A stretch of 63,876 nucleotides of DNA, taken from positions 1 through 63,876 of the forward strand of contig JADMKJ010000197.1 in the NCBI GenBank assembly GCA_015478855.1, in the 5' to 3' direction. The stretch comes from Proteiniphilum sp. (GTDB lineage Bacteria > Bacteroidota > Bacteroidia > Bacteroidales > Dysgonomonadaceae). Made by a program: the position numbers and the translations under genes. Positions 1 to 63,876 of the stretch are shown here, one piece after another; the stretch's first letter is position 1, and each line of letters begins with the position of its first letter. Below the pieces are notes generated by a model. That model was not told where the DNA came from. It did no database searches and saw only the letters and a list, made by a program, of their open reading frames with translations.

Positions 1-30
1 ACACAAGTATATGATTAAAGCGAGTTCCAT

Positions 31-1413
31 ATGATACCATTGAAAATTAATAATTTTAATCATATGAATGCAGAAGATCAAAACAAAAACATATTATCCA
101 AAATAGGAATCGATAGCCTGAATGAGATGCAGGTAGCAGCCCTGAATGCGATCACTAATGAGCAGAATGTACTGTTGTTATCACCTACAGGTTCAGGGAA
201 AACGCTTGCTTTTCTCCTGCCCGTTCTTCAATTATTGCAAGAGGATATAAGACAAGTACAATGCTTAATCGTAGTACCGTCGAGGGAGTTGGCCCTACAG
301 ACAGAACAGGTATGGAAAAAGATGGGAACAAAATTCAAAGTAAATGTTTGTTATGGCGGACATGCTCTCGATACCGAACTGAAAAACCTGAGCACTCCAC
401 CGGCTTTGCTTATCGGAACACCCGGACGATTGACCGACCATCTGGAAAGAGAATCTTTTGATACGGGCTCCATTAAAATCCTGGTGCTGGATGAGTTTGA
501 TAAATCCCTGCAGTTAGGTTTCCTGGATGAGATGAATACCATCATCAGTCAACTGCCCTGCTTACAAAAAAGAGTCCTGCTTTCAGCTACATCCGATGTG
601 GAAATTCCGGCCTTTGTAAAGATGGAATCTCCCGTAACGCTTGATTATACTGAAGAAGAGAAAAACGAGGCTCTTTCAGTTAAACTTGTTGTATCACCGG
701 AAAAAGACAAGATCGACTCTTTGTTTCATCTACTCTGTTCCCTCGATCCCGGGCCGGCACTTATCTTCTGTAATCACAGGGAAGTCACGGAACGTATCAG
801 TGATCTATTGAATAAGAAAGGAATAGAGGCCGGATATTACCACGGAGGCATGGATCAGGATGACAGGGAGAGGATCCTCGTCCGCTTCAGAAACGGAAGT
901 CTGCATTATCTGGTTACAACCGATCTGGCAGCCCGCGGCCTGGATATCGCCGAGATGAATCATGTAATACATTATCATCTTCCGGCCACGAAAAGTGAAT
1001 TTGTTCATCGTAACGGGCGTACAGCGCGGATGCTCGCTTCGGGAACCGCTTATATTATCCAATTCAAAGAGGATAAGATGCCGGATTATATTTCCGGTAA
1101 TCTGGATATCTTACCCGTTGCATCAGGAAAACCGTTGCCGGATGCCCCCGAATACCGGACAATTTATGTAAGCGGAGGCAAGAAGAACAAGTTAAATAAA
1201 AGTGATATTGTCGGTTTCTTTTTACAAAAAGGAAAACTTGAGAGATCCGACCTGGGGCTGATCGAAGTGAAAGATTTTATCTCTTTTGTAGCCGTGCGTG
1301 CCTCTGTCGTAAAAACGCTGCTGGCGAATATCCGGGATGAAAAGATGAAGGGTAAAAAGTACAAGATAGAAGTGGCCAGGGATGTAAATAAAATGGGTAA
1401 ACTGCTTGATTGA
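31..1413 (+). CDS. dbpA: DEAD-box RNA helicase, DbpA-like
   Basis: ATP-dependent RNA helicase, probably acting in ribosome assembly. Helicase motifs appear in order: SPTGSGKT (Walker A, residues 51-58), PSRELA (83-88), GTPGRL (129-134), DEFD in place of DEAD (154-157), SAT (185-187), TDLAARGLDI and HRNGRTAR, the last a variant of HRIGRTGR. The final 75 residues or so look like the RRM-type DbpA domain, which in that family binds a 23S rRNA hairpin. This domain is the reason for the DbpA assignment rather than a generic RhlE or CsdA. The start is uncertain: Met12 (position 64) is an alternative. The gene appears to be monocistronic, and the next gene starts 47 nt downstream. Confidence 0.88.
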   Translation: MIPLKINNFNHMNAEDQNKNILSKIGIDSLNEMQVAALNAITNEQNVLLLSPTGSGKTLAFLLPVLQLLQEDIRQVQCLIVVPSRELALQTEQVWKKMGTKFKVNVCYGGHALDTELKNLSTPPALLIGTPGRLTDHLERESFDTGSIKILVLDEFDKSLQLGFLDEMNTIISQLPCLQKRVLLSATSDVEIPAFVKMESPVTLDYTEEEKNEALSVKLVVSPEKDKIDSLFHLLCSLDPGPALIFCNHREVTERISDLLNKKGIEAGYYHGGMDQDDRERILVRFRNGSLHYLVTTDLAARGLDIAEMNHVIHYHLPATKSEFVHRNGRTARMLASGTAYIIQFKEDKMPDYISGNLDILPVASGKPLPDAPEYRTIYVSGGKKNKLNKSDIVGFFLQKGKLERSDLGLIEVKDFISFVAVRASVVKTLLANIRDEKMKGKKYKIEVARDVNKMGKLLD

Positions 1414-1460
1414 ATAAGTTTATTTCCTATTTTTGACACAGTAAACATTTTAAAAAGCAG

Positions 1461-2357
1461 ATGAAAAAATTATCACGGCGCAGTTTTCTCCGTACGGGTC
1501 TTGTCGGTTTTGCAGGTCTTTCGATTGTCAGACCGGGATCATTTGAATTAAACCATTTATCACCTGTTGCTGTTGACAAAGTTCAATTAGGCAATAGCGG
1601 ACTAAAGGTCTCCCGGATCGCTCTGGGTACAGGCTCTAAAGGGGGTTCCAAAGCATCGAACCAGACCCGGCTGGGGATGGATCAATTTGCAGATCTGGCC
1701 CACCACGCTTATGACAGGGGGATCAGCTTCTTCGATATGGCAGACTCCTACGGCTCACATCAATATGTAGGAAATGCCATTAAAACCCTGCCGCGTGAGA
1801 AGATAACCCTGCTCACAAAAATCTGGACCCACGAAGATGGTTCAGACAGAAATGTACCTGTACGTGATTCCCTTGATCGTTACAGGCTGGAGATGGGCAC
1901 CGATTATATAGATATTGTGTTGATGCACTGTTTGATGCAGGGAGGATGGAGCAGCAACCGCAAACACTATATGGAGGGACTGTCAAAAGCCAAAGAGGAG
2001 GGCATCATCAAAGCTGTAGGTGTCTCCTGCCACAATTGGGATGCCATGGTGGAAGCGGTGGATAATCCATGGATGGATGTGATTATGGCCCGTATCAATC
2101 CTTTCCGGAGTCATATGGATGGCACTCCCGACATGGTGAAAGAGTTGCTGGGTAAAGCGAAGAAGAACGGCATAGGCGTAATCGGCATGAAGATCTTCGG
2201 TGAAGGAAGCCACGTGAGTGATAGTGAGCGAGAGCAATCCCTTCAATTTGCGCTTACCAGGGCCAATATTCACTGCATGACATTAGGCATGGAATCCACC
2301 TCTCATATTGACGATGCTGTGGTAAGGGTAATGACTAAAGTGATGGATAGTTACTGA
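1461..2357 (+). CDS. Tat-exported aldo/keto reductase
   Basis: NAD(P)H-dependent oxidoreductase of the aldo/keto reductase superfamily, probably periplasmic. The N terminus has a twin-arginine signal (RRSFLRTG from residue 6, followed by a hydrophobic stretch), as in many Bacteroidetes oxidoreductases exported folded with cofactor. Catalytic tetrad candidates are Asp and Tyr in FFDMADSYG, Lys in LLTKIW and His in DIVLMHCL. The length of 298 residues is about normal for a family member with a leader. The substrate cannot be read from the sequence. It follows the helicase by 47 nt, with no evident functional link. Confidence 0.85.
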   Translation: MKKLSRRSFLRTGLVGFAGLSIVRPGSFELNHLSPVAVDKVQLGNSGLKVSRIALGTGSKGGSKASNQTRLGMDQFADLAHHAYDRGISFFDMADSYGSHQYVGNAIKTLPREKITLLTKIWTHEDGSDRNVPVRDSLDRYRLEMGTDYIDIVLMHCLMQGGWSSNRKHYMEGLSKAKEEGIIKAVGVSCHNWDAMVEAVDNPWMDVIMARINPFRSHMDGTPDMVKELLGKAKKNGIGVIGMKIFGEGSHVSDSEREQSLQFALTRANIHCMTLGMESTSHIDDAVVRVMTKVMDSY

Positions 2358-2431
2358 ATCTCCGTATAAATCTTAATTTTATCGTATAAAAAAGGTTTAA
2401 ATATTATTTAACGTTAAATCTGTGCCCATAA

Positions 2432-2462
2432 ATTAAACATATGATTTAATCATTTGTTTAAT
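2432..2462. promoter_or_regulatory. Palindromic operator, probably for the adjacent TetR regulator
   Basis: A 31-bp almost perfect palindrome: outer arms ATTAAACA (2432-2439) and TGTTTAAT (2455-2462), inner arms ATGAT (2441-2445) and ATCAT (2449-2453). The only asymmetry is at the centre and at one T/T pair. It lies 42 nt before the tetR start and overlaps the -33 box. TetR-family dimers bind such sites, so autoregulation of the efflux operon is inferred. Confidence 0.7.
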
Positions 2463-2484
2463 TCAAGTGATTCCTCTACTTTTG
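2453..2484 (+). promoter_or_regulatory. Bacteroidetes-type promoter of the tetR-efflux operon
   Basis: TTTG (2453-2456), a 20-nt spacer and TACTTTTG (2477-2484) match the Bacteroidetes consensus TTTG-N19-21-TAnnTTTG. The predicted transcription start is near 2490, just before the tetR ATG. The -33 box lies inside the right arm of the palindrome. Confidence 0.72.
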
Positions 2485-2503
2485 TCTTAGAAAAAATAAT
2501 GAT

Positions 2504-3091
2504 ATGGAAACAATGACGACCGAACAGAAAATATTGAAGGCGGCTGATAAGATATTCACCCAGAAGGGGTATGCAGCCACCAGAACCAGAGATATTGCCG
2601 AGGAAGCAGGGACTAATCTGGCGCTGCTGAACTACTATTTCGGCAGTAAAGAGAGGTTGTTTAAATATGTGGTACAAGGGAAGCTGAAGATGTTGCTTGG
2701 TGCGATGGGGCCGGCTTTATCTGACGGGCAAATATCTCTTGAAGAGAAGATTAGCCTGATCACGGAAAATTATACCAGCCTGTTGCTTGAGAATGAGGAG
2801 CTACCCATTTTCATCCTCAATGAGCTCACGGTGAACAGGGAGCTTTTTGCGAAGATCACACAAAATACGCGTCAGATAGCCCAACCGGTCATTGAAAAGC
2901 AATTGAAGGAGAGAGGTATTGAAATATCAGCAACGGATTTAATCATCAATGTATTGAGCATGACCCTGTTCCCTTTTGTTGCAAAACCTCTGATCACATC
3001 ATCGGGGTTGGTCAAAGAAGAGGAGTTTGTGGAGTTTGTAACTGAGAGGAAAAAGAAAATTATCGAGTGGATCATAAAAATAACCCTTTAA
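2504..3091 (+). CDS. TetR/AcrR-family transcriptional regulator
   Basis: DNA-binding repressor. Residues of about 8-55 form a TetR-type helix-turn-helix (KILKAADKIFTQKG, then ARTRDIAEEAGTNLALLNYYF), and the rest is the variable helical ligand domain. The length of 195 residues is typical. It is the first gene of a run of eight same-strand genes ending in an ABC exporter, so the inducer is probably an export substrate. The 31-bp palindrome just upstream is the natural operator. The tolC-like gene begins 11 nt after its stop. Confidence 0.9.
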   Translation: METMTTEQKILKAADKIFTQKGYAATRTRDIAEEAGTNLALLNYYFGSKERLFKYVVQGKLKMLLGAMGPALSDGQISLEEKISLITENYTSLLLENEELPIFILNELTVNRELFAKITQNTRQIAQPVIEKQLKERGIEISATDLIINVLSMTLFPFVAKPLITSSGLVKEEEFVEFVTERKKKIIEWIIKITL

Positions 3092-3102
3092 ATAATGAAA
3101 TT

Positions 3103-4383
3103 ATGAATCATAGCGTATCTCTTCTATTAACGGGGTTAATCTGGATGAACAGCATACTGGTTCCTGCGCAGATCATCACGCTGGATCAGATGCAGGAGAA
3201 GGCAAGAACAAACTATCCTGCCATTACCCGGTATGACCTCATTGAAAAGACAAAAAATTTCAGTATTGAGAATGCGAACAAGGCATATCTGCCGCAAGGG
3301 ACGCTGAGTGCGCAGGCAACATGGCAGTCCGATGTAACCTATATCGATATGGATCTGCCGGAAGGGATGCCTCCCCTCAATATTCCGGTGCCCGATCAGG
3401 ATCAATACAGGGTAGTGGCCGAGCTGAACCAGCTGCTCTGGGACGGAGGGGCTGTCACAGCTCAGAAGAAGAGCCTGGAAGCCAATGCAGAACTGGAGAA
3501 GAATCAGCTGGACGCAGAGATTTACACCTTGAGAGAGCGTGTGAATAATCTCTATTTCGGCATTTTGCTGATGAAAGGAAATCTGCAGCAACAGGAGATC
3601 CTGGAGAAAGAGCTGCAACGCAACTACGACAACGTGCAGACCTACGTGAACAACGGTGTGGCCAATGAAGCCGACCTGAGTGCGGTGAAGGTGGAACAGC
3701 TGAAGGCGGGACAACAGCGCATCCGGCTGGAATCGACGCTGGATGCCTATATCCAGATGTTATCGGTACTTGTGGGAGAATCACTCCATAAGAAGATGAC
3801 TTTTGTAAAACCCGACCCCGATACTGAACTGATATCTCCCGTGATCAACCGCCCGGAGCTGAAGATGTTCAGTGCACAGGAGGAGGCGATAGAATCACAG
3901 AAATCGTTGCTGAGGGCAAAGAATATGCCTAAGCTGGGCGCCTTTGCACAGGGGGGCTACGGTAAACCGGGGCTCAATATGTTCGACACCGAATTTTCAC
4001 CTTATTTTTTAGGGGGGATCCGCCTCTCGTGGAACTTTGGTAATCTCTACACGCTGAATAATGATAAGAAGAAGATTGATCTGCAGAAACAGACCGTGAA
4101 CACGCAGAAGGAGACCTTCCTGCATCATCTGTATATGGTGATACCGCAACAACAGATTGAGATTGAAAAATATAAAATGACGATGCAGGATGATGACGAG
4201 ATTATACGCCATCAGACATTGATGCGCAAAGCGGCAGAGGTGAAGGTGGAGAATGGCACGATGTCCGTCTCAGATCTGATGAAAGAGATCAATGCCGAGG
4301 AGGCAGCCAAACAGGCGAAAACATTGCATGAAACGCAATACCTCATGTCGGTCTACGCACTGAAACATACCACGAACCAGTAA
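3103..4383 (+). CDS. TolC-family outer-membrane efflux protein
   Basis: Outer-membrane channel of a tripartite exporter. I chose ATG 3103 rather than an upstream start at 3067 because it follows the tetR stop and opens directly with a signal peptide (MNHSVSLLLTGLIW, cleavage near PAQ). The mature protein shows the long heptad-rich helices of the TolC fold in two halves, with conserved Asn/Asp turns. Its length of 426 residues fits the family. The following genes supply the adaptor, ATPases and permeases, so it probably forms the exit duct of that pump. Confidence 0.88.
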   Translation: MNHSVSLLLTGLIWMNSILVPAQIITLDQMQEKARTNYPAITRYDLIEKTKNFSIENANKAYLPQGTLSAQATWQSDVTYIDMDLPEGMPPLNIPVPDQDQYRVVAELNQLLWDGGAVTAQKKSLEANAELEKNQLDAEIYTLRERVNNLYFGILLMKGNLQQQEILEKELQRNYDNVQTYVNNGVANEADLSAVKVEQLKAGQQRIRLESTLDAYIQMLSVLVGESLHKKMTFVKPDPDTELISPVINRPELKMFSAQEEAIESQKSLLRAKNMPKLGAFAQGGYGKPGLNMFDTEFSPYFLGGIRLSWNFGNLYTLNNDKKKIDLQKQTVNTQKETFLHHLYMVIPQQQIEIEKYKMTMQDDDEIIRHQTLMRKAAEVKVENGTMSVSDLMKEINAEEAAKQAKTLHETQYLMSVYALKHTTNQ

Positions 4384-4757
4384 ATAAGCTGCTGAACTAT
4401 CGCATGTTCAAAAAATTGAAGTAGAAACAGCTAAAGATGAGACCTACAAAAGTTTTGTGGGGACCCATTGACCTCAAGGAATGTAAAAAGAGCAGCTGTT
4501 TGAAGCGAAGCGAGTTCTGCTCTTTTAGTGAATATTTGCGATAAGCCAAATGGGTAGAAGACAAGTTTACTTGTATTTATACCATGGCGAGCAAATATCT
4601 ACGTTAGTGAACGAGGTCAAGCATGGGTCACAAAACATTGTTAGTCGATAATTTAGCTGTATACAAAGCATGCGAAACATAAATAAGCTGTAAGCTGAAA
4701 GCCGTGAGCAGTATGCGGCACCAGATAAAAAAATAAAGCATAAAATAACATCGAACT
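4384..4757. other. Long intergenic region inside the efflux operon
   Basis: A 374-nt gap between the tolC-like and hlyD-like genes without a plausible coding frame. Its centre is the folded inverted-repeat element described separately. The remainder is AT-rich, with a short TAAGCTGTAAGCTGAAAGC stretch near 4683-4701 that resembles the GCTGAAA heptamer found elsewhere in the window. No Bacteroidetes promoter is evident before the hlyD-like gene. Confidence 0.6.
4453..4635. other. Structured inverted-repeat element (possible ncRNA or MITE-like repeat)
   Basis: Three nested or adjacent helices can be drawn by eye. The closing helix pairs TTTTGTG (4453-4459), ACCCAT (4463-4468) and TGACCTC (4469-4475) with CACAAAA (4629-4635), ATGGGT (4623-4628) and GAGGTCA (4613-4619), with a GGG bulge on one side and AGC on the other. 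A second hairpin pairs AAAAGAGCAG (4486-4495) with CTGCTCTTTT (4517-4526). A third pairs ATATTTGC (4532-4539) with GCAAATAT (4591-4598) and encloses an ACAAG/CTTGT hairpin (4561-4574). The result is a three-way junction. I do not recognise the family. Confidence 0.5.
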
Positions 4758-5675
4758 ATGAAACCATTTCATTTACTCACAACATTACCCCTGTTATCCC
4801 TTTCATTCCTGCTGTTTTCATGCAGCAACGGCAGCGAGGAATATGATGCCACCGGATCCTTTGAAGCCACGGAAATCATCGTCTCTTCTCAGGCTAACGG
4901 ACGCATCCTGGCACTGCATGTGAACGAGGGTGAGCAGCTGCAGAAAGAGCAGATTGTAGGCAGGATAGACAGTACGCAGCTCTACCTCCAGAAGATGAGC
5001 CTCCTCTCCAACGCAAAAGGTGTCCGTGCCCAGCAACCTGATATCAGCAAGCAGACATCTGCCATCCAGGATCAGATCAAAACCCTGAAACGGGAGAAGG
5101 CCCGTGTAGAGAGGCTGATTGCCGCCAATGCGGCCAACCGGAAGCAGCTGGATGATATTGAATCGCAGCTGGAGGTGCTGCAGAGCCAGCTCTCAGCACA
5201 AACATCCATCCTGCAAAAAAACAGCCAGCACATCTCTGCACAGAGTTCCACCATTGATATACAGGTGGCACAACTGGACGATCAGCTGGAGAAGACGCGG
5301 ATCACATCTCCCATCACCGGCACGGTACTGAACAGATATGCCGAAACGGGTGAACTGGCTACCATGGGTACGCCTCTCTTCAAGATTGCCGACACCGGCA
5401 CCCTCTTCCTGAGGGCTTATGTGACGAACGACCAGCTGGCTTTGATCAAACTGAACGATGAGGTGACAGTGCGGGTGGATGACGGAGAGGGCGGCATGAG
5501 GTCATATAAAGGAGAGATCAGCTGGATATCCGATAAATCGGAGTTTACCCCCAAAACCATACAGACCAAAAACGAACGGGCCAACCTTGTGTATGCATTG
5601 AGGATAGCTGTTCACAACGATGGCTTTCTGAAGATAGGCATGTATGGCGAGGTGAAGTTTACATCACCCCGGTAG
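4758..5675 (+). CDS. HlyD-family periplasmic adaptor lipoprotein
   Basis: Membrane-fusion protein linking the inner-membrane ABC permeases to the TolC-like channel. The signal peptide ends in the lipobox LFSC with acylated Cys22, so it is probably anchored as a lipoprotein. There follow a first half of a lipoyl domain (residues 40-75), a coiled-coil hairpin rich in Gln and Leu (about 85-180), the second lipoyl half (ITSPITGTVL) and a beta-barrel domain. At 305 residues it is compact, like YbhG or YhiI. It is followed 60 nt later by the first ATPase gene. Confidence 0.9.
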   Translation: MKPFHLLTTLPLLSLSFLLFSCSNGSEEYDATGSFEATEIIVSSQANGRILALHVNEGEQLQKEQIVGRIDSTQLYLQKMSLLSNAKGVRAQQPDISKQTSAIQDQIKTLKREKARVERLIAANAANRKQLDDIESQLEVLQSQLSAQTSILQKNSQHISAQSSTIDIQVAQLDDQLEKTRITSPITGTVLNRYAETGELATMGTPLFKIADTGTLFLRAYVTNDQLALIKLNDEVTVRVDDGEGGMRSYKGEISWISDKSEFTPKTIQTKNERANLVYALRIAVHNDGFLKIGMYGEVKFTSPR

Positions 5676-5735
5676 CATGCGCTACCGATCTCACAATGAC
5701 TCAACTGCGGAGCAGATCATAAAGACGACAACAAA

Positions 5736-6632
5736 ATGATTGAAGTAAAAGATATACATAAGCGTTACGCCAAAGGGAAGGTGCATGCACTCAAGGGCGT
5801 CTCCTTCTCAGTGGAAGATGGTGAGATCTTTGGTGTGATCGGACCCGATGGAGCCGGCAAATCATCGCTTTTCCGGATCCTCACCTCGCTACTGCTGCCC
5901 GACAGTGGCACTGCCATCATGAACGGGTATGATGTGGTGAAAGATTACCGGAAGATCAGGCAGATCATCGGCTATATGCCGGGGCGGTTTTCACTCTACC
6001 AGGATCTGAGCGTGGAGGAAAACCTGACGTTCTTCGCTACGCTCTTCAATACGACCATTGAAGAGAACTACCACCTGATCAGGGATATTTATCAGCAGAT
6101 AGAACCCTTTAAAAAACGACGTGCAGGCGCTCTTTCCGGCGGGATGAAACAGAAGCTGGCACTGAGTTGTGCATTGATTCATAAACCGGAGATACTGATC
6201 CTGGATGAACCGACGACAGGGGTAGATCCTGTTTCAAGGAAAGAGTTCTGGGACATGCTGGGGCGGCTGAAAGAACAGGGGATTATTATCCTCGTTTCCA
6301 CGGCATATATGGATGAAGCGAGCCGCTGCGACAGAATCGCGCTGATTCGTGAAGGGGAGTTTATCGCGAACAACACCCCACAGGGTATCATCGATGATTA
6401 CTCCGGGGTATTGTGGTCGGTAGAAGGCAGCCGCATGTCCGCCCTGCTCTCGGCGCTGCGCGGTTTCTCCGCGATCAGGACCAGCTTCGCATTTGGCGAC
6501 AAGCATCATATCACCGTAGAGGAAACATTGCGTCCCGATGAGCTGAGGCAATACCTTGCAGGTAAGGGATTCAGTGATGTGCATATCGCCCTCGTCACAC
6601 CCACAGTAGAAGATTGCTTCATGGCTATTTGA
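5736..6632 (+). CDS. ABC transporter ATP-binding protein
   Basis: Nucleotide-binding subunit of the ABC-2 exporter. Walker A is GPDGAGKS (residues 36-43), the signature LSGGMKQ (133-139) and Walker B ILILDEP (153-159), all canonical. The last 80 residues form an accessory domain typical of drug-export ATPases. It lies 22 nt before a second, different ATPase gene. This two-gene arrangement corresponds to the two halves of the fused ATPase YbhF in the YbhGFSR exporter. Confidence 0.92.
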   Translation: MIEVKDIHKRYAKGKVHALKGVSFSVEDGEIFGVIGPDGAGKSSLFRILTSLLLPDSGTAIMNGYDVVKDYRKIRQIIGYMPGRFSLYQDLSVEENLTFFATLFNTTIEENYHLIRDIYQQIEPFKKRRAGALSGGMKQKLALSCALIHKPEILILDEPTTGVDPVSRKEFWDMLGRLKEQGIIILVSTAYMDEASRCDRIALIREGEFIANNTPQGIIDDYSGVLWSVEGSRMSALLSALRGFSAIRTSFAFGDKHHITVEETLRPDELRQYLAGKGFSDVHIALVTPTVEDCFMAI

Positions 6633-6654
6633 AAGTGAAAAATGAAAAAAGAGG

Positions 6655-7395
6655 ATGATGAATAAAGTAATAGAGGTTTCGGACCTGACGAAGATGTTCG
6701 GCAATTTTACGGCGGTAGATCATATCACTTTTGATGTGAGGGAGGGAGAGATCTTCGGGTTTCTCGGTGCCAACGGTGCCGGAAAGACTACGGCGATGCA
6801 GATGCTTTGCGGTATAAGTATGCCGACTGCGGGTGAAGGATCCGTGGCAGGTTATGACATCATCAAGGAGAATGAGATGATCAAACGGAATATAGGCTAT
6901 ATGAGTCAGAAGTTCTCTCTGTATGAGGACCTCAGGGTGTGGGAGAACATCCGGCTGTTCGGCGGCATCTACGGACTCACCGACAGGGTGATTGCGGAAA
7001 AGACCGATGAGCTGTTGAAGCGATTGGATTTTCAACAGGAGCGTAACACACTGGTGAAATATCTGCCGCTGGGGTGGAAACAGAAACTGGCATTCTCCGT
7101 GGCCATCTTTCATGAGCCCAGGATCGTCTTTCTGGATGAACCCACAGGGGGAGTCGACCCGGCCATGCGGCGTCAGTTCTGGGAGATGATCTATGAGGCG
7201 GCCGACCAGGGCATCACGGTCTTCGTGACCACCCACTACATGGACGAGGCGGAGTATTGCAACCGGGTGTCCATCATGGTGGATGGCCGCATCGATGCCC
7301 TGGACACACCGGCCGAACTACGTCGCAGCTTCAACGCCGACTCCATGGATGAGGTGTTCCGGCAACTGGCACGCAAAGCGCAACGGGGCGATTAA
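6655..7395 (+). CDS. ABC transporter ATP-binding protein with divergent signature motif
   Basis: Second nucleotide-binding subunit. Walker A GANGAGKTT (residues 38-46) and Walker B VFLDEP are intact, but the ABC signature reads LPLGWKQ (137-143) instead of LSGGxKQ, lacking the Ser and the first Gly. From memory, similar LPLG signatures occur in the second half of YbhF-like fused ATPases, so this is probably a functional asymmetric partner for the preceding ATPase and not decay. The start codon was chosen 22 nt after the upstream stop. Confidence 0.9.
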   Translation: MMNKVIEVSDLTKMFGNFTAVDHITFDVREGEIFGFLGANGAGKTTAMQMLCGISMPTAGEGSVAGYDIIKENEMIKRNIGYMSQKFSLYEDLRVWENIRLFGGIYGLTDRVIAEKTDELLKRLDFQQERNTLVKYLPLGWKQKLAFSVAIFHEPRIVFLDEPTGGVDPAMRRQFWEMIYEAADQGITVFVTTHYMDEAEYCNRVSIMVDGRIDALDTPAELRRSFNADSMDEVFRQLARKAQRGD

Positions 7396-7456
7396 CCGAC
7401 GGACAGGCGGGCTTCATGCAACGCAGCAGGGTTGATTATCAAAAACATCAAAGGAA

Positions 7457-8560
7457 ATGAAACAGTTTATTGCATTTATACATAAAGAGTTCTATCATAT
7501 CTTCCGCGATAACAGAACGTTGCTGGTGATACTGGGGATGCCCGTAGTGGAGATACTGCTGTTTGGCTTTGCCATCAACATGGAAGTGCAGGATATCCGC
7601 GTGGCTGTTTACGATCCCACCCCTGATGCACTCACCACCGGCATTGCAGAGCGCATACGACAGAACAGCTACTTCAATTACCAGGGTAACGTACAGTCGA
7701 TGGAGAAGATGGAGGCTTCAATGCGAAAAGGAGAACTTGATCTGGCTGTTGTCTTTCAGCAAAACTTCCAGGAGAGCCTCGTGCACTCCGGAGAAGGGGC
7801 TGTGCAACTGCTCTCCAACAGCTCCGACCCCAACAGGGGGTCTATCGCCGCAACCTATGCCACGGCCATCATTGCAGGTTATCAGATGGAACAGATGGAG
7901 ATCAGCGAGATACCTTTTCAGATTAAGACCGAAAACAGGATGATCTATAATCCGCTGATGAAATCCTCCTATATGTTTGTGCCGGGTATCATGGGGCTGG
8001 TGCTGATGATCATCTGTACCATCATGACCTCTGTCTCCATCATCCGCGAAAAGGAGCGCGGCACCATGGAGGTGCTGCTGGCATCACCACTGAAACAGGG
8101 AACCATGATCTTTGCCAAGACCATACCCTATATGATCATATCCATGATCGACCTGGTCATTATCCTGCTGCTTAGTTATTTTGTGCTGGATGTCCCCATC
8201 AACGGCAGCCTGCTGCTGCTCCTGTTGATCTCTCTCATCTACATCACCCTCACGCTGTCGTACGGACTGACCATCTCCACCATGGTCAACAAACAGGTCA
8301 ATGCGGTCATCGTCTCGGCTATCACCGCAATGATCCCTGTGCTGATGCTCTCAGGAATGATCTTCCCCATAGAGAGCATGCCCCCGGTGCTTCAGGCCTT
8401 CTCGACCATCGTTCCTGCACGATGGTTTATTGATGCGGTGAGGAAGGTCATGATTCAGGGACAGGGAATAATGATGGTATGGAAAGAGATGCTCGTATTA
8501 ACGGGAATGACCCTCCTCCTGTTAGGGGTTACGATTTTAAAGACCAAGAAAAGACTTTAA
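7457..8560 (+). CDS. ABC-2 type permease, first of two
   Basis: Membrane subunit of the exporter. It has one N-terminal membrane segment, a periplasmic loop of about 130 residues, then five hydrophobic segments, and the conserved ABC-2 patch EKERGTMEVLLASPL. At 367 residues it matches YbhS/YbhR. It pairs with the permease encoded at 8752, with which it shares the fold and the IREKE/MEKEN region but not close sequence identity. A tract of tandem repeats separates the two genes. Confidence 0.92.
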   Translation: MKQFIAFIHKEFYHIFRDNRTLLVILGMPVVEILLFGFAINMEVQDIRVAVYDPTPDALTTGIAERIRQNSYFNYQGNVQSMEKMEASMRKGELDLAVVFQQNFQESLVHSGEGAVQLLSNSSDPNRGSIAATYATAIIAGYQMEQMEISEIPFQIKTENRMIYNPLMKSSYMFVPGIMGLVLMIICTIMTSVSIIREKERGTMEVLLASPLKQGTMIFAKTIPYMIISMIDLVIILLLSYFVLDVPINGSLLLLLLISLIYITLTLSYGLTISTMVNKQVNAVIVSAITAMIPVLMLSGMIFPIESMPPVLQAFSTIVPARWFIDAVRKVMIQGQGIMMVWKEMLVLTGMTLLLLGVTILKTKKRL

Positions 8561-8561
8561 C

Positions 8562-8673
8562 GTTAGTAGGTTAGTAGGTTAGTAGGTTAGTAGGTTAATA
8601 GGTTAGTAAGTTAGTAAGTTAATAGGTAAGTAAGTTAGTAAAATAATAGGTTAGTAAGTTCTTAGGTTTATAA
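8562..8673 (+). repeat. Octamer tandem repeat GTTAGTAG
   Basis: Fourteen consecutive 8-bp units beginning with four exact copies of GTTAGTAG (8562-8593), then variants such as GTTAATAG, GTTAGTAA and GTAAGTAA that decay toward the right. It starts one base after the stop of the first permease gene, inside an operon. Confidence 0.9.
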
Positions 8674-8680
8674 GTTGGTC

Positions 8681-8743
8681 GCTGAAAGCTGACTGCTGAA
8701 AGCTGAAAGCTGATCACTGATCACTGACCGCTGATCGCTAAAA
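8681..8743 (+). repeat. Heptamer tandem repeat GCTGAAA
   Basis: Nine 7-bp units: GCTGAAA, GCTGACT, GCTGAAA, GCTGAAA, GCTGATC, ACTGATC, ACTGACC, GCTGATC, GCTAAAA. It ends 8 nt before the ATG of the second permease gene, so it occupies the leader where translation initiates. Confidence 0.85.
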
Positions 8744-8751
8744 AATATCAT

Positions 8752-9888
8752 ATGAAATCATTAAAATATCTCATCGAAAAAGAGTTTAAACAGATGTTCA
8801 GGAACCCGCTGATTCCAAGATTGATTGTGCTGTTTCCCACCATGGTGTTGCTGGTTTTTCCATGGGCAGTGAGTTTCGAGATAAAGAACATCAAAATTGA
8901 TGTGGTGGACCACAGCAAAAGTGTCTATTCAAGGCGCCTCACCGATAAGATTGCTGCTTCACAGTACTTTATATTAAACGATACGCCGCCCGATTATCAG
9001 ACAGCGATGATGAATATGGAACAGGGTGAGACAGATATGATCCTGGAGATCCCTGCTTCATTCGACAAGGAGATGGTGAAAAGCAGATCTACGGGAGTAG
9101 GTGTGGCTGTCAACGCTGTTAACGGTACACAGGGTCTGCTGGGGAGTAATTACATCATGCAGATCGCGAACGAATTTTCGACTGATCTTCGCGGAGAACT
9201 GATGCATACCATGCCTGCACAATCACGCGCATCGATGATGCGGATGCCGCAGATAGAGATCATCCCGCAATACAGGTTTAATCCGGCGTTGGACTATAAA
9301 AACTTCATGATCCCCGGCTTCATGGTGCTGCTGCTCACGATCATCTGCGGTATCCTGCCTGCACTGAATATCGTGATGGAGAAAGAGAACGGCACCATTC
9401 AACAGATCAATGTGACCCCGGTAAGCAGGATCGGCTTTATCCTGGCCAAGCTGATTCCTTTCTGGATTGTAGGTCTGGTGGTGATGATCATCTCTGTCAC
9501 GGTGACATACCTGATGTATGGTCTATGGCCGGCAGGGAGTATGCTGGCAGTGCTTTTCTCTGCTATTGTCTTTATCTTCTCCATATCGGGTCTGGGGATC
9601 ATCATCTCAAACTATTCCGAGAATATGCAGCAGGCAAGCTTTCTGGTGATGTTCTTTATCCTGATCCTGATACTGCTTGGCGGTATGTTCACCCCTGTTT
9701 CCAGCATGCCCTCCTGGGCCAGGGTGATTGCAGCGGTGAACCCGTTCAATTACCTGACAAAAACCTTCCGGATGCTCTATCTGAACGGCAGCACACTGGC
9801 TGATGTGTCGGGGAACCTGCTGATATTGGGTATCATTGCTGTAATCCTCAATGGCTGGGCAGTGCTCAGCTATAAGAAGAGAGGATGA
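8752..9888 (+). CDS. ABC-2 type permease, second of two
   Basis: Partner membrane subunit. The topology is as in the first permease: one N-terminal membrane helix (residues of about 20-40), a large extracytoplasmic loop and five helices near the C terminus, with the ABC-2 patch MEKENGTIQQINVTPVS. At 378 residues it has the family length. The protein begins MKSLKYLIEKEFKQMFRNP, a cytoplasmic amphipathic start shared by these permeases. The preceding 191 nt consist almost entirely of tandem repeats. The pldA-like gene starts a few tens of bases downstream. Confidence 0.92.
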   Translation: MKSLKYLIEKEFKQMFRNPLIPRLIVLFPTMVLLVFPWAVSFEIKNIKIDVVDHSKSVYSRRLTDKIAASQYFILNDTPPDYQTAMMNMEQGETDMILEIPASFDKEMVKSRSTGVGVAVNAVNGTQGLLGSNYIMQIANEFSTDLRGELMHTMPAQSRASMMRMPQIEIIPQYRFNPALDYKNFMIPGFMVLLLTIICGILPALNIVMEKENGTIQQINVTPVSRIGFILAKLIPFWIVGLVVMIISVTVTYLMYGLWPAGSMLAVLFSAIVFIFSISGLGIIISNYSENMQQASFLVMFFILILILLGGMFTPVSSMPSWARVIAAVNPFNYLTKTFRMLYLNGSTLADVSGNLLILGIIAVILNGWAVLSYKKRG

Positions 9889-9930
9889 AGCTGATATGAT
9901 GAACGAATGTTGAACACAGCGTGTAGTGAA

Positions 9931-10842
9931 ATGAAACATTTATTTTTGTTACCCGTCATCCTGATGCTGCTTGTATTTATGCCTGATATAAATGCTCAGT
10001 CAGAAGCAAGCCCTGCCGATTCAACAAAGTGGCCTCTTAAGCGTCTTATTGAAGGTGCAAAATCAAAGATAGCATACGACAGGCAAGAGTTGACCATGAC
10101 AGAAGATGATATTATCAGGAGAATGGACTCCCTCCCACCCTTTTCCATCTACAAAGACAACTTTTTTATTACCGGCATTCCACTCAGAAGAGAGATCAGC
10201 GGAGAAACAGCCGACGCCAAATTCCAGATCAGTATCCGTCATCGCCTTACAACCAGCCGCTTACCCTTCGATTCGTTCCTCTTCCTGACCTATACACAGA
10301 AGTCGTTTTGGAATATCTACCGTAAATCCGCACCTTTCAGGGATAGTAACTACAATCCCGGTATTGGATTGGGAAGATATATAATTGTTGATAATCAGCT
10401 CACAGGGGCTGTGTTCCTGCAGCTCGAACATGAATCCAATGGACGCGACGAGGAAGAGTCACGGAGTATCAACTGGATCGGCTTAAGCGGCAAATATTAC
10501 ATTACCTCCAATCTTGCAGTCAGATTCAAGGTCGTCGTGCCTTTCCTTCCGGATGAAACAAACAGCGATATACTTGATTACAGGGGGACAGGTTTTTATT
10601 CTGTTGACTACAAGACATCGAACAACCGATGGTGGCTGTCAGGTACTTACAGCCCGAAAAAAAGTGTAAAGGCACTCAATCTCCGGTTGAGTGCCGGCTA
10701 CAAGATCTCGGACAGATTCAATCAATATATCTTCGGAGAACTATACAGCGGCACCGGTGACAGCCTGCTTGATTACAACCGAAAAGATCTGCAGTTGCGT
10801 GCAGGGATCTGCATCAAACCCGCTTTTTTTGATGTGTTTTAA
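9931..10842 (+). CDS. pldA: Outer-membrane phospholipase A1 (OMPLA)
   Basis: Calcium-dependent outer-membrane lipase that hydrolyses phospholipids misplaced in the outer leaflet. The OMPLA active-site pattern is present: HESNG gives His and Ser two residues apart, and SRSIN places Asn twelve residues after the Ser, the same spacing as His142, Ser144 and Asn156 of E. coli OMPLA. The upstream stretch YTQKSFWNIY and APFRDSNYNPGIGLG also matches the family. I prefer ATG 9931 because it opens directly with a signal peptide. An in-frame ATG at 9907 is the alternative. It closes the efflux operon. Confidence 0.88.
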   Translation: MKHLFLLPVILMLLVFMPDINAQSEASPADSTKWPLKRLIEGAKSKIAYDRQELTMTEDDIIRRMDSLPPFSIYKDNFFITGIPLRREISGETADAKFQISIRHRLTTSRLPFDSFLFLTYTQKSFWNIYRKSAPFRDSNYNPGIGLGRYIIVDNQLTGAVFLQLEHESNGRDEEESRSINWIGLSGKYYITSNLAVRFKVVVPFLPDETNSDILDYRGTGFYSVDYKTSNNRWWLSGTYSPKKSVKALNLRLSAGYKISDRFNQYIFGELYSGTGDSLLDYNRKDLQLRAGICIKPAFFDVF

Positions 10843-10902
10843 TCCACGGGATGACACTACGAATAAGATGGCACGCATTGGAGATAATGTCCTACCCGTT
10901 GC

Positions 10903-11955
10903 TTATGATTTCAGGGTTTGGGGGAAGTATCTCCTGGTGTTGTTGGCAATGCGCACCAGCATCAGCATCACCGGCACCTCCACCAGCACCCCTACCGTGG
11001 TTGCCAGGGCTGCTCCCGACTCAAGCCCGAAGAGTGAGATAGCCACGGCGACAGCCAGCTCGAAGAAGTTGCTTGCCCCGATCATGCCGGCAGGGGCGGC
11101 CACATCATGCGGCAGCCTCCATGCTTTAGCCCACCCGTAGGCGATGAAGAAGATCAGCACCGTCTGAATGATCAGCGGAATGGCAATCAACAGGATATGA
11201 AGCGGGTTCTGCAGGATGGTATCACCCTGGAACGAGAAGAGGATGATCAGCGTGAGCAGCAACCCCCCCACGGTGATGTTGTTGAATTTCTTTATAAAGA
11301 CATTGTTGAAGTAGTCGATCCCCCGCCTTTTCACCACGTAGATGCGTGTGAGCATACCGGCCAGCAGCGGCACTACCACGAAGAGCACCACCGAGAGGAA
11401 GAGCGTATCCCAGGGTATGGCGATCCCTCCTATGCCGAGTAGCAGACCCACGATAGGGACAAACGCCACCAGGATGATCAGGTCGTTCAGCGCCACCTGC
11501 ACCAGGGTATAGGCTGCATCACCCCGGGTGAGGTGACTCCAGACGAACACCATGGCGGTACAGGGAGCAGCGCCCAGCAGCACCGCGCCGGCAAGGTACT
11601 GGTCGGCCAGCGCAGCGGGGATAAGCGACTTGAACACCACGAAAAAGAAGAACCATGCGATGGCGAACATGGTGAAGGGTTTGATCAGCCAGTTGGTCAC
11701 CCCGGTGATCAGGATACCTTTCGGCTTTCTGCCCACATTTTTCACGCTGTTGAAATCTACCTTTAACATCATGGGGAATATCATCAGCCATATAAGGATG
11801 GCTACCGGAATAGAGACATTGGCGTACTCGAACTGATGCAGTGTGGCAGGTACGGATGGGATATAGAGACCGATCAGAATGCCCGCCACAATACAGATGG
11901 CTACCCAGAGTGTGAGGGTTCGTTCAAAAAAACTTATGCCTTGACTTTTCTTCAT
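10903..11955 (-). CDS. acr3: ACR3-type arsenite efflux permease
   Basis: Secondary transporter exporting As(III) across the inner membrane. It has about ten membrane segments in 350 residues. The conserved ACR3 cysteine lies in LLGAAPCTAMVFVWS and the conserved Glu in GASNFFELAVAVA, both known to be essential in ACR3 proteins. It is the last gene of the minus-strand arsenic operon, 55 nt after arsM. The 3' end converges on pldA with a 60-nt gap in which I see no clear terminator. Confidence 0.93.
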   Translation of the reverse strand: MKKSQGISFFERTLTLWVAICIVAGILIGLYIPSVPATLHQFEYANVSIPVAILIWLMIFPMMLKVDFNSVKNVGRKPKGILITGVTNWLIKPFTMFAIAWFFFFVVFKSLIPAALADQYLAGAVLLGAAPCTAMVFVWSHLTRGDAAYTLVQVALNDLIILVAFVPIVGLLLGIGGIAIPWDTLFLSVVLFVVVPLLAGMLTRIYVVKRRGIDYFNNVFIKKFNNITVGGLLLTLIILFSFQGDTILQNPLHILLIAIPLIIQTVLIFFIAYGWAKAWRLPHDVAAPAGMIGASNFFELAVAVAISLFGLESGAALATTVGVLVEVPVMLMLVRIANNTRRYFPQTLKS

Positions 11956-12010
11956 ATTTTTTATTTTATAATTGAAATTTATCTGTTTTTTGTAAACAGT
12001 AAATTGGAAA

Positions 12011-12817
12011 TTAATTTTTATATCCCGATACCGTAATGCTGTAAATACCGGTATTACTATCTTTAAAACGGATACTCTCTGTACCGGATAGATACTTAAC
12101 CATTATCTCCTTAGGGATCAGGATTTCTTTTTGTTTGTGAATGGTGATATTTTTAAATCCCTGCAGTGCTATGATGCTGAGATATTCACTTATCTCAATT
12201 GCACCCGAAACACAACCTACGTACATCTCGGCATCATTCTTTAACGCTTCGGGTAGATTGCCTTTGAGCACCACATCAGAAACGCAGAAATGTCCCGAAG
12301 GTTTTAAGACCCTCATCATTTCAGCAAAGGCTTTATTTTTGTCAGGTACAAGGTTCAACACACAATTGGAGACGATTACATCAAATGTACTGTCGGTAAA
12401 AGGCATCTCTTCAATATCGCCTTTCACAAACGAAACGTTCGTATGTCCAAGCTTATGGGCATTTTCAACTGCTCTGCTGACCATGGCGTCAGTGAAATCC
12501 AAACCGGTTACCCTGCCGGTATCACCAACAATGGCTCGCGCAACAAAGCAATCATTTCCAGCACCACTTCCAAGGTCAAGCAGATGATCTCCTCTCTTTA
12601 TATCCGCAAATTGGGTAGGGATACCACAGCCTAAACCCAAATCGGCTTCCGGATTGTAGCCTTCCACATGTTGATATTCATCGCCAATCATGCTGAATTC
12701 CAGTTCTCCACAACATCCCGAAGATTCGCAACAGGATAATGGAGCCATTTGTAAACTGCGATTGGCAATAGCTCCATACTTTTTCTTTACCACCTCTTTT
12801 AAATCCACTGACTTCAT
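12011..12817 (-). CDS. arsM: Arsenite S-adenosylmethionine methyltransferase
   Basis: Methylates As(III) with SAM to mono-, di- and trimethyl species. It has a Rossmann SAM-binding motif (LLDLGSGAGNDCF) and the three conserved arsenic-binding cysteines: Cys64 in GLGCGIP, Cys152 in VSNCVLNL and Cys202 in YVGCVSGA, corresponding to Cys72, Cys174 and Cys224 of CmArsM. Two extra Cys pairs (29-30, 35-36) lie near the N terminus. The start overlaps the arsC stop by 4 nt (ATGA), indicating translational coupling. Confidence 0.93.
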   Translation of the reverse strand: MKSVDLKEVVKKKYGAIANRSLQMAPLSCCESSGCCGELEFSMIGDEYQHVEGYNPEADLGLGCGIPTQFADIKRGDHLLDLGSGAGNDCFVARAIVGDTGRVTGLDFTDAMVSRAVENAHKLGHTNVSFVKGDIEEMPFTDSTFDVIVSNCVLNLVPDKNKAFAEMMRVLKPSGHFCVSDVVLKGNLPEALKNDAEMYVGCVSGAIEISEYLSIIALQGFKNITIHKQKEILIPKEIMVKYLSGTESIRFKDSNTGIYSITVSGYKN

Positions 12818-13239
12818 AACTGAGGTTTTAATTGCTCAACATACAGTTGATGAAAATCTTTTTTTATCTGATCGCGAATCCTGTAAAACTCACTCAAAAT
12901 AAATTCTTCAGATCCTTTTGCATGGGATGGGTCCTCATAGCCCATGTGCAACCGCTGTTTCACTTTCCCCGTAAAAAGAGGACATGTTTCGTTGGCATGG
13001 TCACATACCGTAATCACATAATCCCATTCATCTTTGATGTACTGGTCTACCATTTGGGGCGTATGATTGCTGATATCAATCCCCACCTCTTTCATCACTT
13101 TGACGGCGGTTTGGTTTACCTGCCGGGCAGGTTCGGTTCCGGCCGAACGAACAGTTAACTTCTCATCGAAACGCTGCAAAAAACCATGTGCCATCTGGCT
13201 GCGGCAGCTGTTGCCGGTACAAAGAATAAGTATTTTCAT
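12814..13239 (-). CDS. arsC: Arsenate reductase, thioredoxin-coupled type
   Basis: Reduces As(V) to As(III). It has the low-molecular-weight phosphatase fold with P-loop CTGNSCRS (catalytic Cys7, Arg13) and the resolving pair Cys79 and Cys86 (VCDHANETCP) that identifies the thioredoxin-dependent class, as in Staphylococcus and Bacillus ArsC. The Asp of the DPSH segment replaces the usual DPA. The length of 141 residues is typical. It is coupled to arsM and lies 71 nt after the permease gene. The thioredoxin-like protein upstream could be its reductant. Confidence 0.93.
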   Translation of the reverse strand: MKILILCTGNSCRSQMAHGFLQRFDEKLTVRSAGTEPARQVNQTAVKVMKEVGIDISNHTPQMVDQYIKDEWDYVITVCDHANETCPLFTGKVKQRLHMGYEDPSHAKGSEEFILSEFYRIRDQIKKDFHQLYVEQLKPQL

Positions 13240-13310
13240 CTTGAAATAAATTAAATTGATTTTTAAAATGTGAACTATTATAACAGAATCGTGTTACCAA
13301 CGGTTTAGTT

Positions 13311-14654
13311 TCAAAAAAACGTACCATAGACAAGACCTGAGAAGGTAGCCATGATCATCACCAGCACCACGTATACAAGCGTCTTCCTGGTCCCCATCAC
13401 ACCACGGATCACCAGCATGTTGGGTAGTGAGAGCGAGGGTCCCGCAAGCAGCAGTGCCAGCGCGGGACCTTTACCCATACCACTGGAAAGCAGTCCCTGC
13501 ACAATAGGTACCTCGGTGAGCGTGGCAAAATACATGAATGCCCCGGTGAAGCTGGCGAAGAAGTTGGAGAAAAGAGAGTTCCCTCCTACTGCCCACTCGA
13601 TCCACTCGTTGGGCACCACGCCGGGAATGGCCACATTGTCGTGCGTCGATCCCAACAGGAACCCGGCGGTCACCACCCCGATGGCCAGCAGCGGCATGAT
13701 CTGCTTGGCAAAACCCCAGGCAGAGAGCGTCCACTCCCTGTTCTCCTCATCGTTCCGGTCGAAGAGGGTCACCACAGCAAGCGCGGCTATACCCACAACC
13801 ATCGGCACCATCGGCGCCAGTTTTGGGTCGGGGATAAAATGGCCGGCAAGAAGTGCCGACAGTGCTGTTGCAACAACACCCAGCAATACCCACTGCCATT
13901 TAATCTTCAGAATCTTTATCAGCGACCAGGCAAGCATCAGCGACAGGAAGCCGGTGATGTACCATTTGTAGCTGAAGAGATAGAACCATACACTTGCAGT
14001 GTCACCTGATGCGGGTGCACCCCAGTTGGCAGCCACCAGGATAAGCACCAGCGTAAAAAAGTGGAACATCGTCTGCCACACCGGACGTTTTGCCGGTGGT
14101 GCCTCGAAGTTCATCTGCTCCTCCTGCTTTGCTTTCTCCTCCTTGCGGTAGATAAATGCCATCACCAGTCCGATAATGACCGAGAAAAGGACAGCTCCAA
14201 TCATCCGCGCAATCCCCATCTCCGTACCGAGGATGCTCCAGGTGAGGATGATGGAGAGGATGCTGATGGCTGGTCCCGAGTAGAGGAACGCTACTGCCGG
14301 TCCCAATCCTGCTCCCCGCTTATAGATACTTGTAAAGAGAGGGAGGATGGTGCAGGAGCAGACTGCCAGGATGGCTCCGGAAACAGAGGCCACTGTATAG
14401 GAAAGCCATCTGTTTGCATTCGCTCCAAAGTAACGGATCACCGATCCCTGGCTGATGAATACCGCGATCACCCCGGCAATGAAAAAAGCCGGGAGCAGAC
14501 AGAGGATCACATGCTCCTGTGCGTACCATTTAGAGAGATCGAGGGTGGCAACGATGGCGGTCATAAATCGCTCACTGCTGATGGGAAGAAAGAAGATCAA
14601 CCCAAAAATTAGCACCATCAAGCCCAGATATTTTAATTCTTTTTTTGTATCCAT
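13311..14654 (-). CDS. arsP: ArsP-type (DUF318) permease
   Basis: Polytopic membrane protein of the DUF318 permease family, some members of which (ArsP) export trivalent organoarsenicals such as methylarsenite. It shows the two repeated family signatures: AVCSCTILPLFTSIYKRG with a Cys-Ser-Cys near the start, and the second-half pattern TLTEVPIVQGLLSSGMGKGP. The length of 447 residues and ten or more hydrophobic segments fit. The symbol rests on family plus context, and DUF318 proteins have other possible substrates. It sits mid-operon between the thioredoxin-like gene and arsC. Confidence 0.8.
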   Translation of the reverse strand: MDTKKELKYLGLMVLIFGLIFFLPISSERFMTAIVATLDLSKWYAQEHVILCLLPAFFIAGVIAVFISQGSVIRYFGANANRWLSYTVASVSGAILAVCSCTILPLFTSIYKRGAGLGPAVAFLYSGPAISILSIILTWSILGTEMGIARMIGAVLFSVIIGLVMAFIYRKEEKAKQEEQMNFEAPPAKRPVWQTMFHFFTLVLILVAANWGAPASGDTASVWFYLFSYKWYITGFLSLMLAWSLIKILKIKWQWVLLGVVATALSALLAGHFIPDPKLAPMVPMVVGIAALAVVTLFDRNDEENREWTLSAWGFAKQIMPLLAIGVVTAGFLLGSTHDNVAIPGVVPNEWIEWAVGGNSLFSNFFASFTGAFMYFATLTEVPIVQGLLSSGMGKGPALALLLAGPSLSLPNMLVIRGVMGTRKTLVYVVLVMIMATFSGLVYGTFF

Positions 14655-14726
14655 TTTTTATTCTTTAGACAATACAATCTCATTCCACGTGAGTGTCGCG
14701 GTTGACAGAATAGCACCTACTGCTAT

Positions 14727-14960
14727 TTAAAGACCTATAATCTTTTTTATCTCTGCCTCGGATGGTACATGCCCTTTCACCTTCACCTCACCGTCGACCA
14801 CCACTGCCGGTGTCGTCATCACGTTATACTTCATGATCTCCATGATGTCCTCCACCTTACGCAGTGTCACCTCTGCTCCGCTCTGATCCACCACTTTTCT
14901 GATGGCGTCGTAGGTCAAAACGCATTTTTTGCAACCCGGTCCCAATACCAATACTTCCAT
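14727..14960 (-). CDS. Small thioredoxin-like redox protein, possible ArsE
   Basis: A 77-residue cytoplasmic protein of the small redox-active disulfide (thioredoxin-like) family. The active site CKKC is at residues 10-13, and a cis-Pro follows in VMTTPAVVVDGEV. It lies 72 nt before the ArsP-type gene and 51 nt after the arsG-like gene. In the arsEFG set reported for nitroaromatic arsenicals, ArsE is, as I recall, a protein of this kind. That identity is inferred from context. Passing electrons to the arsF or arsC product is equally possible. Confidence 0.75.
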   Translation of the reverse strand: MEVLVLGPGCKKCVLTYDAIRKVVDQSGAEVTLRKVEDIMEIMKYNVMTTPAVVVDGEVKVKGHVPSEAEIKKIIGL

Positions 14961-15011
14961 AATTATTTATCTTTTTTGATTGTTATTTGTTGATGTTCTT
15001 CTTTCATTATT

Positions 15012-15713
15012 TCAGAGGCTGATGATGATATAATAAGCGCCCACAATAATAAATACGGTAGCAACGACTCGCTTGAACCACTTTTGAAAACTGTTCATCC
15101 TGTTGTAGAACTTACCTATATTGCTCACGCTATAGGCCAGCAGCCAGGCGATGATGATTACCGGAAGACCTGTGGCTATGGCAAAAATCGGCGGTAGCAG
15201 GAGTCCCGATGTGGAGGCGATCGTCATCGGAATCAATCCTCCGAAGTAGAGCATCCCGCTATAGGGACAGAACGCCAGTGCGAACAGCAGTCCCAGCAGG
15301 AAAGCATCCCAGTAGGTTTTCTTTCCCTTTTTATTGCCTAACTTCTCCGTCAGCCTGCCCACTCCGGGGAGGTTCAACTGTATGATATCGAGCATAAAGA
15401 TGCCGATCACAAGTAAAGCCACACCTAGCCAGATACCGCCGAGAACCTGCAATTGACCGGCAATCTTAAACTGGCTTGCACCGAAAAAGAAGAGCATGCC
15501 AAGCGTGGTATAGGTAAACATCCTTCCCAGCGTATAAAATAGGCCGTTGAATAAAACACGTTTCTTGATACCGATATCTTTGCTCAGATAAGCAGTTGCC
15601 GTGATATTTGTCGCCAGAGGACAAGGGCTGATGGCCGTCATCAGGCCGAGCAGGAACGCTGTGAGCAGTGGCCAGCCGGAGCCTTCCGTCAGGCTCTGTA
15701 GAAAATTCATCAT
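15012..15713 (-). CDS. arsG: ArsG-like membrane protein (CcdA/DsbD family fold)
   Basis: Six-helix membrane protein of 233 residues, homologous in pattern to CcdA/DsbD electron carriers. It has paired Pro-flanked cysteines, Cys31 in AISPCPLATN and Cys149 in LAFCPYSG, one in each half. NCBI families name relatives aromatic aminobenzylarsenical efflux permease ArsG. The Cys pair makes transmembrane electron transfer to the ArsF-like lipoprotein an alternative to efflux. It is 21 nt downstream of arsF, and both lie in the arsenic operon. Confidence 0.78.
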   Translation of the reverse strand: MMNFLQSLTEGSGWPLLTAFLLGLMTAISPCPLATNITATAYLSKDIGIKKRVLFNGLFYTLGRMFTYTTLGMLFFFGASQFKIAGQLQVLGGIWLGVALLVIGIFMLDIIQLNLPGVGRLTEKLGNKKGKKTYWDAFLLGLLFALAFCPYSGMLYFGGLIPMTIASTSGLLLPPIFAIATGLPVIIIAWLLAYSVSNIGKFYNRMNSFQKWFKRVVATVFIIVGAYYIIISL

Positions 15714-15734
15714 TGTTCAGCGCTATTCTTTCTT

Positions 15735-16187
15735 TTAAAGCCTTTGCTCCACCTCACTCTTCAGTTTCTCTCCCAAATCCTCAGGATTGTTCACGGCATT
15801 GGCAAATGCATACTGTGTCAGGTCGATATGGTCATCACCTTTTGCAATGATCAGCGCGTTCCATGTCACACCATACCTGTCCACAAGTTCCTTGTTCACT
15901 GCTTCATCGGTCTTTATTTCCAAAAATTGCACTTTCTGATTGTCACCATACATCCGGTTCACTGTTTCCTGAGCGGAATTTTGAACAGCTATACATGTCT
16001 TACAGCGTTGTTTGCCGTGAAAATAATAGACATAGACTGTAGAAGAATCAGCGCTTGCAACTGAGGTTACTTCTGAGGTGCTTACGGTTGTATTTACAGA
16101 AGCATCCGCTGAATCTGTTTTTTTCTCGTTTGTACCACAGGAGGTTAAGGTGATAGCTGCCAATAGGATAAAAAGAACTCGTTTCAT
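15735..16187 (-). CDS. arsF: ArsF-like thioredoxin-fold lipoprotein
   Basis: Exported lipoprotein (LTSC lipobox, Cys17) followed by a Ser/Thr-rich linker and a thioredoxin-like domain with CKTC at residues 62-65 (YYFHGKQRCKTC). Relatives are named nitrophenyl compound nitroreductase subunit ArsF, a component of the arsEFG set. The fold and location suggest a redox partner of the CcdA-like ArsG protein encoded next to it. Direct nitro-group reduction by this protein is not evident from the sequence. Confidence 0.75.
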   Translation of the reverse strand: MKRVLFILLAAITLTSCGTNEKKTDSADASVNTTVSTSEVTSVASADSSTVYVYYFHGKQRCKTCIAVQNSAQETVNRMYGDNQKVQFLEIKTDEAVNKELVDRYGVTWNALIIAKGDDHIDLTQYAFANAVNNPEDLGEKLKSEVEQRL

Positions 16188-16220
16188 AGGTTTAAATTTT
16201 AATTGGTTTATTGAAGAGAT

Positions 16221-16237
16221 TTCGTTTAAATTTCGAA
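16221..16237. promoter_or_regulatory. Possible third ArsR site before arsF
   Basis: TTCG (16221-16224) and CGAA (16234-16237) flank a 9-nt spacer. The two sites before arsR have the same arms with an 8-nt spacer. The spacing difference makes this a weak candidate. Confidence 0.25.
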
Positions 16238-16287
16238 TCTGTTAATTTGTTGCCGGGATCTTTCATGGGAGGTGAGACACAATTTCG

Positions 16288-16608
16288 TCAGCAGTAGCTT
16301 TTTACCTGTGCAATATTGTCAATAAAAGTCTTCATTATCTCACTTGTACGCTCCCAGTTTTGCTTGTTTATGCAATACTTCACTGTGGGAGGAGTGAACT
16401 CACCCTGTATCAATCCTGCCTCCTTCAGCTCATTCAGATGCTGTGAGAGAGTACTCTTGGCTACCGGTATGATCTCCGACATGTCGCCATGATAACAGCA
16501 GTTCTGGTTGGCCAGTAGTTGCAAAATGGCAATCCTTACCGGATGAGCCAACACCTTGGCGAGGCGGGAGATCGTAAGCTGCTCTTCTGTAAATTCTTTT
16601 TTTGACAT
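16288..16608 (-). CDS. arsR: ArsR/SmtB-family arsenic-responsive repressor
   Basis: Winged-helix repressor released from DNA by As(III). The recognition helix region is MSEIIPVAKSTLSQHLNELK. Potential metal ligands are Cys37-Cys38 (NQNCCYHGD), Cys79 and the terminal Cys106. This layout differs from the ELCVCDL site of classical E. coli ArsR but is common in Bacteroidetes. It is the first gene of the operon, and two matching operators cover its promoter. A 100-nt leader separates it from arsF. Confidence 0.9.
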   Translation of the reverse strand: MSKKEFTEEQLTISRLAKVLAHPVRIAILQLLANQNCCYHGDMSEIIPVAKSTLSQHLNELKEAGLIQGEFTPPTVKYCINKQNWERTSEIMKTFIDNIAQVKSYC

Positions 16609-16633
16609 ATCTGTTATCTGTAATTTGTTTCAG

Positions 16634-16649
16634 TTCGCAAATATACGAA
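16634..16649. promoter_or_regulatory. ArsR operator 1, enclosing the -7 box
   Basis: TTCGCAAATATACGAA: 4-bp inverted arms around 8 nt. Read on the minus strand it contains TATATTTG, the -7 element of the arsR promoter. Repressor binding here would block the promoter directly. Confidence 0.78.
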
Positions 16650-16668
16650 TAGTTGTTTAGTTCGCAAA
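16638..16668 (-). promoter_or_regulatory. Promoter of the arsenic operon
   Basis: On the minus strand, TTTG (16668-16665), a 19-nt spacer and TATATTTG (16645-16638) give an exact Bacteroidetes promoter. The arsR start codon is 29 nt further on. Both boxes lie within ArsR-like palindromes. Confidence 0.8.
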
Positions 16669-16676
16669 CAGACGAA
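16661..16676. promoter_or_regulatory. ArsR operator 2, enclosing the -33 box
   Basis: TTCGCAAACAGACGAA repeats the arms and first half of operator 1, 27 bp away. On the minus strand it contains the TTTG -33 element. Confidence 0.75.
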
Positions 16677-16770
16677 CAGTTTTTTATCTTTTCAATTAGT
16701 TGAAAAAAATATATCTTTACGGGAAATTCATTTTCCATGATAGTTGAGTGGAAAGAAAAACAGCATAAAG

Positions 16771-17376
16771 ATGATACTGGATAGATTACCTGTGGAGAAC
16801 AGTGGCAGATTAAATCCCGGAATTACAAGGAAAGAGGCATTTGCACTGGTTGAAAAATACAATAAAGAACCTTTTCACCTACAACATGCCTCAACGGTGG
16901 AAGCGGTGATGCGTTATTTTGCTGCTAAACTGGGCTATGGTAGCGAAACGGACTTCTGGGGGTTGGTGGGATTGTTGCATGACCTCGATTTTGAACAGTA
17001 CCCCGACGAACACTGTATAAAGGTGCGTGAGATTTTCGACGCCGCAGGGATTAACCCTCAAATCAAGCGTGCCGTGGTTTCTCACGCTTACGGATTCACA
17101 CAGAACGATGTAAAACCGGAACATCAGATGGAGAAAGTGCTCTATGCTGCTGACGAACTTACAGGTCTCATAGGTGCAGCCATTTTGATGCGACCGAGCA
17201 GAAGCACGCTCGATTTAACGGTACAGTCGCTGAAAAAGAAATATAAAGACAAAAAATTTGCTGCTGGCTGCTCCCGTGAGGTAATCAGGGAGGGGGCTGA
17301 ATTGTTGGGCTGGGAACTTGAACACCTGATGGATCAAACCATTAAAGCCATGCAGCAGAATGAACAGAGAGAATGA
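16771..17376 (+). CDS. HD-domain protein
   Basis: Putative metal-dependent phosphohydrolase. The HD signature is in LLHDLDFEQYPDEH, with His in VVSHAYG and Asp in AADELTGL as further ligands. It begins at ATG 16771. An in-frame TTG at 16744 would add nine residues. It is divergent from arsR, but its own promoter region is separate from the ArsR operators, so a link to arsenic is doubtful. The substrate is unknown. Confidence 0.8.
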   Translation: MILDRLPVENSGRLNPGITRKEAFALVEKYNKEPFHLQHASTVEAVMRYFAAKLGYGSETDFWGLVGLLHDLDFEQYPDEHCIKVREIFDAAGINPQIKRAVVSHAYGFTQNDVKPEHQMEKVLYAADELTGLIGAAILMRPSRSTLDLTVQSLKKKYKDKKFAAGCSREVIREGAELLGWELEHLMDQTIKAMQQNEQRE

Positions 17377-17443
17377 ACAGAGAGATAGAGAAAATCTATC
17401 TAATATTGAGATGTAAATATTTTTTTGATATGTTATTTATCTA

Positions 17444-17451
17444 TATATTTG
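17444..17451 (+). promoter_or_regulatory. Probable -7 element of dps
   Basis: TATATTTG matches the TAnnTTTG element 39 nt before the dps ATG. The best upstream TTTG (17424-17427) is only 16 nt away, so the -33 box is uncertain. Confidence 0.45.
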
Positions 17452-17489
17452 CAATAAACATAAACAAAAACAATTAAAATATCAGAATT

Positions 17490-17963
17490 ATGAAAACATT
17501 GGATTATTTACAATTAGATCTTAAAAGCACAAAGAAAACCGTTGACGGTCTGCAGGAGTTACTGGCCAATTTACAGCTTTACTATACCAACCTGCGTGGC
17601 TATCACTGGAATGTGAAAGGTATTGAATTTTTCGGAGCTCATGCCAGGTTTGAAGCGTTCTATGATGACACAGCTGCAAAAGTGGATGAAGTGGCAGAAC
17701 GCATACTTATGTTAGGTGGTGTACCTGCGCATAACTATAGTGACTACCTGAAAGCCTCCACCATCAAGGAGAGTGGAGTTGTCAGCAATGCGAAAGAGAT
17801 TATCAGGCTTATCCTCGATGACCTGAAAGTATTGATCGGTCTCGAACGGAAACTGCTTGAGACAGCCTCTGCAGCTAACGATGAAGGTACTGTTGCCCTT
17901 ATGGGTGATTACATATCGGGACAGGAGAAGAATGTTTGGATGCTTACAGCATTTCTTTCATAA
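17490..17963 (+). CDS. dps: Dps-family ferritin-like DNA protection protein
   Basis: Dodecameric mini-ferritin that oxidises and stores iron with H2O2 and protects DNA. The family ferroxidase segment is present: YHWNVKG (His) followed by HARFEAFYDDTAAKVDEVAER (His, Asp, Glu ligands), then the conserved LGG turn. The length of 157 residues is typical. It is monocistronic, with a -7 element upstream and a hairpin terminator after the stop. The N terminus lacks a Lys-rich tail, so DNA binding may be weak. Confidence 0.93.
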   Translation: MKTLDYLQLDLKSTKKTVDGLQELLANLQLYYTNLRGYHWNVKGIEFFGAHARFEAFYDDTAAKVDEVAERILMLGGVPAHNYSDYLKASTIKESGVVSNAKEIIRLILDDLKVLIGLERKLLETASAANDEGTVALMGDYISGQEKNVWMLTAFLS

Positions 17964-17986
17964 GTCATTAACCTGTCCAACAATAT

Positions 17987-18020
17987 AAGCCGCTTCAACC
18001 TACTGTGTTGAGCGGCTTTT
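17987..18020 (+). terminator. Rho-independent terminator of dps
   Basis: AAGCCGCTTCAAC pairs with GTTGAGCGGCTT (one bulged T) around a 7-nt loop, followed by a T run. It starts 24 nt after the dps stop. Confidence 0.8.
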
Positions 18021-18055
18021 ATTGTTTTGGGTACATTCATTTTTTTAATTCAAGA

Positions 18056-18769
18056 CTACCCCTTCTCTATGGTAGCCATAAAATGCTTGCGATAGGTCTC
18101 CCCTACCGGTATCTGTTTCTTGCCTATCACTATACGGTTTTTGTTGATGCTAGAGATTTTGTTTCTCTGAATGATATAGGAACGATGTACCCTCATAAAC
18201 CTGTCAGATGATAGTTCCTCCTCAAGTGATTTGAGACTTCTCAGTGAGAGGATGGGTCTGGACTCGTTTTCAGTAAAAATTTTCACGTAATCTTTCAGCC
18301 CCTCAATATACAATATCTCGTCATAAAGTACCTGTATAAGCTTATATTCCGATTTCACAAAAATAGCTCTTTTCTCCTGTATCGGCTCGGCCATTGGTTT
18401 AGTCTCAGTCATCTCAAACCAGCTCAACGCCTTCCTGGCGGCAGTAAGAAAATCGTTAAAGGAGAATGGTTTGAGCAGATAGTCAAGGGCACTTACTCTG
18501 TAACCCTCCACGGCATATTCGCTGAATGCGGTGGTGAAGATGACACGTGTACGACTGCTGATAGTGCGGGCGAACTCCATCCCATTCACCTCAGGCATCT
18601 GGATATCGAGAAAAATCAGATCCACCTTTTCTTCAGCTATACTTTTCATGGCAGTAAGTGCATTGCTGTATTTTCCGGTAAGCCGCAGAAAAGATGTTTT
18701 TTGTACATATGATTCCAGCAGTGAGAGAGCCAGCGGCTCATCATCCACGATCCAGCAGTTCAGTATCAT
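18056..18769 (-). CDS. LytTR-family response regulator
   Basis: Two-component regulator with a receiver domain (phospho-acceptor Asp in LIFLDIQMPEVNG, preceded by the VDDEP acidic pair) and a C-terminal LytTR DNA-binding domain (FMRVHRSYIIQRNKISSI). I prefer Met at 18769 over 18790, because the protein then starts MILNCWIVDDEP. It overlaps the 3' end of the kinase gene by 29 nt, indicating coupled synthesis. Its targets probably include the adjacent outer-membrane gene, which is inference from position. Confidence 0.9.
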   Translation of the reverse strand: MILNCWIVDDEPLALSLLESYVQKTSFLRLTGKYSNALTAMKSIAEEKVDLIFLDIQMPEVNGMEFARTISSRTRVIFTTAFSEYAVEGYRVSALDYLLKPFSFNDFLTAARKALSWFEMTETKPMAEPIQEKRAIFVKSEYKLIQVLYDEILYIEGLKDYVKIFTENESRPILSLRSLKSLEEELSSDRFMRVHRSYIIQRNKISSINKNRIVIGKKQIPVGETYRKHFMATIEKG

Positions 18770-19850
18770 CCTGTTGTTTTTTAGTATCAATCACAAGCAC
18801 GGTGGAATAAACATCGTCTTCGATGGTTGTATGCCAGAGATAGTTGTTGGGATAAAGCAGCTCCAGCCTTTTTTTTACAAGCTCCAGGCCAATGCCACTT
18901 CCACTTTTATCGTAATCCGATTTTGGGAAATAGCTGTTTCTGGAAACAAACTCAATCTTTCCGTCGGGAAGCTCTTTGAGTGAGAATTCAATGAACGACG
19001 GTTTATCACCACTAATACCATGCTTGAAAGCATTCTCCATCAAAGATATAAAAATTAAGGGAGAAATTCTCGTGTTGCCTGTTTCGGAATAGGAAAATTC
19101 TGTAGTCAGTTTCACATTGTCGGCGAGCCGTATACGCATCAGTTCTATGTAATTCCGCATAAAATCAGCCTCCTGATTTAGCGACACGAAAGCCTGGTTA
19201 TTGTCGTACAACAGATGACGTAACAATTTACTCAGGTCCATCACAGCCTGCTGTGCTTTGGGAGGATTAAACTCTATCAGCGCATAAATATTGTTGAGCG
19301 TGTTAAGCAGGAAATGGGGGTTGATCTGATTCTTCAGGTTCTGCAGCTCAGCCTCAGATTTTGCTTTCGCCAGCTCTTTGCGTTCATTGTCCACCTCAAA
19401 CCACCGTACTGTCATTTTCAAGGCCACACTCAATCCCATCATTAAAAAGAGAGATGTGGAATTACGCAGGATAAAGAGCCAGGGGAAAAAGTTGGGGATT
19501 CTGCCTCGTCCCCGCCACCTGGGCCTTAATTCGGGAAGCAGGTACTCAAGCAACTCCCTACTGTAATGCATCAGAAATGAGACAGCGATAATGAGTATCA
19601 GGTTGTAGAGTATAAATGCCCTTGTTTTTCCCTTATGTAAAAGCTTGTCGATCAACACGAAGAAATTCAGATAAAAGACCAGCATGAATCCCAGCATCTC
19701 GGGTATGGATCTCATAAACGGCTTCCAGGTGAAGATCTGCTCAGTGTTCATGAAGAAGTAAGGGAGGATGAAAATCACCCCCCATAGAAGAATGTGAACA
19801 AAGATATTGTTCCAACTGCCTCCTTTTTTTTGTTTTAATAGTTGATCCAT
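18741..19850 (-). CDS. LytS-type sensor histidine kinase
   Basis: Membrane kinase of the His_kinase (PF06580) family. Four hydrophobic segments in residues 15-145 form the sensor. The phospho-acceptor His179 is in LKNQINPHFLLNTLNNIYAL, and the ATPase lid reads GIGLELVKKRLELLYP. The region RPRWRGRGRIPN between segments is unusually basic. It is cotranscribed with the response regulator and begins 33 nt downstream of the outer-membrane beta-barrel gene on the same strand. Confidence 0.9.
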   Translation of the reverse strand: MDQLLKQKKGGSWNNIFVHILLWGVIFILPYFFMNTEQIFTWKPFMRSIPEMLGFMLVFYLNFFVLIDKLLHKGKTRAFILYNLILIIAVSFLMHYSRELLEYLLPELRPRWRGRGRIPNFFPWLFILRNSTSLFLMMGLSVALKMTVRWFEVDNERKELAKAKSEAELQNLKNQINPHFLLNTLNNIYALIEFNPPKAQQAVMDLSKLLRHLLYDNNQAFVSLNQEADFMRNYIELMRIRLADNVKLTTEFSYSETGNTRISPLIFISLMENAFKHGISGDKPSFIEFSLKELPDGKIEFVSRNSYFPKSDYDKSGSGIGLELVKKRLELLYPNNYLWHTTIEDDVYSTVLVIDTKKQQDDTELLDRG

Positions 19851-19882
19851 TTCACAAATATATTAAAAATATCGGGTTCTTA

Positions 19883-22714
19883 TCATCTGCCGTGACCACC
19901 ACCCGGTCCCATACCTCTGCCAAAGCCTCTGCCCTGCATCATATCCTGCTGGGTGGCTCCTCCTTTGAAGATGTTGAACCGGTAAATGAAATGGACCATA
20001 AAATAGCTTGTCAGTGTATTGGTAGTGGTGTCACGGATATAGTTTGAGGTGACGCTTCTGCTTATGTTGCTTCTCTGTTGCAGAATATCATAAATTTTAA
20101 AGCGAAGTGTGCCGTTCTTTTGTTTGAAGAGCGCTTTCTGGATCGATGCGTTCCAGAGCCATTCATTCTGTTCAAAACCATCGGTATAGCCGGAGTTGGT
20201 GGAGTAGTTGACATCGCTCTCCAGCGTCATGTCCCACGGCAAATAGATGGATGTATTCGCACTACCACCGTAATTCAAATACTGCTGGTCCTGCTGTCCT
20301 TCAAGGCTGTTGGTCACGTTATTGAAATTGACGTTACCCCTCACAGAGATGTCGAACAGATCGGAGCGATAATTCAGTCCCAGCATCTCCATCAGTGAAA
20401 GACGGTTATTGATGTTAAGATCATCATTGGTAAACACTTTCGAGTCATTTTCATCTGTGATCGACTTGGCGTATCCTTTACTCTGATTATAGCTTACAAA
20501 TGACATGGAGAATAGTGAGAACTTGATGTTGCCCAGCGGCACGTTGAACATCATCCTTCCGTTGGCGTTCCAGTTACCTTTCACATTCTGGTAGGTTGTC
20601 TCCCTGCGTCCGGTATTCACATCTGTGATAGTGGCCGACACAATATCATTGGTCATATAACCTGCATTGATGAAGGTGTTGAAAGAACTCGCCTTCTCCG
20701 GGTTAGACTGCTGATAGCGGAGGTTGAGACGATGCTCGAACGAGGGGTTGAGGTCCGTATTACCATAACTGATATTCAGCGGGTTTGTCACATCCACCAC
20801 CGGCGAGAGTTGTGTCAGCGACGGCTGGTCTGTATCGCCGTAATAGCGTATGCGGAGGTTTTGTGTACGGCTCCAGCGGTAATTGAGTTGCGCCATGGGT
20901 GAGTAGTTGATCACTTTCTGTTCCCCGTCGAAGATCATGTCGTTACCTACAAAGGTCTTGCTGCGGGAGGAGGAGGGTTGCACGGAGAATCCAACCATGT
21001 AGTCATACTTCTCTCTTACTCCCTTGAAGTTGGCTTCTATCTCCTGGTTTACAAAATTGTTCTCCAGCCTTTTACTGTAATCAGGATCGAGGATGGTGTA
21101 TTCACCTGATTCGTCCTGTGAACGGGTATCCCTGTCCGATTCCGATAAATTCTGACTGTACTGATATGCAAGCTGCAGGTAGTGTGCATTGCCCAACGGC
21201 TCCACATAGGAGAGATACCCCCGCCAGTTACGGCTGTCACTGGTGTTGGTGAAGCGCTGGTCTATAAGGTCGTCGGGACGGGTACCATTATAGAGTGTAG
21301 CTGACCGGTTGGTGCCGTTATTCTCTGAGTCATTGGCCTGTCCCCTCACCTGTATGCTCAGTATTCTTCCCTCCTTGCCCAGCTCACGGCTTGCATCGAG
21401 TCTGAAGGAGAGGTTTTTGCCGGTACCTTCGGAGAAATTCTCCGAGTCACCACTGTTGATGGTATCACCTGTCGCTTCACGCAGGGTGAAAAAGTCACCT
21501 GTCTCTTCACGATGGTTGTTGTAAAAAGATGCGGCAGGCCTAAAGATCACCATGGTCGACGAATCTGGTTCCCATTCAAGGCGCAGGTCCATGTTAAAGT
21601 TCTCACTAATACTGTTCGACCAGTTCTTCTCATTTTCCAGTGTGTTACCTGAGCTGAGAATATTTTGTGAGAAGACACCCGATTCAACATTGGTGTCGGT
21701 GGATCCATAACGCACGTTACCACCTAGTTTCAACTTGGGTGTGAACTGCTTGCTGAAGTTGCCCCCCGCGTTGGCCGAAGTGGATATACCACTGCTGCCA
21801 CCAAACATACCTCTGCCACCTCGTCCTCCCATACCACTGAACATGGAGGAGGCAATGTCAGAGAATCCGGCATTATTGGTGTTGTTCAGTCCTCCCAGGA
21901 TGGTGTACTGATCTTTATCTTTCATGTAATTGGCCATCAGGTTACCTTCATAACGATCTTTACTACCGTATCCCGCAAAGGCGTTGCCAAACAATCCTTC
22001 TTTCATTCCGGGGCGGACAGTAAGGTTGATCACATTCTCCTCCTCACCATCATCGAATCCGGTCATCTGAGCCTGTTCAGTCCTTCTTTCCAGCACCTGG
22101 AGCTTATCGACCATTTTAGCGGGTAGATTCTTGGATGCCACCTTTGGGTCATCACTGAAGAACTCCTCACCATCGACCAGTATCTTTGTGATCTCTTTGC
22201 CGTTTACTGTGATTTTACCATCTTTGTCAATCTCCACACCCGGCATTTTTTTCAGTAGATCCTCCACCACGGCACTTTCTGTCACCTTGTAGGAATCGGC
22301 ATTGTACTCAAGTGTATCCCCTCTCACTGAAATCTCAGATGCCTTGGCGGTCACGACGGTTTCAGATAAGAGGATATTGTCGTTGCTCATGAAGATACTT
22401 CCCAGTTGTGCTGTCGGACTTGTAGGAGTCACTTGCACATTGAGGAAAACATCATTGTATCCGATGAACGAGATATGTACAATGTACTCCCCGTTTCTCA
22501 CCGGGATGGTAAATGCACCTTTGGCGTCAGATGCTTTTCCGGTGACAAAAGTGCTGTCCGATTTTCTCAAAATGCGTACGTTTGCCTGTTCTACAGGCTC
22601 TTCAGTCACTTCGTCGATCAATTTTCCCGAGATGGAACTATTTGTCTGTGACTGTGCCATCACAGTGAGTGTGTACAACAGTGCAAATAGCAGTAAAAAA
22701 TATACTCTCTTCAT
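19883..22714 (-). CDS. Outer-membrane beta-barrel protein with carboxypeptidase-like N-terminal domain
   Basis: TonB-receptor-like outer-membrane protein of 943 residues. ATG 22714 opens with a signal peptide (MKRVYFLLLFALLYTLTVMAQ). The first in-frame Met is 27 residues upstream without such a signal. There follow a carboxypeptidase regulatory-like Ig domain (about 30-110), a plug-like region (VEDLLKKMPGVEIDKDGKI) and a large beta-barrel. Gly/Met-rich patches occur around MFSGMGGRGGRGMFGG and at the very C terminus (RGFGRGMGPGGGHGR). No TonB box or SusD partner was seen. The kinase/regulator pair follows directly. Confidence 0.85.
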   Translation of the reverse strand: MKRVYFLLLFALLYTLTVMAQSQTNSSISGKLIDEVTEEPVEQANVRILRKSDSTFVTGKASDAKGAFTIPVRNGEYIVHISFIGYNDVFLNVQVTPTSPTAQLGSIFMSNDNILLSETVVTAKASEISVRGDTLEYNADSYKVTESAVVEDLLKKMPGVEIDKDGKITVNGKEITKILVDGEEFFSDDPKVASKNLPAKMVDKLQVLERRTEQAQMTGFDDGEEENVINLTVRPGMKEGLFGNAFAGYGSKDRYEGNLMANYMKDKDQYTILGGLNNTNNAGFSDIASSMFSGMGGRGGRGMFGGSSGISTSANAGGNFSKQFTPKLKLGGNVRYGSTDTNVESGVFSQNILSSGNTLENEKNWSNSISENFNMDLRLEWEPDSSTMVIFRPAASFYNNHREETGDFFTLREATGDTINSGDSENFSEGTGKNLSFRLDASRELGKEGRILSIQVRGQANDSENNGTNRSATLYNGTRPDDLIDQRFTNTSDSRNWRGYLSYVEPLGNAHYLQLAYQYSQNLSESDRDTRSQDESGEYTILDPDYSKRLENNFVNQEIEANFKGVREKYDYMVGFSVQPSSSRSKTFVGNDMIFDGEQKVINYSPMAQLNYRWSRTQNLRIRYYGDTDQPSLTQLSPVVDVTNPLNISYGNTDLNPSFEHRLNLRYQQSNPEKASSFNTFINAGYMTNDIVSATITDVNTGRRETTYQNVKGNWNANGRMMFNVPLGNIKFSLFSMSFVSYNQSKGYAKSITDENDSKVFTNDDLNINNRLSLMEMLGLNYRSDLFDISVRGNVNFNNVTNSLEGQQDQQYLNYGGSANTSIYLPWDMTLESDVNYSTNSGYTDGFEQNEWLWNASIQKALFKQKNGTLRFKIYDILQQRSNISRSVTSNYIRDTTTNTLTSYFMVHFIYRFNIFKGGATQQDMMQGRGFGRGMGPGGGHGR

Positions 22715-22983
22715 AATGCTTTCTAAACTAAAAGATATCAAATGTAAATAATAGAATTTGCTCACAAAAATAAGGTCAAAGGAAGGTCCGGACAAATGAA
22801 ATAGATAAACTGCGCATTTTTATCGACCAATAGTTGTTTTTGCTCTGTTAATGCCGTTTATGCTCCTAAAGAAAAAGAGCCATTATGGTTAAATTATTGC
22901 AAAATATATTTACTTTTGTAATTCGTTCACAAGTCATATTAGAAATTCGATACTCTCTTCGAGTAAATAAAAACTGTTTGTCT

Positions 22984-24168
22984 ATGTTGAAATCATTGAA
23001 AGGTGAAGATTGGGTTGCAACAATTATAGGTGCTGTGATCCTGCTTCTTGTAATCTTCCTGCCGTCGGTGCTAAAGAATTACATCTTCATGTCTGTAATC
23101 GTCGCAGTGCTGGCATACCTGGGTTATCTCTTTATGGGGAACAAAGATAGAGGCGGCTTCCTGCTCTCTTTTGTGGTTGTTTATGCACTTGCCTGGCTTG
23201 CAAATTACATTGCTGCTCTTTCACCCGTTAAAACAATTGGACTTGAGTCGGTATTTTTTGCCGTTATAATAGGATTGCTCATACGTAATACCATTGGTTT
23301 ACCCAAATGGCTGTCACCTGCCGTGAAGAGTGAATACTTTATCAAAGCTGGGCTGGTGATACTGGGAAGCTCTATTCTTTTTAACGAGATCATGAGAGCC
23401 GGTGCACTGGGAATGATACAGGCTGTGATCGTTGTTCTCTCCGTTTGGTACTTTAGCTTCTGGATCGCTGCCAGAGCATTCAGGATTGATAAAGAGATGT
23501 CGATACTCCTCTCCAGTGCCGTCTCCATCTGCGGTGTGTCGGCAGCAATCGCGACAAGCGGTGCCATCAAAGGTAACCCCAGGAAGCTCTCTTTTGTCAT
23601 CTCACTTGTTCTTATCATCGCAATACCGATGATGTATCTGCTGCCCTACATCGCTAAAATGATCGGCTTAAGTGAGGAGGTGGCAGGTGCATGGCTGGGC
23701 GGCACCATTGACACTACCGCCGCGGTGGTGGCATCCGGTAAGTTTATCGGGGATACAGCAGAGCAGTACAGTGTGATCATCAAATCGGCACAGAACGTAC
23801 TCCTTGGTGTGGCCGCCTTTGCCATCTCCATCTATTGGTCCTACAAAGGCTCAAACAGCGAGATACGCCCCTCGGGAAGCGTTCTGTGGGAACGATTTCC
23901 GAAATTCGTCATTGGATTTCTCATCGCCTCTCTGATATTCAGTTTCGCTTTCGATGCAGAAACCGGGAAAGAGTTATCCCGTGTAGCCAACAGGGGTCCC
24001 CGGGGACTGCTGTTCTCGCTTGCTTTTGTCTGTATAGGTCTCGAGACTGATTTCCGCTATATCTTCAAAAAGGAGAACACGAAATATATCTGGTCATTCC
24101 TTACGGCTCAGACATTCAACATTCTACTCACCCTGCTGGTAGCATGGTTGCTCTTCAGATATGTATAA
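22984..24168 (+). CDS. YeiH/UPF0324-family putative sulfate exporter
   Basis: Polytopic membrane protein with about ten helices. Family features include VSICGVSAAIATSGAIKG and GTIDTTAAVVASGKF. The start at ATG 22984 (MLKSLKGEDWVA) is chosen over an in-frame ATG at 22885, whose extra 33 residues are not membrane-like and overlie a -7-like TACTTTTG (22911-22918). Relatives are annotated as putative sulfate exporters, but transport is unproven for most. Confidence 0.85.
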   Translation: MLKSLKGEDWVATIIGAVILLLVIFLPSVLKNYIFMSVIVAVLAYLGYLFMGNKDRGGFLLSFVVVYALAWLANYIAALSPVKTIGLESVFFAVIIGLLIRNTIGLPKWLSPAVKSEYFIKAGLVILGSSILFNEIMRAGALGMIQAVIVVLSVWYFSFWIAARAFRIDKEMSILLSSAVSICGVSAAIATSGAIKGNPRKLSFVISLVLIIAIPMMYLLPYIAKMIGLSEEVAGAWLGGTIDTTAAVVASGKFIGDTAEQYSVIIKSAQNVLLGVAAFAISIYWSYKGSNSEIRPSGSVLWERFPKFVIGFLIASLIFSFAFDAETGKELSRVANRGPRGLLFSLAFVCIGLETDFRYIFKKENTKYIWSFLTAQTFNILLTLLVAWLLFRYV

Positions 24169-24222
24169 GATTTTTTAATCCTCGATTTTTATCTCACAGG
24201 AGCAACTCAAGTTTTACAAACG

Positions 24223-24250
24223 AAGCCGGCTTTAAAAAGGCCGGCTTTTA
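24223..24250 (+). terminator. Rho-independent terminator
   Basis: AAGCCGGC (24223-24230) pairs with GCCGGCTT (24240-24247) around a 9-nt A/T loop, followed by Ts. It ends the YeiH-type transcript. Confidence 0.8.
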
Positions 24251-24320
24251 CTATTTTATGCAAAACAATCCATTCCATTTATCTGTTCTGTGTGGGTCAG
24301 GTATTAAATAAAAACGTACG

Positions 24321-25631
24321 ATGTATCGATTTATTCGCGTTCTTATCAACATTGCTATTGCCAACATGAGCACTTATCTGCTATGGAGCGCATTTAGTTT
24401 CTGGATCTATCTCGAAACAAAATCAGTACTGGTTCTTTCCGTACTCAGCGGTACCTATATGTTGTTGGTGACTTTCTCAAGCATGTTTTTCGGAACGATC
24501 GTTGACAAGCATAAAAAAAAGAGTGTGATGATGGGGGCATCACTGGCTACGATGGTACTTTTAGTGCTGGCCAGTGCTATATACATCACTTCCGATAAGT
24601 CAGATATAGCAAATATGTCTTCACCCTATTTCTGGTTTTTTTCACTGCCTCTGCTTTTGAGTGCCCTTACCGGTAACCTGAGAGGTATCGCTCTCTCAAC
24701 AACTGTTTCCATCCTTGTACCCAAGCAGGATTATGCGCGTGCCAACGGGCTTATTGGTACCATCCAGGGCTTTGGAATGATTGCCAACATGGTCTTTAGC
24801 GGACTTATTATTGGCTTTCTGGGAATGGATTGGGCAATTTACATAACCCTCCTGTTATCGGCAGTCACGCTGCTGGATCTCTTCTTTATTACAATTCCTG
24901 AAGAACATATTGTACATGATGCCAATCTCAAGCAGACGCAAATTGATTTCCGTGGGGCATTCAGAGCCATTCACTATGTACCGGGATTGCTGGCGCTGAT
25001 ATTCTTCACCACATTCAACAATTTTATTGGAGGTGCATTTGCGGTATTGCTCGACCCCTACGGATTAACTCTGTTCCCGGTAGAGGTATGGGGGATTATA
25101 CTCGGTTTCACCGGTATAGGTTTTATCATTGGCGGACTCATGATAGGGAAACTGGGGCTGGGTAAAAAACCTCTTCGTTCTTTACTGGCGGGTTATGTGA
25201 TCATAAGTCTGATCTGCATCTTCTTTACGCTACGTGAGTGGTCAGCATTGTTTGTGGGGGGTATGTTTCTCTATATGTTGATCGTACCGCTGGTGGAAGC
25301 CGGAGAGCAGACCATCATTCAGACGGTCGTACCGCCATCGAAACAGGGTCGTGTATTTGGATTTGCACAAACAGTTGAATCTGCTGTAACACCCATCTCC
25401 ATCTTCATTATCGGTCCACTGGCTCAATCCTCTATCATTCCATATATGGAGGGCAGTTCAGGTAAAGAAGCCTTTGGATGGTTGCTGGGTGAAGGAAGCA
25501 CACGTGGTATCGCACTTACATTTGTTTTTGCCGGCCTTTTCATGTTACTACTGTCACTGCTGGCGTTCCGGACGAAAGCTTATCACATTCTATCATCATC
25601 CTATGATAAAAACATGCAAAAGGAGGCGTGA
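24321..25631 (+). CDS. Major facilitator superfamily transporter
   Basis: Twelve-helix membrane protein of 436 residues. The loop 2-3 signature is GTIVDKHKKKSVMM (a GxxxDrxxRR variant), and the central cytoplasmic loop is between helices 6 and 7. It resembles the drug or siderophore exporter branch (TMS_3-like MFS), but the substrate cannot be decided. It is monocistronic, with a terminator upstream and a convergent phosphatase gene downstream. Confidence 0.85.
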   Translation: MYRFIRVLINIAIANMSTYLLWSAFSFWIYLETKSVLVLSVLSGTYMLLVTFSSMFFGTIVDKHKKKSVMMGASLATMVLLVLASAIYITSDKSDIANMSSPYFWFFSLPLLLSALTGNLRGIALSTTVSILVPKQDYARANGLIGTIQGFGMIANMVFSGLIIGFLGMDWAIYITLLLSAVTLLDLFFITIPEEHIVHDANLKQTQIDFRGAFRAIHYVPGLLALIFFTTFNNFIGGAFAVLLDPYGLTLFPVEVWGIILGFTGIGFIIGGLMIGKLGLGKKPLRSLLAGYVIISLICIFFTLREWSALFVGGMFLYMLIVPLVEAGEQTIIQTVVPPSKQGRVFGFAQTVESAVTPISIFIIGPLAQSSIIPYMEGSSGKEAFGWLLGEGSTRGIALTFVFAGLFMLLLSLLAFRTKAYHILSSSYDKNMQKEA

Positions 25632-25656
25632 ACTGTCAACGGCACTTCATTTTTCA

Positions 25657-26145
25657 TTAAAGCTCTTTGGCCAGTTTCAACCACATGAAGTTGGCACGTT
25701 CCACTGAGATCTCCACCCATGAGTCCACATGAAATTCAAAACATGCTGCTGAAGCGGTGGGAAGATTATCGAGCCGCACTCCTAAATCGTTGATAAGGTC
25801 TGTTACTCCCGGGTTGTGTCCAATGTAGAGGCAGCTGTTCACCTCATCAGACAACTTGGAGACATTGTTCAGTATCCATCTCGCCGGGGCAAAATAGAGG
25901 CTCTGGTCAGTTTGAATTTCCTCTTCAGGATAGACAATAGCCTCTGCTGCGAGGATGGCAGTCTCGTGTGCTCTTCTCGCCGATGAAGCGAGTATCAGAT
26001 CGGGCTTACCCGATCGTTTGCGTATAAACTCACCCATGCCTGCAGCATTTTTGCGACCACGTTCCGTAAGCACACGATCATAATCATCTTTAGCCATGGT
26101 ATCCTGTTCCGCTTTTCCGTGCCGGAGTATAATAAGTTGCTTCAT
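25657..26145 (-). CDS. SixA-like histidine phosphatase
   Basis: Short phosphohistidine phosphatase of the histidine phosphatase superfamily. The catalytic RHG is at residues 8-10 (IILRHGKAEQD), a second Arg is in LASSARRAHETA and the second His in YIGHNPGV. ATG 26145 was chosen because RHG then lies at the usual distance from the N terminus. The upstream in-frame start adds 20 unrelated residues. SixA dephosphorylates phosphotransfer His residues in E. coli. The target here is unknown. Confidence 0.87.
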   Translation of the reverse strand: MKQLIILRHGKAEQDTMAKDDYDRVLTERGRKNAAGMGEFIRKRSGKPDLILASSARRAHETAILAAEAIVYPEEEIQTDQSLYFAPARWILNNVSKLSDEVNSCLYIGHNPGVTDLINDLGVRLDNLPTASAACFEFHVDSWVEISVERANFMWLKLAKEL

Positions 26146-26396
26146 ATTTTTATATAATAGTATTTGTTCCCTGCAACGATCCTCAGCCTGAGCGAGTTGA
26201 TTCATATGCAGGATTTATATGATCGTTTTGGTTTTTTCCTTGCTTTCCTGCCTATGATAATCCGCAAAATTACGGATAATTTTTCAAATTAAGTTCATTT
26301 GAGTTCATTGCTAACAAAAGATAACAGAGATAGAGTTTTCATCCTTTTTTCAAACCTTTATACCTCCTTTTGCGTTCTATCACAAATAACTTAACT

Positions 26397-27197
26397 ATGG
26401 CCAGAAAGATCGCAAAAACAATCGGCGTTATAGCTGCAACTATTCTCCTTTTGTTGATAGCGGGATATCTCTATCGCACATTTTTCAAACCCACCTATGC
26501 CGGTAATGCGAATATGCTGGGTGTGATGTTCTTCGGACTGCTTATCGGAGGAGTAATCACATACCTTCTTTTTCAGCTCCGGAGTGCACGCAGAGGCCGT
26601 TCGGGGATAGTGACAAGCTCACACACCGTGGTTGAAAGCATGAAGAAAGTGTTTAAGATCGTGGTGGCAGAAGGACAGCTGAACGAGATATACAACTACG
26701 AGAACACAAAGAAACTGCTCAAGTTCATCCCTTCCACCAAAAAAGCGCTGGTGATTGTACGTGCAGGGGTGTTGATAGGTTACGATGTGAACAAGTGTAA
26801 ATGGGAGATTGATGAAGAGAACAGGCAATTGCGGTTGATTGATTTCCCCAAACCGGAGATTCTTTCCGTTGAAACAGACTTCAACTATTACTATTTCGAG
26901 GATGATCTTTTTAATTTTATCGGCAGAAAAGATCTACAGCAGATACAGGAGCTGGCGAAGGAACAGGTGAGGAAAGCAGCACTCCAAAGCGGGCTGATGA
27001 AGATTGCATCCGATCAGATGAAGATGTTGCTTGAAGAGGTGGTGACAGTGAACAACTGGACGATTGAGAACAGCAACCTGATAGATGATTACGCATATCT
27101 CCGTGAAATAGAAGAGGTTGCAGAGCCTGAAGAGGAAGCCGTCTCGTTGAAAATAAGTAATATTCTCGACAAAGCCATCAACCTGTTCAGACAGTGA
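26397..27197 (+). CDS. DUF4230-domain membrane-anchored protein
   Basis: Protein of 266 residues with two N-terminal hydrophobic segments (IGVIAATILLLLIAGYLY and MLGVMFFGLLIGGVITYLLF) followed by a soluble DUF4230 domain (VVESMKKVFKIVVAEGQLNE, then VIVRAGVLIGYDVNK). The function is unknown. ATG 26397 is preferred to the TTG at 26370. The C terminus is acidic (EEVAEPEEEAVS). Confidence 0.82.
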   Translation: MARKIAKTIGVIAATILLLLIAGYLYRTFFKPTYAGNANMLGVMFFGLLIGGVITYLLFQLRSARRGRSGIVTSSHTVVESMKKVFKIVVAEGQLNEIYNYENTKKLLKFIPSTKKALVIVRAGVLIGYDVNKCKWEIDEENRQLRLIDFPKPEILSVETDFNYYYFEDDLFNFIGRKDLQQIQELAKEQVRKAALQSGLMKIASDQMKMLLEEVVTVNNWTIENSNLIDDYAYLREIEEVAEPEEEAVSLKISNILDKAINLFRQ

Positions 27198-27289
27198 CTC
27201 CTGTATTCAAATATCGAAAGAGGTGATGTTTCCTTTATAGTATCACCACCTCGTTGTTTCTCCTCTGGCTGATACAGGCAGGTGAATAA

Positions 27290-28315
27290 TTAATCCCAGC
27301 TCAGGATCACTTTTCCGCACTGTCCGCTTTCCATCACATCGAACCCTTTTTGGAAATCATCGATCCCGTAACGATGGGTAATGATAGGTGACAAATCGAT
27401 ACCTGATATAATCATCTGCTCCATCTGGTACCATGTCTCCCACATCTCACGACCGTAGATTCCTTTAAGGGTAAGTGCCTTGAAAATGATCTCGTTCCAG
27501 TCGACCGTAGTGTTATTGGGCAGTATTCCCAGCAGCGAAATCCTGGATCCATTGTACATGTTGGCGATCATTTCGCGAAAACCTGCCGGCGAGCCTGACA
27601 TCTCCAGCCCCACATCGAAACCGCGCATACCCAGTTTTTCAACAGCTTGTGCAATGGTCTCCCCTTTTGAAGGGTTGACGGTGACAGTTGCTCCCATCTT
27701 ACGTGCTATATTCAGGCGATATTCACTCAGATCACTTACCACGATGTAGCGAGCTCCGGCAAAACGACAGATGGCTGTAGCCATGCTTCCTATGAGCCCT
27801 GCTCCGGTGATCAGCACATCTTCAGCGATCAGTGGAAATGAGAGCGCTGTATGTGTAGCGTTACCAAAAGGATCCATGATGGAGGCAATCTCATCGGTTA
27901 TACGCGGATCGAGCTTTACTATATTTGCTGCAGGCAGTGACAGATATTCAGCAAAAGAGCCGTCGCGGTTCACACCTACACCAATAGAATTTTCACACAC
28001 GTGCAGTTTGCCACGGCGGCAGTTACGGCAATGGCCACAGGCAATATGTCCTTCACCCGTCACTCTGTCGCCCACTTTCAGGTTCTCCACGCCGCTGCCC
28101 ATATCCACGATCTCCCCCACATACTCATGACCGATGGTCATAGGTGTATTGATGGTCTTCTGCGACCAGTCGTCCCATTTATAAATATGCAGGTCGGTAC
28201 CACAAATGGCTGTTTTCTTTATCTTGATGAGTACGTCATTCACACCGATGGTTGGAACAGGAACATCCTCCATCCAGATACCCTTCCCGGGGTGTAATTT
28301 TACTAATGCCTTCAT
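27290..28315 (-). CDS. tdh: L-threonine 3-dehydrogenase
   Basis: Zinc-dependent medium-chain dehydrogenase oxidising L-threonine to 2-amino-3-ketobutyrate with NAD. Catalytic zinc ligands are in [17 protein letters not shown] and GHEYVGEI. The structural zinc cysteines are in [15 protein letters not shown], and the NAD fold begins [16 protein letters not shown]. The length of 341 residues matches E. coli Tdh. It follows kbl after a 129-nt repeat-bearing spacer, and the two enzymes form the threonine to glycine plus acetyl-CoA pathway. Confidence 0.95.
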
Positions 28316-28375
28316 AATTTTGAACTTTCTGTTGTCGGTGTTAAACAGTCAGCTTTTTAGCTGAAAGAAACACAT

Positions 28376-28437
28376 GACAGCGGTTTTTTGTTGCGCTTTC
28401 AGCATTCAGCTTTCAGCTTTTTGTGCCGACAGCGGTT
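28376..28437 (-). repeat. GCTTTCA heptamer tract flanked by direct repeats
   Basis: Between kbl and tdh, about four units of GCTTTCA (the complement of the GCTGAAA repeat family, with one GCATTCA and one GCTTTTT) sit between two exact copies of GACAGCGGTT (28376-28385 and 28428-28437). Confidence 0.75.
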
Positions 28438-28444
28438 ATCGTTT

Positions 28445-29632
28445 TTAAATGATCTCCAGTTTTTTCCCCACTTTGATAAATGCGGCGATCGCTTTGTCGA
28501 GGTGAGCACGATCGTGACCTGCGGAGAGCTGTACGCGGATGCGCGCCTGCTCTTTCGGTACAACGGGATAGTAGAACCCTGTCACGTAGATGCCTTCCTC
28601 CAGCAAATCGGCCGCGAACTGCTGTGAAAGCTTCGCATCATACAACATCACCGCACAGATAGCCGATTGTGTAGGTTTTATATCGAACTGTGCTTCCTTC
28701 ATCCTTGACACGAAATAGTCTACGTTGGCGTGCAGTTTATCCTGGAGTTCATTGGATTCCTGTAGCAGATGAAAAGCCTCCACACCTGATGCTGCAACAA
28801 GGGGAGGGATTGAGTTGGAGAAGAGATAGGGTCTTGATCGCTGGCGCAGCATGTCGATGATCTCCCTGCGTCCCGTGGTGAATCCGCCTATGGCACCCCC
28901 AAAGGCTTTACCCAGCGTCCCGGTGATCACGTCCACCTCTCCCAAAACATTAAACTGCTCTGTCACTCCCTTTCCGGTATGACCAACCACACCGGCCGAG
29001 TGGCTCTCATCCACCATTACCAGTGCATCATATTTTACAGCCAGCTTCATGATCTTGTCCAGTGGTGCTACGTTTCCATCCATTGAGAAAACACCGTCGG
29101 TAACAATGATGCGAAAACGCTGTGCCTGTGACTCTTTCAGTTTATCCTCCAGATCACCCATGTCGGCATTGGCATAACGATAGCGTTTTGCCTTGCATAG
29201 GCGTACACCATCAATGATGGAGGCATGGTTCAGTGCATCTGAGATGATCGCATCCTCTTCTGTAAATAACGGTTCGAACAGACCTCCGTTAGCATCAAAG
29301 CAGGAGGCATAGAGGATGGTGTCGTCTGTATGAAAAAAAACGCTGATGGTCTTTTCCAGCTCTTTGTGATAATCTTGCGTGCCGCAGATAAATCGCACTG
29401 ACGACATACCATAGCCACGTTCGTCGAGCGCTCTCTTGGCTGCACTGATCAACCGTGGATGATCTGACAGCCCGAGGTAGTTGTTGGCACAGAAGTTCAA
29501 CACCTTTTGTCCCGACGCCACTTTTATCTCCGCACTCTGTGGCGTAACAATGATTCGTTCGTGTTTGTAGAGGCCTGCGTCTTCAATCGTTTTCAATTCA
29601 GCCTGCAGATGTTGTTGCAATTTTCCGTACAT
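28445..29632 (-). CDS. kbl: Glycine C-acetyltransferase (2-amino-3-ketobutyrate CoA ligase)
   Basis: PLP enzyme cleaving 2-amino-3-ketobutyrate with CoA to glycine and acetyl-CoA. Features are FCANNYLGLSDHPRL near the N terminus, the substrate-binding DESHSAGVVGHTGKG, and the PLP lysine in DVITGTLGKAFGGAIGG. The length of 395 residues is normal for the alpha-oxoamine synthase family. It is upstream of tdh on the same strand, the reverse of the pathway order. It starts 64 nt after the rmuC stop. Confidence 0.95.
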   Translation of the reverse strand: MYGKLQQHLQAELKTIEDAGLYKHERIIVTPQSAEIKVASGQKVLNFCANNYLGLSDHPRLISAAKRALDERGYGMSSVRFICGTQDYHKELEKTISVFFHTDDTILYASCFDANGGLFEPLFTEEDAIISDALNHASIIDGVRLCKAKRYRYANADMGDLEDKLKESQAQRFRIIVTDGVFSMDGNVAPLDKIMKLAVKYDALVMVDESHSAGVVGHTGKGVTEQFNVLGEVDVITGTLGKAFGGAIGGFTTGRREIIDMLRQRSRPYLFSNSIPPLVAASGVEAFHLLQESNELQDKLHANVDYFVSRMKEAQFDIKPTQSAICAVMLYDAKLSQQFAADLLEEGIYVTGFYYPVVPKEQARIRVQLSAGHDRAHLDKAIAAFIKVGKKLEII

Positions 29633-29680
29633 GGTTTATTTATTTTATCAATGATCAGTGGTCAGCTTTTATTTTTACTT

Positions 29681-29708
29681 CTTCATTCTTCATTCTTCAT
29701 TCTTCATT
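29681..29708. repeat. Heptamer tandem repeat CTTCATT, overlapping the rmuC stop
   Basis: Four exact CTTCATT units. On the minus strand they read GAATGAA and supply the last rmuC codons (Asn-Glu-Glu) and its TGA stop at 29697-29699. Confidence 0.85.
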
Positions 29709-31106
29709 CTCCTCTATCTCGTCAAGTAAAGAGGGTGGAAGCTTTTTCTTCACTTTCACACCCAGCTCACGCAATTTTTCTGCTTGTCCTATCAGGTTCC
29801 CCCTACCCGACTTGAGCTGTCCGTAAGCATTCTCATAACTACGTTTAGCTCTGTCGATATGTGTTTCTATATCGGTGAGAGAAGTTGTGAAATTGACAAA
29901 TTTATCATAGAGGGCTGCACCACGTTCGGCAATATCCAGTGCATTACGGTTTTGATATTCTCTTTTCCACAGATCTACAATCATTTTCAATGCAGCGATT
30001 AGGTTTGTAGGGCTGATCAGCAGTATCTTCTTGTCATATGCATACTGCCATAGGTTCTCTTCGTACTGCAATGCCAGCAGGTATGCCGGTTCATTAGGGA
30101 TGAACATCATCACAAAATCGAGTGTGACAGCGTAATCCTGGTAACTTTTACGGCTCAGTTCATCAATATGTTTACGTATGGAGCGAAGATGTTCACCGAT
30201 ATATTTTTTCTGATCGCCGTGATTGTCGGTACTCACATAGTTGGCATAAGCGGTGAGCGACACTTTGGAGTCGATGATCACCTTACGGTCATCGGGGTAA
30301 GCGATGATCACATCCGGCTGCATCTTTGCGCCATCCTGGTTGATATGATGTTTACCGTCGGTGTCTTTAAGGTACTCCTGTGTGAAATACTCGCGTCCTT
30401 TCACCAGTCCCGAACGTTCGAGGATGTTCTCCAGTATCATCTGTCCCCAGTCGCCCTGTGTTTTAGAGTTACCCCTGAGTGCATTGGTAAGGTTAGTTGC
30501 CTCAGTGCTAAGCCTGTCATTCAGTTCCCGCAGGTTCTTTACCTCCTGTCCCAATGAAAAACGCTCCTTTGCCTCAGTGACATAAACCTCTTCCACCTTC
30601 TTCCGAAAAGAATCAATATTCTCCCCCAACGGTTTCAGTATTGTAATGAGGTTATCTCTGTTCATATTGGTGAATTTCTCTGTTTTCTCTTCGAGAATCT
30701 TCGAAGCGATCTGTTCAAACTCAAGGTTGAACTGTTTGCGCAATTCACTAATTTCCTCTTTTTGTTTTTCCAGTTTCTCGAGTAATGATCTGTTGTCGGC
30801 TGTGGAAGAGGCAAGTGATCTGTTTAACTCGTTATACGCATCAGTCTTTATTCGAAGTTCCTCCCTGTAGCCTGCTATATCCTCAAGCCGACATTTGATG
30901 GTTTCATTGGCCGCATTCATATTCGCTGTAAATGCGGCAGTTTTTTCTTTTAACAGCGACAGTTCACCATTCAATGCGTTATTTTTTTCAGCGATAGCAT
31001 CAAAATCATTTTTCAGAACCATTTTTGAGTTCGTCAGCAGTGTGGCAATGATCCATGCCAGCACACCGCCCACCACAAAACCGATAAACAGATAAAGAAG
31101 ATCCAT
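29697..31106 (-). CDS. rmuC: DNA recombination protein RmuC
   Basis: RmuC-family protein of 469 residues with an N-terminal membrane helix ([21 protein letters not shown]), a long coiled coil (about 40-200) and a nuclease-like domain carrying [20 protein letters not shown], an endonuclease-like D/E-x-K site. It limits inversions at short inverted repeats in E. coli. The C terminus ends in EENEE encoded by a heptamer tandem repeat, so its length could vary by slippage. Confidence 0.92.
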
Positions 31107-31156
31107 AATTTATATTATCTATGTCAGCCCCGCAGTCCTTAAAATAGAGGCTCTGG

Positions 31157-32377
31157 TTATTTCAGGCTCTTGAGCACATGACCCATTCTATTTTTTTTGG
31201 TCTCCATATAATGCAGGTTGTATTTATTGGGGATTATCTCCAGAGGAACATTCTCCACCACCTCCAGTCCATATGATTCAAGACCTATTCGTTTGGTGGG
31301 ATTGTTACTCATCAACCGCATTTTCTTGACTTCCAGGCTTCGTAAGATCTGGGCACCCACACCATAATCTCTCTCATCGGCCTGATATCCGAGATGCAGG
31401 TTCGCATCCACAGTATCAAGTCCCTGCTCCTGCAGTTTGTAAGCTTCTGCTTTGGCCATCAGTCCAATTCCTCTTCCCTCCTGGTTCAGATAGACCAATA
31501 CACCTTTCCCCTCCTTTTCTATCAGCTGTAAAGCTTTGTGCAGCTGTTCACCGCATTCACAGCGCATGGAGCCGAATATGTCGCCTGTCATGCAGGAAGA
31601 GTGTACACGAACCAGAATAGGTTCATCGTCATGCCATTCACCCTTTATGAGTGCTATATGCTCCTGGCCATTTGATTTTTGCAGGAAAGGAATCATCTTG
31701 AACTCGCCATAGCCGGTGGGTAGTTGAACGGCTTCACCTCTCTCAATCAATGATTCTTTTTGTAATCGGTATTTGATCAGGTCGGCGACAGACACGATCT
31801 TCAGATTGAACTTCCGGGCTATCTCCATCAATTCCGGCAGACGTGCCATAGAACCATCTTCGTTCTTTATCTCAGCAAGGGCACCTGCGGGGTAGAGTCC
31901 TGCCAGTCTTGCAAAATCAATGGTTGCCTCGGTATGTCCGGCTCTGCGCAACACCCCTCTACTCTGTGCGCGGAGAGGGAAGATATGTCCCGGGCGACCA
32001 AAATCCTCGGGAGCAGTCTCTGTACGTGTGAGTGCCAAAATAGTCTGTGCTCTGTCATAAGCCGATATGCCGGTAGTACATCCGTGGGTGAGCAGATCGA
32101 TTGATACGGTGAAAGGTGTGGCATGCATGGAGGTGTTGTGTGTCACCATCATGGGCAACTCAAGCTCTTCGGCACGTTCCTTGGTCACTGGTGCACAAAT
32201 AAGACCACGTGCATATGTCTCCAGGAAGTTGATTTTCTCAGGAGTGATACATTCTGCTGCAATAATCAGATCACCCTCGTTCTCCCTGTCTTCGTCATCC
32301 ACAACAATAATGAAACTACCTTTTCTTATCTCTTCGATGGCTTCCTCTATAGTGTCTAAAGTAAATTTTTCTTGCAT
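31157..32377 (-). CDS. ribBA: Bifunctional riboflavin enzyme: DHBP synthase / GTP cyclohydrolase II
   Basis: Makes both early precursors of riboflavin. The N-terminal half (about 1-200) is 3,4-dihydroxy-2-butanone-4-phosphate synthase ([14 protein letters not shown] and [13 protein letters not shown]). The C-terminal half is GTP cyclohydrolase II with the zinc site [19 protein letters not shown] and the catalytic EGRGIGLM. The length of 406 residues is typical of the fused enzyme. It is 15 nt downstream of the Lpt permease gene, suggesting one transcript. Confidence 0.96.
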
Positions 32378-32392
32378 CTATCTTATTTATTT

Positions 32393-34345
32393 TTATGCAT
32401 TTATTACAACATGCCGGGCATGAATACGTTCAATTATTTCAGATAATTCCCCACTCAGCCGTTGAATATCCCTCATATCTTTCTTGATCCTCAGCTCAAA
32501 AGGTGATGAGAGAAGTCTTAACAGGATTCCTACAGGGAAAAGGTACATACTTAACCTTGCCGGGAGTGAGTTGGCTTTGAAAGGCCGTACATTATTTATT
32601 AAAACCGGGAACTCTTCTGCCTTCGCCAGCTCCTCCAGTTTGCGGGAATTGGATAGCTTATTAAGAATGATCTCCATAGCACTCTTGATGGAGTGTAATT
32701 CCCTGTCATACTCCCTGTCAGTCCAGAATGTTATATAGGATAAACGATCATATTTACGCATAAACAGATCTATCTCACCGGATAACTCTGATAAAGAGTT
32801 TTGAATGTCAGCATAATCAGTCTGTTCAATAATCACACTCTTTACCTGATACTTTCTTTTTTCACGTAGGAAAAACAACCTTTTAAAGAAGTCCACATAG
32901 GTGTCAGCATTCATGATAACAGAATCGTTCATCGCCTTGTAGGTAAGGAAAATACCGATGGGCAGAAGAATGAGTGAGCTGAACCACATCCCAAACCAAT
33001 GTACCCAAACACCATCGCGTGTCATCTTGTAACCTATATTCTCAACAATGTAATAAATGATGAACAGTGCCACCGATATCACGATGGGGGTACCCAATCC
33101 TCCCTTCCTGACAATTGAACCCAGTGGTGCACCAATAAAAAAGAATATGAGACATGTAAACGGAATGGTAAATTTACGATGCCATTCAATCCAATGCCGG
33201 TTGATGGTCTTCTGTGTTGTAGTCTTGTTCAATGATCTGAAAAGAAACTCATTGCTGTTATTCTCGGCCTTCATGAATGCATTTTGCAGGATGGTGGACT
33301 GAACATTCTGCTCTTTCGACTGTAACAATGTATCGGCCCGGGGCACTTCCACCCCGGTTTGTTGAGCGAGAAGGATGATTGAATCTTTCTGATCTGCAGG
33401 ATAGCTGTTACGAAAAGTGAGATAGGAGTTCCTTTTCATCATCTTCCTGTCGATCTTGTTGACACTGTCCATTATCACAACCATTGAATCGATTGAATAG
33501 CCCAGCTTAGATAAATTCTTTGAAACGTAATTGCTTGTGGAACTACTCTCGATATCTTCTTCCCCGATACGATTAAAATTGGCATCGTAGGAGATCATCA
33601 TCGTTTTCACCTCGAAATTTTCCCTGGCATACGGAACAAAATCGCTTGAGCTGCGTGAAGGGGATCCATCCGGATAGTTCTGAAACTGCTGACCACTATA
33701 CATGGTGAAGATAAGCATCGTCTTGTCCTCAGTCATGCTCATCTTCGCTGAATCGCAGACAATCACTGCCATTTTATCGAATCCACTCGCCACGTCATAT
33801 ATTAACACATCATACAACATTCCTGTCTTTTGATCTTTACTTTCAACGTAGAGGTTGTAGCCGCTGATCTCTTTGTAGAAGACACCTTCAGGCACATCCA
33901 GTTCAGGTGATGCCTGTCGAATAGATATGAGGAGTGAATAGAATTTGGTCTGTATTTTAGGGAGAGCATTATTCTGGAAGAAAAAAGCACCCACACTGAT
34001 GAAAAGGATGAGGATGATGAGCGGTTTCATGGTCTTCAAAAGAGGTACACCGGCCGATTTTATTGCCAATAACTCCAGGTTCTCACCCAGGTTCCCGAAT
34101 ACCATCAACGAGGCCAGCAGGATTGCTAGCGGTAAGGCCATAGGAATAAGGTTCAGTGCTGCATAAAAGAACATTTCACCAATCACATCAAGCCCTAAAC
34201 CTTTACCCACCATATCCTCCACATATTTCCACAAAAATTGCATCAACACCAGAAACAGGCATATGGCAAAAGTCATCAGAAAAAGCGGGATAAAAGTCGT
34301 TAAAACATAACTGTACAACCGCTTTATGTGGAGAAATCTATTCAT
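32393..34345 (-). CDS. LptF/LptG-family permease (YjgP/YjgQ)
   Basis: Inner-membrane subunit of the LPS export ABC transporter LptB2FG. It has three N-terminal helices (residues of about 10-120), a periplasmic beta-jellyroll region, three further helices (RKFTIPFTCLIFFFIGAPLG, then VISVALFIIYYIVENIGY), and a C-terminal cytoplasmic extension of about 160 residues. At 650 residues it is far longer than the roughly 360 of E. coli LptF/G, which is usual in Bacteroidetes. The assignment between F and G is not possible here. A -7-like TATCTTTG lies at 34390-34383. Confidence 0.88.
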   Translation of the reverse strand: MNRFLHIKRLYSYVLTTFIPLFLMTFAICLFLVLMQFLWKYVEDMVGKGLGLDVIGEMFFYAALNLIPMALPLAILLASLMVFGNLGENLELLAIKSAGVPLLKTMKPLIILILFISVGAFFFQNNALPKIQTKFYSLLISIRQASPELDVPEGVFYKEISGYNLYVESKDQKTGMLYDVLIYDVASGFDKMAVIVCDSAKMSMTEDKTMLIFTMYSGQQFQNYPDGSPSRSSSDFVPYARENFEVKTMMISYDANFNRIGEEDIESSSTSNYVSKNLSKLGYSIDSMVVIMDSVNKIDRKMMKRNSYLTFRNSYPADQKDSIILLAQQTGVEVPRADTLLQSKEQNVQSTILQNAFMKAENNSNEFLFRSLNKTTTQKTINRHWIEWHRKFTIPFTCLIFFFIGAPLGSIVRKGGLGTPIVISVALFIIYYIVENIGYKMTRDGVWVHWFGMWFSSLILLPIGIFLTYKAMNDSVIMNADTYVDFFKRLFFLREKRKYQVKSVIIEQTDYADIQNSLSELSGEIDLFMRKYDRLSYITFWTDREYDRELHSIKSAMEIILNKLSNSRKLEELAKAEEFPVLINNVRPFKANSLPARLSMYLFPVGILLRLLSSPFELRIKKDMRDIQRLSGELSEIIERIHARHVVINA

Positions 34346-34465
34346 TTAGATTGAACAAAAAAAGAGTCGTTTAATTTTATTACAAAGATAATAAAATCAA
34401 ACATACAATTGTCGTTTCAAAAAGGTAAAGATGATTAAACGTGGTTTCAATAAGCGCACATCAGG

Positions 34466-34855
34466 TTATATTCCTAATTTCCTTTTCATCTCATCAATCT
34501 GTGTTTCCCATAAAGCAATGGCATCACCTTTTTCATCGGGTTCGGCAAAATCGGTAACCTCGAGAGTCATGTCACCCGACAGATCAAGCTTACGTAATAT
34601 AAATTCGAAATAACAATTATCCTCTTCTTCATCGATCCATCGGTAACGAATGTAAGATTGGGGTTTCTGTCCCAGTATTACTGCTTTGTTGAACGATTTT
34701 CCCCAGGTGAAAGTGTAGGTGGTCTCATTTTCATCCATGGTCACCTCATCTGCAAACCATTCCGACAGTCCGTCAATCTGACCGATCATACGCCATAAAC
34801 TATTCTGGGTTGCGTTTCCCATAAGGAACTCAATATGGAATTTTTCTTTCGACAT
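34466..34855 (-). CDS. START-like domain protein (AHSA1-like)
   Basis: Small soluble protein of 129 residues with the pattern of the Bacteroidetes START-like family: FHIEFLMGNATQNSLWRMIG, LSEWFADEVT and a C-terminal helix. No catalytic residue is known for the family, which is presumed to bind a hydrophobic ligand. It lies alone between the LptF/G and NagB/PIG-L genes. Confidence 0.8.
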   Translation of the reverse strand: MSKEKFHIEFLMGNATQNSLWRMIGQIDGLSEWFADEVTMDENETTYTFTWGKSFNKAVILGQKPQSYIRYRWIDEEEDNCYFEFILRKLDLSGDMTLEVTDFAEPDEKGDAIALWETQIDEMKRKLGI

Positions 34856-34992
34856 TTATTTTTATCAAATCTGGGTCACAATATACAACTTTTTTTGATA
34901 TTATTTGTAATAATACATATAAATCCAATCGTGACCAGACTACCCTCAGTAACAAACTGACAGTATGCATTACCCAGACAGTAAAAAATAGT

Positions 34993-36978
34993 TTATTGCA
35001 CTGGAATATACTCCACAAAAGCTTCAATCGCTTCATAGGAAGCCAGTCCTAATTGGCAATAGGTGTCGGCTGTGGCACGGTTACGCTCTTCAGACCGTTG
35101 CCAGAATAACCGTTCATCATCACCCAGAAAAGGAGCACTCTCCATCTGTGACTGATGTTTGAGGATGGCATTTCTCTTTTGTCTTAGTTCTTCGGGTGAG
35201 AGGGGGACAGCCATTTCTATATGATCAATCTCCCACTCCATCCATGCACCTCGGTACATCCATATACGGCAGTCTTTGAACCAATCATCCTCTTTCACCA
35301 GGTCGACAGCACCCAAGATAGCATCGAGACATACCTTGTGTGTTCCGTGCGGATCAGCCAGGTCCCCAGCCACATAAATCTGGTGCGGTTTGATGGTCTC
35401 AATGAAATCTTTCACGATCATCATATCCTTTTCGGTGATGGGGTTCTTTTTTATTTTCCCTGTTTCATAAAAAGGAAGATCGAGAAAATGAACATTCTCC
35501 TGTGACAAACCTACATATCTGTCGGCAGAACGTGCCTCTTCACGGCGTATCCTTCCCTTTATAAAAAGGATGTCGGGTGTATCGATATCTTCTCTCGTCT
35601 TTTCATGCATAAGATAGTGGCGGATACTATCATATTTTTCTAGCAACCCTCTGTTTTCGGGATTGAATTTCTTGCGCATACTGTTTAAAACCGAGATGTA
35701 ACGTATCACCTCTTCATCACCGACGGCAATGTTGCCAGAGGTCTGATAAGCCACATGCACCTCATGACCCTGGTTGACCAGGCGCTGGAAGGTACCCCCC
35801 ATTGAGATCACATCATCATCAGGATGAGGACTGAAAATAATCACTTTTTTAGGGTAAGGCTTGGCTCTTTCAGGGCGGTAAGTATCATCTGCATCAGGCT
35901 TACCTCCGGGCCAGCCGGTGATCGTATGCTGCAAATCGTTGAATATCTTTATATTCACGTTGTATGCTGAACCGTAAAGAGTGATCAACTCACTCAGCCC
36001 ATTATCGTTATAGTCTTTGTTCGTCAGCTTCAGTATAGGTTTATTCACTACTCCACAGAGCCAGACAATTGCCCTTCGTATGAGTTTACTGGTCCATTCA
36101 CAATTGGTGACGAGCCAGGGCCGGCTGATGCGTGTAAGTTCAGATGCGGCTGACAAGTCAACATAAACCTTTGTTTCGGGATGTGTTTGCAGTATTGAAC
36201 CGGGAACCATGTCACTCACTGGTCCCTCCACGATATCCTTTATACTTTCTGCCTTCTGTTCACTCCATGCTACCAGTGTGATTTTTTTTGCATTCATCAT
36301 ATCGGAAAGGCCCATTGTGATAGCACTCACCGGCACTTTATCCAATGAACCGAAGTTATGAGCGATATCAGTCCGGGAATCACCATCGAGCATGACAAGA
36401 CGTGTTTGTGAGTGGAGACTGCTACCCGGCATATTGAATCCCACGTTACCTTTACTCCCCAGCCCCAGCAAGAGGTAGTCCAGTCCTCCTTTATCCTTAA
36501 GATCTTCTTCGAACGCCTCACAGTTCTCAGCAATAAGATCTTTTTCTGTGGTTGCATCAGGAGAGAAAATATTTTCCGGGTTCATATCTATCTGATCCAG
36601 CAATACATCCTTTAACATCTGCAGGTTGCTGAATGAGAAATCCATGACCGGGTAGAACTCATACGTGTTAAAAACAACCAGATTTCTGAAGCTTACATTC
36701 TGCTCCCTGTGAAGTCTTACAAGCTCGTCATAAACAGGCAAGGGTGAGGCACCTCCGCTTATGCCCAATACAAAATGATCCCCTTTTTGTTGCTTCAGCA
36801 TCATTTCATTCACTATATCTTTTGCAACCCTTACCGAAGCACTATTAGCCTCTTCAAAAATAGCAACAGGCAGTTTCTCGTACCGTGCGAGATTATACTC
36901 TTCAAAATCGTTTTCCGGTTTGTAATACTTTTTAGGAACACGATCAAGTGTAATGTGGGAACTTAAATCTAATCTCAT
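34993..36978 (-). CDS. NagB-like / PIG-L deacetylase fusion with degenerate NagB active site
   Basis: A 661-residue two-domain protein. Residues of about 30-280 have the glucosamine-6-phosphate deaminase fold, but the four catalytic positions of E. coli NagB are changed: Asp72 to Tyr106 (FNTYEFYP), and Asp141, His143 and Glu148 to Lys176, Asn178 and Met183 (GSKGNVGFNMPGSS). Residues 375-640 form a PIG-L (LmbE) zinc amidase domain with intact PHPDD (384-388) and distal histidines in DPHGTHK (543-548). Such fusions are usually annotated as glucosamine-6-phosphate deaminase, but the sequence better supports an amino-sugar or conjugate deacetylase with a sugar-phosphate-binding pseudo-NagB half. 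Confidence 0.8.
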   Translation of the reverse strand: MRLDLSSHITLDRVPKKYYKPENDFEEYNLARYEKLPVAIFEEANSASVRVAKDIVNEMMLKQQKGDHFVLGISGGASPLPVYDELVRLHREQNVSFRNLVVFNTYEFYPVMDFSFSNLQMLKDVLLDQIDMNPENIFSPDATTEKDLIAENCEAFEEDLKDKGGLDYLLLGLGSKGNVGFNMPGSSLHSQTRLVMLDGDSRTDIAHNFGSLDKVPVSAITMGLSDMMNAKKITLVAWSEQKAESIKDIVEGPVSDMVPGSILQTHPETKVYVDLSAASELTRISRPWLVTNCEWTSKLIRRAIVWLCGVVNKPILKLTNKDYNDNGLSELITLYGSAYNVNIKIFNDLQHTITGWPGGKPDADDTYRPERAKPYPKKVIIFSPHPDDDVISMGGTFQRLVNQGHEVHVAYQTSGNIAVGDEEVIRYISVLNSMRKKFNPENRGLLEKYDSIRHYLMHEKTREDIDTPDILFIKGRIRREEARSADRYVGLSQENVHFLDLPFYETGKIKKNPITEKDMMIVKDFIETIKPHQIYVAGDLADPHGTHKVCLDAILGAVDLVKEDDWFKDCRIWMYRGAWMEWEIDHIEMAVPLSPEELRQKRNAILKHQSQMESAPFLGDDERLFWQRSEERNRATADTYCQLGLASYEAIEAFVEYIPVQ

Positions 36979-37051
36979 ATTTAATAGTTATTTAAAGTTT
37001 TATACGGCTATTATAACATTCTAACAGGGAAACATGTTTCTATATTAACAA

Positions 37052-38464
37052 TTAATGATTCTCCTGCATTTCAACAGATGTGTCCGGCACTCTCTGCCGG
37101 TCTATTTTTTGTGTAATACGTGCATAAAAGAACAGTGCGACGGCTGAGACAGCACCTACACCTACAAAAACAAACCAGATATAGTGTGCATTCTGCGTTG
37201 CAGCAGCATAGCTTACCGTGTCTACTATCCCTGCATCGTTCATGAATAATCTCGGATCGGGACAGTATTTATCAAGCAGGAATCCCGACAGACCAAAGGC
37301 AAAGAGAAAGGAAAAGAAAGAGTGGAGATGACTGAATCCAAGGTACAAGCCCTCTTCTCCTTTGGGTGCCTGCAGTGAGAAGAACTCCAGGTAACGGGGA
37401 GAGATGAAGCACTCGGCTAACGCCTGGAAAGCTATACCCACAACCATCATGAAGGCGATGGGATGCAGTCCCAGTATAGAGGCCTCTCCAACCAGGTTAC
37501 CGAAGGACATGATCAGTGCCGACAGAGGAATGATGATCATTCCGATCATCATGGAGGAGATGGCACTGCGCTTCTTCATCAGGGAGGTGACCATGTTGAC
37601 GAAGACGAAAACAACCAGAGGGTTCACGTTGGCATACCATCCCGGCGAAGCATTCTCACCTATCATACGTATCACATACTTGGGCATGGTGGCATACATC
37701 TGACTCTGTATCATCCAGAAACCGCTCACGATGATGATCAGCAACATCAGACGGCCATTGAACATCACCTTCACCATCGAACGGCCAATCTCCAGGAAGC
37801 TTTTTCCTTTACCTTCAGTCTTGACAGATTTATAAAACAGGTAAACAGCAATAAGTGCCAGGAGTGTCATCGCTGCAGAGAAGTAGTTCAGATAGACCAG
37901 TCCCTGGTCACCCATGCTTCTGCGAAGAGGGTCCACCACCGTCTTGCCGGTGAAAGCACCGATGTTCACCATCATATAGAAGAGGGAATAACCACGTGCT
38001 CTGTTCTCAGGGGTTGTTTCACGGGCAACCGTGCCGGAGATCACCGACTTGATGAAGGCACCCCCAATCACGACCAGGATTAGCGGAGCGATTATCGACC
38101 AGCGCAGAGGGCTCTCCTGCAACCCCATGTATGTGGTGGTCATCTCATAATCCACCAGTCCGGCACTCTCCAGCATCGTGGGAAGGATCCCCAGGCCGGC
38201 GTAGCCTACCGTAAGCAGTGAGAAAGCAAGAATGATTGCCGTTCGGAAACCGATCTTATCGGCATAGGCACCGGCAAACAATGGCAACAGGTAGAGCATT
38301 GCTGAGAACAACCCTGCGATCACACCTGCCTCAATATCTGAGAATCCCCATACATTTGACAGATAAAGAGTGATCACAATAAAAACGGCATAGTATGCAA
38401 GACGTTCGAGAAGCTCAACAAAATTGGCGACCCAGAATGGTTTGGAGAATTTAGCCATCAGCAA
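37052..38464 (-). CDS. POT-like MFS peptide transporter
   Basis: Membrane protein of 470 residues with 12-14 helices. Helix 1 carries ELLERLAYYAV, the ExxERxxYY signature of proton-dependent oligopeptide transporters. Peptide uptake is therefore likely, though other POT substrates are possible. Met3 (MAKFSK) is an alternative start. It is upstream of the NagB/PIG-L gene with a 73-nt gap and may be cotranscribed. Confidence 0.83.
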   Translation of the reverse strand: MLMAKFSKPFWVANFVELLERLAYYAVFIVITLYLSNVWGFSDIEAGVIAGLFSAMLYLLPLFAGAYADKIGFRTAIILAFSLLTVGYAGLGILPTMLESAGLVDYEMTTTYMGLQESPLRWSIIAPLILVVIGGAFIKSVISGTVARETTPENRARGYSLFYMMVNIGAFTGKTVVDPLRRSMGDQGLVYLNYFSAAMTLLALIAVYLFYKSVKTEGKGKSFLEIGRSMVKVMFNGRLMLLIIIVSGFWMIQSQMYATMPKYVIRMIGENASPGWYANVNPLVVFVFVNMVTSLMKKRSAISSMMIGMIIIPLSALIMSFGNLVGEASILGLHPIAFMMVVGIAFQALAECFISPRYLEFFSLQAPKGEEGLYLGFSHLHSFFSFLFAFGLSGFLLDKYCPDPRLFMNDAGIVDTVSYAAATQNAHYIWFVFVGVGAVSAVALFFYARITQKIDRQRVPDTSVEMQENH

Positions 38465-38575
38465 TGATTTAGTTGTTAAATAATATATAATTTAAATTTT
38501 ATTATTGTGCGCAAAGATAAAAAAAATAATTAATAATAAGAGGGCGCAATCACTGTAAAAAAAGCGTTGAGCGTA

Positions 38576-41038
38576 TCACTCCAGGTCAACCACAGTAATC
38601 CCTGTACCACCAAACTGAATATGTTCATCCTGGAAATGCGTTACACCATTCACCGCAGACAGGTATTCACGGATGATCTGTCTCAGAGCACCCGTACCTG
38701 TTCCGTGTAGTATTCGCACGCGGGAAACACCCAATTGAATGGCATCATCGATAAAATAGATTACTGCCTGCAGCGCTTCATCGCCGCGCATACCTCGCAC
38801 ATCAATGTCCTGCCTGAAAGAGAGCTTACGCTCATGCATAAAATCGCGGGTGTTTGATGATTTTTGTTCCTTTTTGATCTGATTATTACTTACCCGCTCA
38901 AGTTGATCGAGTGGAACGGTTGTTTTGATCATACCGAGAGCGATGGTCGCCTTTTTCCCTGAGATCTCAATGATCTCACCAACCGATGTTTGCCCTTTCA
39001 TCCGCACAGTATGGCCCACGGCAATCTTTTCTTCCTCGTTCTTTCCCTGTTTGGCAGCAGCAGTCTTGTTTCTTTTCACTTTCTTCTGCTTACCTGCTAT
39101 ATCCGACGATCCATCGGCAGCAGCCACCTTATCCCTGAACTCAGTCAACGATTGTCGCACGATCCTTGTCGCCTCTTTATCGGCTTTGGTCTCCCTGATC
39201 TCACGGATAGTATTTTCAATCAGCGCATTACTCTCTGTCAGCAACTGTTCTGCCTGCTTCCTGGCTTCAGCCACTATCTCTTTCTTCTGTTTGTTGATTG
39301 CCTCCAGATCGGTTTCATATTTCAATGTCACCTCTTCCAGTTGTTTGCGTTCACGGCGGATCTCATCCCTCTTACGTTCCCAGTATCTGCGATCGCGCGA
39401 GATATCCTGCAGGTACTTGTCCATGTTGATATACTCACTGCCCACGATCTCTGAAGCCTGAGCGATGACCCCTTCCGGCAGCCCTATCTTGCGGGCGATC
39501 TCCACGGCAAATGAACTACCCGGGTTACCGATGGAGAGGCGAAATAGTGGCTGCATCTCATGCCGGTCGTAAAGCATGGCACCGTTCACCACACCCTCAT
39601 GCTCGTTGGCAAAATGCTTCAGGTTCTGGTAGTGGGTGGTGATCACCCCGAACGACTGCTGCTGATTGAACCGGTCGAGCAATGCTTCTGCTATGGCAGC
39701 ACCTATCTGAGGCTCTGTACCGCTCCCAAACTCATCGATGAGCAACAGCGATTTATCATTGCAGTGCCGCTCAAAAAATTTCATGTTCATAAGGTGTGAG
39801 CTGTAGGTGGACAGGTCGTTCTCGATGGACTGTTCATCACCTATATCAATAAAGATATCATTGAACAACCCCACCCTTGAATTTTCTCTCAGCGGTATCA
39901 GTAAACCGCACTGTACCATGTATTGCAGCAGGCCGACGGTCTTCAGACAGACCGACTTACCTCCTGCGTTCGGACCCGATATCACCAGAATCCTGTTGTT
40001 CCCTTCCAGCGTGATGTCAAGCGGTACTATTTTTCTGTTTTGCTTCTTCAGCGAGAGATAGAGCAGTGGGTGCACCGCCTGCACCCAGTCAATCTGCTGT
40101 CTGTTATCCAGTGATGGTCTGATACCATTTATCTGCAGTGCGAAAGAGGCTTTGGCACGGATGAAATCGATCTTCGCAAGGAACTCGTACGACTCAAGCA
40201 GATCGGGCAGGAATGGACGCAGGTAGTTGGTGAAGTCGGTCAGTATCCTGATGATCTCCCTCCGCTCATCACCCTCCAGCTCGCGGATACGATTGTTCGC
40301 TTCCACCACCTCCGACGGTTCAATAAAGACTGTTCTGCCCGATGCCGACTCATCGTGGACGATACCACTAATCTTCCTCTTAAAAGAGGGGTTCACCGGT
40401 ATCACAAGCCTCCCGTCGCGCATACTCGGGGTAACATCTTTCTCCACATATCCTGCCGCCTGCGCTTTACGCAGGATGGCATTAAGGCTTTTTGAAATAC
40501 CGTTGGCTGCGGATGTAAGCTCACGGCGGATATCTGACAATCTTGCTGAGGCATGATCTTTTATCTGTCCAAAACCATCGAGAATAGTGTCAATCTTTTT
40601 TGTGATCTCAGGATAGGTAGTCACATTCCCTGTCAACGCAAGCAGGTGCGGATATTTGGGTGTTTTATCCTCGTCGCGATGCAGGAAAGCGACTATGCCG
40701 TTGATGGTCTGCAGCGACCGGCGCAGCTCAAACAGAGCAGCCGTGTCGACCCAGGAGCCATCAACCCGTATACGTCTCAGCACAGGACGCATATCGTAGA
40801 AATGATCGGCAGGAAAGGAGTCCTCCTCCTCAATGATATGGACAAACTCCTCCGTTTGTGAAAGAAGCGCCTCTATTTCATCGTAGGAGACAGAGAACTG
40901 CATCGCCTCCACCTTCTCTTTTCCTAATGGACTGAGACATCGGTCCGCAATCAGCTGACGGACTCTGTTGAACTCTATTTTCTGCTCGAAATTTTCGGGA
41001 TAGATCACGTTGTTGAATTTGAAAATCGTGTGACACAC
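38576..41038 (-). CDS. mutS2: MutS2 endonuclease / ribosome-rescue ATPase
   Basis: Core ATPase with Walker A GPNAGGKS (residues 355-362 of the long form), LLIDEFGSGTEP as Walker B, an intervening coiled coil and a C-terminal Smr domain (DIDVRGMRGDEAL, ILHGTGTGALR). It removes recombination intermediates or splits collided ribosomes in other bacteria. There is no ATG near the start. GTG 41038 gives 820 residues, but GTG 41008 gives MIYPENFEQK, which resembles the N terminus of relatives and may be the true start. Confidence 0.94.
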   Translation of the reverse strand: MCHTIFKFNNVIYPENFEQKIEFNRVRQLIADRCLSPLGKEKVEAMQFSVSYDEIEALLSQTEEFVHIIEEEDSFPADHFYDMRPVLRRIRVDGSWVDTAALFELRRSLQTINGIVAFLHRDEDKTPKYPHLLALTGNVTTYPEITKKIDTILDGFGQIKDHASARLSDIRRELTSAANGISKSLNAILRKAQAAGYVEKDVTPSMRDGRLVIPVNPSFKRKISGIVHDESASGRTVFIEPSEVVEANNRIRELEGDERREIIRILTDFTNYLRPFLPDLLESYEFLAKIDFIRAKASFALQINGIRPSLDNRQQIDWVQAVHPLLYLSLKKQNRKIVPLDITLEGNNRILVISGPNAGGKSVCLKTVGLLQYMVQCGLLIPLRENSRVGLFNDIFIDIGDEQSIENDLSTYSSHLMNMKFFERHCNDKSLLLIDEFGSGTEPQIGAAIAEALLDRFNQQQSFGVITTHYQNLKHFANEHEGVVNGAMLYDRHEMQPLFRLSIGNPGSSFAVEIARKIGLPEGVIAQASEIVGSEYINMDKYLQDISRDRRYWERKRDEIRRERKQLEEVTLKYETDLEAINKQKKEIVAEARKQAEQLLTESNALIENTIREIRETKADKEATRIVRQSLTEFRDKVAAADGSSDIAGKQKKVKRNKTAAAKQGKNEEEKIAVGHTVRMKGQTSVGEIIEISGKKATIALGMIKTTVPLDQLERVSNNQIKKEQKSSNTRDFMHERKLSFRQDIDVRGMRGDEALQAVIYFIDDAIQLGVSRVRILHGTGTGALRQIIREYLSAVNGVTHFQDEHIQFGGTGITVVDLE

Positions 41039-41276
41039 AATATTTAGATTGCAAAATTACAATTTTAAACCGAAAAGCGCTATTTTATCTATCCTATCCT
41101 GAAATAATTAACTTTGGAAAATCAATAACGCAATTGCTTTTTGCGAATCCTCTTCTCAGCAATACGCTCCATATGTTTTCAAGGCTGATTACGGTGGGGA
41201 GCATAAACCGGTTTCCTCTGCACTGAAGGTGCTGGAGTGATTTTTTCAGTTATAAGCCAATTTTTCGGTTTTGCAG

Positions 41277-41307
41277 TTGCAGAATTCAAAAAGATGTTCT
41301 ACTTTTG
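41277..41307 (+). promoter_or_regulatory. Promoter of tRNA-Met
   Basis: TTG (41277-41279), a 20-nt spacer and TACTTTTG (41300-41307) match the Bacteroidetes consensus. The tRNA 5' end is 38 nt downstream. The rest of 41039-41345 shows nothing else I can support. Confidence 0.78.
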
Positions 41308-41345
41308 CACCTCAAATTTGGGGTTAAAACCCCTCTTCACATGTT

Positions 41346-41419
41346 GGCGAGATAGCTCAGTTGGTTAGAGCGCATGATTCATAATCATGAGGTCGGGGGA
41401 TCATGCCCCCCTCTCGCTA
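41346..41419 (+). tRNA. tRNA-Met (CAT)
   Basis: A 74-nt cloverleaf: acceptor GGCGAGA/TCTCGCT (first pair G-T), D arm GCTC/GAGC, anticodon arm CATGA-TTCATAA-TCATG with anticodon CAT, and T arm GGGGG/CCCCC. The discriminator is A and CCA is not encoded. The T loop reads ATCATGC, with A instead of T at position 54. The anticodon-stem pairs do not show the GGG/CCC of an initiator. An isoleucine tRNA with lysidine is not excluded. Confidence 0.9.
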
Positions 41420-41507
41420 CAAGCAGACAGAAAAACAGTTGCAAATTTAACCTTGTCGCTGTTTTTTTCTTTGTAAATGAATATACGCTTACATATGTTG
41501 TATCCCA

Positions 41508-41885
41508 TTAAGATGTTAATATGACTGATAGTCTTGTAACGATATCAGATTTTAATGCACCATTTTTTGTGTAAAACAATTTGTTTTCATAATATACAGA
41601 ATGGCTTATCATATCACTTTGATTGTAGAACACCAATAGACAGCTGTCTCGTAATTGTCTGTCAGGACTTAACTTCCTCCTGTTAACTACCTTGAATTCT
41701 TGAATTAATTCAAATGATGTAACGAATATTTTTTCGAAAGATTCAGAATGAATTGCTGTTTCTTTGTAACATAATTCGATTTTCGAAGGATTATTTGAAC
41801 GGAAATACATTTCGATGGCATAGCTATGACAATTTTGGACTCTGTGATGAAATGTCCTGTATTTGCAGCTGACAGTATAGTCCAC
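41508..41885 (-). CDS. Hypothetical protein, uncertain
   Basis: An open frame of 125 codons starting with GTG downstream of tRNA-Met. Its composition is ordinary for a soluble protein (mixed charge, few low-complexity runs). It contains FRSNNPSKIELCYKET and lacks a signal or membrane helix. I recognise no family. The GTG start and lack of a promoter weaken the case, but no other feature explains the 556-nt gap. Confidence 0.35.
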   Translation of the reverse strand: MDYTVSCKYRTFHHRVQNCHSYAIEMYFRSNNPSKIELCYKETAIHSESFEKIFVTSFELIQEFKVVNRRKLSPDRQLRDSCLLVFYNQSDMISHSVYYENKLFYTKNGALKSDIVTRLSVILTS

Positions 41886-41976
41886 ACAAATAAACGACAG
41901 GTACTGTTTCGTAATCGAAGAAAAAGCTGTACTTTCAAAACCTGAAACTATTCAATATTCATAAAATAATTTCTAA

Positions 41977-42702
41977 ATGAAAAAAATAATCATCACTTCC
42001 GCACTTCTTTATTTATCATTCAGCCTTTTAGCGCAGATGGTCCCCGGGGATACAGAGTGGTATGCTCCCATACCTCCAAAAGTATCACCCGCCAACAAAC
42101 CTGGTGCAGCTCCCTCCGATGCAATCATCCTGTTCAACGGTGAGGATCTTTCCATGTGGAAGGGTGAGAAGGGCGATGCACAGTGGGAAATCCGTAATGG
42201 AGAGCTAACGGTGAAACCCGGCACTGGAAGCATCATGACACGTCAACATTTTGGTGATGTTCAGCTCCATATAGAGTTCAAATCACCTGCTCCAGGGCAG
42301 CATAGCGGACAAAACAGAGGTAACAGCGGCATCTTCCTTCAGTCGACTTACGAGGTGCAGGTGCTCGACGGTGACAACAACGACACCTATGTGAACGGTA
42401 TGGTAGGCAGCATCTACAAACAGCAGGCACCGTTGGCCAATGCCTACACGCACAACGGCGAGTGGCAGGTTTACGACATCTACTGGCGCGGACCCCGTTT
42501 CGACATCGAAAGCAAGCTGGAGTCACCCGCTATCATCACGGTGGTGCTGAACGACATCCTGGTGCAGAACAACTTTGTGCTTAAGGGCCACACACCCTAT
42601 ATTGGTTACCCCGCCTACACTCCGCACGGGCTGCTGCCGCTGATGCTACAGGACCATGGCACAGAGGTGGCCTACAGGAATATCTGGATCAGGGAGCTTT
42701 AA
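41977..42702 (+). CDS. DUF1080 (3-keto-disaccharide hydrolase-like) exported protein
   Basis: Exported protein of 241 residues (signal MKKIIITSALLYLSFSLLAQ). The concanavalin-like DUF1080 domain shows LFNGEDLSMWKGEK, HSGQNRGNSGIFLQSTYEVQ and EWQVYDIYWRGPRFD. Family members have been shown to cleave 3-keto-glycosides, and a role in polysaccharide or glycoside use is likely. It is monocistronic, and a second DUF1080 domain occurs in the fusion protein at 54749. Confidence 0.87.
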   Translation: MKKIIITSALLYLSFSLLAQMVPGDTEWYAPIPPKVSPANKPGAAPSDAIILFNGEDLSMWKGEKGDAQWEIRNGELTVKPGTGSIMTRQHFGDVQLHIEFKSPAPGQHSGQNRGNSGIFLQSTYEVQVLDGDNNDTYVNGMVGSIYKQQAPLANAYTHNGEWQVYDIYWRGPRFDIESKLESPAIITVVLNDILVQNNFVLKGHTPYIGYPAYTPHGLLPLMLQDHGTEVAYRNIWIREL

Positions 42703-42847
42703 TAGGGAAAATATCACACTCTCACACAGTAGTTTATCAAGAACAGGTCAACATATGGTTTAACCTCAACACTGTTGTCCTCACTACAAATTATGGGGGC
42801 ATTACTGTATGCAGATATGAGACTTTTAACGTATTGAAGGTGAGCTG

Positions 42848-43543
42848 TCAGTAGGATATTTTTTGTCTGAGAAAGAAATGTAAATCTTTCCTGGAGCCAT
42901 ACAGAACCAATATGTCGTCAGCATTGAGTATGTCATCTGCTGCTGCTACACCTTGAATTTGAGTCTCGGTCTTTGTTTTACCCAAGATACTTTTTACTTC
43001 GACCTTTTTAATAATGGTCAGTACCAATAGATTGAAATCTTTACGAAAACCGACTTCCATAATAGTCTTTCCAACGAAATCAAAAGGAACTTTCGCTTCT
43101 ATGATGCTGTAATCATCATTTAACTCGAACGAATCAACCACATTACTCAAAGACAATTTCTTTGTCCATCGCTCTGCTGTCTCTTCTTCGGGATGTACGA
43201 TCTCATCAACTCCAATGGCTTGTAAAACTTTTTCATGCAATGGGTTGATAGCTCTGCTTATCAATCTTTTTACCTTAAGATTCTTTAATAGTGCAGTTGT
43301 CATGATATTTGCTCCCTGGTTTTCACCAATGGCAACAAGTACAACATCTGTTTCTTTTAACGGAAGCCCTGAAACAGTGACCTCATCTGTGGCATCCATA
43401 CAGATGGTATAGGTGATCTTTTCTTTATAAGCATCCACTTTTGTCAAACTTATATCAATGCCTATCACTTCATTCCCTAGTTCAGTCAGTTTCTGAGCTA
43501 ATGAAGCGCCAAAATTACCAAGGCCGATAATGATAAATTTCAT
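42848..43543 (-). CDS. trkA: TrkA/KtrA-type potassium uptake regulatory protein
   Basis: Cytoplasmic gating ring subunit of the potassium channel. The N-terminal RCK domain binds NAD or ATP (FIIIGLGNFGASLAQKL, IGIDISLTKVDAY) and the C-terminal TrkA_C domain (about 140-230) binds a second ligand. The single RCK unit of 231 residues is the KtrA form, not the double TrkA of E. coli. It is 12 nt downstream of the TrkH-type gene, its partner. Confidence 0.92.
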   Translation of the reverse strand: MKFIIIGLGNFGASLAQKLTELGNEVIGIDISLTKVDAYKEKITYTICMDATDEVTVSGLPLKETDVVLVAIGENQGANIMTTALLKNLKVKRLISRAINPLHEKVLQAIGVDEIVHPEEETAERWTKKLSLSNVVDSFELNDDYSIIEAKVPFDFVGKTIMEVGFRKDFNLLVLTIIKKVEVKSILGKTKTETQIQGVAAADDILNADDILVLYGSRKDLHFFLRQKISY

Positions 43544-43555
43544 TTTGTTATGTTT

Positions 43556-45304
43556 TTAATTGATGATGATCTCTTCTTTTGGGTAGCTGTAGTTTTCATG
43601 CTTTATTTTCCTGAACAGAGCGATCACTAATGAAAGCGTACTGATACGCCCCACAAACATTACGATGATAATGACAAATTTACTCGCACTGCTCAAATCA
43701 CCCGTAATACCCAAACTCAGGCCGACAGTACCATATGCTGAGAAGCATTCAAAAGCAATATCAACCAACCTTTTCCCCGGATCGAATATTGATATGAACG
43801 TAATTGCAAGTCCAATCACTACAAATGATAACACAATGATGGCAAAGGCTCTTCTTACTGACACATCTGCGATCTCCCTCCTGAAGATTTCTATTCGTGA
43901 CTTCCCTCTTGCTAAACTCAAAATATTGAGCAATGCAATGGCAAAAGTACTTGTTTTGATGCCTCCACCCGTGGACTGGGGTGAAGCGCCGATCCACATC
44001 AAAAGCATCACCATCATCAGCGTCGGGAAAGCAATTGCAGCGGTATCAATGGTGTTGAAGCCGGCCGTTCGGGGTGTTGTTGCACCAAAAAGAGCGGTTA
44101 CTATTTTTCCAAAACTATTGTGCTCTGCCAGGGTGTTGTTATATTCAAGAAGATAAAAAACGATGAATGCAACGAACATAATCGAGAGGGTTGTGATTAA
44201 GTTAATTCTACTGTTTAAGCTAAGTACCCAGGGACGATATCTCTTTTTTCCTGATGAGAATGAGAGCAAATTTGAAAATAAATATTTTAAATAGTTTAAT
44301 ACGTTCACGACAATGGGAAAGCCCAGACCACCCAAAACAAATGTCAGAATAATTACTGATTGCAGGTAATAGTTAAAACGGAAACCTGTATCATAGATGC
44401 TGTTACTTAGGGTTGAAAAGCCTGCATTACAAAAAGCTGAAATGGAATGAAAAGCTGAAAAAAAGAGCCGTTCGGATTCTGTATTGAAACTACCTGAGCC
44501 TACACTTGAATAAATTAAAAGACCCGAAAAAAGCTCAATGCCAAATGTGATGAGAATAATGAATTTCAAAGTTGAAAATACCTCTCCCAATTTTCTGGAA
44601 TTTGTTATATCGCTCAATGCAAACTGGTTTTCATAAGTAGTGCCCCCTTTAAAGAAATAGCTGAAATAACTGGCAAATGTCAGTATACCCAACCCACCCA
44701 ATTGAATTAAAATCATTATGATGGTCTGTCCGAACAGCGTGAAGTGAGTGGCTGTGTCCACCACCGTTAACCCCGTTACACAGACTGCACTTGTAGAGGT
44801 AAAAAGAGCATCTGCATAGGTGATACCATCGTAGGTTGCATTGGGTAAAACAAGTAGGAAAGAGCCGATAAAAATAATAACCAGAAAACTGAGAATAAAT
44901 ATCTGGGCCGGGTTGAGCAGCGTTCTGCTGAAGTTTATCCTTAATTCAGAAAACTCTCTGACAAAAGTCATCAATACGGCAATCTTGACCCAGATAGGGT
45001 TTTCCAGCAATAAATCGGTATCAAAAGGGACACCAACAAACAGGTACATTTGAAAGATCCATAGCGTGAAGAGTACCGACAGCAGGTCAAAAATGAAAAC
45101 CTTTCTTTTTATTAGAATGAATTGCTGAATGTATCGGGCGAAGGTTGAGATCAATCCAACAGTAAGTACAAAAAAGTAAAACCCGTCTATCATTTTTTGA
45201 TATATGGCGGTCTGTGTATAACCAAAATCAGAGATGATGGCAATCAGACCGATACAACTGATCCAAAAGGCAGTTCGATACAACGGCTTTGCTCTATTAT
45301 TCAT
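43556..45304 (-). CDS. trkH: TrkH/KtrB-family potassium channel subunit
   Basis: Membrane subunit for K+ uptake, 582 residues with four pore-like repeats. The selectivity-filter segments include STSAVCVTGLTVVD, AFCNAGFSTLS, TPRTAGFNTID and AYGTVGLSLG. The N-terminal extension of about 130 residues with extra helices (FYFFVLTVGL, and VFIFDLLSVLFTLWIF) precedes the pore core, a fusion also seen in other Bacteroidetes. It is followed by trkA. A TATATTTG -7 element lies at 45443-45436. Confidence 0.92.
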   Translation of the reverse strand: MNNRAKPLYRTAFWISCIGLIAIISDFGYTQTAIYQKMIDGFYFFVLTVGLISTFARYIQQFILIKRKVFIFDLLSVLFTLWIFQMYLFVGVPFDTDLLLENPIWVKIAVLMTFVREFSELRINFSRTLLNPAQIFILSFLVIIFIGSFLLVLPNATYDGITYADALFTSTSAVCVTGLTVVDTATHFTLFGQTIIMILIQLGGLGILTFASYFSYFFKGGTTYENQFALSDITNSRKLGEVFSTLKFIILITFGIELFSGLLIYSSVGSGSFNTESERLFFSAFHSISAFCNAGFSTLSNSIYDTGFRFNYYLQSVIILTFVLGGLGFPIVVNVLNYLKYLFSNLLSFSSGKKRYRPWVLSLNSRINLITTLSIMFVAFIVFYLLEYNNTLAEHNSFGKIVTALFGATTPRTAGFNTIDTAAIAFPTLMMVMLLMWIGASPQSTGGGIKTSTFAIALLNILSLARGKSRIEIFRREIADVSVRRAFAIIVLSFVVIGLAITFISIFDPGKRLVDIAFECFSAYGTVGLSLGITGDLSSASKFVIIIVMFVGRISTLSLVIALFRKIKHENYSYPKEEIIIN

Positions 45305-45672
45305 TCATTATCTTGTTTCACTTTGTCGGTTTTTATGTACGTTGTCTGATTTTTTAAGATTCACCTAATGGTCAAACATGGTGAGTGTAAATTCTTAAAA
45401 ATTTGCAGATACAAGTTTAATGAATTTTATCGGAACAAATATATTTTTTCCAAAATAACGCTTTATGAAGAAGGAGAGGTGTGAATCACCCTCCCGGAGC
45501 ATGTCACTGTTTCCTTGAGAAGAGAACATTGCACTGCTCATTTTTGTTTAAGGAATTAAGAAACGAGCACGGGATCATTCGCACACAAGCAGATGAATAA
45601 CGAAATAACGTTCAACGGCCGGGAGTGAGTCAATTCCATTTAACTCCAATGTAAAGTATAGCACATTATCGC
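45305..45672. other. Intergenic region without identifiable gene
   Basis: A 368-nt gap between the divergent trkH and phosphoesterase genes. It contains the minus-strand -7 element TATATTTG (45443-45436) for trkH and a small imperfect hairpin, GGAGAGGTG against CACCCTCC (45472-45495). No coding frame or repeat seems meaningful. Confidence 0.55.
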
Positions 45673-46791
45673 ATGAAATATTTCATCCCAATAATTTTTC
45701 TACTGATCGCCTTAAGCCTCATGGCTGCAGCGGTATTCTACCTGTCAAAAAGATTTGCCTTCTTCTTCCCAGCTATGCCGATGAAGAGCTGGGGCTGGAT
45801 ATTTACGGCAGGGTTGATCTTTGCCTTTGTCGGATCGATAGGATTCAGCGAGCTGACGAACCTGTTGGTGAAAATCTGGTCGGCTACCGGTTCCATCCTA
45901 CTTGGTGCATTTATCCTCCTGCTGTTGTCGCTCACGGTCACCGATCTGTTGCATCTGGTATTCAAGACCACCCCTGTCGTGCGCGGCTTCATCACCCTGG
46001 GACTAACCCTGGTGATGACGGTCTATGGTGTATGGAACGCCTACCACTTCAGGGTGAAAGAGGTGACCATCCCCATCAGTGGACTTACCGAAGAGATACG
46101 TGCAGTGCACCTCACCGATATTCATCTGGGTAACGCCCGGGGAGAGAAGCAGCTGGAGAAAATCGTCCGGATTACAAAAGGGCTGAACCCTGAGATCATC
46201 TTTCATTCCGGTGACCTGTTCGACAGTAAGACCCATTTCAACGGCAATGACGATGTGCTGGATGCGTTCAAAACAATCACTGTTCCCCACTACTTTGTAT
46301 TTGGTAATCATGATGAGCAGGTTGGACTGATGCAGGTCATCCGCCGTGTGCGTGACAGTGGTACCACGATGTTGCTGAATGAGGTGGTACGCTTCAGGGA
46401 GCTCCAGATTATCGGCCTCAACAATATGGCTGCCGACAGTAAGACCTTCGACATTCACGCCTCCAGCGATTCCACGACCGTGGAGAGCGTAATGAACAGT
46501 CTGGAAATTGATGAGGAATTGCCCACGGTGGTGCTGCACCACCGCCCCGACGGCATTGAATATATGGAAGCAAGAGGAGCCGACCTGCTTCTCACGGGAC
46601 ACACACATGCAGGACAGATGTTTCCCTTTACCTTAATCGCCAAATGGATGTTCGGTTATAACAATGGCTTATACAAATATAATGAGATGCATATCTTCGT
46701 CTCGCAGGGTCTGGGCACTTTCTTCTCCCCCATCCGCTTCGGCACGCAGAGTGAGATCATACTACTGAAACTGGTCCCTGTTGATAAGTAA
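45673..46791 (+). CDS. Membrane-anchored metallophosphoesterase (YaeI-like)
   Basis: Calcineurin-like phosphoesterase of 372 residues with four N-terminal hydrophobic segments (residues 1-130) and a catalytic domain. The metal ligands are in HLTDIHLGN, HSGDLFDSK, VFGNHDEQ, LHHRPDG and GHTHAGQ. E. coli YaeI is a related enzyme in lipid metabolism. The substrate here is unknown. The gene starts with no evident promoter. Confidence 0.88.
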   Translation: MKYFIPIIFLLIALSLMAAAVFYLSKRFAFFFPAMPMKSWGWIFTAGLIFAFVGSIGFSELTNLLVKIWSATGSILLGAFILLLLSLTVTDLLHLVFKTTPVVRGFITLGLTLVMTVYGVWNAYHFRVKEVTIPISGLTEEIRAVHLTDIHLGNARGEKQLEKIVRITKGLNPEIIFHSGDLFDSKTHFNGNDDVLDAFKTITVPHYFVFGNHDEQVGLMQVIRRVRDSGTTMLLNEVVRFRELQIIGLNNMAADSKTFDIHASSDSTTVESVMNSLEIDEELPTVVLHHRPDGIEYMEARGADLLLTGHTHAGQMFPFTLIAKWMFGYNNGLYKYNEMHIFVSQGLGTFFSPIRFGTQSEIILLKLVPVDK

Positions 46792-47011
46792 TCAATTTAA
46801 GTAAGGAGCGCAACCCTGACATCCCTGGCTGTCTTGCCACACCTGGCGGAGGGGATTCCATATCCGGTTTTTCGGTCTTGCCAATAATCTCTCCTTCGGC
46901 ATATTGCCAACCATCGACAAACTCACCACCGATGCGGAAAAACATCACCATACCGCTTAGATCAGAATCCCGGCACAGATAATTGTTCTTTTTTTATTGG
47001 CAGAAAAAGCA

Positions 47012-47019
47012 TATATTTG
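47012..47019 (+). promoter_or_regulatory. Probable -7 element of the umuDC cassette
   Basis: TATATTTG, 21 nt before the umuD ATG. No good -33 box or recognisable LexA site was found by eye. Confidence 0.4.
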
Positions 47020-47039
47020 CATCAGTAACGAGCCAGTTT

Positions 47040-47519
47040 ATGCACAAAAGAAAAGCGCCGATGGGTAAGATCTTCTCCACAGCTGATTTCGATTTCTTCT
47101 CTCCCCAAATGTCGGAGCTGGAGCTCCCTTTCGTGGGGGAGATCGCCTGCGGGTTCCCCTCTCCGGCCGATGACTTCCTGCAGGAGAACCTCGATATCAA
47201 CAAGCTGCTGGTGAAACACCCCGATGCCACCTTCTATGCCGTGGCGCGTGGTTACTCGCTGGCGCCGCTGGTCTACCCGGGCAGCATACTGGTGATCGAC
47301 CGCTCGGTAGAGTGGTCCTCCGACCTGCTGGCCTGTTGTTATATCGACGGTGAGTTCACCACGAAATGGATCCGTAAAACGGACGATAAGATACAACTGA
47401 TCCCCCTGAACCCCGACTTCCCCACGCTCGAGTACAGCTTCGAGGAGGCGGAGATCTATATATGGGGCATCGTCACCTCAATTATCAATAACAATGTACG
47501 CCTTAGCCGACTGCAATAA
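47040..47519 (+). CDS. umuD: UmuD-like S24 peptidase, polymerase V subunit
   Basis: LexA/UmuD-fold protein that self-cleaves to UmuD' during SOS. The cleavage site Cys-Gly is within ACGFPSPADD, as in E. coli UmuD (CGFPSPA). The catalytic Ser lies in ARGYSLAPLV, where Tyr and Leu replace the usual GDSM, and the catalytic Lys in DGEFTTKWIRK. ATG 47040 was chosen over an upstream ATG at 46983, because it lies after the -7 element. The gene overlaps umuC by 26 nt. Confidence 0.88.
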   Translation: MHKRKAPMGKIFSTADFDFFSPQMSELELPFVGEIACGFPSPADDFLQENLDINKLLVKHPDATFYAVARGYSLAPLVYPGSILVIDRSVEWSSDLLACCYIDGEFTTKWIRKTDDKIQLIPLNPDFPTLEYSFEEAEIYIWGIVTSIINNNVRLSRLQ

Positions 47520-48744
47520 CTTCTACGCCTCCTGTGAAAGGGTTTTCAACCCTGCACTCAACGGCAAGCCCATCGTTGTGCTGAGCAACAACGACGGCTG
47601 CGTTATTGCGCGCTCCAATGAGGCCAAGGCTGTGGGGATAAAGATGGGTGCTCCCGCCTTCCAGATACAGGAGGTGATACGGACGCACAACGTGCAGCTC
47701 TTCTCCTCCAACTTCGTACTCTATGGCGATATGAGCCGCCGCGTGATGAACATCCTCTCCTCCTACACCCCCTCGCATGAGATCTATTCCATCGATGAAT
47801 GTTTTCTCGACCTGTCGGGTATAGAGGTCGACCTGACAGAGTACGGTCGCAAAATGCGCCGGCAGGTAGGCCGCTGGACAGGCATACCCCTCAGCGTGGG
47901 CATAGCCCCCACCAAAGCGCTGGCCAAGGTTGCCAACCGCATCGCCAAGAAGTACCCCGAGCTGAAGGGAGTTCACGTGATCGACACGGAGACAAAACGG
48001 ATCAAAGCATTGAAGTGGACTGCCGTGGAGGATGTATGGGGTATCGGGCGGAGGTATGCCCGCAAGCTACGCACCATGGGAGTCAACACGGCGTACGACT
48101 TCACGCAATTGCCCGAATCGATGGTGCGTTCGCTAATGACGGTCGTCGGCCGCAACCTGCAGAAGGACCTGCAGGGAATAGCGACCATTGAGATGGAGAT
48201 ACCCGAAAAGAAGCAGAGCATCGCCACCACGCGTTCTTTCGACCGTGACTACAACACCTTCGGCGACCTGCACGAGCGCATCGCCACCTTCACCATGCTC
48301 AGTGCGGAGAAGCTCCGTGAGCAACAGTCGATGTGCCGCCGCATGATGCTCTTTATCGAGACCAACCGCTTCAACGACAAGGAGGAGTTCTACGCCAACA
48401 GCGTTGTGCTGAAGCTACCCTTTCCCACCTCCTCCTCGCTCGAGCTGGCCGGCTTCGCCATTGCCGGACTGAAGAGCATCTTCCGTGCGGGCAAGCATTA
48501 TAAAAGAGCGGGGGTGATCCTGCTGGATTTTGTCGATGCCAACGAGTACCAGCCCTCTCTCTTCTTCAACTCCAACCCGAAGCACAGGAAGCTGATGGAG
48601 ACGATGGATACCCTGAATCATAAGTACGGGAAGACGCTGGTACGACTCGCCTCGCAGGATGAGCTGACCCATAAGATGAGGCGCAGGCATCTCTCGCAAG
48701 CTTATACAACCAGTTTCAATGAACTGATAGAGATAAATTTCTGA
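47494..48744 (+). CDS. umuC: UmuC-like Y-family DNA polymerase
   Basis: Catalytic subunit of translesion polymerase V. The Y-family metal ligands are Asp6 (ALADCNNFYASCERV) and Asp101-Glu102 (YSIDECFLDLSG), followed by thumb and little-finger domains and a C-terminal UmuC-specific tail. The length of 416 residues is typical. The ATG lies inside the end of umuD, so translation is coupled. The SRAP gene follows after a 1-nt gap. Confidence 0.95.
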   Translation: MYALADCNNFYASCERVFNPALNGKPIVVLSNNDGCVIARSNEAKAVGIKMGAPAFQIQEVIRTHNVQLFSSNFVLYGDMSRRVMNILSSYTPSHEIYSIDECFLDLSGIEVDLTEYGRKMRRQVGRWTGIPLSVGIAPTKALAKVANRIAKKYPELKGVHVIDTETKRIKALKWTAVEDVWGIGRRYARKLRTMGVNTAYDFTQLPESMVRSLMTVVGRNLQKDLQGIATIEMEIPEKKQSIATTRSFDRDYNTFGDLHERIATFTMLSAEKLREQQSMCRRMMLFIETNRFNDKEEFYANSVVLKLPFPTSSSLELAGFAIAGLKSIFRAGKHYKRAGVILLDFVDANEYQPSLFFNSNPKHRKLMETMDTLNHKYGKTLVRLASQDELTHKMRRRHLSQAYTTSFNELIEINF

Positions 48745-48745
48745 T

Positions 48746-49483
48746 ATGTGTTTTACCGTTTCCGTAGAGAAGAAAGCGAAGGAGGCTATCAGGGAGTACC
48801 TGAAGTCGAATGCCGGCGTACAGATGCCGATCGATTTCAATGAGGAGCTCTATCTTGTGTCGGGCTTCTCCCATCCCCTGCTGCCCATCATCAGGGAGGG
48901 GGCAGTCACACTGTCGGAATGGGGGCTGATACCCTCCTTTGCGGTGGAGGAGAATGCAGGTGAGCTGCAGAAGATGACGCTGAACGCACGTGCCGACACG
49001 ATCTATCAGAAACCTTCCTATAAGAAGTCGATCGTCAGCCGCAGGTGCATCCTGGTGGTGGATGGCTTCTTCGAGTGGCGCCACATGAACAACAGAAAAT
49101 ATCCCTACTACATCTACCCGAAAGATGAAACGGTGTTCTACCTTGGCTGCATCTACAACTCATGGGTCAACAAGGTGACAGGCGAGGTGCGCGACACCTT
49201 CTCCATCATCACCACCGATGCCAACCCGCTGATGGAGATGATCCACAACACAAAAAAAAGGATGCCGCTGATCCTGCACAAAGAGGATCTGGCTGCCTGG
49301 ATCAATCCGGAGACACCAAAAGTCAGGGTCGACGAGCTGATGGTCACCTTTCCTGAAAGCGGTATGAGCGCTCACCCCATCTCCACCGATGCGGGAAATC
49401 CCCGTAAAAACAGGAATATCCCGGAGATAAAAGAGGAGGTGAGGTACCCTGAACCGGACACACCGGGAGAGCTGTTCACATAA
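48746..49483 (+). CDS. yedK: SOS response-associated peptidase (SRAP/YedK, HMCES-like)
   Basis: Protein that covalently captures abasic sites in single-stranded DNA. The catalytic Cys2 follows the initiator Met (MCFT). The other active-site residues are Asn80 in NARADTIY, Glu110 in DGFFEWRHM and the His of MSAHPIS. The length of 245 residues matches the family. It is the third gene of a compact umuD-umuC-SRAP unit, so its job is probably to shield abasic lesions during error-prone synthesis. Confidence 0.93.
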   Translation: MCFTVSVEKKAKEAIREYLKSNAGVQMPIDFNEELYLVSGFSHPLLPIIREGAVTLSEWGLIPSFAVEENAGELQKMTLNARADTIYQKPSYKKSIVSRRCILVVDGFFEWRHMNNRKYPYYIYPKDETVFYLGCIYNSWVNKVTGEVRDTFSIITTDANPLMEMIHNTKKRMPLILHKEDLAAWINPETPKVRVDELMVTFPESGMSAHPISTDAGNPRKNRNIPEIKEEVRYPEPDTPGELFT

Positions 49484-49595
49484 CGAAATTGCAATAACTG
49501 GCAGGCACCGCTCGTTTTTTACCCACTGACACAGATGACACAATAATAGAATACAATTCATTCTTAAAATATGTTTCCCATTTAAAAAAAACATT

Positions 49596-49603
49596 TATCT
49601 TTG
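49596..49603 (+). promoter_or_regulatory. Probable -7 element of the nucleobase permease gene
   Basis: TATCTTTG, 27 nt before the ATG. A GTTT at 49573-49576 is at the right distance (19 nt) but does not fit the TTTG consensus. Confidence 0.45.
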
Positions 49604-49630
49604 CATGCAAATCATGATTTTAACAATTAA

Positions 49631-50860
49631 ATGGAGAACAACAAACAACTTAACCCCGCGTTAAAAACCATCGTTGGGGTTCAATTTCTTTTTGTGGCCT
49701 TTGGTGCCACGGTACTGGTACCTTTACTCGTAGGACTTGATCCTTCCACGGCACTGTTTACTGCAGGCATAGGGACACTGATCTTTCATCTGGTTACGAA
49801 AGGTATTGTCCCTATTTTTCTGGGTAGCAGCTTCGCTTTTATCGCTCCCATCGTAAAAGCGACGGAGTTATATGGTCTGGCCGGCACGCTGTCGGGTCTG
49901 GTAGCCGTAGGGCTGGTCTACTTCATGATGAGCGCATTGGTGAAATGGCAGGGTGTGAACCTGATCAAACGTCTTTTTCCGCCTGTTGTGATCGGACCGG
50001 TGATCATGCTGATTGGTCTCTCCCTCGCCGGCACGGGCGTGAATATGGCCAGTGAGGACTGGCTGCTGGCGATTATTGCGCTAGTCACTGCAATCATCGT
50101 AAGCATGTTTGCCAAAGGACTGCTTAAGCTCATCCCTATCTTTGCAGGGATAATCGTGGGATATATTGCAGCCACGCTTCTGGGAAAAGTCGATTTCTCA
50201 GGTGTCGTTGCAGCACCCTGGCTGGGATTTCCTCAGTTCGTCAAACCGGAGTTTTCATGGGGGGCCATCCTCTTTATGATTCCCGTAGCCATTGCTCCGG
50301 TGATAGAACATGTGGGTGATGTCTATGCTGTAAGCCAGGTGGCAGGAAAGGACTTTGTAAAAAAACCGGGCCTGCACCGCACCATGCTGGGCGATGGTAT
50401 TGCCTGCTGTATTTCGGGCTTCATCGGGGGACCTCCCGTCACAACCTACTCAGAGGTGACAGGTGCTATGGTGCTCACCAAGGTGACTGATCCTGTAGTG
50501 ATACGTATCGCCGCAATCACGGGTATTATTTTCTCCATGGTAGGCAAGATAAGCGCACTGCTTAAATCGATACCCGGATCAGTCCTCGGAGGAATCATGC
50601 TTTTGCTCTTCGGCATGATCGCTGCCACGGGTGTAAACAACATGGTACAAAACAGAACTGACATGAGCAACACACGTAATCTCATCATCGTTTCACTTAT
50701 CCTCACAACCGGTATCGGGGGAGCCGTTCTGCAGATTGGCACTATCAGCATGACGGGAATCGGTCTTTCAGCATTGGTAGGAATTGTTCTCAACCTTATT
50801 CTTCCCAGGACCAAAGAGAATGAAGCGGATGAATCGATTGAAAATGATCATGTTAATTGA
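49631..50860 (+). CDS. uraA: Uracil/xanthine permease (NCS2 family)
   Basis: Nucleobase:proton symporter of 409 residues with the NCS2 14-helix pattern. The conserved GIACCISGFIGGPPVTTYSE segment is close to the UraA consensus, in which Gly-Gly-Pro-Pro-x-T-T-Y-x-E is diagnostic. The E and H residues in IEHVGDVYAVS are involved in transport. Substrate choice between uracil and xanthine cannot be settled by motif alone. The UraA-like family name is preferred. Confidence 0.88.
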   Translation: MENNKQLNPALKTIVGVQFLFVAFGATVLVPLLVGLDPSTALFTAGIGTLIFHLVTKGIVPIFLGSSFAFIAPIVKATELYGLAGTLSGLVAVGLVYFMMSALVKWQGVNLIKRLFPPVVIGPVIMLIGLSLAGTGVNMASEDWLLAIIALVTAIIVSMFAKGLLKLIPIFAGIIVGYIAATLLGKVDFSGVVAAPWLGFPQFVKPEFSWGAILFMIPVAIAPVIEHVGDVYAVSQVAGKDFVKKPGLHRTMLGDGIACCISGFIGGPPVTTYSEVTGAMVLTKVTDPVVIRIAAITGIIFSMVGKISALLKSIPGSVLGGIMLLLFGMIAATGVNNMVQNRTDMSNTRNLIIVSLILTTGIGGAVLQIGTISMTGIGLSALVGIVLNLILPRTKENEADESIENDHVN

Positions 50861-50896
50861 TATTTAACTTTCGGAATACACTAATATGTAAGTTTG

Positions 50897-50933
50897 AAGA
50901 GGGTGACTAATGAAATATTGGTCCCCTCTTTTC
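50897..50933 (+). terminator. Rho-independent terminator of the permease gene
   Basis: AGAGGG and GAC pair with GTC and CCCTCT around a 13-nt loop (one T bulge), followed by a T run. It begins 37 nt after the stop. Confidence 0.72.
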
Positions 50934-51024
50934 AGATTCGGATGAATGCCGACTATTTATCTTCAAAAGCTTCTTACACTGGTTTGCATATTTTTGATTA
51001 CTTTTGCATGATAAAGATGAATCA

Positions 51025-51549
51025 ATGAAAGAAAATAAGAGTCAGTTATTGAATTATGCAATGTACTCCGGACTATTTCTGGGCTTTTTTTGGGTTGTGA
51101 AGTACCTTTTCGTTATTATTGGCACGAACATACCATCGCTCAATTTTGTTGGTTCCGTACTAAGTATCGCAACTCCACTCCTGTTGTTTTATTTCCTGGT
51201 GAAGTACAACACCGGGCTGGTAGAGAGCAAAATGCGTTATTGGCATGGCGTGCAATTTTCCATTATGCTCTTCTTTTATGCCTCAATTCTGGAATCACTG
51301 ATCGTATTCATACATGTGAAATGGATTGATCCGGCATTCATCTCCAATCTTTACGGCAGGATGATTGAGATGGCTGAGTCAATGGAAATAACGAAGGCGC
51401 TCGTCACTCAACTGACAGAGCAGTCCGTCCCTACCCCTTTCACCTATATCTTTAATAGTGTGATCATGGCTGATGTTTTTTGGGGTTTGATTCTCTCATT
51501 GATCATCGTACCCGTTGCCATTCGCTACAAACCCAAGCAAAACATATAA
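51025..51549 (+). CDS. DUF4199 membrane protein
   Basis: Four hydrophobic segments in 174 residues, with the pattern of the DUF4199 family (NYAMYSGLFLGFFWVVKY at the N terminus). The function is unknown. ATG 51025 is preferred to the TTG 51004, and the TACTTTTG at 50999-51006 would be its -7 element. The glycosyltransferase gene starts 16 nt later, and many DUF4199 genes sit next to this type of transferase. Confidence 0.83.
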   Translation: MKENKSQLLNYAMYSGLFLGFFWVVKYLFVIIGTNIPSLNFVGSVLSIATPLLLFYFLVKYNTGLVESKMRYWHGVQFSIMLFFYASILESLIVFIHVKWIDPAFISNLYGRMIEMAESMEITKALVTQLTEQSVPTPFTYIFNSVIMADVFWGLILSLIIVPVAIRYKPKQNI

Positions 51550-51565
51550 ACTATATTCCCGACAA

Positions 51566-52516
51566 ATGGATATTTCAGTTGTCATACCCTTATTGAACGA
51601 AGAGGAGTCGCTCCCCGAGCTGCATAGCTGGATCGCCAGGGTGATGCAGGAAAATGATTTTTCATATGAGATCATTTTCGTGGATGACGGAAGCACCGAC
51701 AGTTCGTGGGAGATCATCAAACAGCTTCGTGAAGAATCGGAGAACGTAAAAGCAATTAAATTTCGCCGTAACTACGGTAAGTCTCCTGCACTGCATTGTG
51801 CTTTTGAGAAAGCAGAGGGTGATGTAATCATCACCATGGATGCTGACCTGCAGGACAGTCCCGATGAAATACCCGAACTCTACCGTATGGTAAAAGAGGA
51901 TGGTTTCGATCTGGTCTCCGGATGGAAGAAGAAGAGGTACGACGACAAGCTGACAAAAAACCTGCCGTCGAAACTGTTCAATGCCACTGCCCGGAGAATA
52001 TCGGGGATTAAAATACATGATTTCAACTGTGGTCTGAAGGCATATGACCAGTCGCTGGCCAAAGGTATCGAGGTCTACAACGACATGCATCGCTATATTC
52101 CCGTTCTGGCAAAGAATGCCGGATATGCTAAAATTGGAGAGAAAGTGGTGCAGCATCAGTCACGCCGCTATGGAAAAAGTAAGTTCGGGGCGAACAGGTT
52201 CGTGAACGGATATCTTGATCTGATGACTCTTTGGTTCCTTAATAAGTTCGGAAAAAAGCCGATGCACTTTTTCGGATTATGGGGAAGCGTGATGTTTCTT
52301 TTGGGATTTATTGCAGTAATACTTGTAGGTGGCATGAAATTGTATGATATGCAACATGGTAACTACTATCGCCTTGTTACCGATTCACCCTATTTCTACC
52401 TCTCTCTGACAATGATGATACTGGGTACCCTTCTCTTCCTTGCCGGATTTCTGGGTGAGCTGATCTCCCGGAATGCTTCGGATAGGAATCATTACCGGAT
52501 TGAGGAAGAATTTTGA
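51566..52516 (+). CDS. Family 2 glycosyltransferase with C-terminal membrane helices
   Basis: DPM-synthase-like enzyme transferring a sugar to a polyprenyl phosphate. MDISVVIPLLNEEESLPEL at the N terminus, FVDDGSTDSSWEII (nucleotide) and TMDADLQDSPDEI (DxD metal site) define GT2. The acceptor region contains FNCGLKAYD. Two helices follow (about residues 230-300). ATG 51566 is chosen over an upstream ATG at 51515 because it starts the GT2 fold directly. Length is 316 residues. Confidence 0.9.
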   Translation: MDISVVIPLLNEEESLPELHSWIARVMQENDFSYEIIFVDDGSTDSSWEIIKQLREESENVKAIKFRRNYGKSPALHCAFEKAEGDVIITMDADLQDSPDEIPELYRMVKEDGFDLVSGWKKKRYDDKLTKNLPSKLFNATARRISGIKIHDFNCGLKAYDQSLAKGIEVYNDMHRYIPVLAKNAGYAKIGEKVVQHQSRRYGKSKFGANRFVNGYLDLMTLWFLNKFGKKPMHFFGLWGSVMFLLGFIAVILVGGMKLYDMQHGNYYRLVTDSPYFYLSLTMMILGTLLFLAGFLGELISRNASDRNHYRIEEEF

Positions 52517-52612
52517 AATAAGAAGTAAGTAATGAGAAATAAGTGCAGACAGCTTTTCGTACAAGGCTAAATCCTAATCAGCTGCTCTTACTATGCCTTT
52601 ACATTAAAATGT

Positions 52613-52624
52613 TGACAGCTGTCA
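52613..52624. other. Perfect 12-bp palindrome before apbE
   Basis: TGACAGCTGTCA, a perfect inverted repeat 33 nt before the apbE start. It could be a protein-binding site. Nothing else in the 140-nt gap is recognisable. Confidence 0.3.
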
Positions 52625-52656
52625 GCTGGAAGTCGAAAACGGATAATTTCAATTGA

Positions 52657-53676
52657 ATGAATACAAAAAACAACCTTCTTCTTTATCTGTTGATCCCTGT
52701 AACGTTGCTGTTATCCTGTAATGCAGACAGAGAAAAAAAGAATTACATCTATTATCAGGAGCAGGGTGAGATTTTCACAACCGGTTATCACATCAAGTAT
52801 GCCTACAACCGGTCGCTGAAAGAGGTGATTGAATCTGAACTACATCAGTTCGATCTCTCGCTGAATCCTTTCAAGGAGAGTTCTGTTATCTCCAAAATAA
52901 ACCGTAATGAGCCCGTGAAGCCGGACTCCTTTTTCATGAAAGTGTTCCTGAAATCGATGGAAGTTTCGCAGAAAACAGATGGGAAATTCGATATTACCAT
53001 CTCCCCCCTGATCAATGCCTGGGGCTTCGGATTTCAACATATGGAGCATGTCACTCCCGCAACCATAGACAGTTTGAAACAATTTGTAGGTTTCAACAAG
53101 GTAACTGTAGATAGTGAAGGGAATATTCTTAAAACAGACCCCCGCGTAACCCTGAACACCTCTGCAATCGCCAAGGGTTATTCGTGCGACGTGATTGCCA
53201 ACCTGTTGGAAAGCCACGGAATTGAGAACTATATGATTGAGATTGGTGGCGAGATTACGGCCAAAGGAGTGAATGACAAGGGAGAGTGTTGGCGAATAGG
53301 TGTTGATAAACCGATCGACGATGCCTCCGGGATGCAGCACGAGCTGCAGGTGATTTTATCACTTTGCGATAAATCACTGGCCACCTCGGGTAATTACCGC
53401 AACTTCTATATTAAGGAGGGAAGGAAGTATGCTCATACCATCGATCCCCATACAGGCTATCCATCGCAACTCGATATTCTGGGTGCGACGGTGCTAGCGG
53501 ATGATTGCATGACTGCAGATGCTTATGCTACCGCTTTCATGGCGATGGGTATTGAGAAATCGAAAGAAACAGCGAAAGAGATAGCCGGTTTGCATTATTA
53601 TTTTATATATGAAATGCCCGACGGAACATTAGGTTCCATTCATTCCGAAGGTTTTGAACAGTTTTTCGCCAATTAA
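52657..53676 (+). CDS. apbE: FAD:protein FMN transferase (ApbE)
   Basis: Periplasmic lipoprotein (lipobox LLSC, Cys at about residue 21) that attaches FMN covalently to flavoproteins such as NQR and RNF subunits. Family motifs are present: SVISKINRN, FDITISPLINAWGFG, DPRVTLNTSAIAKGYSCD, MIEIGGEITAKG, and ATSGNYRNFY with HTIDPHTGYP. The length of 339 residues is typical. The porin follows after 44 nt, so a link to a flavin-dependent exported system is possible. Confidence 0.94.
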   Translation: MNTKNNLLLYLLIPVTLLLSCNADREKKNYIYYQEQGEIFTTGYHIKYAYNRSLKEVIESELHQFDLSLNPFKESSVISKINRNEPVKPDSFFMKVFLKSMEVSQKTDGKFDITISPLINAWGFGFQHMEHVTPATIDSLKQFVGFNKVTVDSEGNILKTDPRVTLNTSAIAKGYSCDVIANLLESHGIENYMIEIGGEITAKGVNDKGECWRIGVDKPIDDASGMQHELQVILSLCDKSLATSGNYRNFYIKEGRKYAHTIDPHTGYPSQLDILGATVLADDCMTADAYATAFMAMGIEKSKETAKEIAGLHYYFIYEMPDGTLGSIHSEGFEQFFAN

Positions 53677-53720
53677 AAAATAAAAGATACACCCATATTA
53701 TCAAAAAACTCTTTCATTAT

Positions 53721-54725
53721 ATGCGTAGACAACATTTACTGACACTGATACTTCTTTTTTCCTCTTTTTCAATAATGGCTCAGGAGAATGACTCGATATC
53801 CTATCCGGGGATAACCTTTGATGGGACATTAAAGAATAAACTTGAATATGCTACTGAGACAGGTATGTCCCGCTTTTCGGTAAGAAACTCACGTATAGGG
53901 GCAAAAGGTATTGTCAACCCCTACACCTCCTTCAGAGTACAGATTGAGTTGAGCGACAACGGTGATTTTAAAGTACTCGACCTGAGTGGCACACTGAAAC
54001 CTCTCGATGGTCTCACATTTACATTGGGTCAGACAGGTATCCCTTTGTTCAACTCCTATATCGTTACACCCGGCACGATGATGTTTGCCAACAGGGCGTT
54101 CCTCGGGAAGTATTTTCTAAGTACCAGAGACCTGGGCATACTGGCCAAATATGAGTTTAACATGGGAATGATTCCTACAAAACTTGAAGCGGGTCTCTTC
54201 AACGGCAACGCAATCAATGATCCGGTCTGGAAAAAGAAAAAATCATTCGGCGCCCGGGTAGAACTGGGAAGTATGGAGGGTGCAAGGGTAACTGCCAAAC
54301 TATATGACTACCCACGGAATGAGAACCAACATTTTCTCTTCTATGGTGCTGATTTCAGATATCAGGCCGATAGATGGAAGGTGGAAACCGAAATAATGAA
54401 AAGAGAGAGTCAAACGGAGCTCTATTCCGACATGCTCTCTTATTATCTGCAGGGAGCCTACAGTTTTCCGATAAAAAGTAAACTATTCGATTATCTGTTA
54501 CCTGCCGTACGATGGGATGGTATAGATGAAAGACTGGATGAATCAGGGTTTGATGTCAATCGACTGACAACCGGCATAGGTCTGGGATTCGACCAGAAAA
54601 AATTCGCATCAATAGTTCGGATCGACTACGAATGGTATTTTATTAATAACGAAATGATTGTCTTCGCGGGTGAACCGGAAATGGACTCCGACAAATTCAC
54701 AGTTGAACTATTGATTACCTTCTAA
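53721..54725 (+). CDS. Porin of the phosphate-selective O/P type
   Basis: Outer-membrane porin of 334 residues. Signal peptide MRRQHLLTLILLFSSFSIMAQ precedes a 16-18 strand barrel with alternating residues (LKNKLEYATETGMSRFSVRNSRIGAKG). Barrel closure is at FTVELLITF, ending in Phe as required for outer-membrane insertion. It resembles porin O/P of anion-selective channels, but substrate specificity cannot be told. It lies in the apbE cluster. Confidence 0.8.
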   Translation: MRRQHLLTLILLFSSFSIMAQENDSISYPGITFDGTLKNKLEYATETGMSRFSVRNSRIGAKGIVNPYTSFRVQIELSDNGDFKVLDLSGTLKPLDGLTFTLGQTGIPLFNSYIVTPGTMMFANRAFLGKYFLSTRDLGILAKYEFNMGMIPTKLEAGLFNGNAINDPVWKKKKSFGARVELGSMEGARVTAKLYDYPRNENQHFLFYGADFRYQADRWKVETEIMKRESQTELYSDMLSYYLQGAYSFPIKSKLFDYLLPAVRWDGIDERLDESGFDVNRLTTGIGLGFDQKKFASIVRIDYEWYFINNEMIVFAGEPEMDSDKFTVELLITF

Positions 54726-54748
54726 CCAATAACTAAATTTTTATTTTT

Positions 54749-56125
54749 ATGAAAAAGATTCTTGTAACCATTCTTACTACCATTATTATCATGGTTTCCT
54801 GTACCGGAAACAAAGCGACCACTCAGTTATTTGACGGTCAAAACAGCGATCAGTGGAATATTCAGGGCGATGTATCAATCAAAGAGGGAATACTTCAGTT
54901 GAATGAAGGTGCAACCCTTCTGCTTAAAAAGGGAAATTACACCGGTTTTGAATTGAGTGTCACTGCAAGGACAGTGGATAACGGCAAGGGGTTGATTGCA
55001 TTTCATACCGATAGCAACATTGAGAATGGGTATCAGGTAGCATTGAACAACGATGCTGAGAGCATGCAGTGGTGGACAAAAACAGGCAGTCTGCTGGGTG
55101 TACGCAACCTTACAAAATCGATAGTAAAAACCAACGAGTGGTTCGATATGGTGATACGTGTGGAAGGTAGGGCAATCACGGTGAAATTGAATGGAGATCC
55201 GGTGGTGGAATACATTGAACCGGCATCACCTTATCGTTCTGCTGAAAATGCAGCACAATTACTTTCAGGGGGAAAGTTTGCCCTGCAAAACAGTGAAGGC
55301 ACCATCGAGTTTCAATCTGTGTCAGTAACTCCTCTCGGCGATAAGGTTGACACTGCAAAACAACAGTCAGAAGCTATCGATGAAACAACAGATCATATTA
55401 TCAGAATGCATCAGGAGAACTTTCCCGTGCTTGATTATCATGTGCATCTGAAAGGAATCACCGCAGAGCAGGCTGCAGCGCAGGCACGCAGCCATGGTAT
55501 CAATTATGCGCTTGCCCCTAACTGTGGCGTAGGCTTTCCCATCACCAGTGATGAGGAGGTGATTGAATATCTTGAAGCAATGGAGGGACAACCTTTCATT
55601 CAGGCAATGCAGGGAGAAGGAAGAGAATGGCCGGAGACGTTCTCAAAAGAGGTTCGTGATCAGTTCGACTATGTCTTTACCGATGCGTTGACCTTTACAG
55701 ATACAAAAGGTCGCCGCACCCGTCTCTGGATACCGGAACAGGTCTTTATTGAGGATGAAGATCAATACATGGATCTTATTGTGGAGAAGATAGTGGATGT
55801 GATGGAAGAGCCGATGGATGTCTATGTAAACCCCAATTTCCTGCCCGATGTGATGAACGACCGTTATGATGCGTTCTGGACAAATGATCGCATGGATAAG
55901 GTGATCGCAGCTATGGTTGCAACTGACAAGGTGCTGGAGATAAACCACAGGTATAAAATCCCCAACAAAGCCTTTATACAGAAAGCGAAAGAGGCCGGAT
56001 TGAAATTCACCTTCGGCACTAACAATGCAGATGGAGATTTTGGTAAAATGGAATATTGCTTTCAGATGAAAGAGGAGTGTGGTATCACCGCTGCCGATAT
56101 GTACAAACCCAATATAAAGGAATGA
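54749..56125 (+). CDS. Lipoprotein fusing a DUF1080 domain to a PHP-like metal-binding domain
   Basis: Exported lipoprotein of 458 residues (lipobox MVSC, Cys18). Residues of about 25-195 form a DUF1080 concanavalin-like domain (LFDGQNSDQWNIQGD). From about 225 the sequence turns into an amidohydrolase or PHP-like domain with the metal motif HVH (His231, His233 in VLDYHVHLKG), then ALAPNCGVGFP, EINHRYKIPN and FTFGTNNAD near the C terminus. This would be a two-part enzyme acting on glycosides or their phosphate esters. The reaction is unknown. The gene overlaps the next by ATGA. Confidence 0.8.
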   Translation: MKKILVTILTTIIIMVSCTGNKATTQLFDGQNSDQWNIQGDVSIKEGILQLNEGATLLLKKGNYTGFELSVTARTVDNGKGLIAFHTDSNIENGYQVALNNDAESMQWWTKTGSLLGVRNLTKSIVKTNEWFDMVIRVEGRAITVKLNGDPVVEYIEPASPYRSAENAAQLLSGGKFALQNSEGTIEFQSVSVTPLGDKVDTAKQQSEAIDETTDHIIRMHQENFPVLDYHVHLKGITAEQAAAQARSHGINYALAPNCGVGFPITSDEEVIEYLEAMEGQPFIQAMQGEGREWPETFSKEVRDQFDYVFTDALTFTDTKGRRTRLWIPEQVFIEDEDQYMDLIVEKIVDVMEEPMDVYVNPNFLPDVMNDRYDAFWTNDRMDKVIAAMVATDKVLEINHRYKIPNKAFIQKAKEAGLKFTFGTNNADGDFGKMEYCFQMKEECGITAADMYKPNIKE

Positions 56126-56511
56126 ACACAAGAATAACACCCGACTACATCTCCGATCTGGAGGAGAATGAAATATTTGTCTTTGGGAGTAATCTTGAAG
56201 GCAGTCATGGCGGTGGTGCCGCAAAAATAGCTCATGAGAAATTTGGTGCACTCTGGGGACAGGGAACAGGCTTACAGGGACAATCCTATGGTATCCCGAC
56301 AATGCATGGCGGTGTGGAGGATATTCAGCCTTATGTGGATGACTTTATCGACTTTGCCATCTCTAACCCCGAACTGCAATTTCTTGTAACACGTGTTGGC
56401 TGCGGCATAGCAGGCTTCCATGATTCGGAAATCGCTCCTCTTTTCTACCGTGCTGCAACGGTGCAAAATATTTACCTGCCAGAAAGCTTCTGGAATTATC
56501 TCAACAAATAA
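56122..56511 (+). CDS. Macrodomain-like / phage-type hypothetical protein
   Basis: Cytoplasmic 129-residue protein starting within the ATGA overlap with the previous gene. FVFGSNLEGSHGGGAAKIA, then GTGLQGQSYGIPTMHGGVED and VTRVGCGIAGFHDSEIAPLF resemble the A1S_2505 family, related to macrodomains that bind ADP-ribose or its phosphate. Such genes are usually phage- or islet-associated. Here it is coupled to an exported metabolic enzyme, and a role in that process is unclear. Confidence 0.65.
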   Translation: MNTRITPDYISDLEENEIFVFGSNLEGSHGGGAAKIAHEKFGALWGQGTGLQGQSYGIPTMHGGVEDIQPYVDDFIDFAISNPELQFLVTRVGCGIAGFHDSEIAPLFYRAATVQNIYLPESFWNYLNK

Positions 56512-56527
56512 CTACCGAACAGAACCT

Positions 56528-56561
56528 AAAAAAGCCCGATGCAATTGCACCGGGCTTTTTT
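56528..56561. terminator. Bidirectional terminator
   Basis: AAAAAAGCCCG pairs with CGGGCTTTTTT, with TGCA/TGCA near the loop. A and T runs on both sides allow termination of the macrodomain-like gene (+) and of rpsP (-). Confidence 0.85.
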
Positions 56562-56587
56562 ATAAGTATGTTTATCTCTTATTCAGC

Positions 56588-57385
56588 TTATTTTTCTTTC
56601 TTCTCCTCTGCAGCTGGTTCATCCGCTTTGGGTTCTTCTGTAGCAGCCGGAGCTTCTTCGACAACCGGTTTTTCTTCTACAGCAGGTGCTTCTTCTACAG
56701 CAGGTGCTTCCTCCACAGCGGGAGCTTCCTCTACAGCGGGTGCTTCCTCCACAGCGGGTGCTTCCTCTACAGCAGGTGCTTCCTCCACAGCAGGAGCTTC
56801 CTCTACAGCGGGTGCTTCTTCCACAGCGGGTGCTTCCTCTACAGCAGGTGCTTCTTCCACAGCGGGTGCTTCCTCTACAGCAGGTGCTTCCTCTACAGCA
56901 GCAACAGGTGCATTCGCAGCAGCCTCATCTGTTCTTTTCTTGGCTATAGCTTCAGCTCTTGTTTTGTTCACCTCTTTTTCTGCATCCATACGTGCTTTTT
57001 CATCAGCACGTTGTAACTCTTCATCTTTCAGTTTCAAAGAATGAGAAGTTTGCAGTTTGTTATTTTTCCACGCCTCGAATCTCTTCTCGGCTTCAGTCTC
57101 GTCGAATGCTCCTTTTGTCACACCACCCAAAAGGTGTTTCTTCATTAATACGCCTTCGTCCGATAAAATATTACGCACGGTGTCTGTGGGTTGTGCCCCT
57201 GTTTGCAGCCAATACAAAGCTCTTTCGAAATCTAAAGTGATCGTAGCAGGATTAGTGTTCGGGTTGTATGAACCAATCCTTTCAATATACTTTCCATCCC
57301 GTGGAGCTCTGCTATCTGCAACAATAATCTGATAAAAAGGATAATTTTTGCGTCCTCTTCTCTGTAAACGTAGTTTTGTTGCCAT
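56588..57385 (-). CDS. rpsP: 30S ribosomal protein S16 with long repetitive acidic tail
   Basis: Ribosomal protein required for 30S assembly. Residues 1-80 are canonical S16 ([43 protein letters not shown]). Residues 80-160 are a charged helix present in Bacteroidetes S16. From about 160 on there are twelve copies of a VEEAPA hexamer, then a Glu/Lys-rich end. At 265 residues it is about three times the length of E. coli S16. The tail comes from a tandem 18-bp repeat in the DNA and is not part of the ribosome-binding core. Confidence 0.95.
56679..56894 (-). repeat. 18-bp tandem repeat in the rpsP tail
   Basis: Twelve 18-bp units, consensus ACAGCGGGTGCTTCCTCT on the plus strand, encoding VEEAPA. 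Units differ only in third-codon positions (A/G and C/T) and one Gly-to-Gly-neighbour base. Unit edges are regular from 56679 to 56894. Confidence 0.95.
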
Positions 57386-57427
57386 TTAGTAGTTCTTTTA
57401 AATGAGTATAATTTGTATTTGCGGATG

Positions 57428-57458
57428 CAAAGATAGCAATTAATTTTTGATGAACAAA
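57428..57458 (-). promoter_or_regulatory. Promoter of rpsP
   Basis: Minus strand: TTTG (57458-57455), 19-nt spacer and TATCTTTG (57435-57428), an exact consensus match. The rpsP start is 43 nt downstream. Confidence 0.78.
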
Positions 57459-57576
57459 ATTAATCGACACTCACTATTGTAGTAACTCAACCCCTGCCCG
57501 TTACCTCAATTAGCACATGAAGGTTTCCGCAAAAGGGATGCATAACACTGTGATGAAAGAGTGGATGAGATGACAG

Positions 57577-58623
57577 CTACGAAGTGATTGCATTCTTTCG
57601 CAACAGTGTGTTATTTCGCGATTTATTGAAGATAGCTCTTCCGCGGTCACTTCCCTTTCTTAGCTTCTTGCGATCATCTGCAGGCAGCTGAAAAAGACCC
57701 TTGCACTCGTCGGAACAACAACCATCCATCTCAGCAGCACACTTTCCGCACTGAATAAAAAGGAGATGGCATCCTTCGAAGTTACAGTTGGTATGTGTAT
57801 CGCAGGGCTCACCACACTGGTGACAATGGGATATCACATCATCGGTAATCCGTTCACCCAGACGTTCGTCAAATACAAAATTCTTACCGGTAAACTTAAC
57901 CGGAATATTTTCCTCCCTTGCTTTGCGGACATATTCTATGATACCTCCCTCAACGTGGTAGACGTTTTGAAACCCTTTATAAAGCATATAAGCACTTGCT
58001 TTTTCACAACGGATGCCACCAGTACAATACATCACGATGTTCTTATCTTTATGCTCCTTCAACATTTCTACGGCCATGGGCAATTGCTCACGAAAGGTTT
58101 CGGAGGGTATTTCTACTGCATTTTCAAAGTGCCCTACTTCATATTCATAGTGGTTACGCATGTCCACGACGATGGTGTCAGGTTGTTGTGTAATTTCATT
58201 ATACTCATATGCATTGAGGTACTTACCTGTTTTGGAAGGGTCGAACTTCGGATCATCAATATTATCGGCAACCACTTTATTGCGTACTTTCATGCGCAGC
58301 ACCCAAAACGATTTGCCGTTATCCCCCACTGCTACATTCAGTCGGATGCCATCCAACGCCGGATCGGCATTATACAGTATATTGCGAAACGTTTCTTTAT
58401 TACTTTCCGGCAGTGATACTTGTCCGTTAATCCCTTCTTTTGCAATATAAATCCGGCCATATACCCTGATCTCATTGAGTTGAATGTAGAGATTGTCCCG
58501 AAATTGCTGCGGATCACTTATGTGAAAATATTGATAGAAAGAAATGGTAATGCGCGGTTCGTCATCCTGTAACATCCTCAATTTTAATTCTCTGTTGGAA
58601 ATACGATTATGTAAAATTGACAT
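57577..58623 (-). CDS. trhO: tRNA uridine(34) hydroxylase TrhO (rhodanese-related)
   Basis: Rhodanese-domain enzyme that hydroxylates U34 of tRNAs to ho5U. An N-terminal acylphosphatase-like domain ([20 protein letters not shown]) precedes the rhodanese domain with active-site Cys in [18 protein letters not shown]-terminal Cys-rich zinc-like region follows ([30 protein letters not shown]). The length of 348 residues is that of YceA/TrhO. It is upstream of rpsP on the same strand but separated by its own promoter region. Confidence 0.93.
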
Positions 58624-58771
58624 AATAATCTAACTAATTGAAAAATAACTGTTTACTGCTTGCCACAAAACGCATTCCCGTTTTTAATATTGAAAAACGG
58701 GGGGCATAGCAATCAGAACAATTCATGATGGTGTTTGGTTTTACTCTTTGGGGTTAAAGTGCAAACAAAAA

Positions 58772-58798
58772 AGAAAACCCGCCATAACAGCAGGTTTC
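58772..58798 (-). terminator. Probable terminator of tRNA-Lys
   Basis: AAACC (58774-58778) pairs with GGTTT (58792-58796), extended by a G-C and a C-G pair, with a run of As (Us in the minus-strand transcript) at its left. It follows the tRNA 3' end by 4 nt. Confidence 0.55.
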
Positions 58799-58802
58799 TC
58801 CG

Positions 58803-58875
58803 TGATCCGCCTGGGGTTCGAACCCAGGACCCCATCCTTAAAAGGGATGTGCTCTACCAGCTGAGCTAGCGAATC
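58803..58875 (-). tRNA. tRNA-Lys (TTT)
   Basis: A 73-nt cloverleaf on the minus strand: acceptor GATTCGC/GCGGATC (one T-G pair), D arm GCTC/GAGC, anticodon arm CATCC-CTTTTAA-GGATG giving TTT, T arm CTGGG-TTCGAAC-CCCAG. Discriminator A, no encoded CCA. Confidence 0.96.
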
Positions 58876-58905
58876 AGCCTAAATGCCTTCTTTCAAAAGC
58901 GAGTG

Positions 58906-58936
58906 CAAAGATAAAACGTTTATTTTAAATTTGCAA
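58906..58936 (-). promoter_or_regulatory. Promoter of tRNA-Lys
   Basis: Minus strand: TTG (58936-58934), 20-nt spacer and TATCTTTG (58913-58906). The tRNA 5' end lies 30 nt downstream. Confidence 0.78.
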
Positions 58937-59098
58937 CTGTTAAAGGGATAAAATCTTTTAAATTTTCGATCCACAATGATAACCCTTTCAAAACTAAACG
59001 TTTTTGCTGCGATCATTCTCCGAAGAGCTTATTGGTGACTGTAAACCACAGAAAACTTTAAAACCCGAACCGCTCTCCTACAATGTTTTCACCTAAAG

Positions 59099-59178
59099 AG
59101 CTTATAGCTTATAGCTTATTGCTTACGCTTATTACTTATAGCTTATTGCTTACAGCTTATTGCTTATAGCTTATTGCT
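59099..59178. repeat. Heptamer tandem repeat AGCTTAT next to ahcY
   Basis: About eleven 7-bp units, mostly AGCTTAT alternating with TGCTTAT or TGCTTAC, with one 6-bp slip. It ends 2 nt from the ahcY stop codon (59181). The remaining 58937-59098 shows nothing recognisable. Confidence 0.85.
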
Positions 59179-59180
59179 AT

Positions 59181-60599
59181 TCAATACCTGTAATGCTCCG
59201 CTTTGAACGGGCCTTCTGCAGATATACCCAGGTAGTCGGCCTGCTTCTGCGTAAGCGTGGTCAGTTTCACACCAATCTGTTCCAGGTGCAACCTTGCAAC
59301 CTCTTCATCGAGTTCTTTGGAGAGACGGTATACTCCTGTTTCATAGTTGTTCCTCCAGAGATCAATCTGTGCCAGTGTCTGGTTGGCGAATGAGTTGCTC
59401 ATCACGAATGAGGGGTGACCTGTAGCACAGCCAAGGTTTACAAGTCGTCCTTCAGCCAGCAGGAAGATGGCGTTGCCGGCGGGGAAGATGTATTTATCCA
59501 CCTGTGGTTTGATATTGGTATGTACGATGCCGGGAAAAGAGATAAGCTTATCTACCTGAATCTCATTGTCGAAATGACCGATATTACAGACAATAGCCTG
59601 GTCCTTCATCTGCTGCATATGCTCAATGGTGATCACATCACGGTTGCCGGTGGTGGTAACGAAAATGTTCCCCTCCTTTAACGCTTCCTCCATGGTGGTC
59701 ACCTTGTAACCCTCCATGGCTGCCTGCAGTGCGCAGATAGGATCGATCTCCGTCACGATGACACGGGCACCGTAAGAACGCATTGAGTGTGCACAACCCT
59801 TCCCTACATCGCCATAACCCAACACAACGACCACTTTACCTGCGATCATCACATCGGTGGCGCGCTTGATACCGTCGGCAAGTGACTCGCGGCAACCGTA
59901 GAGGTTATCGAACTTCGATTTGGTAACAGAATCATTCACGTTGATGGCAGGCACCAGCAGCTCACCTCTCTCCATCATCTGATAGAGACGGTGCACACCG
60001 GTGGTTGTCTCCTCGGAGATACCTTTCATGTCGGCAATGGTCCTGTGCCAGCGCTGATCATCCTCCTCCAGAATGCGGTGCAGGGTATCCAGGATAGCCT
60101 GTTCCTCGCGATTGTCACCCTTCCTGTCGATGGTTGACGCATCATTCTCGGCCTGATAGCCCATATGCACGAGCAGTGAGGCATCACCTCCGTCATCAAC
60201 GATCAGATTGGGTCCCTTACCACCGGGGAAACGAAGGGCCATCTCTGTACACCACCAGTACTCCTCGAGCGACTCACCTTTCCATGCATAGACAGGTACA
60301 CCTGCCACAGCGATCGCAGCGGCAGCATGATCCTGGGTGGAGAAGATGTTACAGCTGGCCCAGCGCACATCGGCACCCAGTTCAACCAGTGTCTCTATCA
60401 GCACCGCCGTTTGTATGGTCATGTGTAGCGACCCCATCACCCGGGCACCTTTCAATGGTTTTTCCGATGCATATTTCTTACGTATCGCCATCAATCCGGG
60501 CATCTCATGCTCGGCAATCTCAATCTCTTTGCGTCCGAAGTCGGCCAGCGTGATGTCTGCCACTTTAAAAGGCATATCTGAAGAAAAAATCTGATCCAT
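59181..60599 (-). CDS. ahcY: Adenosylhomocysteinase
   Basis: Hydrolyses S-adenosylhomocysteine to adenosine and homocysteine, removing the product inhibitor of methyltransferases. The NAD domain contains [14 protein letters not shown]. The catalytic set includes EMPGLM, the Lys in [13 protein letters not shown] and [11 protein letters not shown]. The C terminus ends HYRY, with the NAD-contacting Lys-Tyr end. ATG 60599 is preferred ([13 protein letters not shown]), 472 residues. The longer in-frame start at 60701 adds residues not seen in the family. Confidence 0.95.
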
Positions 60600-60662
60600 G
60601 TTACTTTTTTTTGAATTATCTATTTTTAAGTATGCAAAGTTACGAAATTCATGGAATGTTCC

Positions 60663-60670
60663 TACCTTTG
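60663..60670 (+). promoter_or_regulatory. Possible -7 element for the HExxH protein gene
   Basis: TACCTTTG, 35 nt before the ATG at 60706. On the opposite strand TAACTTTG (60642-60635) could serve ahcY. No -33 boxes are clear for either. Confidence 0.35.
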
Positions 60671-60705
60671 ATTTAGATAAAGCTTGTGAAATTGGGGTCA
60701 ACCGT

Positions 60706-61032
60706 ATGAAAATTATCTATTCCAACTATCTGCCGGTAAAAGGGTTCAGGGCGATTAACCTGTTCGGAATAGTCTTCGCGAGAAAAGAGCATAAGACGCT
60801 TGATAAACGCGTGCTCAATCACGAAGCAATCCATACCCGTCAGATACTGGAATTGTGGGTGGTTGGCTTCTACGTTTGGTACATCACGGAATGGGTCTTC
60901 AAATGGATCCGCTACGGAGAGCGCTACAGGGCATACAGGGAGATCGGGTTTGAACGTGAAGCGTTTGCCCATGACATCGATCTGCATTACCTGAAACGGA
61001 GAAAGCGGTATGCTTTCAGACGGTATCTTTAG
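60706..61032 (+). CDS. Small conserved protein with an HExxH motif
   Basis: Protein of 108 residues. NHEAIHTRQ contains HEAIH (residues 39-43), the HExxH zinc-metalloprotease pattern, followed by a hydrophobic segment ([18 protein letters not shown]) and a second acidic residue in the helix [12 protein letters not shown] recognise it only as a conserved Bacteroidetes hypothetical. A peptidase or a membrane-associated zinc protein are both possible. ATG 60706 starts the conserved region. The upstream frame is open but overlaps the ahcY promoter. Confidence 0.7.
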
Positions 61033-61060
61033 GAAATAGACGATATAACAAAAGGAGACG

Positions 61061-62008
61061 ATGAAACGAATATATTGGTTAATCCTGTTTACCGGCATGT
61101 TTTTCACCATGTGCGCACAGGGCCATCAGAAAAAATCAGATAACATCAAATTAACAACTATGGAATTTAACAAATTAACTCCCGAAGAGGAGCGAGTGAT
61201 TATACATAAAGGAACAGAAAGGCCTTATACAGGTGAATTACTCAATAACAAGTCAGAAGGAGTCTATCTCTGTAAGCGGTGTGACGCGGAGTTGTACCGC
61301 TCCTCCGACAAGTTCGATGCGCAGTGCGGATGGCCCTCTTTCGATGATGAGATAGAGGGTGCCGTGAAGCGTGTGCAGGATGCCGACGGCAGGCGTACAG
61401 AGATCATCTGCAACAATTGTGACGCTCATCTGGGACATGTTTTCCTGGATGAAGGGTTTACCTCAAAACAGACCCGCCACTGCGTCAACTCCATCTCGCT
61501 TAAGTTTATTCCTGCCAGGCAGGAAGGAACGTCCAAAGTCTATTTTGCATCGGGCTGTTTCTGGGGAACAGAATACTTTTTCATGAAGGCTCCCGGCGTA
61601 AAGGAGACCACAGTTGGCTTTATGGGAGGACATGTCGATAACCCCACCTACGAGCAGGTTTGTCAGAAGAATACCGGTCATCTTGAGACCACTGAGGTGG
61701 TTTTTGATCCGGTTGTGACATCCTACGAGGAGATGGTGAAGCTATTCTTTGAAACGCACGATTTCACGCAAACCAACGGCCAGGGTCCTGACATCGGTCC
61801 ACAGTATCTCTCCTCTATATTCTACTCCAGTCAATTGGAAAAAGAGATTGCCGAGAAATATATCAATATCTTAACTGAAAAAGGTTATAAAGTAGCAACC
61901 ATGTTGAAACCTGCATCCACTTTCTGGGAAGCAGAAAATTATCATCAGGAGTATTATACGTATAAAGGAACAAAACCTTACTGTCACAAGTATCGTAAAA
62001 TCTTTTAG
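61061..62008 (+). CDS. MsrB-MsrA bifunctional methionine sulfoxide reductase, exported
   Basis: Repairs both epimers of methionine sulfoxide. A lipoprotein-type leader (FFTMCAQG, Cys18) is followed by MsrB with zinc cysteines 71, 74, 117 and 120 and catalytic Cys141 (RHCVNSISLKF). MsrA follows with catalytic Cys166 (GCFWGTEYFF). The order B then A is the reverse of the common A-B fusion. It repairs envelope proteins in all likelihood. It starts 28 nt after the HExxH gene and may share its transcript. Confidence 0.93.
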   Translation: MKRIYWLILFTGMFFTMCAQGHQKKSDNIKLTTMEFNKLTPEEERVIIHKGTERPYTGELLNNKSEGVYLCKRCDAELYRSSDKFDAQCGWPSFDDEIEGAVKRVQDADGRRTEIICNNCDAHLGHVFLDEGFTSKQTRHCVNSISLKFIPARQEGTSKVYFASGCFWGTEYFFMKAPGVKETTVGFMGGHVDNPTYEQVCQKNTGHLETTEVVFDPVVTSYEEMVKLFFETHDFTQTNGQGPDIGPQYLSSIFYSSQLEKEIAEKYINILTEKGYKVATMLKPASTFWEAENYHQEYYTYKGTKPYCHKYRKIF

Positions 62009-62128
62009 GTTTATTATTTCGTAATTCATAAATAATCAGATGTTTTAAGAACTTTTCCCATACTCGTATGTTTTATAGATACCGTTTGAGGATAAAATTT
62101 ATTAACGTTTAATTAAAAAAGGAAAATT

Positions 62129-62614
62129 ATGAAAGCACTTCGTTTAATTTCATTGGTCACACTGATCCTGGCACTGGGAGCAGGTGTTACTTCGTGTAAA
62201 AAAGTAAGTGATGCAGAGATACAAGAATCTGCACAAGAGTTATTAATTGCAAATCCTGATTTAGCTGGTGTTGTGGTAACTGTTCAGGATCAGGTAGCAA
62301 CATTGACAGGTATAGTGGATGATGATGCTACAAAGGCATATGCTGAAAGTACTGTTGCCGCAGTAGAAAATGTAAAATCTGTTGTTAATCAAGTCGAAGT
62401 GATTCCTCCCGCTCCCGATTACACAGCTTTAGATGCTACCATCAATGCAGGCCTGGAAGACGCACTTAAGGATCATTCAACAGTCACTGCTACTGCACAG
62501 GATGGAGTTATCACGCTCACCGGTGAGATCAGAGAAAGAGATCTTCCTACCCTTATGCAGAAGTTAAACGCTCTGAACCCTGAGCAGATCGTAAATAACC
62601 TGACGGTTAAATAA
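62129..62614 (+). CDS. BON-domain lipoprotein
   Basis: Lipoprotein of 161 residues (lipobox VTSC, Cys23) with two BON domains (about 28-92 and 98-161), each with the pattern VVVTVQDQVATLTGIVDDDATK and TVTATAQDGVITLTGEI. BON domains bind membranes or envelope components and OsmY-like proteins protect against osmotic shock. It is followed after 6 nt by an SH3 protein, a likely functional partner. Confidence 0.87.
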   Translation: MKALRLISLVTLILALGAGVTSCKKVSDAEIQESAQELLIANPDLAGVVVTVQDQVATLTGIVDDDATKAYAESTVAAVENVKSVVNQVEVIPPAPDYTALDATINAGLEDALKDHSTVTATAQDGVITLTGEIRERDLPTLMQKLNALNPEQIVNNLTVK

Positions 62615-62620
62615 TTGATT

Positions 62621-63031
62621 ATGGCATTAGTAGACAAATACAAAGAGCTGGTTGATCTCGCCAGACAAAACAATGTGTTGGTAAATGAATCAGGTAACGT
62701 GCTCAAACTGGATGGTGTTGTTCCATCAGCCAGCATAAAGGACAAGATGTGGGAGATTTATCAAAGGATAGATCCACAGTTTAAAAGCAACGATGTGCTG
62801 CTGAATATTAAGACTGCAGTAACTGATGGTGGAAAGGTGAAAGTGGTTACGAGAGAAAGCCGCCTGAACATCCGCAAAGGTCCCGGAACGGATCAGCCTA
62901 TCGTCGGCAAAGCAGAGAAGGGTGATATCATCACGCTGATAAGCAAAGCCAACGATCTGTGGTGGCTTGTTTGCGACAATGACGGTGAAGAGGGATACTG
63001 CTACGCGCAATACCTTGAACCGGTACAGTAA
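62621..63031 (+). CDS. SH3-domain protein with BON-like N-terminal region
   Basis: Protein of 136 residues with a bacterial SH3 domain at the C terminus (LNIRKGPGTDQPIVGKAEKG, DLWWLVCDNDGEEGYCYAQYL), probably peptidoglycan-binding. The N-terminal 65 residues resemble the LysM-linked BON-like region of relatives (LVDLARQNNVLVNES). No signal peptide is seen in the ATG 62621 form or in the TTG 62615 form, so its location is uncertain. It follows the BON lipoprotein with a 6-nt gap. Confidence 0.8.
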   Translation: MALVDKYKELVDLARQNNVLVNESGNVLKLDGVVPSASIKDKMWEIYQRIDPQFKSNDVLLNIKTAVTDGGKVKVVTRESRLNIRKGPGTDQPIVGKAEKGDIITLISKANDLWWLVCDNDGEEGYCYAQYLEPVQ

Positions 63032-63060
63032 CACAACCGAATTAAATCATATCGAAATGC

Positions 63061-63090
63061 AAAAAGGTTGCCAATTTTGGCAACCTTTTT
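63061..63090. terminator. Bidirectional terminator
   Basis: A perfect inverted repeat of 30 nt: AAAAAGGTTGCCAA, TT, TTGGCAACCTTTTT. It terminates the BON/SH3 transcript and probably also the minus-strand lipoprotein gene ending at 63129. Confidence 0.88.
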
Positions 63091-63128
63091 GCATGAAATA
63101 GAAAGGATGATCAATCCCTGCTCTATTG

Positions 63129-63647
63129 TCAATCAAATGTAAACCGGGTATCCATCTTAATCGTCAGCGTTACCGGTGCTGACAGTTGATGTGTGGATGT
63201 ATAAGACAACACGAGCGATGAGGATCCTTTTCTGTTGATCTCATCCATCACTGTCTGCAGGAATGTCAGCTGAGGCAATTCCATGAGTTTGGTATTTGCA
63301 GTGATCGTGGGCAATACAATTTTCTTTTTTGAATCACTTTTCAATGATAATGTAACGTTCGTCAGCTCTACCTCCTGTGCGGAGGTGATCCCTGAAATTT
63401 GAATATAGGATGATGTTTGCACAAGAGCAACATTCACATATTTCACATACTCACTTATTGCCGCGAAGTCACTCATTGCAAACGTCACGTTACTGGTGGA
63501 GGTGGCACCTGCTGCGGCAATCATCGTGAATGATTGCGTAGCCGAAGCATTCATCGATCCCGGCAGGTCATCGGGCTTGTCACTGGCACAGTTGGTAAAG
63601 AGTATGGTTGTGGTAAATACTATAAGAATGGTGAATAATTTTTTCAT
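63129..63647 (-). CDS. Lipoprotein of unknown function
   Basis: Exported lipoprotein of 172 residues (lipobox FTNC, Cys20). The mature part is Ser/Thr-rich and likely all-beta (QSFTMIAAAGATSTSNVTF, VNVALVQTSSYIQISGI, SAPVTLTIKMDTRFTFD). I recognise no family. It may be a component of the outer surface or of a fimbria-like structure, but this is not supported by any motif. Confidence 0.75.
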   Translation of the reverse strand: MKKLFTILIVFTTTILFTNCASDKPDDLPGSMNASATQSFTMIAAAGATSTSNVTFAMSDFAAISEYVKYVNVALVQTSSYIQISGITSAQEVELTNVTLSLKSDSKKKIVLPTITANTKLMELPQLTFLQTVMDEINRKGSSSLVLSYTSTHQLSAPVTLTIKMDTRFTFD

Positions 63648-63820
63648 AAGATTGTCTTTTTAATTTATAGTTATCTGTCTGGTTATGATTTTATCTTCTA
63701 TTGTAACAAATATATCATAGAGGATGTTCAATGCATAAAAGGAAGGAATAAAAAAACATAATTTGTCCCATAATGACACAGTACCAATGATGGAACAGCG
63801 TTACATGACTCTCCTGAATA

Positions 63821-63851
63821 AAAAAAGCCCCCGGGATTTCTCCCGGGGGCT
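63821..63851 (-). terminator. Terminator of a minus-strand gene beyond the window
   Basis: Perfect hairpin AGCCCCCGGGA, TTTC, TCCCGGGGGCT (63826-63851) with a run of As at the left, which is a U run in the minus-strand transcript. The gene it ends lies to the right of the window. Confidence 0.82.
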
Positions 63852-63876
63852 CGTTGTAAAGAACGGCGGCTACCTA

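Follow-up and report, generated by a model that had tools for sequence, protein, structure and literature searches.

The arsEFG genes were reportedly described in 2019 by Chen, Zhang and Rosen in Shewanella putrefaciens 200, where they are said to serve in the reduction of nitroaromatic arsenicals and the efflux of the amino products, and the NCBIfam models for ArsE, ArsF and ArsG presumably rest on these proteins. For Bacteroides vulgatus ATCC 8482, Li, Mandal and Rosen reportedly found in 2016 an ars operon best induced by methylarsenite, in which arsR is followed by three genes of unassigned function and then by arsDABC; these three may be the arsEFG trio. Castillo and Saier (2010, PMC2963123) also reported ars operons that contain CcdA, thioredoxin and a 'redox-active disulfide protein 2', and the roles of these, namely a DsbD-type membrane protein, a thioredoxin-like protein and an MTH895-type protein, are like those of the trio analysed here. 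The two names in print, arsEFG on the one hand and 'CcdA plus thioredoxins' on the other, meet in one object; the 2010 instances may be of the arsEFG form or of the parallel form described below.

The window, a stretch of 63,876 nucleotides from Proteiniphilum sp., carries an arsenic-resistance operon of known families: eight open, collinear reading frames on the minus strand at 10903-16608, transcribed in the order arsR-arsF-arsG-arsE-arsP-arsC-arsM-acr3. Six of the seven intergenic junctions are gaps of 21-100 bp, and arsC and arsM overlap by 4 bp. An earlier sequence-only reading had described eight collinear, closely spaced ars genes, and the open reading frames and their NCBIfam and Pfam matches bear this out. 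In 1-kb steps, the G+C content ranges from 0.40 to 0.53 within the operon, and the adjoining flanks displayed span 0.42-0.52. The features are:

16661-16676 and 16634-16649, minus strand: predicted doubled ArsR-type operator, TTCG-N8-CGAA, two 16-bp palindromes 27 bp apart
16288-16608, minus strand: arsR, 106 aa, ArsR/SmtB-family repressor
15735-16187, minus strand: arsF, 150 aa, lipobox ending at C17, CxxC at C62/C65, no cis-proline
15012-15713, minus strand: arsG, 233 aa, CcdA/DsbD_2-like membrane protein
14727-14960, minus strand: arsE, 77 aa, MTH895/ArsE-family thioredoxin-like protein
13311-14654, minus strand: arsP-type permease, 447 aa, PF03773
12814-13239, minus strand: arsC, probable thioredoxin-type arsenate reductase of the LMW phosphatase fold
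12011-12817, minus strand: arsM, arsenite methyltransferase
10903-11955, minus strand: acr3, arsenite efflux transporter

What had been called a small CKKC thioredoxin is indeed thioredoxin-like, but NCBIfam identifies it as ArsE (TIGR00412), the third arsEFG gene, so the operon holds the whole trio. Each member of the trio scores above the curated cut-off of the model that bears its name: ArsF with 96.6 bits against NF040494 (cut-off 60), ArsG with 297.6 bits against NF040495 (cut-off 200) and ArsE with 106.4 bits against TIGR00412, the 'MTH895/ArsE family' (cut-off 62). In this they resemble the 2019 system, whereas the window has the order F-G-E and joins arsP, arsC, arsM and acr3 in the same unit; the B. 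vulgatus operon, as reported, has arsDABC where the window has arsP-arsC-arsM-acr3. Taken as annotated, ArsE and ArsF would be subunits of a nitroreductase for nitroaromatic arsenicals and ArsG would export the amino products. The three scores speak for this, but at E 0.001 no flavin nitroreductase family of NCBIfam or Pfam was matched by ArsE or by ArsF, and ArsE is thioredoxin-like, which leaves the annotated function rather improbable. Moreover, record titles place the trio in many environmental isolates and MAGs, and feed additives are therefore hardly likely to be the main reason for its existence.

The permease owes its ArsP assignment to Pfam only (PF03773), and its PF03773 match is the only one found in the genome sequence searched. 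Its NCBIfam matches included no ArsP model, the best being the SO_0444 Cu/Zn family, under its cut-off. The protein carries both signatures of ArsP cluster 1, Hv(L/I)xClvPAfFIAG and LAV-C(S/T)C (PMC4435449), in the forms HVILCLLPAFFIAG and LAVCSC, and shorter forms of both motifs occur in 28 of 28 close relatives. At family level, it is a putative exporter of trivalent organoarsenicals. ArsC scored 135.7 bits against TIGR02691, under the cut-off of 174.3; nonetheless, C7, C12, C79 and C86 are present, as they are in 37 of 37 aligned rows (window included). ArsM scored 324.4 bits against NF008823 (cut-off 263), and its C64, C152 and C202 are conserved throughout an alignment of 18 rows, of which the window is one; Acr3 reached 386.2 bits against TIGR00832 (cut-off 282.8).

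Upstream of arsR, a promoter-like element, TTTG-N19-TATATTTG, lies at 16638-16668 and is overlapped by both operator copies. It resembles the Bacteroidota promoter consensus; the pattern occurs six times in the window, both strands counted. Of 65 relatives that could be scored, 52 have the palindrome close to the start of arsR, against a background of 0.023 per 370 bp elsewhere in those loci. Two copies were found in seven of the 65, spaced by 27 bp in all seven, and an operator also stands between the trio and the permease in 19 of 61 loci. The repressor scored 54.1 bits against NF033788, just under the cut-off of 55, and its cysteines are conserved: across 71 rows, the window among them, C37 is present in 67, C38 in 70 and C79 in all. 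In ArArsR of Arsenicibacter rosenii, one N-terminal and two later cysteines are required for As(III), and the footprint contains ATCGTAATATTGCGAT, a near-match to the window operator TTCGTATATTTGCGAA (PMC11868830). The cysteines of that protein are Cys41, Cys80 and Cys82, whereas those conserved here are C37, C38 and C79. Control of the operon by ArsR is part of our best reading, given below. The upper limit drawn for the operon in the sequence-only reading, 16676, includes the operator.

A peptide-pattern scan returned at least 579 related places, and the best 80 of them were analysed. Their titles indicate Bacteroidota or are unspecified, bar one Alphaproteobacteria. Neighbour counts accept BLAST matches to E 1e-3, and many loci end at contig ends. 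Among these best 80 of at least 579 loci, ArsF and ArsG occurred together in all 80, so their grouping is not due to chance, and ArsE in 77; the ArsP-type permease was found in 65, ArsC in 34 and ArsM in 17. Of the 64 loci with at least 2.5 kb of sequence beyond arsG, 45 have a permease, of either ArsP cluster, no more than 1.2 kb downstream of it. The exact eight-gene order was seen in one locus (L065) of the best 80 of at least 579, many of which are clipped by contig ends. The combined handling of inorganic and organic arsenic proposed earlier holds at the level of families, but the view of eight genes as one unit was too fixed, because the commonest partners of the trio are ArsR and the ArsP-type permease, not ArsC or ArsM. 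Overall, there is nothing unusual about this operon, which belongs to a set that rearranges. How common the trio looks depends on the sampling: an ArsG over the cut-off was present in 6 of 296 genomes when these were taken phylum-wide, but in 27 of 61 relatives (own genome included in both). Fourteen plasmid records matched, one of them with an annotated ArsG, in Prevotella.

These neighbourhoods bear on the proposal of Castillo and Saier that such proteins supply electrons to a thioredoxin-type ArsC (PMC2963123). The window ArsC keeps the four cysteines of the thioredoxin-coupled type, and arsC was present in seven of the eight instances given there. However, ArsC accompanies the trio less often than the permease does (34 versus 65 of the best 80 of at least 579 loci, with ArsC counted if it lay on the same strand no more than 8 kb away, and contig ends lowering both counts). 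The same authors judged a transmembrane flow less likely, since ArsC is cytoplasmic (PMC2963123). We consider supply of ArsC by the trio very unlikely.

Each of the three proteins has a conserved cysteine pair. ArsE has only two, C10 and C13, with a proline, P51, at the cis-proline position; all three residues are present in 78 of 78 rows, as expected of a thioredoxin-type protein, and ArsE matches the solved structure of MTH895 (1ilo) at E 5e-21. Its CxxC was found in 77 of 77 proteins from the best 80 of at least 579 loci, within the first 30 residues in 71 and, read by eye, in the other six, which have longer N-termini; it was also found in 29 of 30 HMM-found relatives. With 83 bits against PF13386, the membrane domain of CcdA and DsbD (cut-off 24.9), ArsG is placed among the homologues of CcdA. 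The sole PDB sequence match of its profile was the Thermus thermophilus CcdA (5vkv; E 3.6e-4 for the whole sequence, 0.006 for the best stretch). Its only cysteines are C31 and C149, one per half. The first lies in SPC as in CcdA, whereas the second lies in FCP and is shifted by two residues from where CcdA has its PC, so that PC is not found in both halves. Both cysteines were present in 80 of 80 proteins (best 80 of at least 579 pattern-selected loci), a count partly built in for FCP because the search patterns include FCP[YTS]SG. A fairer count comes from 33 HMM-found loci, which include the window and loci used for the profiles: the second cysteine, as FCP, was present in 32 of the 32 reaching that position and the first in 32 of 33. 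In a tree of 31 ArsG and 22 CcdA rows, the FCP group forms one side of a branch with support of 100/98.

ArsF has C17, in the lipobox, and the pair C62/C65. Its CxxC was conserved in 84 of 84 proteins from the best 80 of at least 579 loci and in 30 of 30 HMM-found ones. No proline occupied column 111 in 88 rows, and one of the 88 had a proline at column 110, the two columns at which PDB alignments set the cis-proline position; it was likewise missing from 30 of 30 HMM-found ArsF. Beyond NF040494, ArsF matched lipoprotein N-termini (LPAM_1 at 20.0 bits, equal to its cut-off) and, weakly, thioredoxins (best E 0.018). ArsF is probably exported to the periplasm. In the literature searched, we found no mention of FCP in ArsG or of the missing cis-proline in ArsF.

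Our best reading, to which we give a probability of roughly one half, is that arsEFG encode a cysteine-pair redox relay across the inner membrane in an ArsR-controlled arsenic operon. ArsE would be its cytosolic CxxC end, ArsG, of CcdA descent and with one cysteine in each half, its membrane part, and ArsF its exported CxxC end. The cargo would be electrons, with reducing equivalents most likely moving outwards, and ArsF may reduce arsenicals in the periplasm or free them from thiols there. The relay would act beside the ArsP-type exporter, with inorganic arsenic left to ArsC, ArsM and Acr3. The sequence-only reading had offered a CcdA-like protein with periplasmic and cytoplasmic CxxC partners as an alternative to arsEFG; the cysteine inventory and homology support it, but it is no separate case, since NCBIfam names the same three proteins ArsG, ArsF and ArsE. 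Speaking for the relay are the homology of ArsG to CcdA and of ArsE to MTH895, the conserved cysteine pairs, the parallel set with a CcdA and a thioredoxin described below, and the frequent company of a permease. Counting against the relay are FCP in ArsG, the lack of cis-proline in ArsF and its weak likeness to thioredoxin, a crude lipobox pattern in just 35 of 84 ArsF (best 80 of at least 579 loci), ArsE loci without ArsF and ArsG, and the naming of ArsG among demonstrated efflux transporters (PMC9144182).

That efflux label agrees with a different cargo. Trivalent organoarsenicals bind two thiolates each. Such a compound might pass from the ArsE CxxC to the ArsG cysteine pair, be carried over the membrane by a CcdA-type movement and be taken up by the ArsF CxxC, making ArsG a CcdA-derived exporter that moves arsenic instead of electrons. 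FCP in ArsG and an ArsF without cis-proline both depart from redox chemistry, and a parallel set of proteins, described below, keeps both elements. On the other hand, arsenic binding by the trio is hypothetical, the cis-proline is kept in ArsE (78 of 78 rows) and 65 of the best 80 of at least 579 loci already have an ArsP-type permease; we hold such a hand-off to be possible but unlikely. The periplasmic DsbD-alpha partner is likewise not known to have a thioredoxin cis-proline, and its absence from ArsF is thus compatible with electrons. The related evolutionary idea, of an arsenical conveyor made from an electron carrier by moving one ArsG cysteine and dropping the cis-proline of the outside partner, is doubtful. 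Two point-like differences, FCP versus PC in ArsG and the loss of cis-proline in ArsF, bear on electrons versus arsenic. Should the cargo be arsenic, the trio would represent a novel type of exporter; should it be electrons, the efflux label of ArsG would need changing in many genomes, given at least 579 related places.

ArsE also occurs apart from the trio. In the 30 best-scoring separate loci, 29 of them from one family, ArsE has ArsR as a neighbour and, in 28 of the 30, a permease of ArsP type, with no ArsF or ArsG in flanks of about 1.5 kb; in one (L150), the arsG of a trio lies about 1.9 kb beyond ArsE. ArsE is therefore not only a relay donor.

The parallel set consists of ArsE, a thioredoxin with a signal-like N-terminus and CcdA, and was found in 8 of 24 loci with sub-cut-off ArsG matches (L010, L013, L014, L016, L018, L021, L026 and L030). 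The thioredoxin was present in all eight, CcdA was recognized by our own profile in seven and by NF040495 in the eighth, and another ars-type match adjoins six of the eight. Our CcdA profile gave no match in one of the 24 sub-cut-off loci (L014). The sub-cut-off CcdA/DsbD-like proteins have PC at both places in 23 of 23 listed, and 14 of 14 thioredoxins of the set, chosen by the CxPC motif, have IPT or IPS. The parallel set thus combines a true thioredoxin with cis-proline and a CcdA with PC, and the window ArsF and ArsG differ in both respects. Elsewhere in the genome there is a 696-codon DsbD-type frame, which could serve housekeeping.

The minus strand from 16608 to 10903 holds eight ORFs in the order arsR, arsF, arsG, arsE, arsP, arsC, arsM and acr3, with gaps of 21-100 bp at six junctions and a 4-bp overlap between arsC and arsM. 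This layout and the family scans, which back the gene names at family level, bear out the gene content proposed by the sequence-only reading, and the kind of operon is already known. ArsE, ArsF, ArsG, ArsM and Acr3 scored over their NCBIfam cut-offs, and ArsC and ArsR under theirs. The small CKKC protein is thioredoxin-like, as had been proposed, but the full arsEFG trio had not been named: at 77 aa, this protein scored 106.4 bits against a cut-off of 62 with TIGR00412 ('MTH895/ArsE family thioredoxin-like protein'), and the operon therefore carries the complete trio. The sole family assignment of ArsP is PF03773, and its sequence bears both ArsP cluster-1 signatures when compared with the published motif text (PMC4435449). 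ArsC has four cysteines (C7, C12, C79 and C86), kept in 37/37 aligned rows. The operon is flanked by the following features:

7457-9888, two ABC-2 membrane proteins in succession
9907-10842, a member of the phospholipase A1 family (PF02253), encoded convergently with acr3
16744-17376, 210-aa ORF, divergent from arsR, no Pfam match at E 0.001
17490-17963, ferritin-like protein (PF00210), opposite strand, past arsR

For the trio's mechanism we favour a dithiol relay, at about one chance in two, with electrons as the likely cargo; we infer the direction of flow and the location of ArsF. A hand-off of trivalent organoarsenicals by the trio is a bolder and less probable reading, though one compatible with the evidence. 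ArsG was assigned to PF13386 (DsbD_2), and its profile matched one solved protein, CcdA (5vkv). Cysteine counts in the window proteins are two for ArsG, two for ArsE and three for ArsF. Across the HMM-found loci (33, window included), the first ArsG cysteine is kept in 32/33 and the second in all 32 sequences reaching that site, and the cysteine pair is present in 30/30 ArsF and 29/30 ArsE. C17 of ArsF is the last residue of a lipobox; a crude lipobox pattern fits only 35/84 ArsF, which means that lipid anchoring is not a general feature, and signal-like N-termini, judged by eye, occur in some of the others.

ArsG and ArsF nevertheless depart from the redox proteins they resemble. When ArsG is aligned with CcdA, its first cysteine lies in a matching SPC motif, whereas the second lies in FCP, where CcdA has TPC; among the sub-cut-off CcdA/DsbD-like proteins listed, PC occurs at both sites in 23/23. 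In a tree of 31 ArsG and 22 CcdA rows, FCP-type ArsG forms one side of a branch with support of 100/98. Comparison with PDB thioredoxins places the cis-Pro position of ArsF at residue 111 (3ul3, 4o32) or 110 (3ziv, 7vu4). Column 111 has proline in 0/88 rows (T, A, S, G or Q instead), column 110 in one of the 88, and any position from 107 to 113 in 2/88; in the HMM-found set, neither 110 nor 111 is proline in 30/30. By contrast, the cis-Pro is kept in ArsE (78/78 rows) and in 14/14 thioredoxins of a parallel set, which combines ArsE, CcdA and a thioredoxin with a signal-like N-terminus in loci with sub-cut-off ArsG. ArsE was seen in 8/24 such loci, with the thioredoxin present in 8/8. Parallel-set thioredoxins from L010, L021 and L025 (the last with no ArsE in view) match PF13098/PF00085, and the CcdA proteins of L021 and L030 match PF02683. 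A passage-level literature search, with the 2019 arsEFG paper outside its coverage, returned no published statement on the ArsG FCP or the missing ArsF cis-Pro.

We collected 80 loci from named records by ArsG alignment, the best 80 of at least 579 confirmed relatives, and counted neighbours encoded on that strand up to 8 kb away. ArsF and ArsG were each present in 80/80, ArsE in 77, ArsR in 74, ArsP in 65, ArsC in 34, Acr3 in 29 and ArsM in 17. The commonest contiguous orders in these best 80 were R-E-F-G-permease (30 loci, with both permease kinds) and R-F-G-E-cluster-1 permease (6); the exact window order recurred in one locus, L065. Among the 64 permease genes of sufficient length for typing, the motif was that of cluster 1 in 28 and that of cluster 2 in 36, never a mixture of the two. 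ArsG exceeded its cut-off in 13/36 other genomes of the genus and, own genome counted, in 27/61 relatives overall and 6/296 genomes drawn across the phylum. Together, these counts, orders and frequencies define a core of trio, ArsR and permease, frequent in close relatives and rarer farther away, with ArsC, ArsM and Acr3 as optional neighbours.

The control region ahead of arsR contains the following sequence patterns:

16661-16676 and 16634-16649, two copies of the palindrome TTCG-N8-CGAA, 27 bp apart
16638-16668, TTTG-N19-TATATTTG, overlapped by both palindrome copies

We take the second element to resemble the Bacteroidota promoter consensus. The palindrome occurs four times in the whole window and lies by the arsR start in 52/65 scorable relatives, compared with an expectation of 0.023 per 370 bp based on the remainder of the same loci; it is doubled in 7/65, always with 27-bp spacing. 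It also lies between trio and permease gene in 19/61 loci (cluster-1, 5/28; cluster-2, 14/33), linking the permease in those loci to that same regulator. ArArsR of A. rosenii responds to As(III) and methylarsenite, and the DNA it protects includes ATCGTAATATTGCGAT (PMC11868830). In the window ArsR (16288-16608), C37 and C38 form a vicinal pair just ahead of the recognition helix, as placed by eye. Across 71 rows (window and 70 relatives), C37 is kept in 67, C38 in 70 and C79 in 71, an arrangement that differs, by position alone, from the ArsR types listed in PMC11868830.

Some relatives vary the trio itself. In L143-L172, ArsE adjoins ArsR and an ArsP permease resembling cluster 2, and the examined flanks contain neither ArsF nor ArsG; the permease is present in 28/30 of these loci, and one family supplies 29/30. 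This arrangement hints at ArsE as a cytosolic partner of the permease. Five loci (L085, L090, L099, L104 and L128) have two tandem arsF genes, 8-12 bp apart, ahead of arsG. In two congeners, L058 and L057, arsG is damaged (one in-frame stop; a non-matching start), which points to possible decay of the trio in some relatives.
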